Shown here in pieces: positions 1 through 39,482 of a DNA stretch of 39,482 bases. Made by a program: the position numbers and the translations under genes. Under the pieces are notes generated by a model that was not told the DNA's origin, searched no databases, and saw only the letters and a program-made list of their open reading frames with translations. Position 1 is the stretch's first letter. Each line of letters begins with the position of its first letter. Source of the stretch: Candidatus Eiseniibacteriota bacterium (lineage in GTDB: Bacteria; Joyebacterota; Joyebacteria; Joyebacterales; Joyebacteraceae); NCBI GenBank assembly GCA_030609365.1, contig JAUWCJ010000010.1, forward strand, positions 1-39,482. The letters are read 5' to 3'.

Positions 1-14
1 CAGTCCTCGGCCGG

Positions 15-48
15 GCCACCCGGCCGCGACCCAGGGCGGCCGGGTGGC
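15..48 (-). terminator. GC-rich hairpin downstream of the outer-membrane protein gene
   Basis: A perfect 12-bp inverted repeat (15-26 pairs with 37-48) with a 10-nt loop begins 12 bases past the stop codon of the minus-strand gene. There is no U-run after the stem, so calling it a terminator rests on position and stem strength only. Confidence 0.55.
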
Positions 49-60
49 ACGGCTGAGCGT

Positions 61-1491
61 TTAGAATTCGTATTGCAGTGAGAGACGCAGGACCTGAAGC
101 GGCACGGCCAGTACCATCGTGTCCAGTCTCAGGTTCTGGCCGATCTCGACTCCCAGCCCCAGGTTGGCGAGCGGGATCAGGACGTCCTCGCCGGCGGACC
201 CTCCTTCGAGGGCGTTGCCCATCAGCTCGCCGCGGATGACCCCGCCTCCGAGACGAACGCCGCCGAAGTCGAGTTCGAGGCCGAAGCCGTCCGTAACGTC
301 CACGCCCTCGGACACGTCCTGATACTCGAAACCGAACGCCCCCGTGAATCTACGGTACTCGAGGGTGGCCAGCACGAACGGCGCGTGCACCGACACCGCT
401 AGGCCCGCGTGCGACGGGAGCAGGAGCGTCACCGGGTCGTCCTCGACCGTCTCGGTTCGCTCGGTCAGGGTCGGCTGCGAGTCCAGGATCTGGTCCGGAT
501 CGAATTCGCCGTCGATCAGGCCGGGCATGATGTTCGTGATCGTCGTCAGGGAGCCCTCGAGCTTGAGTGGCGGCATGCTGGCGAATGACGCGTCGACCGT
601 CACGAGTTCGATCGGGTGCCACGAAGCCCCGACGTTCCACCCGAAGGCGGAGCCTTCATACGAGCCGTGCGCTGTCATCCCGAGTTCGTTGTCCCACGGA
701 GCACTCGGGTCGTTGAACGCGTACTCCTGGCCGCCGTAGCTGACGATGCCGTCTGCTCTGACGCTACCGGAGGCCGACGCGCGCGCGTGGTAGCGGCTGA
801 CGGACAGACCGACCGCCACGTTCGGGTAGACGTCGGAGGCAGCTGCCATCGTGGTGCGGCTCACGTTAAAGGCGAAATCGGTCGCGGCGTCCGCCATGCA
901 GCGGACCTGGATGTCGATCAGGTCGTCGCCCTCGTCCTTGGTCGTGAGACCGAAGGCCTCGATCCCGGTGTCGACCATCCTGAGCGCCACGGACAGGGGC
1001 TCCTCGATGGCCGCGGCCACGACCGTGCGGCCGAACCTCAGTCCGACGACGCCCGATATCGTACCGCCCTGCTGTCCCACCGCCGCCTCGATCGTCGGGT
1101 ACGTGGGCTCGAAGCCGGGGCCGGTGAAGTCGGCTACCGCGTCGTCGAGCGCGTCTGCGGCGACGCTCTCGAAGTCCACGAAGTCAGAGGCCATGGCTCC
1201 GAAGGGGGGAAGGATGTCCATCACGATCGCATTTGACGGAATATGGGCGAGACCCGCTGGATTTCCGCTGACGCAGCCCAGTCCAGCCCTCACGGTGCTC
1301 ACGGGCGTTCCCAGCCCATCGGGGCGGCTGCCCGCGCCGTAGAGGAAGCCGAGCGACATGTGGAAAGAGGACGTCAGGCTCCCGCCCTCCAGGATCTCGA
1401 GGGTGCCGTCGGTTCCGTCGGCCGAAGCCCCGCTGCAGAGCGTACAGAGGATTGCAGTTCCGAGCACGGCGACCATGACATGTGACTTCAT
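61..1491 (-). CDS. Outer-membrane beta-barrel protein (FadL/PorV-like)
   Basis: A 476-residue exported protein of unknown specific role, probably an outer-membrane barrel. Residues 1-24 form a signal peptide (basic start, hydrophobic core, A-S-A cleavage region). A conserved-looking segment near residues 74-82 (G-N-P-A-G-L-A) resembles the N-terminal hatch region of FadL/OmpP1 and PorV-type barrels. The rest alternates polar and hydrophobic residues in short beta-like stretches, and the protein ends in Q-Y-E-F. A terminal aromatic residue is the usual BAM recognition signal of outer-membrane proteins. The start has a GAAGGGA ribosome-binding sequence upstream. It is divergent from murJ and followed by a strong hairpin. 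The family is inferred from overall features; the substrate cannot be told from the sequence. Confidence 0.7.
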   Translation of the reverse strand: MKSHVMVAVLGTAILCTLCSGASADGTDGTLEILEGGSLTSSFHMSLGFLYGAGSRPDGLGTPVSTVRAGLGCVSGNPAGLAHIPSNAIVMDILPPFGAMASDFVDFESVAADALDDAVADFTGPGFEPTYPTIEAAVGQQGGTISGVVGLRFGRTVVAAAIEEPLSVALRMVDTGIEAFGLTTKDEGDDLIDIQVRCMADAATDFAFNVSRTTMAAASDVYPNVAVGLSVSRYHARASASGSVRADGIVSYGGQEYAFNDPSAPWDNELGMTAHGSYEGSAFGWNVGASWHPIELVTVDASFASMPPLKLEGSLTTITNIMPGLIDGEFDPDQILDSQPTLTERTETVEDDPVTLLLPSHAGLAVSVHAPFVLATLEYRRFTGAFGFEYQDVSEGVDVTDGFGLELDFGGVRLGGGVIRGELMGNALEGGSAGEDVLIPLANLGLGVEIGQNLRLDTMVLAVPLQVLRLSLQYEF

Positions 1492-1888
1492 GAGCCCAGT
1501 CCCTTCGTGCTAGATGCGCGTGGCGCAACCCCTTACGAGTGATCACGGGCAAGGGGATCCGCCAGCATGCCTAAGTTCTGCGGTTTGTCTTGCATGACCT
1601 GTGCCACACATTGAGTTTTATGACGTTCGCCGCTCCAGGGCGGCGCCTGAGCCCCCGAATCCCAGTTTCCAGGGAAAGCCGTGTGGGCGCGCGAGCGGCG
1701 AAGACAGCGCGGTGGGGCGCCGTCTACAGGGCGCGTTCCCGGGGAGCGCGGGGCGCTTGTCGGGGAGCGACGTGCGAGGCTCGAGGTCGTCGCTCGTTGA
1801 CACTCGTCTCGGCGACCTGCTAGCCTCGCTCAGCCGACCGTGGGCGACCGCTCGCGGCGCGTGTTCCATACAAGGGGAGATGTGAAGC
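1492..1888. other. Divergent intergenic region between the barrel gene and murJ
   Basis: These 397 bp hold no convincing gene. The murJ side has a promoter (1797-1826) and an AGGGGAGA ribosome-binding site (about 1872-1879). I could not identify a clear minus-strand promoter for the barrel gene. Short open frames here lack ribosome-binding sites and resemble nothing I know. Confidence 0.5.
1797..1826 (+). promoter_or_regulatory. Sigma-70-type promoter for murJ
   Basis: TTGACA at 1797-1802, an 18-nt spacer, then TAGCCT at 1821-1826. The start codon lies 62 nt downstream. Confidence 0.55.
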
Positions 1889-3496
1889 GTGCCGGAAGGG
1901 AAACGCAACTCGAGTGGCGGAGACATCGTCCGTGGCTTCGCGTACATCGGGACGGGGACTCTGATTTCCAGAGTATCGGGCTTCGCAAGGGAGGTGGTCA
2001 CGGCCGCCTTCTTCGGCGCCGGCACGTCGATGGACATCTTCGTCGCCGCTTTCACGATTCCCAATCTGCTCTGCAGGATCCTCGGGGAGACGACGGTCGA
2101 GTCCGCCTTCATGCCCCTCTTCAGAGGGCTGCACGCGCGCGGGGAGACGGCGCGAGCCTGGAGGCTGGCGTCGAGGACGCTGGTCAACCTCACGGTCGCT
2201 CTCGTCATCGTGGTACTGGTCGGCATCGCCGCGGCGCCGCTGCTCGTCCGCGTCGTGGCGCACGGGTTCACGGGCGAGGTCGCCGAGTCCGCCGTCTTCA
2301 TGACGAGACTGATGTTTCCCTTCGGCCTCTTCATCGGGCTTGCGGCGCTCATGGGCGCCGTGCTCCTCAGCTTCAGGAAATACCGCGTCTACAGCCTCGC
2401 GCCCGTTCTTCTCAATATCGGGATCATCACATCCGTGCTCGTTCTGTCGGGGCGGCTCTCATACGTCAGCCTAGCGGTGGGCGTGCTGGTCGGCGGGGCA
2501 CTCCAGTTCCTCGTACAGCTTCCGTTCGTGTCGCGACTGGCGGCCGGCGACGGCGAGCGGCTGCTCAGGCCCGGCGCGGGGCTGAAGAACGAGGACGTGC
2601 GGCACGTTGCCACTCTCTCCGGGCCGGTGGTGGTTGCGGCCGGCATTCAGAGAATGGGCGTCATCGTCGATCGGACCATCGCCTCGTTCCTCGTGCCCGG
2701 GAGCATCTCATCGCTCTACTACTCCTTCCGGCTCGTGCATCTCCCGTACGCGATCCTCGCGCTCGCGGCAGGCCGCGCGGTCGCGCCGGCGCTCGCGGAA
2801 CAGCATGCACTGGGTAAACACGACGAGTTCAAGAAAACACTGTTGTCCGGCCTCCGGATGAACCTGACGTTTCTCACGCCCGTCGTCCTGCTCTCGGTCT
2901 GGCTCGCCCGGCCGATCGTGGGTGTCGTCTACCAGCGCGGCGCGTTCGACGCGAACGACCTTGCCATGACGGCGTCGGCGCTGGCGATGTACTCCACGGG
3001 GCTTCTGGGGATGGGCGCCGTCTTCCTGCTCGTGCGTGCCTTCGCGGCGAAGCTGGACACGAAGACACCCGTCAAGGTCGCGGTTGTGGCATTCTTCCTG
3101 AACGTGGTGCTCAACCTCCTGCTCGTGCGGACCCCGCTCAGGCACGCGGGACTGGCGCTCGCGAGTTCTATCTCGTTCTCGGTTCACGCGGTCATCCTCT
3201 ATATGGTACTGAACCGGCGCGCGGCCGCGGTCGGGGCCGCGATCCGGCCGGTCGAGATCCTGACGCCCGCTCTTAAAATTCTGGCCTCGGGAGCCGCACT
3301 GCTCGCCGTTGTGTGGGCGGTCGATGCCTGGGGCATTGGCGGCTGGCTTGGCATACGATTTGCTGATAACCTCTTGGCAGAGCGACTTCTGAGAATGGTC
3401 GTGACGAGCGTGGCGGGCGGTGTGACGTACCTGGTCGCAGCGAGGCTCCTGGGTCTGGCGGAGATGCGCCTTCTGTTGCCGCGTGCGCGCCGCTAG
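1889..3496 (+). CDS. murJ: MurJ/MviN lipid II flippase
   Basis: A 535-residue polytopic inner-membrane protein of the MOP superfamily. MurJ flips lipid II to the periplasmic face for peptidoglycan synthesis. The N-terminus carries the family signature: R-V-S-G-F-A-R-E near residues 28-35, then F-F-G-A-G-T-S-M-D-I-F and A-F-T-I-P-N-L, then R-I-L-G-E and S-A-F-M-P-L-F. About 14 hydrophobic segments follow. Length matches the family (500-550). The start is GTG, 9 nt after AGGGGAGA, and a promoter lies just upstream. galE follows after a 91-nt gap and may be co-transcribed. Recognition of the family is firm. Confidence 0.93.
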   Translation: MPEGKRNSSGGDIVRGFAYIGTGTLISRVSGFAREVVTAAFFGAGTSMDIFVAAFTIPNLLCRILGETTVESAFMPLFRGLHARGETARAWRLASRTLVNLTVALVIVVLVGIAAAPLLVRVVAHGFTGEVAESAVFMTRLMFPFGLFIGLAALMGAVLLSFRKYRVYSLAPVLLNIGIITSVLVLSGRLSYVSLAVGVLVGGALQFLVQLPFVSRLAAGDGERLLRPGAGLKNEDVRHVATLSGPVVVAAGIQRMGVIVDRTIASFLVPGSISSLYYSFRLVHLPYAILALAAGRAVAPALAEQHALGKHDEFKKTLLSGLRMNLTFLTPVVLLSVWLARPIVGVVYQRGAFDANDLAMTASALAMYSTGLLGMGAVFLLVRAFAAKLDTKTPVKVAVVAFFLNVVLNLLLVRTPLRHAGLALASSISFSVHAVILYMVLNRRAAAVGAAIRPVEILTPALKILASGAALLAVVWAVDAWGIGGWLGIRFADNLLAERLLRMVVTSVAGGVTYLVAARLLGLAEMRLLLPRARR

Positions 3497-3587
3497 TCAT
3501 CGCGTCAGCGCTCGGGGCGTCGTGTCTGCGCAGGGTCAGAAACACCCGGAATCGGTCGCCGGCAGGTCCGCACCTGAAAGGACGAAC

Positions 3588-4574
3588 ATGAGTTCATCGG
3601 TTCTGGTCACCGGGGGCGCCGGTTACATCGGCAGCGTGACGGTCGAGAGACTGGTGGCCGCGGGCTGTCGCGTCGTTGTTCTGGACAACCTCAGCAAGGG
3701 CCACCGGTCGGCGGTGCGGGCGGGCGTACCACTGGTGCCGGGGGACATCGGCGACATCGAGCTTGTCACCGGACTTCTCCGTGAGCACGAGATCGATTCG
3801 GTCATCCACTTCGCGGCCATGAGCCTTGTTGGGGAGTCGATGGAGAAACCCGCGGAGTACTATGACAACAACGTCGTGCGCGCGAGCAGGCTCCTGTCGG
3901 CCATGTCGTCCGTCGGCGTCTCGAAGATCGTCTTCTCGTCGTCCGCCGGTGTCTACGGAGAGCCCGAGTCCGTACCCATCACGGAGACAGCGCGGACCGA
4001 GCCCGTCAACGTGTACGGAGACACCAAGCGCGTCTTCGAGCGCGTGCTGGCGTGGCAGGCGCTCGCGACCGGACTCAACTACATCTCGCTGCGCTACTTC
4101 AACGCCGCGGGAGCGTCCGCCGACTGCGGTGAGGACCACAGCCCGGAGTCGCACCTCATTCCCATCGCGCTCCAGGCGGCTGCCGGCACACGCCCGGAGC
4201 TGACGGTCTTCGGTAACGACTACGACACGCCGGACGGGACGTGCATCAGGGACTACATCGACGTGCGCGACCTGTCCGACGCACACATCGCGGCACTGAA
4301 CGCGCTCGATGAAGGACGGAGCGGGATCTACAACCTCGGCAACGGCGAGGGGGCCAGTGTCCTCGATGTCATCGAGACGGCCGAGGCCGTCTCGGGGAAG
4401 AAGGTCCCGTGGAAGCACGGTCCGAGGCGTGAGGGAGACCCGGCGAGGCTCGTCGCGAGCGCTTCCCTCGCAAAGGAAGAACTTGGGTGGAAGCCCGTCC
4501 ACCCCGATCTTTCGGACATGATCGGGGCCGCCTGGGAGTGGATGCAGCGGTTCCCGGAGGGATACCCGGACTGA
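3588..4574 (+). CDS. galE: UDP-glucose 4-epimerase
   Basis: A 328-residue short-chain dehydrogenase/reductase-type epimerase that interconverts UDP-glucose and UDP-galactose using bound NAD. It has the Rossmann motif G-G-A-G-Y-I-G-S (residues 9-16), the catalytic Ser region F-S-S-S-A-G-V-Y-G (117-124) and the Y-x3-K pair (Y143, K147). R-Y-F-N-A-A-G-A follows, typical of GalE. The frame stays open upstream to 3483, but the ATG at 3588 follows an AAAGGA ribosome-binding site and begins exactly at the family N-terminus. It probably supplies galactosyl donors for envelope polysaccharide; it could act on UDP-GlcNAc instead. Confidence 0.92.
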   Translation: MSSSVLVTGGAGYIGSVTVERLVAAGCRVVVLDNLSKGHRSAVRAGVPLVPGDIGDIELVTGLLREHEIDSVIHFAAMSLVGESMEKPAEYYDNNVVRASRLLSAMSSVGVSKIVFSSSAGVYGEPESVPITETARTEPVNVYGDTKRVFERVLAWQALATGLNYISLRYFNAAGASADCGEDHSPESHLIPIALQAAAGTRPELTVFGNDYDTPDGTCIRDYIDVRDLSDAHIAALNALDEGRSGIYNLGNGEGASVLDVIETAEAVSGKKVPWKHGPRREGDPARLVASASLAKEELGWKPVHPDLSDMIGAAWEWMQRFPEGYPD

Positions 4575-4610
4575 CGGCCGGGCGTCGCCCAGCCGGGCGC
4601 ATACCACACT

Positions 4611-4625
4611 GATAGCGCCCCTATC
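4611..4625 (+). other. Small hairpin after galE
   Basis: GATAG and CTATC (5 bp) around a CGCCC loop, just in front of the tRNA promoter. It could help end galE transcription, but it is short. Confidence 0.25.
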
Positions 4626-4628
4626 GGC

Positions 4629-4657
4629 TTGACATGGCGGGTGCTCGTTGTTAGTAT
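4629..4657 (+). promoter_or_regulatory. Promoter for the tRNA pair
   Basis: TTGACA at 4629-4634, a 17-nt spacer and TAGTAT at 4652-4657. The first tRNA starts 17 nt after the -10 box. Confidence 0.75.
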
Positions 4658-4673
4658 CCGTTCTTGGACATGT

Positions 4674-4749
4674 GCCGCCCTAGCTCAGTTGGTAGAGCAA
4701 CGGATTGAAAATCCGTGTGTCCGCAGTTCGATTCTGCGGGGCGGCACCA
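4674..4749 (+). tRNA. tRNA-Phe (GAA)
   Basis: A complete 76-nt cloverleaf. The acceptor stem is GCCGCCC with GGGCGGC, and the D arm contains AGCTCAGTTGGTAGAGC. The anticodon stem is ACGGA/TCCGT around loop TTGAAAA (anticodon GAA). The T arm is CGCAG-TTCGATT-CTGCG. The discriminator is A and CCA is encoded. Confidence 0.97.
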
Positions 4750-4773
4750 CGGCAGATATGCGGCGGGAACTGA

Positions 4774-4849
<76 letters not shown>

Positions 4850-4867
4850 GAATCACGCCGAGACAGG

Positions 4868-4895
4868 CGCGGTCGCGACTAGCGGCCGCGTTTCT
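4868..4895 (+). terminator. Likely terminator of the tRNA transcript
   Basis: A 7-bp stem with one G-U pair (4868-4874 with 4884-4890), followed by TTTCT, 18 nt after tRNA-Thr. Confidence 0.45.
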
Positions 4896-4978
4896 GCGTT
4901 CTGCCGGTGGCGCTGCGACCTCACCTGCACGCCGGCATCAGAGGTATATGTGAGGACGTATCGCGCTCAGTGCCTCAA

Positions 4979-5010
4979 GCGGGCCCGACTGATCCCCCTG
5001 TCGGGCCCGC
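4979..5010. terminator. Perfect 11-bp inverted repeat, terminator-like
   Basis: Positions 4979-4989 pair perfectly with 5000-5010 around a 10-nt loop. There is no U-run on either side. It sits between the tRNA genes and the next promoter, so it may insulate the two units. Confidence 0.5.
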
Positions 5011-5039
5011 ACACATTCTGGACAAAGAGAGTCGATGCA

Positions 5040-5068
5040 TTGACACGCGCAAGTGATTGTGCTATTAT
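5040..5068 (+). promoter_or_regulatory. Strong promoter for the first secreted module protein
   Basis: TTGACA at 5040-5045, a 17-nt spacer and TATTAT at 5063-5068. This near-consensus promoter lies about 190 nt upstream of the start codon at 5266. Confidence 0.75.
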
Positions 5069-5075
5069 GGGTGCC

Positions 5076-5265
5076 GAGTCAATCGGCGCCGCAGGGCGCC
5101 CTCGATCGATGGTAAGTGACTGGTCGCTCGTCGCGCGGACGAGCGTCAGTGGGTTGAGTTTATCGTGGGTGTGCGTTGCTTCCGGCAGTGGTGCTTCGGA
5201 GCGATGTGCGTCCGCACGTTTCCATATTGGCGTCCGCATGAGACGCCAAGGAAGGGGGAAGTGAG
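5076..5265 (+). promoter_or_regulatory. Structured 5' leader of the gene at 5266
   Basis: This is a 190-nt untranslated leader. It contains hairpins at 5085-5100 (GGCGCC/GGCGCC), 5204-5219 (GTGC/GCAC extended by two weaker pairs) and 5227-5249 (a perfect 8-bp stem, TTGGCGTC with GACGCCAA). The last stem ends directly before the purine-rich ribosome-binding sequence (5250-5260). No known riboswitch was recognised. mRNA stabilisation or translational control are possible roles. Confidence 0.4.
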
Positions 5266-6087
5266 ATGAAGAGGTTCGCTAGCATTGCCGCAGTCGTCGT
5301 GCTGCTGGTCGTGTTCGCCTCGACGGCGATGGGCGCCGTCGGCTGGTGCGGCAACATCTGGCCGAACAACGGCGTGAGCTACACGTCGAACGACGACATC
5401 GACACCTACGTCCAGGTCTGGAAGGACGGCGTCACGAATGAAGTGGGTCAGGGCGCGGACATCGAGGCGTACCTGTACTACAAGTGCGACACGGACGTCG
5501 ACTTCACCGAAGTCGCGATGACGTACCACGGCGACGTCGGTGACAATGATGAGTACACGGGTCAGATTCCCGCCGGCCACGGCTGCACCACGGTCGAGTA
5601 CTACATCAAGGTCGTCGACACCACCGACATGGCCGAGTGCTACGGGACGGATCAGGCTGGCAACGCGCCGAACTTCTTCCTGCCGATCACTGCGGTGACG
5701 TCGCAGGACGTTCTCGTCACCTTCCAGATCTGCATCCCGGAAGGCTCGGCGGGTGACGTCTGCGTGACTGGCAGCGACCCGGCCATCACGAATTGGAGCC
5801 AGCCCGGCATCCTGATGGCGCAGCCTTGCCCGGCGCAGAGCCCCAACCTCTACGACATCACCGTGACATTCCTGGCCGGCGCGAACCCCTACGTTCAGTA
5901 CAAGTATCAGAAGGACGACTGTACTGCGTGGGACTGCGATCCGAACCATGAGTTCGTGATCGATGATTCCGGTCCGATGCAAACCCTTCCGCTGGACACG
6001 TGGTGCTGGGGCACGCCTGACTGCCCGGCCTGCGGGAGCCCGGTCGGGGAGTCGAGCTGGGGCACCGTCAAGGCGCTCTACAGGTGA
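5266..6087 (+). CDS. Secreted protein with CBM20-like module and W-G-x-V-K tail
   Basis: A 273-residue exported protein of unknown exact role. Residues 1-23 form a clear signal peptide. Residues 24-141 form a beta-rich domain with N-D-E-Y-T-G-x-I-P-A and V-E-Y-Y-I-K-V-V-D, like immunoglobulin-fold carbohydrate-associated domains. Residues 146-248 resemble a CBM20 starch-binding module: V-x-V-T-F start, V-C-V-T-G-S-D-P-x-x-x-x-W core, V-Q-Y-K-Y and acidic aspartates. There are about a dozen cysteines. The last residues (S-W-G-T-V-K-A-L-Y-R) match the ends of the next two secreted proteins. No catalytic domain is seen. A strong promoter, a structured leader and a hairpin terminator make it a single-gene unit, probably highly expressed. 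The CBM20 assignment is by motif pattern only. Confidence 0.7.
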   Translation: MKRFASIAAVVVLLVVFASTAMGAVGWCGNIWPNNGVSYTSNDDIDTYVQVWKDGVTNEVGQGADIEAYLYYKCDTDVDFTEVAMTYHGDVGDNDEYTGQIPAGHGCTTVEYYIKVVDTTDMAECYGTDQAGNAPNFFLPITAVTSQDVLVTFQICIPEGSAGDVCVTGSDPAITNWSQPGILMAQPCPAQSPNLYDITVTFLAGANPYVQYKYQKDDCTAWDCDPNHEFVIDDSGPMQTLPLDTWCWGTPDCPACGSPVGESSWGTVKALYR

Positions 6088-6148
6088 TATGGAACAGACC
6101 GCCACGCCGGTCGTGCAGGCCGGCGCGCGGTCACACCGAACAGCGCGA

Positions 6149-6178
6149 AGGAGCGGCCTCCGGAAGGGGGCCGCTCCT
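6149..6178 (+). terminator. Hairpin terminator after the first secreted protein
   Basis: A perfect 10-bp stem (6149-6158 with 6169-6178), about 60 nt after the stop codon. It is GC-rich and no U-run follows. Confidence 0.6.
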
Positions 6179-6301
6179 CATGTACGGTCCTAGGGATGTG
6201 GGGTGACCCCGCGGTCTTGCCCGCATCGGAGATATGTGCGGAGAACGAGCGGCGCCTGGTCCCAGAGGTACGGGGCATGCTTACGGGGCATGCTCGAGGC
6301 A

Positions 6302-6330
6302 TTGACATCCGTTGTGGATTATGATATAGT
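6302..6330 (+). promoter_or_regulatory. Strong promoter for the two-gene secreted-protein unit
   Basis: TTGACA at 6302-6307, a 17-nt spacer and TATAGT at 6325-6330. This near-consensus promoter is about 250 nt upstream of the start codon at 6584. Confidence 0.75.
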
Positions 6331-6583
6331 GTGCGCTGGCGGAGCGCATCCGGCGGCGTCGGCTGAGTGTGCGGTTCTGCCGCGTGGCCTCGGCATTGCT
6401 ACTGAATGGAATTGCTTGCGGCGTCGAGGGAAAAGAGAGTCCTCTACAGAGAGTACCACTGAGAGAGCATCACACGAGTCGGTATGTAACGGTAGCCGCC
6501 CGTGCGGCGGGCGGCCCGGGTCTCAAAGCGGAGTTCCCCGTGAGTGCCTTCGGCCCGCGCAGGGAACCTGAGAGGAGAGGAAG
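6331..6583 (+). promoter_or_regulatory. Long 5' leader of the gene at 6584
   Basis: About 245 untranslated nucleotides. It contains a perfect 7-bp hairpin (6495-6501 with 6509-6515) and ends in a GAGGAGAGGAAG ribosome-binding region. Short open frames in it lack ribosome-binding sites. I recognise no riboswitch class. Confidence 0.35.
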
Positions 6584-7594
6584 ATGAGACTCATTGCAGC
6601 GATAGTGATCGCGCTTGTGATCCCGGCCTACGTACTTGCGGGCCCGAGCATCGTCGGCAGCATGCAGGGCTGGGACCCCGCGGATCCGGCCTACGATCTT
6701 GCGATCAACGGCAACGGCGTCTACGTGCTGACGACGAGCCTGCTCGCCGGCTTCTACGAGTACAAGGTTACGGAGACCGACGCCTGGGACGGCAATGACT
6801 GGCCCGGCACGAACCAGAGCTTCACGCTTGCGGCCGATGACGACGTCACGTGGTTCGTCAACCTGGGTGCCACGGCCGGCGTGAAGGAGGGCGACGAGTA
6901 CGTCTTCCACAGCATGAATCCCCCGATTGTCGTGGGCGACATGCAGAGCGAGCTCGGCGGCAGCGACTGGGACCCGTGCGACACGGTCAACAGTGTGATG
7001 TCCGACCCCGACCTCGACGACGTCTGGGAGTTCACGGCCGTCATAGCGCCCGAGGGCGACTACCAGTGCAAGATCGCGCTGAACAACAACTGGGATCAGA
7101 GCACGGGTGACAACGTGTCGTTCCACTCCGACGGCGTGACCCCCGTCACCTTCACGTACGACATGTCGAACAACACGACGACCATCTCGTCGCAGGTCGT
7201 GACGCAGCAGGACGTGCTCGTCACGTTCACCATGTGCCTGCCTGACAGCGTCGATAGCTTCTTCGATGTGTGCGTGACGGGCAGCCATCCGTCGCTGACG
7301 AACTGGGGCTTCGGCATCGTGATGGGCCAGCCCTGCCCCGATATCCAGCCGAAGCTCTGGTCGGTCGACGTGCTGTTCCCGGCGGGGAGCGACCCGTTCG
7401 TCGAGTACAAGTACAAGAAGGACGACTGTCAGACGTGGGAGAGCACGTGGAACCACAGCTTCGACATCGACGACTCGGCGCCGACGCAGGTACTGGCAGC
7501 TGATGTCTGGGAGTACCTGGGGACCGAGTGCCCGTCCTGCACGAGCCCCGTTGAGGACTCGAGCTGGGGCACCATCAAGTCGATATACAGGTAG
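6584..7594 (+). CDS. Secreted protein with two X25-like modules, a CBM20-like module and W-G-x-I-K tail
   Basis: A 336-residue exported protein. The signal peptide is residues 1-19. Residues 20-100 and 113-203 are two beta-sandwich repeats with the pattern of pullulanase X25-type modules: G-S/D-M-Q at the start, W-D-P, then a G-x-Y-x-x-K segment. Residues 208-312 form a CBM20-like module (V-L-V-T-F, V-C-V-T-G-S-H-P, V-E-Y-K-Y-K-K-D). It closely parallels the C-terminal half of the protein at 5266, including the cysteine and D-D-C-x-x-W positions. The chain ends S-S-W-G-T-I-K-S-I-Y-R. No enzyme domain is present, so a binding or surface role (alpha-glucan or other glycan) is inferred. The next gene, 101 nt downstream, is a paralogue probably on the same transcript. 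Confidence 0.72.
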   Translation: MRLIAAIVIALVIPAYVLAGPSIVGSMQGWDPADPAYDLAINGNGVYVLTTSLLAGFYEYKVTETDAWDGNDWPGTNQSFTLAADDDVTWFVNLGATAGVKEGDEYVFHSMNPPIVVGDMQSELGGSDWDPCDTVNSVMSDPDLDDVWEFTAVIAPEGDYQCKIALNNNWDQSTGDNVSFHSDGVTPVTFTYDMSNNTTTISSQVVTQQDVLVTFTMCLPDSVDSFFDVCVTGSHPSLTNWGFGIVMGQPCPDIQPKLWSVDVLFPAGSDPFVEYKYKKDDCQTWESTWNHSFDIDDSAPTQVLAADVWEYLGTECPSCTSPVEDSSWGTIKSIYR

Positions 7595-7695
7595 CCTGGA
7601 CTTGAACATTCTGTGATGAAGGAACGCGCGGGGGCCCCGAGCGGCCTCTGACGATTTGACGAGGTACTCCTCGACAGGGGAGAAGGAGGCAGGAC

Positions 7696-9405
7696 ATGAA
7701 GCTCTTCGCAGCAACCATGGCTCTGGCCATGCTGCTTGTTCCTGCGGCGGCTCTGGCTCTACCGAGTATCGTGGGCAACTTCCAGGGCTGGGACCCGGCG
7801 GACCCGGCGTCTGAGCTCACCCTGAACGGCAACGGCGTCTACGAGCTGACGATCTCGGCCGGCGACTCGTTGCATCTCTACAAGGCCGTCGATGGTGACG
7901 ACTGGGGTTCGGCATTCCCCTCGGATCCCAACCAGACCTTCACTCCCGCGACGCCGGAGAACGTGACGTTCTTCTGTAACCTGGGCGCGGTGCCCGGCAC
8001 GAAGCAGGGCGACGAGTACGTCTTCCACAGCCTGAACCCGCCCATCGTCTGCGGCACGCTGCAGAGCGCGCTAGGCGGCAGTGACTGGGACCAGACGGAC
8101 ACCAGCACGACCGTCATGTCGGACGGCGACGGCGACGACGTGTGGGAGTTCAGCTCTGTCATTCCCACGGGCAGCTACGAGTTCAAGATCGTCCTGAACA
8201 ACAACTGGCAGCAGAACACGTCTCCGCCGGGGAATATCCCATTCGGCTCGGACGGCGTTAATCCGGTGACGATCAAGTACTACATGGCGACCAACACGAC
8301 CGAGGTCATCACTGCCGCCGCACCGACAGTGATCAGCGCGCCCATCGACTACGACGGCACCCTGGCTGACCTTCTCTCCGTCCAGTTCTCGAAGGACGTT
8401 GAGCAGATCACGGCCGAGACCGAGGCCAACTACGCCATCACCGGCGGTCCGAGCGGCCCGTACACGGTTGCGACGGCCACTCTCGACGGGTCCAACGCGA
8501 GCCTCGTGCATCTCGACCTCGCCACGGCACTGACCGAGGGCTACGACTACACGGTCACCGTGACCGGTGTCACCGACCTGGCCGCGATCCCGATCGACCC
8601 GACGGCCAACACGGCGTGCTTCTACCTCCACAAGGTTGACTTCGAGATCAACATGCACCTCTACATCGAGGCCAGCGGTGTTCCGACGAGCCTGCACATC
8701 CAGGGCGACACGCACCCCCTCACGTGGGACCAGTGCGGCGGAGCCGAGACGTTCGACGGTGACGCGGACTCCACGTATGCCGTGACCGAGTACTTCACGA
8801 TGCACTACACCTGCGGAGCGGCCGCAGAGTCGACGCAGGTCAAGTACAAGTACGTCGTCGACTGCACGACCTGGGAAGGCGACTTCGAGTTCGGTCACTT
8901 CGTGACGCTCGATCCAAACGCCGCCAGCCAGCTCGCGAACGTTTGGTGGGAGGACGTCTCTCCGGTTGACAACATCACGTGTGACGTGGGTGTGCTCTTC
9001 CAGGTCCACAACTCGCCCGCGTGCGCAGCCGGGCTCTTCGTCCGCGGAACCGAGCTGCCGCTCGATTGGTCGACGGGCGTTGAGCTGCTCGACGACGGCA
9101 CCGGCGGTGATGTTACGGCCAGCGACGGTGTATTCAGCGCACAGGTCGTGTTCCCGACCGGCACATACAAGTTCCTCGAGTACAAGTACTTCTGCGCCGA
9201 AACAGATACGTCCGGTGTCTACGAATGCGATGTGCTTCCGAACAGGAACCTCACGCTCGACGACGTCAACGGCTGCATGGCGGTCCGTGAGGGCCCGATG
9301 GAGCTCGAGGATCTCTGGAACTGGTGCGAGCCCGTGACCGGTGCCGCCCAGAACGTCCGGGAGAAGACCTGGGGCCAGATCAAGCACCTCTACAAAGCCA
9401 AGTAG
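7696..9405 (+). CDS. Large secreted multi-module protein (X25-like, SbsA-Ig-like, CBM20-like) with W-G-x-I-K tail
   Basis: A 569-residue exported protein with a signal peptide (residues 1-21). Modules in order: X25-like repeats at about 22-105 and 114-205; an SbsA/Big_5-type immunoglobulin-like domain at 209-312 (F-S-K-D-V-E, A-N-Y-A-I, V-T-V-T-G-V-T-D-L); and two beta-sandwich modules at 315-420 and 428-545 with the V-K-Y-K-Y and L-E-Y-K-Y strands of the CBM20-like modules in its neighbours. The tail K-T-W-G-Q-I-K-H-L-Y-K-A-K keeps the shared motif with two extra residues. The first 200 residues align well with the previous protein, so the genes arose by duplication. A GGAGAAGGAGG ribosome-binding site precedes the ATG. 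It has no catalytic domain; the ligand is unknown. Confidence 0.72.
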   Translation: MKLFAATMALAMLLVPAAALALPSIVGNFQGWDPADPASELTLNGNGVYELTISAGDSLHLYKAVDGDDWGSAFPSDPNQTFTPATPENVTFFCNLGAVPGTKQGDEYVFHSLNPPIVCGTLQSALGGSDWDQTDTSTTVMSDGDGDDVWEFSSVIPTGSYEFKIVLNNNWQQNTSPPGNIPFGSDGVNPVTIKYYMATNTTEVITAAAPTVISAPIDYDGTLADLLSVQFSKDVEQITAETEANYAITGGPSGPYTVATATLDGSNASLVHLDLATALTEGYDYTVTVTGVTDLAAIPIDPTANTACFYLHKVDFEINMHLYIEASGVPTSLHIQGDTHPLTWDQCGGAETFDGDADSTYAVTEYFTMHYTCGAAAESTQVKYKYVVDCTTWEGDFEFGHFVTLDPNAASQLANVWWEDVSPVDNITCDVGVLFQVHNSPACAAGLFVRGTELPLDWSTGVELLDDGTGGDVTASDGVFSAQVVFPTGTYKFLEYKYFCAETDTSGVYECDVLPNRNLTLDDVNGCMAVREGPMELEDLWNWCEPVTGAAQNVREKTWGQIKHLYKAK

Positions 9406-9473
9406 CGAATGCGCTTCCGGCGCGGCAGGCCGAAGCGGTCGGCTCGCCCGCCGCGTGAGAAGCCAGCAGAGCA

Positions 9474-9512
9474 GAGGCCGGACAGGGTACAACCCCGTCC
9501 GGCCTCCTCTTG
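9474..9512 (+). terminator. Strong terminator hairpin after the secreted-protein unit
   Basis: A perfect 10-bp outer stem (9474-9483 with 9497-9506) with an inner GGG/CCC pairing. A pyrimidine-rich stretch, CTCTTGT, follows. Confidence 0.7.
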
Positions 9513-9551
9513 TCCTAAGAGGGAGGGGGACGACCATCCCGGAAGTGGTCA

Positions 9552-9580
9552 TTGACAGCCCGGTGCCCGTGTCATAGTTT
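9552..9580 (+). promoter_or_regulatory. Promoter for the ECF sigma/anti-sigma pair
   Basis: TTGACA at 9552-9557, a 17-nt spacer and TAGTTT at 9575-9580, about 80 nt before the gene. It is a housekeeping-type promoter. I did not see an ECF-type GAAC box that would indicate autoregulation. Confidence 0.65.
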
Positions 9581-9658
9581 GGGCGGGCGCCGCGCGGGCC
9601 TCAGTAACCCCGAAAACCGTGTTTTGAGCCTGTATTCCGGGACTAAACCAAGTGGCGG

Positions 9659-10243
9659 GTGACCGTGTCGGATAATGTGAGCGGGAGAAGCGGGCAGATC
9701 CGGGAAGACACGGTCCGGCTCGTAGAGCGACTGAAGGCCGGGGATGAACAGGCCTTCGAAGAGCTCGTCGGGACCTACGAAGAGAGACTCTACCGGGTTG
9801 CCTGGCGCATCCTACGCGACGACGAGAGCGCTGAGGACGCCGCGCAGGAAGCCTTCATCAAAGTCCATCGCTACATTGCTCGCTTCGAAGGGCGCTCGAG
9901 CCTGTACACTTGGATGTACAGGATCACGGTCAACATCGCGCTCAACAAGCTCAAGCGGGACAAGTTCAGGCAGATGGTTCCGCTGGGGGACATGATCCGG
10001 CCTGACAGGAACCCCCGGTCCAATCCCGCACGAGCCGCAATGGGTTCGGAGATCGTTGAGAGAGTGAAGGAGGCGGTGGAGACACTACCGGACAAGCAGC
10101 GGGCCGTCTTCACCCTGAAGTTCTACGAAGGACTGAGTCACAAGGAGATCGCGCAGGTCGTCGGCTGCTCCGAGGGAACATCTAAGGCCAACTACTTCCA
10201 CGCGATCAGGAAAATGCGGAAACTGCTGGGAGATCTGAGATAG
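9659..10243 (+). CDS. RNA polymerase ECF sigma factor (RpoE family)
   Basis: A 194-residue group 4 sigma factor. Region 2 (about residues 28-95) shows F-E-E-L-V-x-x-Y, D-A-E-D-A-x-Q-E-A-F-type residues (here S-A-E-D-A-A-Q-E-A-F-I-K-V) and the L-Y-T-W-M-Y-R-I-T-V-N core. Region 4 (about 140-190) shows L-P-x-K-Q-R-A-V-F, the helix-turn-helix G-L-S-H-K-E-I-A-Q-V-V-G-C-S-E-G-T and a final K-M-R-K-L-L. Length is normal for the class. The start may be GTG 9659 or GTG 9665; the ribosome-binding site is weak either way. It is 1 nt from its presumed anti-sigma partner, so the two are translationally coupled. Confidence 0.92.
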   Translation: MTVSDNVSGRSGQIREDTVRLVERLKAGDEQAFEELVGTYEERLYRVAWRILRDDESAEDAAQEAFIKVHRYIARFEGRSSLYTWMYRITVNIALNKLKRDKFRQMVPLGDMIRPDRNPRSNPARAAMGSEIVERVKEAVETLPDKQRAVFTLKFYEGLSHKEIAQVVGCSEGTSKANYFHAIRKMRKLLGDLR

Positions 10244-10244
10244 C

Positions 10245-10859
10245 ATGCGTTGCGACGACGTGAAGAGAAAACTCGCGGAGTTCATGGAAGAGGAGCTCGA
10301 GGCCGGCGAGCAGGTGGCCGTGCGTGAGCACCTCGCGACCTGTGACGCCTGTGCGTCCGAGCTCGCCGCGTACGAGCGGACCATGATGCTCCTCGAAGAC
10401 GATGGCTACGTCGAGCCTGAGCCGTTCTACTGGACCCGCTTCGAGGCGGGTCTCAGGGCCAGGCTTCGCGACAGGAGCCGCCGCTTCGTCTTCGTCCCAC
10501 GCTTCGAGAATCTCGCCCCCAGACTCGTCCCCGTTGTTGCCGCGGTTGTCCTGTTCGGTGTAGGGCTCGGGTTCGGCCTGCAGCCGGTACTCAACGTCGT
10601 CGGGACGTCGGATAGTCCCGGGGCGTTCGTCGAGCGAGCCGCCGATGACAGGGGCCCCGTCGTCTCGCCCCGAAGCAAGTCGCTCGTCGAGAGCGGCAGG
10701 CTCGATCGTGAGATGGCGCAGTTCGCGGTCAACGCTCCCGACACGCTCAGACCGGAGAGCTTCGATTCGGCCATCGAACAGCCGCAGATCATTCTCGCGA
10801 CTGACGAGTCCTGGCCGGCGGTTGAGCGGCGACTCGGAGAGCGGAGCTTGGGGGAATAG
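10245..10859 (+). CDS. Membrane-anchored zinc-finger anti-sigma factor
   Basis: A 204-residue protein beginning with a ZAS/zf-HC2 anti-sigma domain: Cys3, then H29-x3-C33-x2-C36, spanning about residues 1-50. One membrane segment lies at about 94-114, and the rest is predicted periplasmic and unlike anything I recognise. The family binds and holds its cognate ECF sigma factor at the membrane until an envelope signal releases it. The start lies 1 nt after the sigma gene's stop. The C-terminal sensor part carries no visible motif, so the inducing signal is unknown. Confidence 0.85.
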   Translation: MRCDDVKRKLAEFMEEELEAGEQVAVREHLATCDACASELAAYERTMMLLEDDGYVEPEPFYWTRFEAGLRARLRDRSRRFVFVPRFENLAPRLVPVVAAVVLFGVGLGFGLQPVLNVVGTSDSPGAFVERAADDRGPVVSPRSKSLVESGRLDREMAQFAVNAPDTLRPESFDSAIEQPQIILATDESWPAVERRLGERSLGE

Positions 10860-10968
10860 CGGGTCTGGCGCCCGGCCGCAGAGCGACGGGCGCGTGAAGT
10901 GGGGGAGAAAGCGCGGGCTGTGGCTGACGCGGGACAGATCCAGCTACTATGCGGATAGCATGGAATGA

Positions 10969-10992
10969 GAGGCCGCCCGGAAGGGCGGCCTC
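10969..10992 (+). terminator. Hairpin terminator after the sigma/anti-sigma pair
   Basis: A perfect 10-bp stem (10969-10978 with 10983-10992) closed by a GGAA (GNRA) tetraloop. No U-run follows. Confidence 0.65.
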
Positions 10993-11002
10993 CCGCATGT
11001 TT

Positions 11003-11072
11003 GGTGCGCCGGGTACGGTGCGCCGGGTACGGTGCGCAGGGCATGGCGCGGCGGGCATGGCGCCCAGCGCCT
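11003..11072. repeat. Degenerate 14-bp tandem repeat
   Basis: There are five consecutive 14-bp units. The first two are identical (GGTGCGCCGGGTAC at 11003-11016 and 11017-11030). The third to fifth (11031, 11045 and 11059) drift progressively. The array lies in the intergenic space between the sigma/anti-sigma terminator and purD. Confidence 0.7.
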
Positions 11073-11090
11073 GAGGCGGTCCTTTTGAGC

Positions 11091-11119
11091 TTGCCGCCCG
11101 CACGGTGCTGTGATAGTTG
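11091..11119 (+). promoter_or_regulatory. Possible promoter for purD
   Basis: TTGCCG at 11091-11096, a 17-nt spacer and TAGTTG at 11114-11119. It fits the TAGTnT-like -10 boxes elsewhere in the window, but both boxes are weaker. Confidence 0.3.
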
Positions 11120-11219
11120 TGCATCACAAGGTAACGGCGGTACGCGGGTACAACGCGCCGTGAGCCCGAGATAGTCCGAACGCACAGACGGAACGACGCG
11201 GCGAGTTCCCGCGTTCGAG

Positions 11220-11246
11220 GGGGCCGCTCCCGCGTGGGGCGGCCCC
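11220..11246 (+). promoter_or_regulatory. Hairpin in the purD leader
   Basis: GGGGCCGC (11220-11227) pairs with GCGGCCCC (11239-11246). An inner CCC/GGG continues the stem past one bulged T, closing on a GCGT loop. It ends 22 nt before the purD start and could be a leader structure, attenuator or terminator. No recognised purine riboswitch core is present. Confidence 0.35.
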
Positions 11247-11268
11247 TTGCGAAATGGAGACGACAGGG

Positions 11269-12567
11269 ATGAAGATTCTCGTGGTGGGAAGCGGAGGGCG
11301 CGAACACGCGCTCGTGTGGAAGATCGCGCAGAGCCCGCTGGCCGGGGAGATACTCGCCGCGCCCGGGAACGCCGGAACGGCGACACTGGCCAGGAACGTG
11401 GCCGTCGCCGCAGATGACATCGAGGGGCTCGTTCGGCTCGCCGCCGACGAGCGCGTCGACCTGACGGTTGTGGGACCGGAGGTTCCCCTTACGATGGGGC
11501 TCGCTGACCGCCTGGCCGATGCCGGGCTCCCCGTTTTCGGGCCATCCGCGGCCGGGGCCCGCATCGAGGGCAGCAAGTGGTTCGCCAAGGAGCTGATGCA
11601 GAAGGGCGGCATACCCACGGCCGCCGCGTACCTTGCGAACACGCGTGAGGACGCGCTCTCACGTGCAGGTGAACTGGGCTACCCCGTTGTCATCAAGGCC
11701 GACGGCCTCGCCGCCGGCAAGGGAGTCGTCATTGCACAGAGCGCCGCCGAGGCCGAGGCCGCGATTGACGACATGCTGGTGCGCGGGCGGTTCGGAGCGT
11801 CGGGGAAACGGGTCCTGATAGAAGAGTGCCTGAAGGGGGAGGAGGCCTCGATCCTGGCCTTCGTGGACGGCGAGCGCAGCGCGCTGATGGTACCGTCGCA
11901 GGACCACAAGCGGGCGTTCGATGGGGACGAAGGGCCCAACACCGGTGGCATGGGCGCATACGCGCCCGCGCCCGTTGTGACCCCGGCCATGCTCGGTACC
12001 ATCAAGCGCGACATCATCGATGCGACGGTTCGGGCGCTCCGCGACGCGGACGGCACCGTCTACCGCGGCGTTCTCTACGCCGGCCTGATGGTTACGGAGG
12101 AGGGCCCCAAGGTCATAGAGTTCAACTGCCGCTTCGGTGACCCCGAGGCGCAGGTGACGCTGCCGCTTCTCGATGCGGACATTGTCGAGGTGATGGTTGC
12201 GACTGTCCGGGGCGAGCTGGACCCGTCCGCCGTCAAGACGAGTTCGGGATCGGCCGCCTGCGTGGTGATGGCCTCCGGGGGCTACCCCGGCTCGTACGAG
12301 AAGGGGAAGGTCGTAGGCGGGCTCTCCTCAGCGGGCGCGATTGATGACGTGGTGGTTTTCCACGCTGGCACTGCCGAGCGGGACGGCGACGTCGTCACTT
12401 CGGGGGGCCGCGTTCTCGGCGTCACCGGGGTCGCTGACGACCTGTCTGCGGCGCTCGTGCTCGCGTACGAGGGTGTGCGCGTCATCGCGTTCGCGGGAGC
12501 GCACCACAGGAAGGACATCGGACACCGTGCGCTCGCGAGAAGCGGCGCCGGTTCCACCGGGAGCTAG
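11269..12567 (+). CDS. purD: Phosphoribosylamine--glycine ligase
   Basis: A 432-residue ATP-grasp ligase. It joins glycine to 5-phosphoribosylamine with ATP to make GAR, the second step of purine synthesis. It starts with the N-domain signature G-S-G-G-R-E-H-A-L. It also has V-V-G-P-E-V-P-L, G-P-S-A-x-x-A-R-I-E-G-S-K, the ATP-grasp K-A-D-G-L-A-A-G-K-G-V, N-T-G-G-M-G-A-Y and the metal-binding E-F-N-C-R-F-G-D-P-E. An in-frame ATG exists at 11254, but the ATG at 11269 follows GGAG and begins at the normal family N-terminus (M-K-I-L-V-V-G-S-G-G). The final ~15 residues (G-A-G-S-T-G-S) look like a small extension. glyA, which makes glycine, lies four genes downstream. Confidence 0.95.
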   Translation: MKILVVGSGGREHALVWKIAQSPLAGEILAAPGNAGTATLARNVAVAADDIEGLVRLAADERVDLTVVGPEVPLTMGLADRLADAGLPVFGPSAAGARIEGSKWFAKELMQKGGIPTAAAYLANTREDALSRAGELGYPVVIKADGLAAGKGVVIAQSAAEAEAAIDDMLVRGRFGASGKRVLIEECLKGEEASILAFVDGERSALMVPSQDHKRAFDGDEGPNTGGMGAYAPAPVVTPAMLGTIKRDIIDATVRALRDADGTVYRGVLYAGLMVTEEGPKVIEFNCRFGDPEAQVTLPLLDADIVEVMVATVRGELDPSAVKTSSGSAACVVMASGGYPGSYEKGKVVGGLSSAGAIDDVVVFHAGTAERDGDVVTSGGRVLGVTGVADDLSAALVLAYEGVRVIAFAGAHHRKDIGHRALARSGAGSTGS

Positions 12568-12605
12568 GAGCGCGCGGGCGCGACGTGAAGAGGGGGAGCG
12601 GTACG

Positions 12606-13244
12606 ATGAGGGAGATAGACCTCACGGCGAGAAGCGACGAGAGCACGCGGGAGCTTCTGGCGCCCGCGGTGCGCGCCCTCAAAGACGGGTCGCTCGTCAT
12701 CCTGCCGACGACCACGTACTACGCGCTCTCGGCCGACGCGACGAACCAGGATGCGGTGCGCCGCGTCTTCTCCGCGAAGGAGCGGGACGCCGGGAAGCCG
12801 CTCATCGTTCTTGTGGATTCACTCGGAATGATGAAGCCGTTCGTCTCGGAGATCCCCGATGCAGTGAAGGAACTCGAGTGGAGGTTGGGCAGCAAGGGAC
12901 TGAGCTACGTGCTCCGGGCATCGGACCGACTCCCGACCGAGGTGACCGCCGGTACGGGAACGGTCGCCGTCCGCGTCGAGCGCAACGAGGTCGTCCTGGA
13001 AGTGCTCTCGCAGCTCGGTGCTCCGATCGTTGCCCCGAGCGCCAACATCGAGGGCGCCGATCCGCCGCGGAGGGTCGACGAGGCCATAGCGCCCTTGCGC
13101 GACTGGATCGAGATAGCGGTCCGCTGGTACCCCGCCACGGCCACGGCGGCATCGACGATAGTCGACCTCACTGGTGACGGGTTCTCGATTATCCGCGAGG
13201 GCACCGTTCCCGCCGCCGCCGTCGGGAAGGTCCTCGGCCGGTAG
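12606..13244 (+). CDS. Sua5/YciO/YrdC-family threonylcarbamoyl-AMP synthase-like protein
   Basis: A 212-residue YrdC-fold protein. The family makes threonylcarbamoyl-AMP for the tRNA t6A37 modification. It shows the expected A-K-E-R-D-x-x-K-P-L segment, P-S-A-N and the closing S-T-I-V-D-L-T-G. The usual P-T-D-T-V-Y-G-L motif reads P-T-T-T-Y-Y-A-L-S here, so it is divergent, and a YciO-type relative of less clear function is possible. The frame is open from a GTG at 12585. The ATG at 12606 is better placed after GAGGGGGAG. It precedes a ywlE-type phosphatase, the same order as ywlC-ywlE in Bacillus. Confidence 0.82.
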   Translation: MREIDLTARSDESTRELLAPAVRALKDGSLVILPTTTYYALSADATNQDAVRRVFSAKERDAGKPLIVLVDSLGMMKPFVSEIPDAVKELEWRLGSKGLSYVLRASDRLPTEVTAGTGTVAVRVERNEVVLEVLSQLGAPIVAPSANIEGADPPRRVDEAIAPLRDWIEIAVRWYPATATAASTIVDLTGDGFSIIREGTVPAAAVGKVLGR

Positions 13245-13253
13245 CGGTGGGCG

Positions 13254-13281
13254 TCCTGCGCGCGCGTCCCCGAGCGCAGGA
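13254..13281 (+). terminator. Hairpin after the Sua5-type gene
   Basis: A perfect 8-bp stem (13254-13261 with 13274-13281) with a 12-nt loop and no U-run. It lies between the stop codon and the next promoter. Confidence 0.5.
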
Positions 13282-13320
13282 GCTTCCGCCCGCGCCCGAG
13301 TCGCCCCCGCCGGTTGATTC

Positions 13321-13350
13321 TTGACTGTCCTCTCCATCAGCCAGTACACT
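13321..13350 (+). promoter_or_regulatory. Promoter for the ywlE-rpiB-glyA unit
   Basis: TTGACT at 13321-13326, an 18-nt spacer and TACACT at 13345-13350. The next start codon is 31 nt downstream. Confidence 0.55.
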
Positions 13351-13381
13351 ACCAGTCTGATTGCTAATCCAAGAGGTGGCG

Positions 13382-13858
13382 ATGTCCTTTTCAGTGCTGC
13401 TTGTCTGCACCGGCAATACGTGCCGGAGCGCGATGGCGGAGGGAATCCTGAGGTCCCTGATCCCGGAGCCGCGGCGCGGTGACGTGCTGGCGGAGTCCGC
13501 CGGGACGGCGGGCCTCGTGGGTGTCCCGGCCACGGAGTTCGCCCAGTCTGTGTGCCTCGAGCACGGCGTCGACATCGGCTCGCACATGTCGAGCGCCCTG
13601 ACGAGAGTGCTTCTCGGCCGGTCGGACCTCGTTCTTGCGATGACCCCCGCGCACGGCGAGTACATCGCGTCCGTCGATCCCGAGTCTGCCGGCCGCACGT
13701 TTCTCCTTTCGGAGTTCGCGGACGGCAGGGACGTCGATGTGCCGGATCCGATAGGCGCCCCGATAGAGGACTACGAGTCCGTGTTCAAGATGATAGAAGG
13801 CTACCTCAAGAAGGCTCTGCCCGCGATCATGGAACTCGCGGGGGAGGGGGAGCGATGA
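13382..13858 (+). CDS. Low-molecular-weight phosphatase, YwlE-type (protein-arginine phosphatase-like)
   Basis: A 158-residue phosphatase of the low-molecular-weight tyrosine phosphatase fold. The P-loop is C9-T-G-N-T13-C-R15-S, with Cys9 the nucleophile and Arg15 the phosphate binder. The acid/base Asp-Pro loop is D-P-I-G near residues 123-126. A threonine at position 13, instead of the Ile common in tyrosine phosphatases, is the feature that sets YwlE-type arginine phosphatases apart, so phosphoarginine is the likely substrate. This is inferred from one residue plus gene order. The ATG at 13382 follows AGAGGTGG; the frame is open upstream to a TTG at 13361. Its stop overlaps the rpiB start (ATGA). 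Confidence 0.85.
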
Positions 13859-14295
13859 AGATCTCCGTGGCGTCGGACCACGCGGGCTACGAGCTGAAGG
13901 AAGCTGTGAAGCGGCACCTTACGGCCGCCGGGCACGAGGTCGTCGACTTCGGAACGAGCAGCACGGTGTCGACCGACTACCCCGACTACGCGACGCCCGC
14001 GGCACGTGCGGTGTCGAGTGGAGAAGTGGAGAGGGGAGTGTTCGTCTGCGGGTCGGGTCAGGGCATGGTGATGACGGCCAACAAGGTGCGGGGAGTCCGC
14101 GCGGCGCTTGCCTGGCAACCGGAGGTGGCGCGGCTCTCGCGCCAGCACAACGATGCGAACGTCCTCGCACTGCCGGCGCGATTCATAGGTACCGAGGAGG
14201 CGCTGGAGACCGTCGACGCCTGGATGGACGCCGAGTTCGAAGGCGGCAGACATATTCCGAGAGTCGAGAAGATGATGAAGGCCGAGGAGGAGTAG
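13855..14295 (+). CDS. rpiB: Ribose-5-phosphate isomerase B
   Basis: A 146-residue RpiB/LacAB-family isomerase that interconverts ribose-5-phosphate and ribulose-5-phosphate (pentose phosphate pathway). It has S-D-H-A-G-Y near the start, Y-P-D-Y-A, the catalytic-cysteine loop [11 protein letters not shown]-x-G-V-R-A-A and [11 protein letters not shown]. Length matches the family. The start codon overlaps the previous stop by 4 nt, and glyA begins 2 nt after its stop, so the three genes form a coupled unit. Confidence 0.95.
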
Positions 14296-14297
14296 TC

Positions 14298-15590
14298 ATG
14301 GCAGATCTGAAGACAGTGGACCCGGAGATCTTCGATGCGATCCAGAAGGAAACGTATCGGGAGACGGAGAAACTGGAACTCATCGCGTCTGAGAACTTCA
14401 CGAGCGAGGCGGTGCGGGAGGCTGTTGGGTCGGTAATGACCAACAAGTACGCGGAGGGCTACCCGTTCAGGCGCCGCAAGGACGGGACCATCAACTGGGA
14501 GGGCAACGGGCGCTACTACGGTGGCTGCGAGCACGTCAACGTCGCCGAGCGGCTGGCCATCCACCGCGCGAAGGAGCTTTTCGGCGCCGAGCACGCCAAC
14601 GTGCAGCCGCATTCGGGCAGCCAGGCCAACATGGCGGTCTACTTCGCGCTTCTCGATGTCGGCGACACATACTTCGGACTGGAACTGTCGCACGGCGGCC
14701 ATCTGACGCACGGACACCCCATCAGTTTCTCGGGCATGTTCTACAACGTCATCCACTACGGCGTCGATCAGAAGACCGAGGTCATCGACTACGACGCGCT
14801 GGCGAAGATGACGCTCGAGCACAAGCCCAAGCTCATCGTCACGGGCGCGTCCGCGTACCCGAGAACGCTCGACTTCGCCAGGTTCCGTGAGATAGCCGAT
14901 TCGGTTGGCGCCTACCTCATGGTCGACATGGCGCACATCGCAGGGTTGATCGCGGCCGGTCTGCACGCGAGCCCCGTCCCACACGCGGACGTCGTCACCA
15001 CCACGACGCATAAGACGCTGCGTGGACCCAGGGGCGGCATGGTACTGATGAAGGACAAGGTGGCCGCGGCCATCGATAAGATGGTGTTTCCCGGGATTCA
15101 GGGCGGGCCGCTCATGCACGTTATCGCGGGCAAGGCCGTCTGCTTCAGGGAAGCGCTCGGCCCGGACTTCAAGGAGTACCAGAAGAAGATCCTCGAGAAC
15201 GCGCAGTACATGGCCGAAGCGTTCAAGAGTCGGGGGCTCCGGCTGGTGTCGGACGGCACCGATACCCATCTGATGCTCGTCGATCTGAGGGAGAGGGGCG
15301 TCACGGGAAGGGCGGCCGAGAACGGTCTCGAGAAGGCCGGGATCACCGTCAACAAGAACACGATCCCGTTCGATCCTGAGAAGCCGTTTATCGCGAGCGG
15401 TATCAGGGTCGGGACACCGGCTCTCACCACGCGGGGTATGGGGAAGTACGAGATCGAAAAGATCGTGGCGCTTATCGACAAGGCGCTCTCTGGTATTGAG
15501 AATGAACAGGTGCTCAACGAAGTGAAGGCCGAGGTCGGTGAGCTCTGCGCTTCCTTCCCGCTGGTGGTCGGAGAGGACCGCCCGGTCTAG
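14298..15590 (+). CDS. glyA: Serine hydroxymethyltransferase
   Basis: A 430-residue PLP enzyme that converts serine and tetrahydrofolate to glycine and methylene-tetrahydrofolate. It carries L-I-A-S-E-N-F, H-S-G-S-Q-A-N, the [10 protein letters not shown] loop, [12 protein letters not shown] and the PLP-lysine motif [13 protein letters not shown] (about residues 236-248). An insertion of about 13 residues (57-70, [14 protein letters not shown]) interrupts the usual Y-A-E-G-Y-P-G-x-R-Y-Y-G-G segment near the active site. It supplies glycine to PurD and one-carbon units to purine and thymidylate synthesis, whose genes flank it. Confidence 0.95.
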
Positions 15591-15605
15591 CGGCGACACC
15601 ATGGT

Positions 15606-15622
15606 CCGGCGGCGAGCGCCGG
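15606..15622 (+). other. Small hairpin between glyA and the dCMP deaminase gene
   Basis: CCGGCG (15606-15611) and CGCCGG (15617-15622) form a 6-bp stem. It may be a weak terminator or processing site. Confidence 0.3.
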
Positions 15623-15679
15623 GTCGTCAACTACGGCGCGAGAGCAGCTCCAGGCGTCCTTTTGCACAGGATTTACGAA

Positions 15680-16204
15680 ATGGACAAGAGACCCTCGTGG
15701 GATGAGTACTTCATGAGCATTTCGCGGCTCGTGGCGGGGCGCTCCACATGCCTGAGAAGGCACGTGGGGGCCGTCCTCGTGCGCGACCGCCACATACTGG
15801 CCACGGGTTACAACGGACCGCCGGCCGGCCTCCCGCACTGCGATGAGACGGGCTGCATCCGTGAGAAGCTCGGGGTGCCCACGGGGGAGCGGCACGAGTT
15901 GTGCCGCGGCATCCACGCGGAACAGAACGCAATCATCCAGTCCGCCAACTACGGGACCGGCATACGAGGCGCGACCATATACACGACGCTCCATCCGTGC
16001 TCCGTCTGCGCCAAGATGATTATCAACGCCGGGATCCTGAGGGTGGTGACGGACGACTCATATCCGGACGACCTTGCGTCGGAGATGCTCACGCAAGCCG
16101 GAGTCCAGGTCGAGCACCTGCCCGACCTCGTCCCGGCGCCGGCCGGCGATGACTCCGCGGCCGTGGCGACCGGGGACCCCACTCCGGAAACCGGAACCGG
16201 TTGA
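15680..16204 (+). CDS. dCMP deaminase family protein (ComEB-like)
   Basis: A 174-residue zinc-dependent cytidine/deoxycytidylate deaminase. The family converts dCMP to dUMP for thymidylate synthesis. It has the W-D-E-Y-F-M start typical of dCMP deaminases, G-A-V-L-V and Y-N-G-P-P-x-G. The zinc and catalytic motifs are H-A-E-Q-N-A-I and P-C-S-V-C-A-K, and extra cysteines in the L-P-H-C-D-E-T-G-C insert are also typical. The last ~30 residues are low-complexity and acidic/proline-rich. The frame is open to a TTG at 15662, but the ATG at 15680 has AGGA 9 nt ahead and the normal N-terminus. It follows glyA by 89 nt and precedes the reductase that makes deoxynucleotides. Confidence 0.92.
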
Positions 16205-16247
16205 CGTCGTCTTTCGGATAAAAAACCCCGTTCAGGATTGTTCCCGC

Positions 16248-16277
16248 TTGACACACCTCGGCGGTCGTTGCTAGTCT
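16248..16277 (+). promoter_or_regulatory. Promoter for the nrdD-redoxin unit
   Basis: TTGACA at 16248-16253, an 18-nt spacer and TAGTCT at 16272-16277. It leaves a leader of roughly 175 nt before nrdD. In that leader I saw neither a cobalamin riboswitch nor a palindromic NrdR box. Confidence 0.65.
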
Positions 16278-16458
16278 GCCCAAGCCATTGGTGGAGGACA
16301 GCTCGCGGATGTGATGTGTGGTGGTGTGACCTTCCGTGGCATCATTTCTAACTAACTACTAACGACACGATGCAATTCGAACCTCGCCGGCGGGAGTTAT
16401 CGCTCTCGAGGTCTGTAGCTTTCTGATTCTTCTTACTGAGAGGATCGGTCCAGCAACT

Positions 16459-19053
16459 ATGTCCAACGCACACGACAAGAAGGTCGTCGACAGTTCGTCT
16501 GTCGATGAGGGAGTGGCCGCGTCCGACAGTACTCTCGAGAGAGCGCTTCGCGAGAGGCAGACGGACATCGAAGTGGACGACGCGAGCGCGCCGGTCGAGG
16601 TGAATCTCGACGAGGCGATCATGGTCGACGAAGGGACGGACGCGCCCGGACACGCGGGACGACTGAAGCTGTTCATGGACGAGGACGAACTGCTCGGACT
16701 TCACCGTCGACTCGCGAGCAAACTCTTCCGTCTGGTCAGGAAGAGAAGCGGCAAGATCGTCCAGTTCGATCGCAAGAAGATCACGACGGCGATCTTCAAG
16801 GCCGCCGAAGAAGTAGGAGGGAAGGACCGTGAGACAGCCGAGCGGCTCACGGACGAGGTCCTGTTGTATCTCTACTCCGAGCAGGGCGATAACCTCCCTG
16901 AGGTAGAGGAGATACAGGACGCCATTGAGAAGATCCTGGTCGAGCGCGGGCACGCCAGGACCGCGAAAGCCTTCATTCTCTATAGAGACCGCCGACACCA
17001 GGTTCGTCGCAAGAAGAACACACCGGATCTCGCCGGACTGGAGAAGACGCGACCGGCGAAGATGTTCGACGCGACCGACATTGCGGTCTTCGTTCGCACG
17101 TCGAGCGACGACATGATCGTGTGGGATCGCGAGAGGATCATTGAGACTCTCATCAGGGAAACGCAGCTCGACGTCACGACAGCCGAGAAGATCAGTCGCG
17201 AGGTCGAAGCCCAGATCGTCCTCAGCAACATCAGGGTCATCACCGCTCCGCTCGTTCGCGAGATGGTCGACGCCAAACTCGTCGAGCATGGACTCGAGTC
17301 GGCGCGGCGCAAGCACACGCGACTCGGTGTTCCTCTGTACGATGCCGAGCGCATCATCCTCACTCCGAACAAAGAGAACGCGAACATTCCGCACAACCCC
17401 GAAGCGACGAACATGACTCTCGCGGAATCGATAAAGAAGCAGTACGCGCTGCTCGAGATATTCAGTCAGGACATCGCCGACGCGCACGCGCGCGGCGATA
17501 TCCACCTGCACGACCTCGGCTTCATCGACCGGCCGTACTGCTCGGGCCAGTCACTCGAGTATGTGAAGAAGTTCGGGCTCTCCCTTCCGAACGCGCTCTC
17601 TATCGCGAAGCCGGCCAAGCACCCCGAGATACTGCTCGCCCACATGGTGAAGTTCTCCGCGGCGCTCCAGGGCCACTTCGCCGGGGCCATCGGATGGGAC
17701 GCGGTCAACCTCTTCTTCGCGCCGTACCTCGAGGGGCTCTCTGATCGCAGAGTACATCAGCTGGCCGAGATGCTGATCTTCGAGTACTCGCAGCAGAGCG
17801 TGGCGCGCGGGGGGCAGGCCATCTTCAGCGATATCAATATCTACTGGGAGACGCCGAAGCACTTCAGGGGCGTCGCGGCCATTGGTCCTGGTGGGAAACC
17901 GACCGGGCGCACCTACGATGACTACCGAGATGACGCCCAGCGCTTCGCGATGGCGCTGTTCGACGTCTACAAGGAGGGAGACGGCACAGGAAGGCCGTTC
18001 TTCTTCCCGAAGCCGCTCGTCCATATTACCGACGAGTTCTTCAGGACGCCCGGCCACGAGGAGTTCCTGCTCCACATCAGCGACGTCGCGGCTGACAAGG
18101 GCAACACGTACTTCGTGTTCGACCGGGGCGAGACGGCAAAGATCTCGGAGTGCTGCCGCCTGTCATTCAAGCTCGAGCAGTCGGATCTCGACGACGCGAA
18201 GGAGCCGTGGAAGATGCGCTACTCCGCGCTCCAGAACGTCACGCTGAACATGCCGAGGGCCGCCTACTACGCCCAGGGAGATGACGACAAGCTTTTCGCG
18301 AAGCTCGACGACTTCATGGCGCTCGCCGTTCACGCGCACGAGCAGAAGAAGGAGCTGATCGAGAAGCTGCTGGCAATGGGTGAGAGCGGTCCGCTGGCGC
18401 TGTTGACGATGGCGCCGGACGGTCAGGGATATCTGCGGATGCACCGCGTGACGTACCTCATCGGTCTGCTCGGTCTCAACGAGCTCGTGCAGAGCCACAC
18501 GGGCCAAGAGCTTCATGAGTCGGAAGAAGCGTTCAGGCTCGGGCTCAAGGTCATCGCGCATCTCAAGCTCGTGTGCGACAGGGCGTCGAAGGAGGTGGGG
18601 ATGCGGTTTGTCCTCGAGCAGACGCCCGCCGAGTCCGCTGCATACCGGCTGGCGAGGCTCGACCTCGAGCACTTCCCCGAGGATGCGGAGAAGGTCGTCA
18701 AGGGCAACCCGGACATCGGAGAGGTGTACTACACGAACTCGACCTTCCTCAATGTCGCGCACGCGCTGAACCCGATCGAGCGCGTCAAGAAGGAGGGCAT
18801 GTTCCACGATATGATCGAGGCGGGGGCGCTGTCGCACGTATGGATAGCGGACACGAGGCCTTCGGCTCAGGCGGTCGCCAGCTTCGTCACGAAGACCTTC
18901 AAGCACACGAGAAACGCGCAGATCGCGTTCTCGCCGGAGTTCACGACCTGCAACGTCTGCATGAAGGTCACCAGGGGGCTCGTCGATACCTGCCCCTATT
19001 GCAGCGCCAACGTGATCGACGGCATCGAGAGCGTCACCACGGAATCCAAGTAG
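16459..19053 (+). CDS. nrdD: Anaerobic (class III-type) ribonucleoside-triphosphate reductase lacking the glycyl-radical motif
   Basis: An 864-residue reductase of the NrdD family, which makes deoxynucleotides from NTPs. An acidic, probably disordered N-terminus (1-85) precedes two ATP-cone-like regulatory domains (about 93-185 and 205-300). The catalytic barrel follows: H-L-H-D-L-G-F (349-355), the Y-C-S-G cysteine (C361), and the C565-C566-R-L finger loop holding the thiyl cysteine. N-V-T-L-N-M-P-R comes next. The C-terminal zinc site is intact (C831, C834, C845, C848). The protein then stops 16 residues later, exactly where family members have the R-V-x-G-Y glycyl-radical loop. No G-Y codon pair exists in any forward frame near the end. 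It is either inactive alone, complemented by another subunit, or an unusual variant. No NrdG activase gene is in the window. The start codon choice (weak GAGAGGA, spaced 14 nt) is uncertain. Confidence 0.88.
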   Translation: MSNAHDKKVVDSSSVDEGVAASDSTLERALRERQTDIEVDDASAPVEVNLDEAIMVDEGTDAPGHAGRLKLFMDEDELLGLHRRLASKLFRLVRKRSGKIVQFDRKKITTAIFKAAEEVGGKDRETAERLTDEVLLYLYSEQGDNLPEVEEIQDAIEKILVERGHARTAKAFILYRDRRHQVRRKKNTPDLAGLEKTRPAKMFDATDIAVFVRTSSDDMIVWDRERIIETLIRETQLDVTTAEKISREVEAQIVLSNIRVITAPLVREMVDAKLVEHGLESARRKHTRLGVPLYDAERIILTPNKENANIPHNPEATNMTLAESIKKQYALLEIFSQDIADAHARGDIHLHDLGFIDRPYCSGQSLEYVKKFGLSLPNALSIAKPAKHPEILLAHMVKFSAALQGHFAGAIGWDAVNLFFAPYLEGLSDRRVHQLAEMLIFEYSQQSVARGGQAIFSDINIYWETPKHFRGVAAIGPGGKPTGRTYDDYRDDAQRFAMALFDVYKEGDGTGRPFFFPKPLVHITDEFFRTPGHEEFLLHISDVAADKGNTYFVFDRGETAKISECCRLSFKLEQSDLDDAKEPWKMRYSALQNVTLNMPRAAYYAQGDDDKLFAKLDDFMALAVHAHEQKKELIEKLLAMGESGPLALLTMAPDGQGYLRMHRVTYLIGLLGLNELVQSHTGQELHESEEAFRLGLKVIAHLKLVCDRASKEVGMRFVLEQTPAESAAYRLARLDLEHFPEDAEKVVKGNPDIGEVYYTNSTFLNVAHALNPIERVKKEGMFHDMIEAGALSHVWIADTRPSAQAVASFVTKTFKHTRNAQIAFSPEFTTCNVCMKVTRGLVDTCPYCSANVIDGIESVTTESK

Positions 19054-19075
19054 CACTCTTCAGGAGCGGCATCGA

Positions 19076-19345
19076 ATGAATCTCGTTTTCTACGTGAAGG
19101 AAGACTGCGACGCGTGCAAGAACGCGAAGGAGAAGATCTCCTTCTTCCTCGATAAGTGGGGCGCGGCTGATTCGGTTGTTACCGAGGCCATCAATCTGGA
19201 CACGGAGGACGGGCTCGTTGAGGCGGCGATGAACGGTGTTGCCGACGTGCCCACGATAATCCTTCATCATGAGGGCAGCGAGGTGGCCAGGTGGACCAAG
19301 AAGGCACCCCCGTCTGAGGAGCTAAGGGCCAAGCTGAGCCTCTAG
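19076..19345 (+). CDS. Small glutaredoxin/thioredoxin-like redoxin
   Basis: An 89-residue thioredoxin-fold protein with the redox motif C11-D-A-C14 after an N-L-V-F-Y-V strand and the cis-proline segment D-V-P-T-I-I-L. It resembles glutaredoxin/NrdH-type redoxins rather than full thioredoxins. It starts 22 nt after nrdD with AGGAG 10 nt upstream and is closed by a hairpin, so the two genes form one unit. Some class III reductases are known to take electrons from a thioredoxin/redoxin rather than formate; this protein is the natural candidate here (inference). Confidence 0.85.
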   Translation: MNLVFYVKEDCDACKNAKEKISFFLDKWGAADSVVTEAINLDTEDGLVEAAMNGVADVPTIILHHEGSEVARWTKKAPPSEELRAKLSL

Positions 19346-19360
19346 CGGCCATACCGTCGC

Positions 19361-19386
19361 CGCCTCCGGCCCCCGTGCCGGAGGCG
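19361..19386 (+). terminator. Hairpin terminator after the nrdD-redoxin unit
   Basis: A perfect 10-bp stem (19361-19370 with 19377-19386) with a 6-nt loop, 15 nt after the redoxin stop codon. No U-run follows. Confidence 0.65.
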
Positions 19387-19427
19387 CAAGCTCACCCGAA
19401 AAACCGGTGCGCGGCCTTCCGGGCGCG

Positions 19428-19436
19428 TGCTATAAT
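19428..19436 (+). promoter_or_regulatory. Extended -10 promoter for the lipoprotein gene
   Basis: TGC followed directly by a perfect TATAAT (19431-19436). No good -35 box stands 17 nt upstream, as expected for an extended -10 element. The start codon is 86 nt downstream. Confidence 0.55.
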
Positions 19437-19522
19437 CCCCGCTCAAGGTCAAACGAAGGTCAGACGACTGGTCGCGCGGCAACGTTCCGCGCGGACCATT
19501 CATCCGGGGGGAGGCTGACGAA

Positions 19523-20413
19523 ATGGGACTTCGGAAGATAGCAACGCGCGTTCTTGTCGCGGCGGTCGGCATCGCCGTGGTTGCGTCCGGTTGCGGAGGC
19601 GGCGGAACGGGTGGCAGGGACATCACCATCGATGACCCGGTGCAGCTCACGCGCACGTTCGAGAACGGCCAGACGGTCAAGTATAAGCTGAAGTCCGCCG
19701 GCGAGATGGCGGTCGCGATGCAGGGATACGACAGGGTCGCTTCGACTCAGACCGAGTTCAGGACGACGTGTCAGTTCTCCGGCGTCGGTACGGACGAGAT
19801 GAACATGGCCATGCGCTTCGACCACGCGGCCTCCAGCATCTCGTTCGGGGACCAGGTCATCGTCCAGGAGAGCGCCTCGGCGCTCCGTGGCAAGACGCTT
19901 GAAATCTCGCTCGCGCCGAACGGGCAGGTGCTGGCCTTTGCCGGCATGGCAGGCGAGGCTTACTTCGAGGAGGGCGTCGGCCAGGTGGCTCTGATGATCC
20001 ACGGAATGTTCCCTGAGCTTCCGGAGGGACCCGTCACCATCGGCTACATTTGGGAGGACGAACTCGACATTCCGGACATCACAAGCTCGACCAGCAGGGA
20101 TTTCGTCGGCGAAACCACCTACACGGTAGTAGGTTTCAAGGAGAAGTACGGCGAGTCCTGCGTGGAGGTCGCCACGGTCTCGACGTTCGAGTTCGAGGGT
20201 AGGGTCGAGCAGCAGGGCGAGGCCTGGCTGATGTCGGGCTCGGGCGGATCCAAGGGCATTGTGCTCTTCTCGATGGAGAGCGGGCTGGTCATATTCAGCA
20301 AGAGCGACACGACGATGGAGTTCGAGGGCGAGGGCTCGACCACGGCCGGCGCCGGCGCATCGACAACGCTCTCGGCGGGGTTGACGGTCCAGGGTACACT
20401 GGAGCTTCTCTAG
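19523..20413 (+). CDS. Lipoprotein of unknown function
   Basis: A 296-residue secreted lipoprotein. Residues 1-23 form a lipoprotein signal peptide ending in the lipobox V-A-S-G-C, followed by a glycine-rich linker (G-G-G-G-T-G-G). The mature part is predicted beta-rich, with repeated strands such as V-K-Y-K-L-K-S-A-G and F-E-F-E-G. It has S-G-S-G-G-S-K-G and a T-T-A-G-A-G-A-S-T-T segment near the end. I do not recognise the family; the pattern suggests a bacterial lipid/ligand-binding beta-barrel fold, but nothing assigns a function. It has its own extended -10 promoter, a GGGGGGAGG ribosome-binding site and a terminator hairpin, so it appears monocistronic. Confidence 0.75.
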   Translation: MGLRKIATRVLVAAVGIAVVASGCGGGGTGGRDITIDDPVQLTRTFENGQTVKYKLKSAGEMAVAMQGYDRVASTQTEFRTTCQFSGVGTDEMNMAMRFDHAASSISFGDQVIVQESASALRGKTLEISLAPNGQVLAFAGMAGEAYFEEGVGQVALMIHGMFPELPEGPVTIGYIWEDELDIPDITSSTSRDFVGETTYTVVGFKEKYGESCVEVATVSTFEFEGRVEQQGEAWLMSGSGGSKGIVLFSMESGLVIFSKSDTTMEFEGEGSTTAGAGASTTLSAGLTVQGTLELL

Positions 20414-20426
20414 CAGTTGCTGATCA

Positions 20427-20458
20427 CCGGTCCCGCGTCGTTCGCGGCACGGGACCGG
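20427..20458 (+). terminator. Hairpin between the lipoprotein gene and rnfC
   Basis: A perfect 9-bp stem (20427-20435 with 20450-20458) with a 14-nt loop, 13 nt after the lipoprotein stop. It also lies just before the rnfC ribosome-binding site. Confidence 0.55.
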
Positions 20459-20484
20459 GCAGCTATAGAATCAGGAGTCGCGAC

Positions 20485-21837
20485 CTGGGACTCAAGACGT
20501 TCTCCGGCGGCATCCATCCGTCGGACTCAAAACAACTCACGAACAGAAACGAGATCGTCGAGCCGACGCTGCCCGACCGCGTCGTCATTCCTCTCAGGCA
20601 GTCGCTCGGGGCTCCTGCGACATCCGTAGTCTCGGTGGGGGATGAGGTCAAGGTCGGTACCGTGATCGGCGAGGCGGCCGGTTTTGTTTCCGTCCCGGTT
20701 CACGCGTCCATCTCGGGCAAGGTGACGGCGGTCGGCAGGTTCCCGCACCCACTGGGCGGCGAGCACCAGGCGGTAGTCATTGAGGGCGACGGGGAGGACT
20801 CGTGGGACGAGTCGGTTGTTCCGCGGGACAACGTCGACGCGCTCACGCCCAGGGAGATCAGGGACATCATTCGGGACGCCGGCATCGTCGGCCTCGGCGG
20901 AGCGGCATTCCCCACGCACGTCAAGCTCTCGCCTCCGGACTCCAAGCCCATAGACACGGCAATCCTGAACGGCGCCGAGTGTGAGCCCTGGCTGACGGCC
21001 GACCACCGGCTGATGCTGGAGCGGCCGGCCGAGGTCATGCGGGGGTTTCGCCTCATTATGAAGGCTCTTGGCTGCGAGAGAGGCTTCGTCGGCATCGAGT
21101 CGAACAAGCCGGATGCGGTCGAGGCGATGAAGGCGGCCGTGCCCTCTGGTTCGGGGATCCGCGTGGTCATGGTCCAGGTCAAATACCCGCAGGGTGCGGA
21201 GAAGCAGCTGATCGACTCGCTTCTCAGACGGAAGGTGCCTGCGGGCGGGCTTCCCATGGACGTCGGAGTGGTCGTGCAGAACGTGGGTACGGCCCTGGCG
21301 GTCTACGAGGCGTGCCACAAGGGTATCCCTCTCGTGCGGCGAGTGGTGACCGTGACCGGCAACCCGGTCGGTAACCCGTCGAACTTCAGCCCCCGGATAG
21401 GGACGATGGTCGCGAGTCTCGTCGAGCAGGCCGGCGGCCTCTCGGACGAGGTTTCCAAGGTCATCTCGGGCGGCCCGATGATGGGCATGGCGCAGTTCAC
21501 GCTCGACGTTCCCGTCATCAAGGGGATGTCCGGCATGCTCTTCCTCGGTCCGGGTGACGTAGACACCAGGCCTCCCGACCCGTGCATAAGGTGCGGGCAC
21601 TGCGTCCATGCGTGTCCCATGAAGCTTCTGCCGACGACCATCGAGAAATACGTGATGGTCGAGGCCATCGACAAGGCTGTCGAGATGGGCCTGAACGACT
21701 GCATCGAGTGCGGGTCGTGTGCGTACGTCTGCCCGTCGAGGCGACGGCTCGTTCACCAGTTCAAGTACGGCAAGTACCTGTCGGCCGAGCTCAGGAAGAA
21801 GGCCGCCGAGCGGAGTGACAAGGAGAAGGGGAACTGA
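20485..21837 (+). CDS. rnfC: Rnf complex subunit RnfC (electron-transport complex, NADH-side), CTG start
   Basis: RnfC is the peripheral Rnf subunit that exchanges electrons with NAD(H). The family N-terminus is readable upstream of the first conventional start codon (GTG 20635): L-K-T-F-S-G-G-I-H-P, then V-V-I-P-L-R-Q-S-L-G-A-P-A. The only sensible start is CTG at 20485, 7 nt after AGGAG (20473-20477), giving 450 residues. Further motifs are G-L-G-G-A-A-F-P-T-H-V-K-L, N-G-A-E-C-E-P-W-L-T, Y-P-Q-G-A-E-K-Q-L, and two 4Fe-4S sites, C-I-R-C-G-H-C-V-H-A-C-P (about 367) and C-I-E-C-G-S-C-A-Y-V-C-P (about 406). The stop overlaps the rnfD start (TGATG). It is the first gene of rnfCDGEAB. Confidence 0.9.
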   Translation: MGLKTFSGGIHPSDSKQLTNRNEIVEPTLPDRVVIPLRQSLGAPATSVVSVGDEVKVGTVIGEAAGFVSVPVHASISGKVTAVGRFPHPLGGEHQAVVIEGDGEDSWDESVVPRDNVDALTPREIRDIIRDAGIVGLGGAAFPTHVKLSPPDSKPIDTAILNGAECEPWLTADHRLMLERPAEVMRGFRLIMKALGCERGFVGIESNKPDAVEAMKAAVPSGSGIRVVMVQVKYPQGAEKQLIDSLLRRKVPAGGLPMDVGVVVQNVGTALAVYEACHKGIPLVRRVVTVTGNPVGNPSNFSPRIGTMVASLVEQAGGLSDEVSKVISGGPMMGMAQFTLDVPVIKGMSGMLFLGPGDVDTRPPDPCIRCGHCVHACPMKLLPTTIEKYVMVEAIDKAVEMGLNDCIECGSCAYVCPSRRRLVHQFKYGKYLSAELRKKAAERSDKEKGN

Positions 21838-22892
21838 TGTCGGAGCACTTCATCGTATCCGCGTCTCCGCACGTGCGCGAGAACACCTCCATCCAGAAGG
21901 TGATGTTCGGTGTTGTCATCGCCCTGGTTCCGGCGATCGTCGGTTCGGTCTACTTCTATGGAGTGCGGGCGCTGCTGCTCATCCTGCTGTCGTGTCTCGC
22001 TGCGCTCATCACCGAGGCCGTTATCCAGAAGTCCAGGGGCGTGCCCGTCACGATAGGCGACGGCAGCGCTCTCGTCACAGGCGTTCTGCTTGCGTTCAAC
22101 ATCCCGCCGGGCGTGCCGTGGTGGATGCCCGTCGTCGGGTCCGTGTTCGCGATAGCGATAGGCAAACAGGTCTTCGGGGGCGTGGGCTACAACCCGCTGA
22201 ACCCCGCCCTTCTCGGCCGCGCCTTCCTGCTGGCCTCGTGGCCGGTCCAGATGACCACGACGTGGCTGCCGGGCCGCGGCGGGACGCTCTCGGGTCTCAC
22301 CCTCAAGGGTGTCGACGTCGTCACGCAGGCGACGCCACTGGCCGTCATGAGGAAGGTGACGGAGATCATCGCCGACCCGAACTCGACGACGCACCAGATA
22401 GTCCAGGCGCGCGAGGTCCTCGCGGACCTCGGCTCGTCCGAGTCCATCGCGAACCTCTTCATGGGGCAGGTCGGCGGCTGCATCGGGGAGACGTCCGCGA
22501 TACTGCTTCTGATCGGCGCGGCGTACCTGATGTTCAAGCACTACATCGAGTGGCGCATCCCGGGCACCTACATGGCCACGGTCGCCATCCTGACGTGGGC
22601 CTTCGGAGGGCCATCCGGGCTCTTCACGGGGAACGCGCTCTTCCACATTCTCGCGGGCGGGCTCATCCTCGGCGCCTTCTACATGGCGACCGACATGGTG
22701 ACGTCGCCCGTGTCGCCGAAGGGGATGATCATCTTCGGCGTAGGGTGCGGCGTGCTGACCAGCATCATCCGGCTCATCGGCGGATACCCCGAGGGCGTCA
22801 GCTACTCGATTCTCCTGATGAACGTCGCGACGCCTCTCATCGACCGGCACACGCGGCCGAAGAAGTTCGGGGAGGTGAAGAAGAGTGGGTAG
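21837..22892 (+). CDS. rnfD: Rnf complex membrane subunit RnfD
   Basis: A 351-residue integral membrane protein (NqrB/RnfD family) with about 9-10 hydrophobic segments. It carries a covalently bound FMN in the Rnf ion-pumping ferredoxin:NAD complex. The attachment motif reads T-Q-A-T (163-166, Thr166 the expected FMN site) where S-G-A-T or T-G-A-T is common. It also shows G-Y-N-P-L-N-P-A-L and Y-M-A-T-D-M-V-T-S-P. The start shares a base with the rnfC stop, and the end overlaps rnfG by 8 nt. The ApbE encoded further down should attach the flavin. Confidence 0.95.
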   Translation: MSEHFIVSASPHVRENTSIQKVMFGVVIALVPAIVGSVYFYGVRALLLILLSCLAALITEAVIQKSRGVPVTIGDGSALVTGVLLAFNIPPGVPWWMPVVGSVFAIAIGKQVFGGVGYNPLNPALLGRAFLLASWPVQMTTTWLPGRGGTLSGLTLKGVDVVTQATPLAVMRKVTEIIADPNSTTHQIVQAREVLADLGSSESIANLFMGQVGGCIGETSAILLLIGAAYLMFKHYIEWRIPGTYMATVAILTWAFGGPSGLFTGNALFHILAGGLILGAFYMATDMVTSPVSPKGMIIFGVGCGVLTSIIRLIGGYPEGVSYSILLMNVATPLIDRHTRPKKFGEVKKSG

Positions 22893-23586
22893 CTATATTC
22901 GCCTGGTTGTCACACTGACGGCGATAGCCGCCGTGGCGAGCTTCGGGCTCTCCGCGGTCTACAACGCGACCCACGAGATCACGGAGGAGTACAAGCGCCT
23001 CGAGACGGAGAACGCGCGCATCGAGGTCCTCCCGACCGAGGGAGGGGAGTGCTTCGAGGAGACGGCGACCGACTCGATGCTGGACGGTCGGGAGTTCGTC
23101 TACTACACGGCGTACGCGAGCGAGGTCGGCGCGGTCATCCGCGGATATACGTTCACGGCCTACGGCAAGGGCTACTCGAGCACGATAGAGACGATCGTCG
23201 GAGTCGTTCCCGACGGATCGATCTCGGGCATCAAGATCGTCGACCAGAAGGAGACTCCGGGCCTTGGCGCCAAGATCCAGGAGGTCGCGTCCAGGAACAC
23301 ACTGTGGGCCGTCATCATGGGCAAAGGCGTCGACGAGACGGGCACTCCGCCCTGGTTCCAGGAGCAGTACAGATACTTGAGGGCCCGCGATCTGCGTGTC
23401 GTGAAGAGCCCGGGCGAGGACGGTATCCTCGCGATAACGGGCGCGACCATCAGCTCGGATGCGGTCACGGGGTCGGTGAAGGGTGGCCTCGCGATGCTTC
23501 TGTCCATCGTCGGTGTCGAGGGAACGTTCGACGCAGCGCCCAGAGGCGGCGCGGCGCGGGCGGGGGAAGAGGGAGGCGAGCGATGA
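22885..23586 (+). CDS. rnfG: Rnf complex subunit RnfG (FMN-binding)
   Basis: A 233-residue protein with one N-terminal membrane anchor (about residues 5-27) and a periplasmic-side FMN-binding domain. The covalent FMN motif is T-G-A-T-I-S-S (185-191, Thr188). G-Y-x-S-x-I and [15 protein letters not shown] are also typical. It starts at GTG inside the end of rnfD (8-nt overlap), and its stop overlaps the rnfE start (ATGA). The C-terminus is an Ala/Gly/Glu-rich tail of about 20 residues. Confidence 0.94.
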
Positions 23587-24227
23587 GCGCCCTCAAGGAA
23601 CTGACGAAGGGCTTCTACAAGGAGAACCCCGTCTTTCGGTTGGCTCTGGGGCTGTGCCCCGCGCTGGCCGTGTCGACGTCCGTCAAGAACGCGCTCGGCA
23701 TGGGCGCGGCCGCGACGTTCGTTCTCCTGGGTTCCAACATCGTCATCTCGCTGCTTGGGAAGGTCATCCCGGCCAAGGTCCGCATTCCGTGCTTCGTCGT
23801 GGTCATCGCGAGCTTCGTGACCATCGTCGAGCTGGTGATGGGCGCCTACCTGCCCGAGCTTTCGAAGTCGCTCGGTATATTCATCCCGCTCATCGTCGTC
23901 AACTGCATCATCCTCGGGCGCGCGGAGGCGTTCGCGTCGAAGAACGGGCTCTGGCTCTCGATCATGGACGGCATCGGCATGGGTCTGGGCTTCACGTTCG
24001 CCATCGTCCTGATCGGTGCCATCCGCGAGATCCTAGGCGACGGCAAGCTCTTCGGCTACATGGTCTTAGGTCCCGACTTCCAGCCGGTTCTCATCATGAT
24101 CCTGGCGCCGGGCGCGTTCATCACGATCGGACTTCTGATGGGCTACTTCAATATCCTGGACGCGAAGGTGAAACGCAGAGCCGAGGCGGTTGAGGCCGCC
24201 AAGGCCAACGCGAGAGGAGGGCGCTGA
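23583..24227 (+). CDS. rnfE: Rnf complex membrane subunit RnfE
   Basis: A 214-residue polytopic membrane subunit (RnfA/E, NqrD/E family) with six hydrophobic segments. Signatures are [19 protein letters not shown] and [19 protein letters not shown]. The cysteines in G-L-C-P and V-N-C-I belong to the known iron-sulfur site shared by the A/E pair. It overlaps rnfG by 4 nt and rnfA by 1 nt. Confidence 0.95.
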
Positions 24228-24838
24228 TGGACCTGGGTCAGCTTCTCGCGATCGTCGTAGGCGCCATATTCGTCTCGAACTTCGTACTGGCGCGGTTCCT
24301 CGGGCTCTGCCCGTTCGTCGGTGTCTCGAAGGACTCTGAGTCCGCACTCGGTATGGGCATGGCGGTCATCTTCGTGATGACGATGGCCTCCCTCGTGACG
24401 TGGTTCGTCTACAACTACGTGCTCGTGCCGCTCGAGATCACCTACCTGCGGACCATCGCGTTCATTCTGGTAATCGCGGCGTTGGTCCAGTTCGTCGAGA
24501 TGGTGATCGAGAAGACGTCGCCGACCCTGCACAAGTCGCTCGGCATCTACCTGCCGCTCATCACGACCAACTGCGCGGTGCTCGGCGTGGCGGTCGTCAA
24601 CGTCGACAGCTTCATGAGCACGGGGCTCTCGCGCAATGCGAGTTTCATCTACACCCTCGTGCACGGATTCGCGGCCGGGCTCGGGTTCACGCTGGCGCTC
24701 ATACTTATGGCCGCGATTCGCGAGCGACTGGATCTCATCGACGTGCCGGAATCGATGCGCGGCATCCCGATCACGTTCATCGTGGCCGGGCTCATGGCAA
24801 TTGCGTTCCTCGGATTCTCGGGGCTCAAGATAGGCTAG
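24227..24838 (+). CDS. rnfA: Rnf complex membrane subunit RnfA
   Basis: A 203-residue polytopic membrane protein, the partner of RnfE in the antiparallel A/E pair. It has [17 protein letters not shown] and [15 protein letters not shown], both with the intramembrane-cluster cysteines, and ends G-F-S-G-L-K. The start overlaps the rnfE stop (TGATG). The 83-nt gap before rnfB is the only break inside the rnf set. Confidence 0.95.
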
Positions 24839-24859
24839 CGGGAAGGACGGCCGCCCGGT

Positions 24860-24877
24860 CGCGGCGGCTTAGCCGCG
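24860..24877 (+). other. Small hairpin between rnfA and rnfB
   Basis: CGCGGC (24860-24865) pairs with GCCGCG (24872-24877), 6 bp with a 6-nt loop. It could tune read-through or mRNA processing inside the rnf operon. Confidence 0.3.
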
Positions 24878-24921
24878 TGGCGAAGCACAGCGCGCGGCGA
24901 GCGCAGCATGAAGGGGTTTCG

Positions 24922-25926
24922 ATGGAGTCGGTAGTCGTAAGATCGATCATAGTCCTCTCGGCCATGGCCGCCCTGTTTGGGGTGATACTGGCCATTGCCT
25001 CGAAGGTCTTTGCGGTTCACCGTGACCCCAAGGTCGAGAAGGTCGTTGACGTGCTGCCAGGTGCGAACTGCGGCGCGTGCGGCTACCCGGGCTGTCAGGG
25101 CTACGCCGAGGCCGCCGTGAAGGCGGGCGTCGCGCCGGTCTGTCCGCCCGGCGGGACCGACGTCGCCGAGCGCGTGGCCGAGATACTGGGCAGCAAGGCC
25201 GGGGAACACGTCCCCGTGGTCGCGGTCGTACACTGCGCCGGAGGTCTGTCGAACGCTCAGCAGCGTTTGGACTACGAGGGCATCCACGACTGCCGGGCCG
25301 CGATCCTGGTCGGGGGAGGCGCGAAGGCGTGCATCTTCGGTTGCCTGTCGTTGGGCACGTGCAAGGCGGTCTGCCCGTTCGACGCCGTCGAGCTGGATAG
25401 TGAGGGCCTCGTCCACATCGACGTCAAGAAGTGCACGGGCTGCGGCAACTGCGTGGAGGCCTGCCCCGTCAACATCATCGAGCTCGTGTCGAAGGACATG
25501 AAGGTCCACATCAGGTGCTCATCCCACGACAAGGGCAAGAAGGCGAAGTCCGTCTGTGCGGTCGCCTGTATCGCGTGTCAGCTCTGCGTCAAGAAGTGCC
25601 CGAGCGACGCGATCCACATGGAAGAAGACCTCGCGGTCATCGACTACACGAAGTGCACGAACTGCGGCATCTGCGCCGCGGTCTGTCCGACGGGCGCCAT
25701 TATCGACGACATCAAGGCGCGTCCGAAGGCCGTCATCGGCACGAAGTGCGAAGGTCTGGGCAAATGTGTGGAGGTCTGCCCAGTCAAGGCCATATCCGGG
25801 GAGCCCGGTGAGCGGCACGAGATCGACCGCGTCAAGTGCATCGGCTGTGGGTTGTGCCTGGACGCGTGTCCCACCAAGTCGATAGGCATGGTCGGAGCTC
25901 TCGGACACCAGAGGGACAGAGATTGA
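24922..25926 (+). CDS. rnfB: Rnf complex ferredoxin-type subunit RnfB (long, polyferredoxin form)
   Basis: A 334-residue subunit that accepts electrons from ferredoxin. A membrane anchor (8-29) precedes the RnfB-specific cluster domain (C50, C53, C58, C74). Several ferredoxin-like cluster sites follow: around C137-C151 ([16 protein letters not shown]), 171-181, 212-226, 245-255, 276-286 and 306-316. The site at 276 reads [12 protein letters not shown], so Leu279 replaces the second cysteine. This long form is like that of clostridial/Bacteroidota RnfB rather than the short E. coli RsxB. The start ATG follows AAGGGG by 5 nt. The stop overlaps the next start. Confidence 0.94.
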
Positions 25927-26870
25927 TGAGCGACGCGATTCCCAGCAACAGACTGCTGCTTTTCATGAGGGCGGCGCGGGCACCCTTCCTCACCGTGTCG
26001 GTGATGCCGGTCTTGATAGGCGCGACGCTCCCGTTCTGGCTGAGGCCGGACGGCTGGACCTTCAGCGTGGCCCGCCTGATAGAGATGGTCGTCGCCGTTG
26101 TTCTGCTTCACATGGGCGCGAACCTCGGGAACGGCTACTACGACCATGTGTCCGGCGCCGACCCCGCCAATCCCAACCCCGGCGTGCTGTCCGGGGGCTC
26201 CGGGCTCATCACGAGCGGCGCGCTGCCGGCGGCGTTCTTCCGGAAGAGCTCGATCGTGTGTCTCGGGCTGGGCTCGGCTCTGGGTCTGCACCTGAACTTC
26301 GTTGTTCCCGGCAATCTCGTGCTGATTGTGGGGATCATCGGCGTTGCTCTGGCGCACTTCTACACGGCGCCTCCGGTCAAGCTGGCCTACCGGGGACTGG
26401 GTGAGATGGCCGTCGGTCTCGCCTTCGGTGTTCTGCCCGTGGTCGGGGCGTACTACGTGCAGGCGGAGACGTTCTCGTGGCGTGTAGTGATGGCGTCTCT
26501 GCCCATCGCGTTCGCGACCGTCCTGATCCTCTGGGTCAATCAGCTGGTCGATTATGCGCCCGACCGTGACACGGGCAAGCGGAACCTCGTGGTCGTCATG
26601 GGAACGAAGGCGGCAGGGCGCGGCGTCGTGCTCGCCCTGGCCTTCCTGGCGTTCGGGTCCCTCTTCGCGGCCGTGTTCACGGCCGCCCTCATCCCACTCA
26701 CGCTGATCGCGGTCCTCGCGTTCGGTCTCATCCGCACGGTGGTGGCAGATTGCTGGAGCCACTACGGGCGTCCCAGGAGGCTGGCCGAGGCCGCGTCCTC
26801 GGCGATCAGGCTGCACCTCACCCTCGGCATCATCATTGCCGGATCCGCACTAGCCGCAATCGGGAGCTGA
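25926..26870 (+). CDS. UbiA-family prenyltransferase, MenA-like
   Basis: A 314-residue membrane prenyltransferase with about 8-9 hydrophobic segments. The two aspartate-rich motifs are present: N-L-G-N-G-Y-Y-D-H-V-S-G-A-D (about 63-76) and D-Y-A-P-D-R-D-T-G-K-R-N (about 205-216). The overall pattern is that of 1,4-dihydroxy-2-naphthoate polyprenyltransferase (menaquinone synthesis). No other men gene is in the window, so the exact aromatic substrate is inferred. The ATG shares a base with the rnfB stop, so it is translationally coupled to the Rnf genes, and apbE follows after 5 nt. It is unclear whether this reflects a functional tie between Rnf and quinone metabolism. Confidence 0.85.
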   Translation: MSDAIPSNRLLLFMRAARAPFLTVSVMPVLIGATLPFWLRPDGWTFSVARLIEMVVAVVLLHMGANLGNGYYDHVSGADPANPNPGVLSGGSGLITSGALPAAFFRKSSIVCLGLGSALGLHLNFVVPGNLVLIVGIIGVALAHFYTAPPVKLAYRGLGEMAVGLAFGVLPVVGAYYVQAETFSWRVVMASLPIAFATVLILWVNQLVDYAPDRDTGKRNLVVVMGTKAAGRGVVLALAFLAFGSLFAAVFTAALIPLTLIAVLAFGLIRTVVADCWSHYGRPRRLAEAASSAIRLHLTLGIIIAGSALAAIGS

Positions 26871-26875
26871 CGACA

Positions 26876-27913
26876 GTGTCAACCAGCAGGAAGCGACTCG
26901 CTCTTGAAGTGGCGGCGCTCCTCGTTGTCGTCGCGCTCATTGTCACGTTCGCGACGCGCAGGCGCAGCGATTCCGACAGGCACGTCGACTACCGCTTCCT
27001 GATGGGCACCGTCGTGTCCGTCACGGTGCTGACACCCGACGCCGAGCTCGGCCGCGCCGCGATAGACGCCGCGTTCGACGAGATCGCGCGCATCGAGGCG
27101 CTGACGAGTCGCTACTTGCAGGACAGCGAGATCTCGCGGCTGAACGCACGGGCGGACGGGTTCACAGGCGAGCGCGTCAGTCGCGAGGTTGCGGAAGTCG
27201 TCTCGCGGTCGCTCGCGATCGCCGAGGCGTCCTCCGGGGCCTTCGACATCACGGTCGCGCCGCTCGTGGACCTGTGGACGTTCCCGGAGGGGGACTACGC
27301 GCTCCCCGACGAATCCTACATCCGCGCGGCCCTCCGGACCGTCAACTGGCGGGCCGTCCAGATTGACGTGGTCGAGAACACACTGACGGCGCTGCCGGGG
27401 ACCGAGCTCGACCTCGCCGGGGTCGCCAAGGGCTACGCCGTGGACCGGGCGGTCGCGGTGCTCAGGCGGGCCGGCATAGCGACGGGAGTCGTCGATGCCG
27501 GCGGCGACGTCGGCTTCGTCGGAACGCCTCCGGACGCGAACGGGTGGCGTGTGGGCGTCAAGCACCCCAGGGCCGACGGGCTCATGGGCGTGGTGCTTGT
27601 GGACGGCGGCAGCGTCGCGACCTCGGGCGACTACCAGAACTACTTCCCGATGGACGGCGTTCGCTACCACCACATATTGGACCCGTCGACCGGGTATCCC
27701 GCGCGCGGCGTCATGAGCGTCACCGTGGCTGCCGAGCTTGCGGTCGATGCGGACGCGCTCGCGACGGCCGTCTTCGTGCTCGGGCCCGACGAGGGGATGG
27801 CGCTTATCGAGCGAACGGCCGGTGCGGAGGCGCTGATGGTAGCGGGCGAAGGGGATTCGCTCGGGAACGTGGTGCTGTCCTCCGGACTTGCGGCGAGATT
27901 CGAGGCGCAGTAG
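26876..27913 (+). CDS. apbE: FAD:protein FMN transferase
   Basis: A 345-residue ApbE-family flavin transferase. It moves FMN from FAD onto threonines of target proteins such as RnfD and RnfG, both encoded upstream. An N-terminal membrane anchor (about 9-27) lacks a lipobox. Motifs are M-G-T-V-V-S-V-T, D-L-A-G-V-A-K-G-Y-A-V-D, V-D-A-G-G-D-V, the H-I-L-D-P-S-T-G-Y-P-A metal-site segment and D-A-D-A-L-A-T-A-V-F-V-L-G. The GTG start at 26876 has GGGAG 8 nt upstream and sits 5 nt after the previous stop. The frame is open further upstream but lies within the prenyltransferase gene. Confidence 0.93.
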   Translation: MSTSRKRLALEVAALLVVVALIVTFATRRRSDSDRHVDYRFLMGTVVSVTVLTPDAELGRAAIDAAFDEIARIEALTSRYLQDSEISRLNARADGFTGERVSREVAEVVSRSLAIAEASSGAFDITVAPLVDLWTFPEGDYALPDESYIRAALRTVNWRAVQIDVVENTLTALPGTELDLAGVAKGYAVDRAVAVLRRAGIATGVVDAGGDVGFVGTPPDANGWRVGVKHPRADGLMGVVLVDGGSVATSGDYQNYFPMDGVRYHHILDPSTGYPARGVMSVTVAAELAVDADALATAVFVLGPDEGMALIERTAGAEALMVAGEGDSLGNVVLSSGLAARFEAQ

Positions 27914-27985
27914 CCCCCGTACGGGTGTATGTTGCTTACGTGTGGTGCTCGCAGGAGTCTTGAGGCTTTCTTCACGAGGTAGATC

Positions 27986-28915
27986 ATGGATCAGCTGGCG
28001 CAGTGGTTGTCCTCCACTACGGGAATGACCCCGGACGTCGCGCTGAGACTGGTGCACAGCGTCGCTGTGATCGTCTTCCTCTGGGCGGTTCGGTTCCTGG
28101 TCCTTCGCATCGTCAGGGGGAGGACCGACGATGTCCGAAGCCGGTACCACTGGCGCAAGGTCTCGACCCACGTCAGCGTGTTCATCGGGCTTCTGATCGT
28201 CGGTCGCATCTGGCTGACCGGCCTCGAGACGTTCCTGACCTTCGCCGGGCTTGTCTCGGCGGGTATCGCCATTGCCCTCAAGGACACGGTGGCGAGTATC
28301 GCCGGCTGGGTCTTCATCGTATGGCGGAGACCCTTCACCGTGGGAGACCGGATCCAGATCGGGGAACTCATCGGCGACGTCATCGATATCCGGGTCTTCC
28401 AGTTCTCGCTGCTCGAAGTGGGGGGGTGGGTCGACGCCGACCAGAGCACCGGGCGCGTTCTGCACGTGCCCAACGGCCTGCTCATGACGACCCCGCTCGC
28501 GAACTACGGCGCCGGCTTCGAGTACATCTGGAACGAGATACCGGTGCTCGTCACATTCGAGAGCGATTGGCACAAGGCCAAGGACATTCTGCTGAGTATC
28601 GCGGTGGAGCACGCCGAGAACCTCAGCGAGAAGGCGGCGCAGAAGGTCAGGGAAACGAACAGGAAGTTCATGATCTTCTACAAGACGTTCACGCCGACGG
28701 TCTACACATCGGTCAAGGACAGTGGTGTGCTCCTGACCATCCGGTACCTGTGTCGGCCTCGCGTGCGTCGGGGTTCCACACAGGCGATATGGGAAGACGT
28801 GCTCGACCAGTTTGCGGCGGCCCCCGACATCGACTTCGCTTACCCCACGCGGCGCTTCTTCGATAACGCCGTCGAGGGGAAGGACGCGGGCGGGGACGGG
28901 GAGCACACGGTATGA
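27986..28915 (+). CDS. MscS-family mechanosensitive channel
   Basis: A 309-residue small-conductance mechanosensitive channel. Three or so membrane segments lie within residues 1-115. The pore helix is A-G-L-V-S-A-G-I-A-I-A-L-K-D-T-V-A-S (about 89-106). The MscS beta domain follows (R-R-P-F-T-V-G-D-R-I-Q-I-G, then V-L-H-V-P-N-G-L-L), and then the C-terminal alpha/beta vestibule. It would release solutes on osmotic downshock. It is preceded by a 72-nt gap after apbE and overlaps the next gene by 4 nt. Confidence 0.92.
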   Translation: MDQLAQWLSSTTGMTPDVALRLVHSVAVIVFLWAVRFLVLRIVRGRTDDVRSRYHWRKVSTHVSVFIGLLIVGRIWLTGLETFLTFAGLVSAGIAIALKDTVASIAGWVFIVWRRPFTVGDRIQIGELIGDVIDIRVFQFSLLEVGGWVDADQSTGRVLHVPNGLLMTTPLANYGAGFEYIWNEIPVLVTFESDWHKAKDILLSIAVEHAENLSEKAAQKVRETNRKFMIFYKTFTPTVYTSVKDSGVLLTIRYLCRPRVRRGSTQAIWEDVLDQFAAAPDIDFAYPTRRFFDNAVEGKDAGGDGEHTV

Positions 28916-29907
28916 CCGACGCCAAGTACTGGAAGAAGTTGGATGACGGCCGCATCGCCTGCGAGCTCTGCCCGCAGGCGTGCGTCATTCCGGAGGGCGG
29001 CCACGGTGTCTGTCTCGGGAGGTCCAACCGGGACGGGGTCTTGAAGGCCGAGAACTTCGGACAGACCGTGTCCGCCGCGATGGATCCCATCGAGAAGAAG
29101 CCGCTCTACCACGTGTGTCCGGGACGGTCCGTCCTCTCGATAGCGTGCAACGGCTGCAATCTCCGGTGCGACTTCTGCCAGAACTGGTCGATCTCTCAGA
29201 TGAAGGCTCAGACGACGCCGCTGCCGCCCGCCGAGCTTGTGAAGCTCGCGCTGGAGTCGCGCTCGTTCGGGGTCGCCTACACCTACACCGAGCCGCTCGT
29301 CTGGTTCGAGTACCTGGTGCAGGCGGGCGCGCTCGTGAGGGAGAGCGGCCTCAAGAACATCCTGGTGACCAACGGCGTCCTGAACGAGGCGCCTCTTCGG
29401 GAGCTTCTTCCGCTGATCGATGCGATGAACATAGACCTCAAGTCGATGAAGGAATCGTTCTACCGCGACCACTGCCACAGCGTCGGAGCAGAGGCCGCGA
29501 AGAGGACCATCCGGCTGGCCGCGGAGGCGTGCTTCGTCGAGGTGACCAACCTGATAATCCCCGGCCTGAACGACTCCGATGATGACCTCCGGGAACTCAC
29601 GGCCTTCGTGGCCGACGTCAACCCGTCGATTCCGCTTCACTTCTCGCGGTACTTCCCGACGTACAAGATGGACATCCCGGCGACGCCGGTGTCGACTCTC
29701 GTGCGGGCAAAGGAGATCGCTCAGGAGCGGCTTCAGTACGTCTACCTGGGGAACGTGCAGCTCGATGACGATCCGAACACGTACTGCCCCGACGACGGCC
29801 ACCTGCTGGTCAGGCGGACGGGCTACTCGGCGGAAGTGGTCGGGATAGAGAGCGGGTGCTGCAGCGGCTGCGGTCGGCCCGCCGACTTCCTGTGGTGCGA
29901 CGACTGA
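28912..29907 (+). CDS. amrS: AmmeMemoRadiSam-type radical SAM enzyme
   Basis: A 331-residue radical SAM protein with the cluster motif C82-N-L-R-C86-D-F-C89-Q-N-W. It also has an N-terminal cysteine set (C17, C20, C24, C34), M-D-P-I-E-K-K-P-L-Y-H and Y-T-Y-T-E-P-L-V-W. This is the family often found with AMMECR1 and Memo homologues, and its reaction is not established. Additional C-terminal cysteines (C-C-S-G-C-G and a final W-C) suggest a further metal site. Neither an AMMECR1 nor a Memo gene is present here. It overlaps the mscS end by 4 nt, and its stop overlaps the next start by 1 nt. An NrdG or PflA activase is less likely, given the N-terminal cysteine domain and length. Confidence 0.88.
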   Translation: MTDAKYWKKLDDGRIACELCPQACVIPEGGHGVCLGRSNRDGVLKAENFGQTVSAAMDPIEKKPLYHVCPGRSVLSIACNGCNLRCDFCQNWSISQMKAQTTPLPPAELVKLALESRSFGVAYTYTEPLVWFEYLVQAGALVRESGLKNILVTNGVLNEAPLRELLPLIDAMNIDLKSMKESFYRDHCHSVGAEAAKRTIRLAAEACFVEVTNLIIPGLNDSDDDLRELTAFVADVNPSIPLHFSRYFPTYKMDIPATPVSTLVRAKEIAQERLQYVYLGNVQLDDDPNTYCPDDGHLLVRRTGYSAEVVGIESGCCSGCGRPADFLWCDD

Positions 29908-30287
29908 TGGCCGGCGACCGCACACTCCTGACGTTTGCCGACAGGCTCGTTCTGTACGTGCTCGTGGGCGCGGCGCTGGTGCTGTTTGTCACCGGCGGCG
30001 GGCAGGGTTATGGAGTCACAGTCAGGATTACCGGCGACGGCGGCTTCGAGTACCTTGCGCCGCTCGATTCCGACACTATAGTCGAGGTTGAGGGGCCGCT
30101 CGGCACTACCGTCGTCGGAGTGGTGGACGGAGAGGCCAGGGTGCTCTCGTCCCCGTGTCCGCACGAACTCTGCGTGAAGATGGGCGCAGTGCGGACGCCG
30201 GGACGCGCCGTAGTGTGCGTTCCCAACAGAGTGGTCGTGACCGTAGTGGGCGACGGGCCGACCCCGACCGACGCGGTCACGAGGTAG
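29907..30287 (+). CDS. NusG-domain-II-containing membrane-anchored protein
   Basis: A 126-residue protein with one N-terminal membrane segment (about 12-29) and an extracytoplasmic beta-rich NusG_II-type domain. The domain includes S-P-C-P-H-E-L-C-V-K-M-G and a final V-C-V-P-N-R-V-V-V-T-V. The family has no firm function. It is commonly found beside Gx-transporter, ApbE and Rnf genes, as here. The ATG shares a base with the previous stop (TGATG), and the next gene begins 3 nt after its stop. Confidence 0.82.
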   Translation: MAGDRTLLTFADRLVLYVLVGAALVLFVTGGGQGYGVTVRITGDGGFEYLAPLDSDTIVEVEGPLGTTVVGVVDGEARVLSSPCPHELCVKMGAVRTPGRAVVCVPNRVVVTVVGDGPTPTDAVTR

Positions 30288-30290
30288 CGC

Positions 30291-30902
30291 ATGGGCGACG
30301 CGGCGAACAACAAGGCGACAGGTCGCGCGGCGCAGCGAGGTGCGACCGGGCAAACCTCGGCCGGGCAGACCTCGACCGGGCAGACCTCGACCGGGCAGAC
30401 CGCCGCGGGACGCGTGGCGCGGCTCGGAATGCTCCTTGGGAGTGCGCTTGCGCTCTACGCGGTCGAGAGCGCGCTGCCGTCGCCGTTCCCGTTCCTGCGC
30501 ATCGGGCTTGCGAACATCGCGACTCTGATCGCGCTCATCACTCTGGGCTTCACCGACGCGCTCGCCATCACGTTGCTGCGCGTCATCGTCGCATCGCTCG
30601 TGGTCGGGACGTTCCTCGGGCCGGGATTCGGCCTGGCGATGGCCGGGGGAGTAGCGGGTGTGGTCGGGATGGGGTTGGCCGCGCGGTTCGCGTTCCCGCC
30701 GCTCTCGGTGGTCGGCGTGAGCGTTGTGGGTGCCGTCCTGCACAACCTGGCGCAGCTTGGTGTTCTTTCCGGGTTCTACACGGGCCCGGGACCGGCCCTG
30801 AGGCTCCTGCCGGTGGCGCTTCTGGTCTCGGCCGCAACGGGGCTGGCCACAGGGCTCATCGCGCTCTTCGCCCTTGAGAAACTGGGGCTCATCAGGCGAT
30901 AA
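30291..30902 (+). CDS. Gx transporter family membrane protein (Hpre_diP_synt_I type)
   Basis: A 203-residue polytopic membrane protein. After a polar N-terminal extension (about 1-45), about five hydrophobic segments follow, with E-S-A-L-P-S-P-F-P-F-L-R-I-G-L-A-N and G-A-V-L-H-N-L-A-Q-L characteristic of this family. The family was once called heptaprenyl diphosphate synthase component I and is now treated as a possible transporter with unknown substrate. The N-terminus contains four 5-residue repeats (G-Q-T-S-T type) from a 15-bp tandem repeat, unusual for the family. The true start might lie after the repeat (ATG 30429). It pairs with the NusG_II gene upstream, as in Firmicutes. Confidence 0.82.
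   Translation: MGDAANNKATGRAAQRGATGQTSAGQTSTGQTSTGQTAAGRVARLGMLLGSALALYAVESALPSPFPFLRIGLANIATLIALITLGFTDALAITLLRVIVASLVVGTFLGPGFGLAMAGGVAGVVGMGLAARFAFPPLSVVGVSVVGAVLHNLAQLGVLSGFYTGPGPALRLLPVALLVSAATGLATGLIALFALEKLGLIRR
30345..30404. repeat. Four 15-bp tandem repeats inside the Gx gene
   Basis: Units at 30345, 30360, 30375 and 30390, each close to ACCGGGCAGACCTCG. They keep the reading frame and encode repeated (T/A)-G-Q-T-S peptides. Confidence 0.9.
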
Positions 30903-30922
30903 TGAGCGTTTGGACCTGGAGC

Positions 30923-30951
30923 GGCGTGTGGGGCCGGCGGGTCCACACGCC
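30923..30951 (+). terminator. Hairpin between the Gx gene and the rseC-like gene
   Basis: A perfect 9-bp stem (30923-30931 with 30943-30951) with an 11-nt loop, 20 nt after the stop codon. No U-run follows. Confidence 0.55.
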
Positions 30952-30983
30952 CCGGAAGCAGGCGGGCGCAGAGGAGAGCTGCC

Positions 30984-31448
30984 GTGACAGAGATCGGGCG
31001 CGTCCTTTCAGTGAATGACGATGTCGCCGTCGTCGCCATGGGGAAGTCGGGGTCGTGCAGCAAGTGCGGCCTCTGCATGGCTTCGAGCGACGGCAAGGAG
31101 GTCCTGCTTCTGGCCAGGAACGAGGCCGGGGCGGGCCCGGGTGACACCGTCGAGATCGAGATAGGCGCGGGCAAGGTCCTGGTGGCGGCTTTCTCGCTCT
31201 ACATGCTGCCGGTGCTCATGACCATCCTGGGTTTCATGGTCGGAAGCGCCATCTCGGACGGGTCCGAGGAGTCAATCCTGCCCATCGCGCTCGCGGTCGC
31301 CTCCCTCGTCGTATCGTTTGTGGCAGTGTGGCTGTTCGATCTGAAGGTCCGGAAGACGGAGAGCAGGCACGCCACAGTGTTGAGGGTGCTCAGTGAGGAG
31401 GAGGCCAAGGCTTCCCCTCGCATTGAGATAGTGAAGTTCGGAGGATAA
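30984..31448 (+). CDS. RseC/MucC-like membrane protein
   Basis: A 154-residue protein with the RseC layout. A short N-terminal domain has a cysteine cluster (S-C-S-K-C-G-L-C, about residues 24-31), then two adjacent membrane segments (about 66-88 and 97-120), then a polar C-terminus. In E. coli, RseC acts with the Rsx (Rnf) complex in keeping SoxR reduced, so its position downstream of rnf is meaningful. The GTG start has GAGGAGAG upstream. rsfS starts 3 nt after its stop. Confidence 0.82.
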   Translation: MTEIGRVLSVNDDVAVVAMGKSGSCSKCGLCMASSDGKEVLLLARNEAGAGPGDTVEIEIGAGKVLVAAFSLYMLPVLMTILGFMVGSAISDGSEESILPIALAVASLVVSFVAVWLFDLKVRKTESRHATVLRVLSEEEAKASPRIEIVKFGG

Positions 31449-31451
31449 CGT

Positions 31452-31880
31452 TTGGCCAGAACATCACAGGAGCTCGCGGTGCTGACCGCGGAGCTCGCGC
31501 TCACCAAGAAGGCCGAGAACGTGATCTCGATGGACCTGAGAGGGCTGACCTCGACGTGTGACTTCTTCGTCATATGCAACGGGACCAGCGGGATCCAGGT
31601 CGCGGCGATCGCCAGCGCCATCACGGACGGCCTGACCGAAGAGGGAGAGAAGCCCTGGCACATTGAGGGCTACGCAGGGAAGCGCTGGATACTCATCGAC
31701 TGCGTCGATGTGGTCGTGCACGTGTTCGACGTGCCGACGCGCGACTACTACCAGCTGGAGCGGTTGTGGGGCGACGCGAAGCTCCAGATCTTCGAGGACG
31801 AGTCACCGGACGAGAGTGACGGGGCCGCCACGGCGGCGGACTCCCTGGGACCGGCAACCCAGCGGGGACCAACGATATGA
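31452..31880 (+). CDS. rsfS: Ribosomal silencing factor RsfS
   Basis: A 142-residue RsfS/Iojap-family protein, which binds ribosomal protein L14 and blocks subunit joining when nutrients are scarce. Signatures are D-F-F-V-I-C-N-G-T-S, W-H-I-E-G, W-I-L-I-D-C-V-D-V-V-V-H-V-F and R-D-Y-Y-Q-L-E-R-L-W-G-D-A. The start is TTG, with GGAGGA (31440-31445) at 6-nt spacing inside the end of the previous gene. A polar tail of about 25 residues follows the domain. The stop overlaps the next start (ATGA). Confidence 0.94.
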   Translation: MARTSQELAVLTAELALTKKAENVISMDLRGLTSTCDFFVICNGTSGIQVAAIASAITDGLTEEGEKPWHIEGYAGKRWILIDCVDVVVHVFDVPTRDYYQLERLWGDAKLQIFEDESPDESDGAATAADSLGPATQRGPTI

Positions 31881-32374
31881 TAGACGCGATCCTGGCTAGA
31901 AGGAGCATCAGGAGCTACACGGACGAGCCCGTGTCCGAGGAGCACATCACGGCGATGCTCGAGGCCGCGATGTCGGCCCCTTCGGGCATGAACCGCAAGC
32001 CCTGGCACTTCGTAGTGGTATCCGATCGGGAGAAGCTGGACCGTCTGGGTGCCACCACGAACTCCTGGGCGATGCTGAAGGAGGCGCCCCTGGCCGTCGT
32101 CGTATGCGGCGACCCCGGGATATCGGAGAAGTACTGGGACCAGGATTCCATCGCGGCCCTGGAGAACCTGCTGATAGCGGTCTCGATGCTGGGACTGGGT
32201 GCAGTCTGGCTCGGGTGCCATCCGAACCCGGAGCGGATCGGGCCGGTGCGCGAGATACTCGGCGTGCCTGCGCCCGTCGTGCCGATCGCCGTGCTCTCGA
32301 TAGGACACCCGGCGGAGGAGAAGGAGTCGCGGACGCAGTACGACGAGGAGCGTGTGCACAGGAACGGGTGGTAG
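31877..32374 (+). CDS. Nitroreductase-family FMN protein
   Basis: A 165-residue flavoprotein of the nitroreductase fold. It shows the FMN-binding R-R-S-I-R-S-Y near the N-terminus, A-A-M-S-A-P-S-G-M-N-R-K-P-W-H-F and a C-terminal L-S-I-G-H-P. The length is short for the family but common in anaerobes. The substrate cannot be assigned. Its start overlaps the rsfS stop by 4 nt. Confidence 0.9.
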   Translation: MIDAILARRSIRSYTDEPVSEEHITAMLEAAMSAPSGMNRKPWHFVVVSDREKLDRLGATTNSWAMLKEAPLAVVVCGDPGISEKYWDQDSIAALENLLIAVSMLGLGAVWLGCHPNPERIGPVREILGVPAPVVPIAVLSIGHPAEEKESRTQYDEERVHRNGW

Positions 32375-32439
32375 GGGCGGCGGGCGGCGAGGCGCCGCTC
32401 GGTGGCCCGGCACTGACCTGACGTGAACAGGAGAGATTT

Positions 32440-33426
32440 ATGGCGGACCTGACGACCAAGTACATGGGGCTCGACCTCAAGAACCCGGTCATCGCCGGAA
32501 GCTCCGGCCTGACGGCCACGGTAGAGAAGGTGAAGGAATGCGCGGCGGCGGGGGCGGGGGCGGTGGTGCTCAAGTCTATCTTCGAGGAGCAGATCACCGC
32601 GGAGGTCGCGAGTATCCGGGAGGCGAGCGGGTCGTCGAACTGGCACCCGGAGGCCGAGCAGTACATCCGGGAGTATGGACGCCACCACGCCGCGGAGGCG
32701 TACGTCGACCTCATCAAGGCTGCCAAGGACGCGGTGGACATTCCGGTCATCGCGAGCGTGCACTGCGTGTCGGCCGGCGCGTGGACCGAGTTCGCGCACA
32801 AGGTTGAGTTGGCGGGCGCGGATGGACTCGAGCTTAACGTCTACGTCCTGCCGTCCGACCCGAAGCGCGACGGGCGGGAGAACGAGCAGGTCTACTTCGA
32901 CGTCGTTGAGGCGGTGAAGAACGCATCGTCGCTGCCGCTCGCGCTCAAGATCGGCGCCGCGTTCTCGAGCCTGTCGAGAACGGCCGTGCAGCTCTCCGCG
33001 ACCACGCTGGACGCGCTCGTGCTGTTCAACAGGTTCTACCGCTTCGACTTCGACATCGATGAACTCAAGCTCGTGCCCGGGTCCTACCTTAGCGGCCCGG
33101 AAGAGATGGCCAAGCCGCTCCGATGGGTCTCCATCCTGTCAGGCCAGGTGAAGTGCGATATCGCCGCGACCACCGGCGTGCACGACGGCGCGGGCGTCGT
33201 CAAGCAGCTCCTGGCCGGCGCCACCGCGGTGCAGGTCTGCTCCACGCTCTATATGAACGGTGTGGGGCATCTTACGAACATACTGAGTGAGTTGACGGAC
33301 TGGATGGACAGGTACGGGTACTCGTCGCTCGATGAGTTCAGAGGGAAGATGAGCCAGGACGAGAGCGAGGACCCCGCGGCCTACGAACGTGTTCAGTTCA
33401 TGAAGGGGACCGGCGGCGTCTCGTGA
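32440..33426 (+). CDS. Dihydroorotate dehydrogenase-like FMN protein
   Basis: A 328-residue TIM-barrel flavoprotein of the dihydroorotate/dihydropyrimidine dehydrogenase superfamily. It begins D-L-T-T-K-Y-M-G-L-D-L-K-N-P-V-I-A-G-S-S and contains V-V-L-K-S-I-F-E-E-Q, L-E-L-N-V-Y, L-A-L-K-I-G and a final T-G-V-H-D-G-x-G-V-V-K-Q-L-L-A-G-A. True PyrD proteins have a catalytic Cys or Ser in N-x-S-C-P-N. Here the corresponding segment is L-N-V-Y-V-L-P, so it is probably not a classical pyrimidine enzyme. Such PyrD-like proteins are common in anaerobic lineages with unknown substrates. The ATG has AGGAGAG upstream. Confidence 0.85.
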   Translation: MADLTTKYMGLDLKNPVIAGSSGLTATVEKVKECAAAGAGAVVLKSIFEEQITAEVASIREASGSSNWHPEAEQYIREYGRHHAAEAYVDLIKAAKDAVDIPVIASVHCVSAGAWTEFAHKVELAGADGLELNVYVLPSDPKRDGRENEQVYFDVVEAVKNASSLPLALKIGAAFSSLSRTAVQLSATTLDALVLFNRFYRFDFDIDELKLVPGSYLSGPEEMAKPLRWVSILSGQVKCDIAATTGVHDGAGVVKQLLAGATAVQVCSTLYMNGVGHLTNILSELTDWMDRYGYSSLDEFRGKMSQDESEDPAAYERVQFMKGTGGVS

Positions 33427-33545
33427 GCCTGCGGTTCCTGTCTATGCGTGCCGGGCCAGATGCTCCGCGCGCGAGTTGCCCGGCGACGGGCGTTGCACGT
33501 GTTGAAGATCCCCCGTGGGTCATTGGCATGGGAAAGGACATGAGT

Positions 33546-34253
33546 GTGAAGAAGCTTCTGGTGATTGCAGCTCTGCTCGCCGTGGCGCTGACGTGCGCCT
33601 CCTGCGGAGGTGGAGGCGAGGCGCGGAAGACGTCGCTTGATAACGAGATCGAGGAGGCGAGCTACGCGTACGGAATGGACGTCGCGGCATCGATGCTGAG
33701 GTCGGGATTTGAACTCGACGTCGCCTCCTTCATACAGGGGTTCCGTGACACCCTGGAAGGCAACACGCCGCTTCTGACCGAGGCTGAGAAGATGCAGATA
33801 ATGCAGGACTTCGCTACAAAGATGAGGGAGAAGCAGATGGCCGAAGCTGAGACCGCAGCAGTGACGAACCTGGCTGAAGGTACCGCGTTCCTCGAGGCCA
33901 ACAAGACGGCCGAGGGCGTGAAGACGACCGATTCGGGCCTGCAGTACATCGTGCTCGAAGAGGGCAAGGGCGCCAGCCCGAGCCCGAGTTCGCGCGTGAA
34001 GGTCCACTACACGGGCACGCTGATCGACGGCACCAAGTTCGACAGCTCGTACGACCGAGGCGCGCCCGCCGAGTTCCCGGTCCAGGGTGTGATTCCCGCC
34101 TGGACGGAGGCGCTCCAGCTCATGAAGGTCGGTGGTAAGGTGAAGATCTTCGCGCCGCCGGAGCTCGCCTACAGGGACAGAGGCGCGCCGCCGGTCATCG
34201 GACCGAACGCGACCCTGATATTCGAGATCGAACTCGTCGACATCGTCGAGTAG
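33546..34253 (+). CDS. FKBP-type peptidyl-prolyl isomerase, probable lipoprotein
   Basis: A 235-residue exported prolyl isomerase. A helical FKBP_N-like dimerisation region (about residues 33-120: S-Y-A-Y-G-M-D-V-A, then I-Q-G-F-R-D-T-L-E-G) precedes the FKBP domain. That domain has V-K-V-H-Y-T-G-T-L-I-D-G-T-K-F-D-S-S, F-P-V-Q-G-V-I-P-A-W-T-E-A-L and a final L-I-F-E-I-E-L-V-D-I. The N-terminus M-K-K-L-L-V-I-A-A-L-L ends in C-A-S-C-G-G-G-G, a slightly atypical lipobox. In-frame ATGs at 33528 and 33540 exist. GTG 33546 is preferred because GGAAAGGA lies 7 nt ahead. It probably folds periplasmic or outer-membrane proteins. argS begins 12 nt later. Confidence 0.88.
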   Translation: MKKLLVIAALLAVALTCASCGGGGEARKTSLDNEIEEASYAYGMDVAASMLRSGFELDVASFIQGFRDTLEGNTPLLTEAEKMQIMQDFATKMREKQMAEAETAAVTNLAEGTAFLEANKTAEGVKTTDSGLQYIVLEEGKGASPSPSSRVKVHYTGTLIDGTKFDSSYDRGAPAEFPVQGVIPAWTEALQLMKVGGKVKIFAPPELAYRDRGAPPVIGPNATLIFEIELVDIVE

Positions 34254-34265
34254 CGGAGGCGACCG

Positions 34266-35909
34266 TTGTTCGAGCAGATACTCAGAACGGGACTGGCCGA
34301 GGCCATCCGCAAGGTTGGCCTCGAAGCCGGGCGCATCGACGTGACGCCGCCGCGTGACCCATCGCACGGTGACGCGGCGACGAACGTCGCGCTGGCCTTA
34401 GCCAAGCGCGAGGGGCGCAATCCGCGCGAGCTGGCACAGGAGATCGTCGGTGCGCTCGAGCTGGCCCCGGACTTCGTGTCTGAGGTCGCGGTCGCTGGGC
34501 CGGGGTTCATCAACTTCCGGTTCGCGCCCGTGTGGTACGAGGGCGCGCTGCGTGACGTGGTGGCGGAAGGCAGCGACTACGGTCGCACGGAGGTCGCGGC
34601 AGGCCAGCGCATCCAGATAGAGTTCGTCAGCGCGAACCCGACGGGTCCGGTGAACGTAGTCAGCGCGCGTGCGGCGGCGGTCGGGAATGCGATGGCGAAC
34701 CTGCTGGCGTTCGCCGGCGCGGACGTCGAGCGTGAGTACTACGTCAACGACGCCGGGCAGCAGGTCGACAAGCTTGCGCTCTCGGCCGAGGCGCGGTTCC
34801 GTGAGCTCTCGGGCGAGCCGCTCGAGATCCCGGAGGGCGGGTACCACGGGGAGTATCTGGCGGATGTGACTAGGGCCATCGCGGATGCGAACCCCGGTCT
34901 TGCTGACATGGCATCCGCGGAGCGCGTGGCCTTCTTCAAGAGATCCGCCATCGAGCATCTGGTGGAGAGCCAGAAGAACGACCTCGCCGCGTTCGGTGTC
35001 GAGTTCGATCGCTGGTTCCGCGAGAGCGAGCTGGCGGGGGCGGGGGCGGTGGAGGAGACGCTCAAGAAGCTTCAGGCCTCCGGCGAGACCTACGAGAAGG
35101 AGGGCGCCGTCTGGCTGAAGACGCAGCCGCACGGCACCAACGACGACAAGGTCATCGTCAAGGGCGACGGTGTTCCCACGTATCTCCTGCCGGACCTCGC
35201 GTACCACGTGAACAAGTTCGGGCGAGGGTTCAACCCCGTCATCGACCTGTGGGGGCCGGACCACCACGCTCACATCGCGGAGACGCACGCGGGGCTCGAG
35301 ATCCTCGGGTTCCCGAAGGAACGTCTGGAGATCCAGATAGTCCAGCAGGTCAACCTGCTGGAGGGCGGCGAGGCCGTCAAGATGTCAAAACGGGCGGGGA
35401 AGATAGTCCTGCTGAGAGATCTGGTGGACGATGTCGGCGTCGACGTGACCAAGTTCTTCTTCCTGATGAGGAAGCAGGCGAGCCATCTTGACTTCAATCT
35501 GGACCTCGCGAGACAGCAGACCGACGAGAACCCCGTCTTCTACGTACAGTACGCGCACGCGCGCGTGGCGAGCCTGGTCAGGTTCGCGGAGGAGAAGGGG
35601 CGGGTGGTGCCTTCCCCCGACGACGTCGATCTGAGCGACATAAGCTCCGGCAATGGGAAGTCGCTAGTGCTCCTGCTGGCGGAGTTCCCCCAGTTCGTGG
35701 CGAGCGCCGCGCTCGCGCGGGAGCCGCACAGACTGACCACCTACCTGCGCGACGTGTCGGCGAGGTTCCACTCGTACTATCATGACAACCGCATCGTGAC
35801 GGAGGACCCGGCAACAACGGCCGCCCGGCTGTTCCTTTCTCAGGCGACCCGCATCGTTCTCAGAAACGGCCTTACGCTGCTCGGCATCACCACGCCGGAC
35901 AGGATGTAG
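34266..35909 (+). CDS. argS: Arginyl-tRNA synthetase with altered HIGH motif
   Basis: A 547-residue class I aminoacyl-tRNA synthetase. It has the N-terminal Add-1 domain (1-85), then V-S-A-N-P-T-G-P, Y-Y-V-N-D-A-G-Q-Q, the D-L-W-G-P-D-H-H-A-H segment and the K-M-S-K-R loop (about 372-376). The DALR anticodon domain follows (V-Q-Y-A-H-A-R and onward). The signature that normally reads H-V-G-H after N-P-T-G-P-L is N130-V-V-S133 here, so both HIGH histidines are missing, while the rest of the enzyme looks intact. The start is TTG with GGAGG 6 nt upstream. Length is normal. No second argS lies in the window. Confidence 0.92.
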   Translation: MFEQILRTGLAEAIRKVGLEAGRIDVTPPRDPSHGDAATNVALALAKREGRNPRELAQEIVGALELAPDFVSEVAVAGPGFINFRFAPVWYEGALRDVVAEGSDYGRTEVAAGQRIQIEFVSANPTGPVNVVSARAAAVGNAMANLLAFAGADVEREYYVNDAGQQVDKLALSAEARFRELSGEPLEIPEGGYHGEYLADVTRAIADANPGLADMASAERVAFFKRSAIEHLVESQKNDLAAFGVEFDRWFRESELAGAGAVEETLKKLQASGETYEKEGAVWLKTQPHGTNDDKVIVKGDGVPTYLLPDLAYHVNKFGRGFNPVIDLWGPDHHAHIAETHAGLEILGFPKERLEIQIVQQVNLLEGGEAVKMSKRAGKIVLLRDLVDDVGVDVTKFFFLMRKQASHLDFNLDLARQQTDENPVFYVQYAHARVASLVRFAEEKGRVVPSPDDVDLSDISSGNGKSLVLLLAEFPQFVASAALAREPHRLTTYLRDVSARFHSYYHDNRIVTEDPATTAARLFLSQATRIVLRNGLTLLGITTPDRM

Positions 35910-35969
35910 CACCCCTGCTTTCCCCTGCAGAGCGATTCCCCTTGACTCTCTCGCCACAAGCTGTTGTTT

Positions 35970-36833
35970 ATGATAGAATCAGTGTTGCATCGAGTTGGCG
36001 CTGGAGCAATCACACCTTGGATACGACAACCGGAGGCGATTGCTATTCTACTGAAAGGAAGGGATCAGGTCTTCCCGCTCGAGGATGTTGAGCGGGCGCT
36101 GACCGGTCTCAAAGACGTGCGGTCTGCGCGCATCGTCACGAACGACTCGGGTGGAATACTCGAGATTCACGTCGTTGCCGATACTGCGCGAAGCGCGAAG
36201 ATGGTCGCCCGGGACGTCGAGTCGATACTCGTCGCGAAGATCGGGCTGTCCGTCGACCACAGGAAGATCAGCGTCGCGCAGGTAGAGGAGGATGGGGAGG
36301 AGACCGCCGAAGCCAGGCCGACGAGCCACGCGGAGGCCACGCCGCCGGAGCGTGTCGAAGCGCCGGCCGGTCTCTACCTGGCGCCAGAGGACAAACGCAT
36401 AGAATTCGTGGGCGTGAGCCTGGCGCAGTCGAATCTGGTCGCGCAGGCGAGAGTGGAACTCTCGCGCGGGGGAGTGGGCACGGTCGCGGAGGCGACGGGC
36501 GCGGATTCGAGCGACTCCGTGCTCAGGATAGTCGCCGAGGCAACGATGGAGGCCGTCCAGAGGTACTACGAGGACAGCGGCCTCTTTACCGTGACCGCGG
36601 TAGAGCAGATGACCGTCGGCGGGAAGCCCATCGTAGTGGTGGTTGTCGCCTACGTGTATGAACGCAGCGAGCGGGTGCTCGTCGGAGCGTGCCCGACCAG
36701 CGGGGACGTTCCCAGGGCGGTGGCACTCGCGACACTGGACGCCGTTAACAGGTTCCTGAGGCGGTTGGAACTCAAGGAGCCTACTGAGTATGAAATCGGG
36801 CCGGCATCGGAGAGCGACACAACCAGTCAGTAG
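35970..36833 (+). CDS. Hypothetical protein, two-part conserved-looking protein
   Basis: I do not recognise a named family. An N-terminal alpha/beta domain (about residues 30-105) contains D-V-E-R-A-L, an S-A-R-I-V-T-N-D-S-G-G-I-L-E-I-H-V-V-A-D strand pair and V-D-H-R-K-I-S-V-A-Q. A charged linker follows (E-E-D-G-E-E-T-A-E-A). The C-terminal domain (about 140-265) has Y-L-A-P-E-D-K-R-I-E-F-V-G-V and ends with A-L-A-T-L-D-A-V-N-R-F-L. No membrane or signal segment is seen. The start is uncertain: no ribosome-binding site precedes ATG 35970 or GTG 35982, while CGGAGG at 36031-36036 is followed only by non-standard start codons. Just upstream are TTGACT (35942) and TATGAT (35969), spaced too widely for a good promoter. 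Confidence 0.6.
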   Translation: MIESVLHRVGAGAITPWIRQPEAIAILLKGRDQVFPLEDVERALTGLKDVRSARIVTNDSGGILEIHVVADTARSAKMVARDVESILVAKIGLSVDHRKISVAQVEEDGEETAEARPTSHAEATPPERVEAPAGLYLAPEDKRIEFVGVSLAQSNLVAQARVELSRGGVGTVAEATGADSSDSVLRIVAEATMEAVQRYYEDSGLFTVTAVEQMTVGGKPIVVVVVAYVYERSERVLVGACPTSGDVPRAVALATLDAVNRFLRRLELKEPTEYEIGPASESDTTSQ

Positions 36834-37056
36834 CTAGATAAGGAGCGGAGCGGAAGAACACCTCATAGCGAAGCGCGTCCCCTTTTGCCCTTGGCTTGTA
36901 TGGACCCGAGAGTCAGCGGATGACACCCGGTCAGGGGTAGCAGAATACGCGAGGAGGTGGAATTTTGTTCCTTATCGGTAGACTCATCGAGATTCTTCTG
37001 AGTGGTAGATCTGGTTGGTTGTAGTGAAGTGAGTCCGGTGTCGGCCTGCCTAGTGT

Positions 37057-37073
37057 GAGAGGTATCTCTCTTG
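37057..37073 (+). promoter_or_regulatory. Hairpin enclosing the ribosome-binding site of the HD-GYP gene
   Basis: GAGAG (37057-37061) pairs with CTCTC (37066-37070) around a GTAT loop and abuts the TTG start codon (37071-37073). GAGAGG is also the only ribosome-binding sequence, so the stem would mask it. Confidence 0.4.
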
Positions 37074-38363
37074 AGTGGTCCCCGTGCGCGGAGTCCATTT
37101 GACGGCACCTCGGTCGGCTTCAAGGCGTACTACCTCGTAGTTGTGGGAATCGGGCTGTTCCTAGCCTTCAGATTCTTCCCCAGTGCACATGTTGATACTT
37201 GGGGGCCTCTTCTCTGTTGGGTGGCCTTCGCATTCATTGCTGAGATGAGTCCGATAGCACTCCCTGGTTCTCAGGCGTACATTACCGTTTCATCAGCGCT
37301 TGACTATGCAGCGATCGTCGTGTTCGGACCCACTGTTGCCGCAATGATTGCGGCAGTAACCGCACTCGTGTCATCTTTAACTGTCTCTCGTCAGCCGGTT
37401 CACAAGGTCCTCTTCAACGTTTGCCTGTTCATTGTCACGATCTTCGCGGCCGGCTACGTCTTCAAGCTTGCCGGTGGCACCGCGACTCAGGAGATTCGCG
37501 AGCTCGTGCTTCCCATGGCGGCGTGCGGCATCACCTACTTCCTGATTGACACCTTCGGTGTGAGCATAATCGTCGCGTTGTCACAGAGAGTCAGCGCGTG
37601 GAGAGTTTGGCAACGAACGTATCTGTGGACGACCATCACGCATCTCGTCGGATTCGTTCCATTGGGAGCGATAATCGTCGTCATCTTCCTGCACATTGGC
37701 ATTCCCGGTGTCGCGCTCTTCCTAGTTCCGCTGATGCTGGCCAGGTACTCGTTCAAGCTCTACACAGACATGCGGCAGGTTCACTTCGACACGGTTCGCG
37801 CCCTGACGTCTGCCATCGATGCTAGTGACCCCTATACACGAGGGCACTCCGAGCGCGTAACGCACTACTCAGTCGCGATTGCCCGAGAGATGCGCCTTTC
37901 TGAGCGGCGCGTTCAGGCGCTTGAGTACGCGGGCTTCCTCCACGACATGGGGAAGATAGGCATCAACCATGACATCCTCACGAAGCCGGGCTCTCTAACT
38001 GAGGACGAGTGGCGGAGCATGAAGGAGCATCCGGCGATCGGCGCGCGCATCGTCTCTGACTTGGACTTTCTAAAGGGGGCTCGTGAGGTTGTTCTCTATC
38101 ATCACGAGCGCTATGACGGCAAGGGCTACCCTGAGGGGCTTGTCGGAGTTCAGATTCCCCTCGAGGCCAGGATCGCGAAGGTCGCCGACGCGTTCGATGC
38201 GATGATGTCGAACCGACCCTACAGGTCCTCGTTGGGTCTGAAGAAGTCTCTTCAGGAACTGGAGGATGGTAAGGGGACCGAGTTCGATTCGAAAGTGGTT
38301 GAGGCTTTCCTGGCTGTCTTGGAGGCCGGTAAGGTAGAGGTCGTCGATTTGGCGTCCGCGTAG
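37071..38363 (+). CDS. Membrane HD-GYP domain protein (probable cyclic-di-GMP phosphodiesterase)
   Basis: A 430-residue protein. Residues 20-225 hold about seven to eight membrane segments of an uncharacterised sensor region. Residues 238-420 form an HD-GYP domain. Its metal and catalytic residues are visible: H259, H291-D292 with G-K-I-G, H320, H344-H345, D349 and the G352-Y-P354 motif, with I-P-L-E-A-R-I following. The family hydrolyses cyclic di-GMP, so a signalling role is expected. The TTG start lies in a small hairpin. Base composition is noticeably lower in GC than its neighbours, as is the 237-bp gap before it, which may point to more recent acquisition. Confidence 0.88.
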   Translation: MSGPRARSPFDGTSVGFKAYYLVVVGIGLFLAFRFFPSAHVDTWGPLLCWVAFAFIAEMSPIALPGSQAYITVSSALDYAAIVVFGPTVAAMIAAVTALVSSLTVSRQPVHKVLFNVCLFIVTIFAAGYVFKLAGGTATQEIRELVLPMAACGITYFLIDTFGVSIIVALSQRVSAWRVWQRTYLWTTITHLVGFVPLGAIIVVIFLHIGIPGVALFLVPLMLARYSFKLYTDMRQVHFDTVRALTSAIDASDPYTRGHSERVTHYSVAIAREMRLSERRVQALEYAGFLHDMGKIGINHDILTKPGSLTEDEWRSMKEHPAIGARIVSDLDFLKGAREVVLYHHERYDGKGYPEGLVGVQIPLEARIAKVADAFDAMMSNRPYRSSLGLKKSLQELEDGKGTEFDSKVVEAFLAVLEAGKVEVVDLASA

Positions 38364-38422
38364 GCAGATGAGTGGTGAATAGGTGGTGCTATTCGGAAGC
38401 AACGTCATGGACAGGATTGGCT

Positions 38423-39071
38423 ATGCCGAGTGAAAGCCAGCGACGAAACACCTACGCCGAAGCCGGTGTCGACATTGACGCCGGGCAGGATGCGGTCCGG
38501 CTCATGGGAGACGCGGTACGCTCTACCTGGGACAAGAACGTGCTGGGCCGCTACGGTGCCTTCGCAGGGTTGTACAACTTCTCAGAGGGAGACCACGGCG
38601 ACATCCTCGCAGTGACCATCGATGGCGTCGGCACGAAGCTCAAGGTCGCCGTCATGTGCGGAGCCTATGCGTCCGTGGGAATGGACATCGTCGGCCACTG
38701 CACTGATGACCTCCTCGTTCAGCGCGCGCGTCCCCTTCTGTTCGCCGACTACTTCGCCAGCTCTTCCCTGACACCCGAGATAGTGGCAGAGGCAGTGGGC
38801 GGCATGGCCGAGGCCTGCCGCGTGGTGGGAGCGAGCTTGATAGGTGGGGAGACCGCGGAGATGCCTGGCGTGTACCACGAGGGTGAGATCGACCTCGTGG
38901 GGTGCATGATCGGCGTCGCTCGGAGAGACGAGATCACAGATGTTCCGCCCATCGCTCCCGGCGATATCCTCATCGGCCTTGGCTCGACCGGGCTCCACAC
39001 CAACGGCTACTCGCTGGCGAGGCACCTGCTCTTCGACAAGGCGCGAATGGACGTTACCACCGAGGTGCCTG
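38423..39071 (+). pseudogene. purM: Phosphoribosylformylglycinamidine cyclo-ligase, truncated at a sequence junction
   Basis: The first ~216 of about 345 residues of AIR synthetase (FGAM to AIR, purine synthesis). It shows Y-A-E-A-G-V-D-I-D-A-G, D-G-V-G-T-K-L, D-D-L-L-V-Q-R-A-R-P-L, L-I-G-G-E-T-A-E-M-P-G-V-Y and G-S-T-G-L-H-T-N-G-Y-S-L. After D-V-T-T-E-V-P the PurM sequence ends abruptly near 39070, and the frame runs for 16 unrelated codons into argH sequence on the other strand. The real gene is probably intact in the organism and broken here by an assembly join. ATG 38423 gives the normal N-terminus; the frame is open upstream to 38372. Confidence 0.88.
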
Positions 39072-39482
39072 TGAGTAAACATCTTCTCCAAACAAAGGAG
39101 AGAAACCCTTATATTCAGTAAGGCTAAGTTCACTGAACGATTTACCCTTATCCATAGCATAGCTAACTAACCTAGCTACTATATCGTGAGCGGTGCGGAA
39201 GGGTTCCTCCTTGTTGACCAAATAGTCAGCTAGGTCAGTGGCTAGAATATAGCCTCGCTTAACCGCCTGCTCAGTATTTTCAGTTTGAACCCGCAGGGTT
39301 TTAATCATGCCAGTAAATACTCCTAAGGTAGATAACAATGTATCTACAGTATCAAACAAACCCTCTTTATCCTCCTGCATATCTCTATTATAGGACAGGG
39401 GCAGAGCCTTCATAGTCACCAGCAGAGCCATAAGTTTGCCATAGACCCGTCCTGTCTTACCCCGAACCAGCTCAGCGACATC
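39072..39482 (-). CDS. argH: Argininosuccinate lyase, internal fragment
   Basis: A 137-codon piece of argininosuccinate lyase (last step of arginine synthesis), open at the window edge. Reading from 39482 downward it gives [15 protein letters not shown], then [15 protein letters not shown]. It ends at F-G-E-D-V-Y-S (codon 39074-39072), after which homology stops. Local GC falls to roughly 45% by eye, against about 64% before it, and codon choice is unlike the rest of the window. It most likely comes from a different organism. Confidence 0.85.

Follow-up and report, generated by a model that had tools for sequence, protein, structure and literature searches.

The window analysed here, a stretch of 39,482 nucleotides from a Candidatus Eiseniibacteriota bacterium, contains on its plus strand nrdD (16459 to 19053), encoding a class III ribonucleotide reductase large chain of 864 amino acids without glycyl-radical tail. 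The gene was recognized from the list of open reading frames and by the profiles Pfam NRDD and NCBIfam TIGR02487. While TIGR02487 (NrdD) gave 370 bits (cut-off 326) over profile positions 1-558 of 581, Pfam NRDD matched residues 306-855 with 427 bits and covered profile positions 1-535 of 562, so that the missing part is exactly the radical-glycine tail. Pfam ATP-cone (85 bits) hit two stretches, the better one at residues 92-180 (16732 to 16998, plus strand). The catalytic barrel and zinc finger corresponding to NRDD positions 1-535 lie at 17374 to 19023 of the same strand. They include the catalytic cysteine C361 (RPYCSGQS, 17539 to 17541), the finger-loop cysteines C565/C566 (SECCRL, 18151 to 18156) and the zinc finger C831-x2-C834 ... 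C845-x2-C848 (18949 to 19002, cysteine codons starting at 18949, 18958, 18991 and 19000), all plus strand. These residues, already listed in a preliminary description of this DNA, were confirmed in place and are conserved in relatives, the catalytic and zinc cysteines in every correctly aligned one. As had also been described, the chain ends 16 residues past the last zinc cysteine, C848, with K864. Thus, of the features that define an NrdD, the barrel domain above the cut-off, the catalytic and finger-loop cysteines and the zinc finger are all contained in this chain, whereas the radical glycine (RVxGY) is missing from it as it stops at the glycine column. The window chain is an NrdD by ancestry and a split NrdD by constitution.

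Downstream of nrdD, a gene for a small thioredoxin/glutaredoxin-like protein of 89 amino acids with the motif CDAC was detected (19076 to 19345, plus strand), its matches to Pfam Glrx-like and thioredoxin profiles being weak and below the cut-off. A thioredoxin-like gene also follows nrdD in relatives, and judging from this sequence context the protein is likely the reductant partner of NrdD. Elsewhere in the window, two open reading frames (5266-6087 and 6584-7594) terminate in a tail of the type (S/T)WGxIKxLYR (6055-6087 and 7562-7594). Codons for such a shared tail, followed by an apparent stop, occur at 21 places in the genome, those for the reversed pattern nowhere; the tail might serve secreted proteins as a C-terminal sorting signal.

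To a DNA alignment of nrdD 3' ends 14 genomes contributed. The window shows AAG-TAG (19048 to 19053, plus strand) where relatives have the radical Gly-Tyr codons: in tail-keeping relatives the counterpart of AAG (19048-19050) is the Gly codon and that of TAG (19051-19053) the Tyr codon, placing the chain end on the Gly column. In the same frame, no Gly-Tyr pair follows the stop codon. However, 21 bases further on (19059 to 19079, plus strand), TTCAGGAGCGGCATCGAATGA, are identical to the end of the tail of genome G007 and represent a relic of a former FRSGIE-stop, which means that the tail was formerly present in the window's nrdD. The old TGA of the relic shares bases with the start codon of the thioredoxin-like gene, and approximately 49 nt in front of the relic are deleted relative to G007. 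A frameshift of the 3' end, previously judged not to explain the truncation, was ruled out by this alignment, which indicates that the tail was lost via a stop at the Tyr codon, an altered Gly codon and a subsequent deletion.

The preliminary description had pointed out that no nrdG lies nearby and had recommended a search of the whole genome for nrdG, a stand-alone radical domain and other reductases. An activase, NrdG2, was found on contig C102 (25939-26517; 194 bits, cut-off 131, profile search of the genome), in keeping with the NrdG activase expected of this class. Searches of the genome revealed neither a large subunit of class I or II reductases nor a class I small subunit, and the PFL-type glycyl-radical domain (Pfam Gly_radical, PF01228) is absent from the genome as well. 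Since the draft genome consists of 206 contigs and is approximately 97% complete, a second reductase may have gone unseen. Besides the window NrdD, Pfam NRDD yielded a single further match in the assembly, on the minus strand of contig C189 (32232-32339). Barrel, radical loop and activase are consequently encoded on three separate contigs.

The match on C189 belongs to a stand-alone NrdD-type glycyl-radical protein of 93 amino acids (32220-32498, minus strand; MKMEELKSWIDTQDGWDYQLDDKGIVIRNDRFETLTHATFAAVDTNTLEAITASCSQGKDVDHITRVTGYFSRTSGWNKGKTGELKDRHRTTV) preceded by a ribosome-binding-site-like AAGGAGG. Only NRDD positions 526-560 are covered, over the curated cut-off. The C-terminal part is an intact NrdD-type glycyl-radical domain, HITRVTGYFSRTSGWNKGKTGELKDRHR. 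With 93 amino acids and its terminal radical domain (RVTGYFSRTSGW) the protein has the build of GrcA, but the domain is not of the PFL type of GrcA/YfiD, NRDD being the only profile over its cut-off in a Pfam scan. In 12 stand-alone sequences, the residues flanking the glycine are invariant, with the conservation concentrated in TRVTGYFS..SGWN.GK..EL.DRH. The N-terminal domain, comprising about 57 residues, is also conserved among the stand-alone relatives, and AlphaFold predicted an alpha-beta-beta-beta-alpha fold for residues 3-57 (pLDDT about 82-87 across the first 50). The radical loop and tail were poorly ordered in the model and of low confidence, so that it cannot show docking; an ordered radical tail would be expected only inside the barrel. 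A PDB structure search gave no confident fold match (best E 0.7) and a PDB sequence search no match, while in PHROGs no family covers the N-terminal domain and the radical tail matched NrdD families only weakly.

The stand-alone gene follows one for a DUF1858/hybrid-cluster-associated redox disulfide protein (L002 1817-2035, minus strand). About 20 bases upstream of its ribosome-binding site, the near-palindrome TCACACCGGGGTGA or a close variant exists in several genera (L037-L040, L042, L044, L047; in L002 at about 1785-1800), which from its sequence is a possible operator. As a promoter motif common to this gene and nrdD it was rejected, because upstream of the window nrdD it occurs no more than expected by chance.

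To determine how the two genes are distributed, 20 genomes of the phylum, belonging to one family and eight genera, were inspected. Eighteen of them have an NrdD match, and in 16 of the 18 the stand-alone domain was found. The 3' end of nrdD could be read in 17 family members, and 13 of these, the window included, have lost the cis glycine. Twelve of these 13 possess the stand-alone domain, the exception being G018, a 57% complete genome in which neither cis glycine nor stand-alone copy was found. The tail is intact in G004, G016, G017 and G019. In G002 and G003 the glycine is replaced by Asp with the remainder of the tail whole, and in G010 Asp at the glycine column is followed by a later stop. 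The Tyr codon has become a stop in G001, G006, G007, G011-G015, G018 and the window; most chains terminate precisely at the glycine column, TAC/TAT having changed to TAG/TAA (TGA in G001). The residue in front of the stop differs, Ser in G018, Ala in G001, Lys/Thr in genus g5 and Lys/Glu, together with a tail relic, in G000, G006 and G007. Past the stop, the old tail is still legible in G006 and G007, in the latter as PSKVPGLNGGFRGELKDRFRSGIE-stop. G017, in which the glycine was kept, has a divergent sole stand-alone copy on the short contig C214 (L091 1501-1815), resembling one beside nrdD of G161; the adjoining open reading frames of L091 are phage-like in appearance.

On a tree built from the cones and barrel of NrdD only, the family members without glycine did not form one clade, and a single origin of the loss was rejected (AU p 2.8e-64). 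Well-supported branches force at least three changes and the best tree requires approximately six, including that of G285, a genome of another phylum. Within the family, the cis glycine was lost about five times. The diversity of lesions at one site agrees with independent losses. Between truncated pairs within one genus, dN/dS of the NrdD core amounted to 0.035-0.11, compared to 0.12-0.20 for intact NrdD pairs, truncated pairs thus being no higher. Most stand-alone pairs ranged from 0.07 to 0.14, two reached 0.32 and 0.39. These low values demonstrate that both genes are maintained by purifying selection.

Trans radical domains are not confined to the lineage of the window. In the 100% complete genome G285, NrdD is truncated as well; a gene 1.7 kb downstream of it, immediately 5' of the thioredoxin-like gene, encodes a protein clearly homologous to the stand-alone one. 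In G161, a truncated NrdD is directly followed by a different small open reading frame with a radical domain. Both are independent parallels in other phyla. Moreover, a Thermotoga-like NrdD with the radical loop on a separate small open reading frame (CEVYSRVVGYLRPV) is present in at least 15 genomes (L053-L060, L062, L067, L068, L106, L111, L113, L115), a regular expression having resolved 15 of 26 loci examined. This reading frame is mostly positioned between nrdD and nrdG; in G180 a ThyX-like reading frame separates it from nrdD. Finally, phage contigs (L051, L052, L071-L073, L077-L083) harbor NrdD-type stand-alone radical domains on proteins of roughly 100 amino acids with the architecture of the 93-aa protein, neighboured by genes for e.g. 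terminase and endolysin. No other NRDD match was obtained on 11 phage contigs searched, which may be fragments. The L051 protein nests within the Eisenbacteria stand-alone proteins on a weakly resolved tree. In the INPHARED phages, tblastn with four stand-alone queries produced no match.

Taken together, gene content, conservation, lesions, repeated loss and parallels make it very probable that the 93-aa protein supplies the glycyl radical in trans to the window NrdD, forming a two-protein class III reductase. Among the readings first proposed had been a separate subunit that provides the radical, in the manner of GrcA/YfiD with pyruvate formate-lyase, and this reading gained support from the stand-alone domain on C189 and from NrdG2. 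The window NrdD would provide the catalytic chain with its ATP-cones, ten-stranded barrel with the thiyl cysteines and zinc finger. NrdG2 presumably generates the glycyl radical on the 93-aa protein, which may dock its radical loop into the open NrdD barrel, whereupon the radical would move to the finger-loop cysteine. The active-site thiols might be renewed by the downstream thioredoxin-like protein. That the small protein restores its glycine-less partner is suggested by their co-occurrence. Speaking against the two-protein reading are G018 with neither glycine nor stand-alone copy, G017 with its kept glycine and divergent copy, and the draft state of the genome. Historically, the small protein could first have served as a spare in cells with an NrdD still in possession of its own glycine, and with this spare part present the cis glycine may have been lost repeatedly. 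From the sequences, the protein is best read as a spare part of class III reductase, similar to GrcA/YfiD, that has turned into an obligatory radical subunit.

It is conceivable that the window NrdD is a decaying pseudogene and that the cell relies on another ribonucleotide reductase, since it no longer has the radical residue and only a relic is left of the tail region. However, no other reductase was found in the genome, the NrdD core is under purifying selection, and the relatives retain their catalytic and zinc cysteines. Pseudogenization is thus strongly disfavoured and very improbable, and the degenerate enzyme considered in the preliminary description is a poor fit. An assembly or sequencing error, or a segment missing from the 3' end, might be suspected in a draft assembly lacking about 49 nt relative to G007, but the same loss has been brought about by different lesions in 12 other genomes, the adjoining gene is intact and the stand-alone domain is present in the genome, which renders an artefact scarcely credible. 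Readthrough or recoding of the stop codon, yielding the glycine loop in cis, could be imagined for G006 and G007 with their in-frame relic past TAG. Its probability is negligible, though, as a Gly-Tyr pair is contained in no post-stop relic, and in the window this region has suffered the deletion and is out of frame.

Two further explanations leave the NrdD functional but assign the small protein another part. Non-glycyl aminoacyl radical enzymes are known among PFL-like enzymes (PMC11528403), and by the same principle NrdD could carry the radical on another residue of its own, the small protein being a mere accessory. Across the relatives, though, the glycine column is occupied by K, E, S, A, D or T and hence by no conserved substitute residue as would be expected of an aminoacyl radical enzyme, whereas a full glycine loop has been conserved in trans. 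This makes a radical on another NrdD residue extremely unlikely. An equally faint chance is left for a role of the stand-alone protein other than serving the window NrdD, such as repair of another glycyl radical enzyme or regulation. While its gene is unlinked to nrdD in the source genome and adjoins that of the hybrid-cluster-associated DUF1858 protein, its radical domain matches NrdD models rather than PFL-type Gly_radical, for which the genome holds no candidate, and the G285 homologue is situated 1.7 kb 3' of the truncated nrdD, directly before the thioredoxin-like gene.

Supply of the radical by the 93-aa protein is part of a broader scenario, which is favoured with moderate confidence: a class III spare-part family common to phages and bacteria was adopted as an obligatory subunit, followed by approximately five parallel glycine losses in one family, mostly through a stop at the adjacent Tyr codon, leaving an enzyme now encoded in the oxygen-cut state. 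The radical glycine is where oxygen cleaves pyruvate formate-lyase (PMC8683613), and by comparison the glycine-less NrdDs may be regarded as encoded like the oxygen-cut product. The genomic case is strong for a spare-part radical protein of ribonucleotide reductase, an enzyme that DNA synthesis cannot do without. Intermediate evolutionary states are preserved, from a spare part beside an intact glycine through Gly to Asp and a stop with relic to clean truncation. For the phages, the predicted strategy is to keep the anaerobic reductase of the host working. Moreover, barrel and detachable radical part of a class III reductase divided in this way can be mixed and measured.

With the NrdDs of T4, Prevotella copri and Thermotoga maritima the window NrdD has the barrel, finger-loop cysteines, zinc finger, ATP-cones and an NrdG activase in common, what separates it from them being a radical glycine on another polypeptide and another contig. 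In the Thermotoga-like split NrdD the glycine is likewise on a separate open reading frame, but this adjoins nrdD and has a short leader instead of the 57-residue N-terminal domain. Neither a split class III reductase nor the Thermotoga-like split was found described in a literature search of open-licence papers. The split class II reductase NrdJa/NrdJb of Pseudomonas aeruginosa also carries C-terminal domains on a second chain (PMC4520616), but is cobalamin-dependent, and its second chain has no glycyl radical. Aminoacyl radical enzymes resemble the window NrdD as relatives of glycyl radical enzymes without glycine, yet they use another residue in cis and no trans domain (PMC11528403). The bacterial GrcA/YfiD (E. 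coli) and the phage protein Y06I (T4) are spare parts of pyruvate formate-lyase, and only these two have been validated; the authors speculated about others, asking whether further glycyl radical enzymes are served by such parts (PMC8683613). Phage stand-alone proteins without NrdD parallel Y06I in this respect. By analogy, the 93-aa protein in all likelihood works like GrcA/YfiD in supplying the radical in trans, yet it is not a member of this group, since its radical domain is NrdD-type where theirs is PFL-type, and its N-terminal domain, in contrast to theirs, is predicted to be folded. As its partner NrdD is permanently without a glycine of its own, the 93-aa part would be obligatory, unlike the repair provided by GrcA/YfiD.
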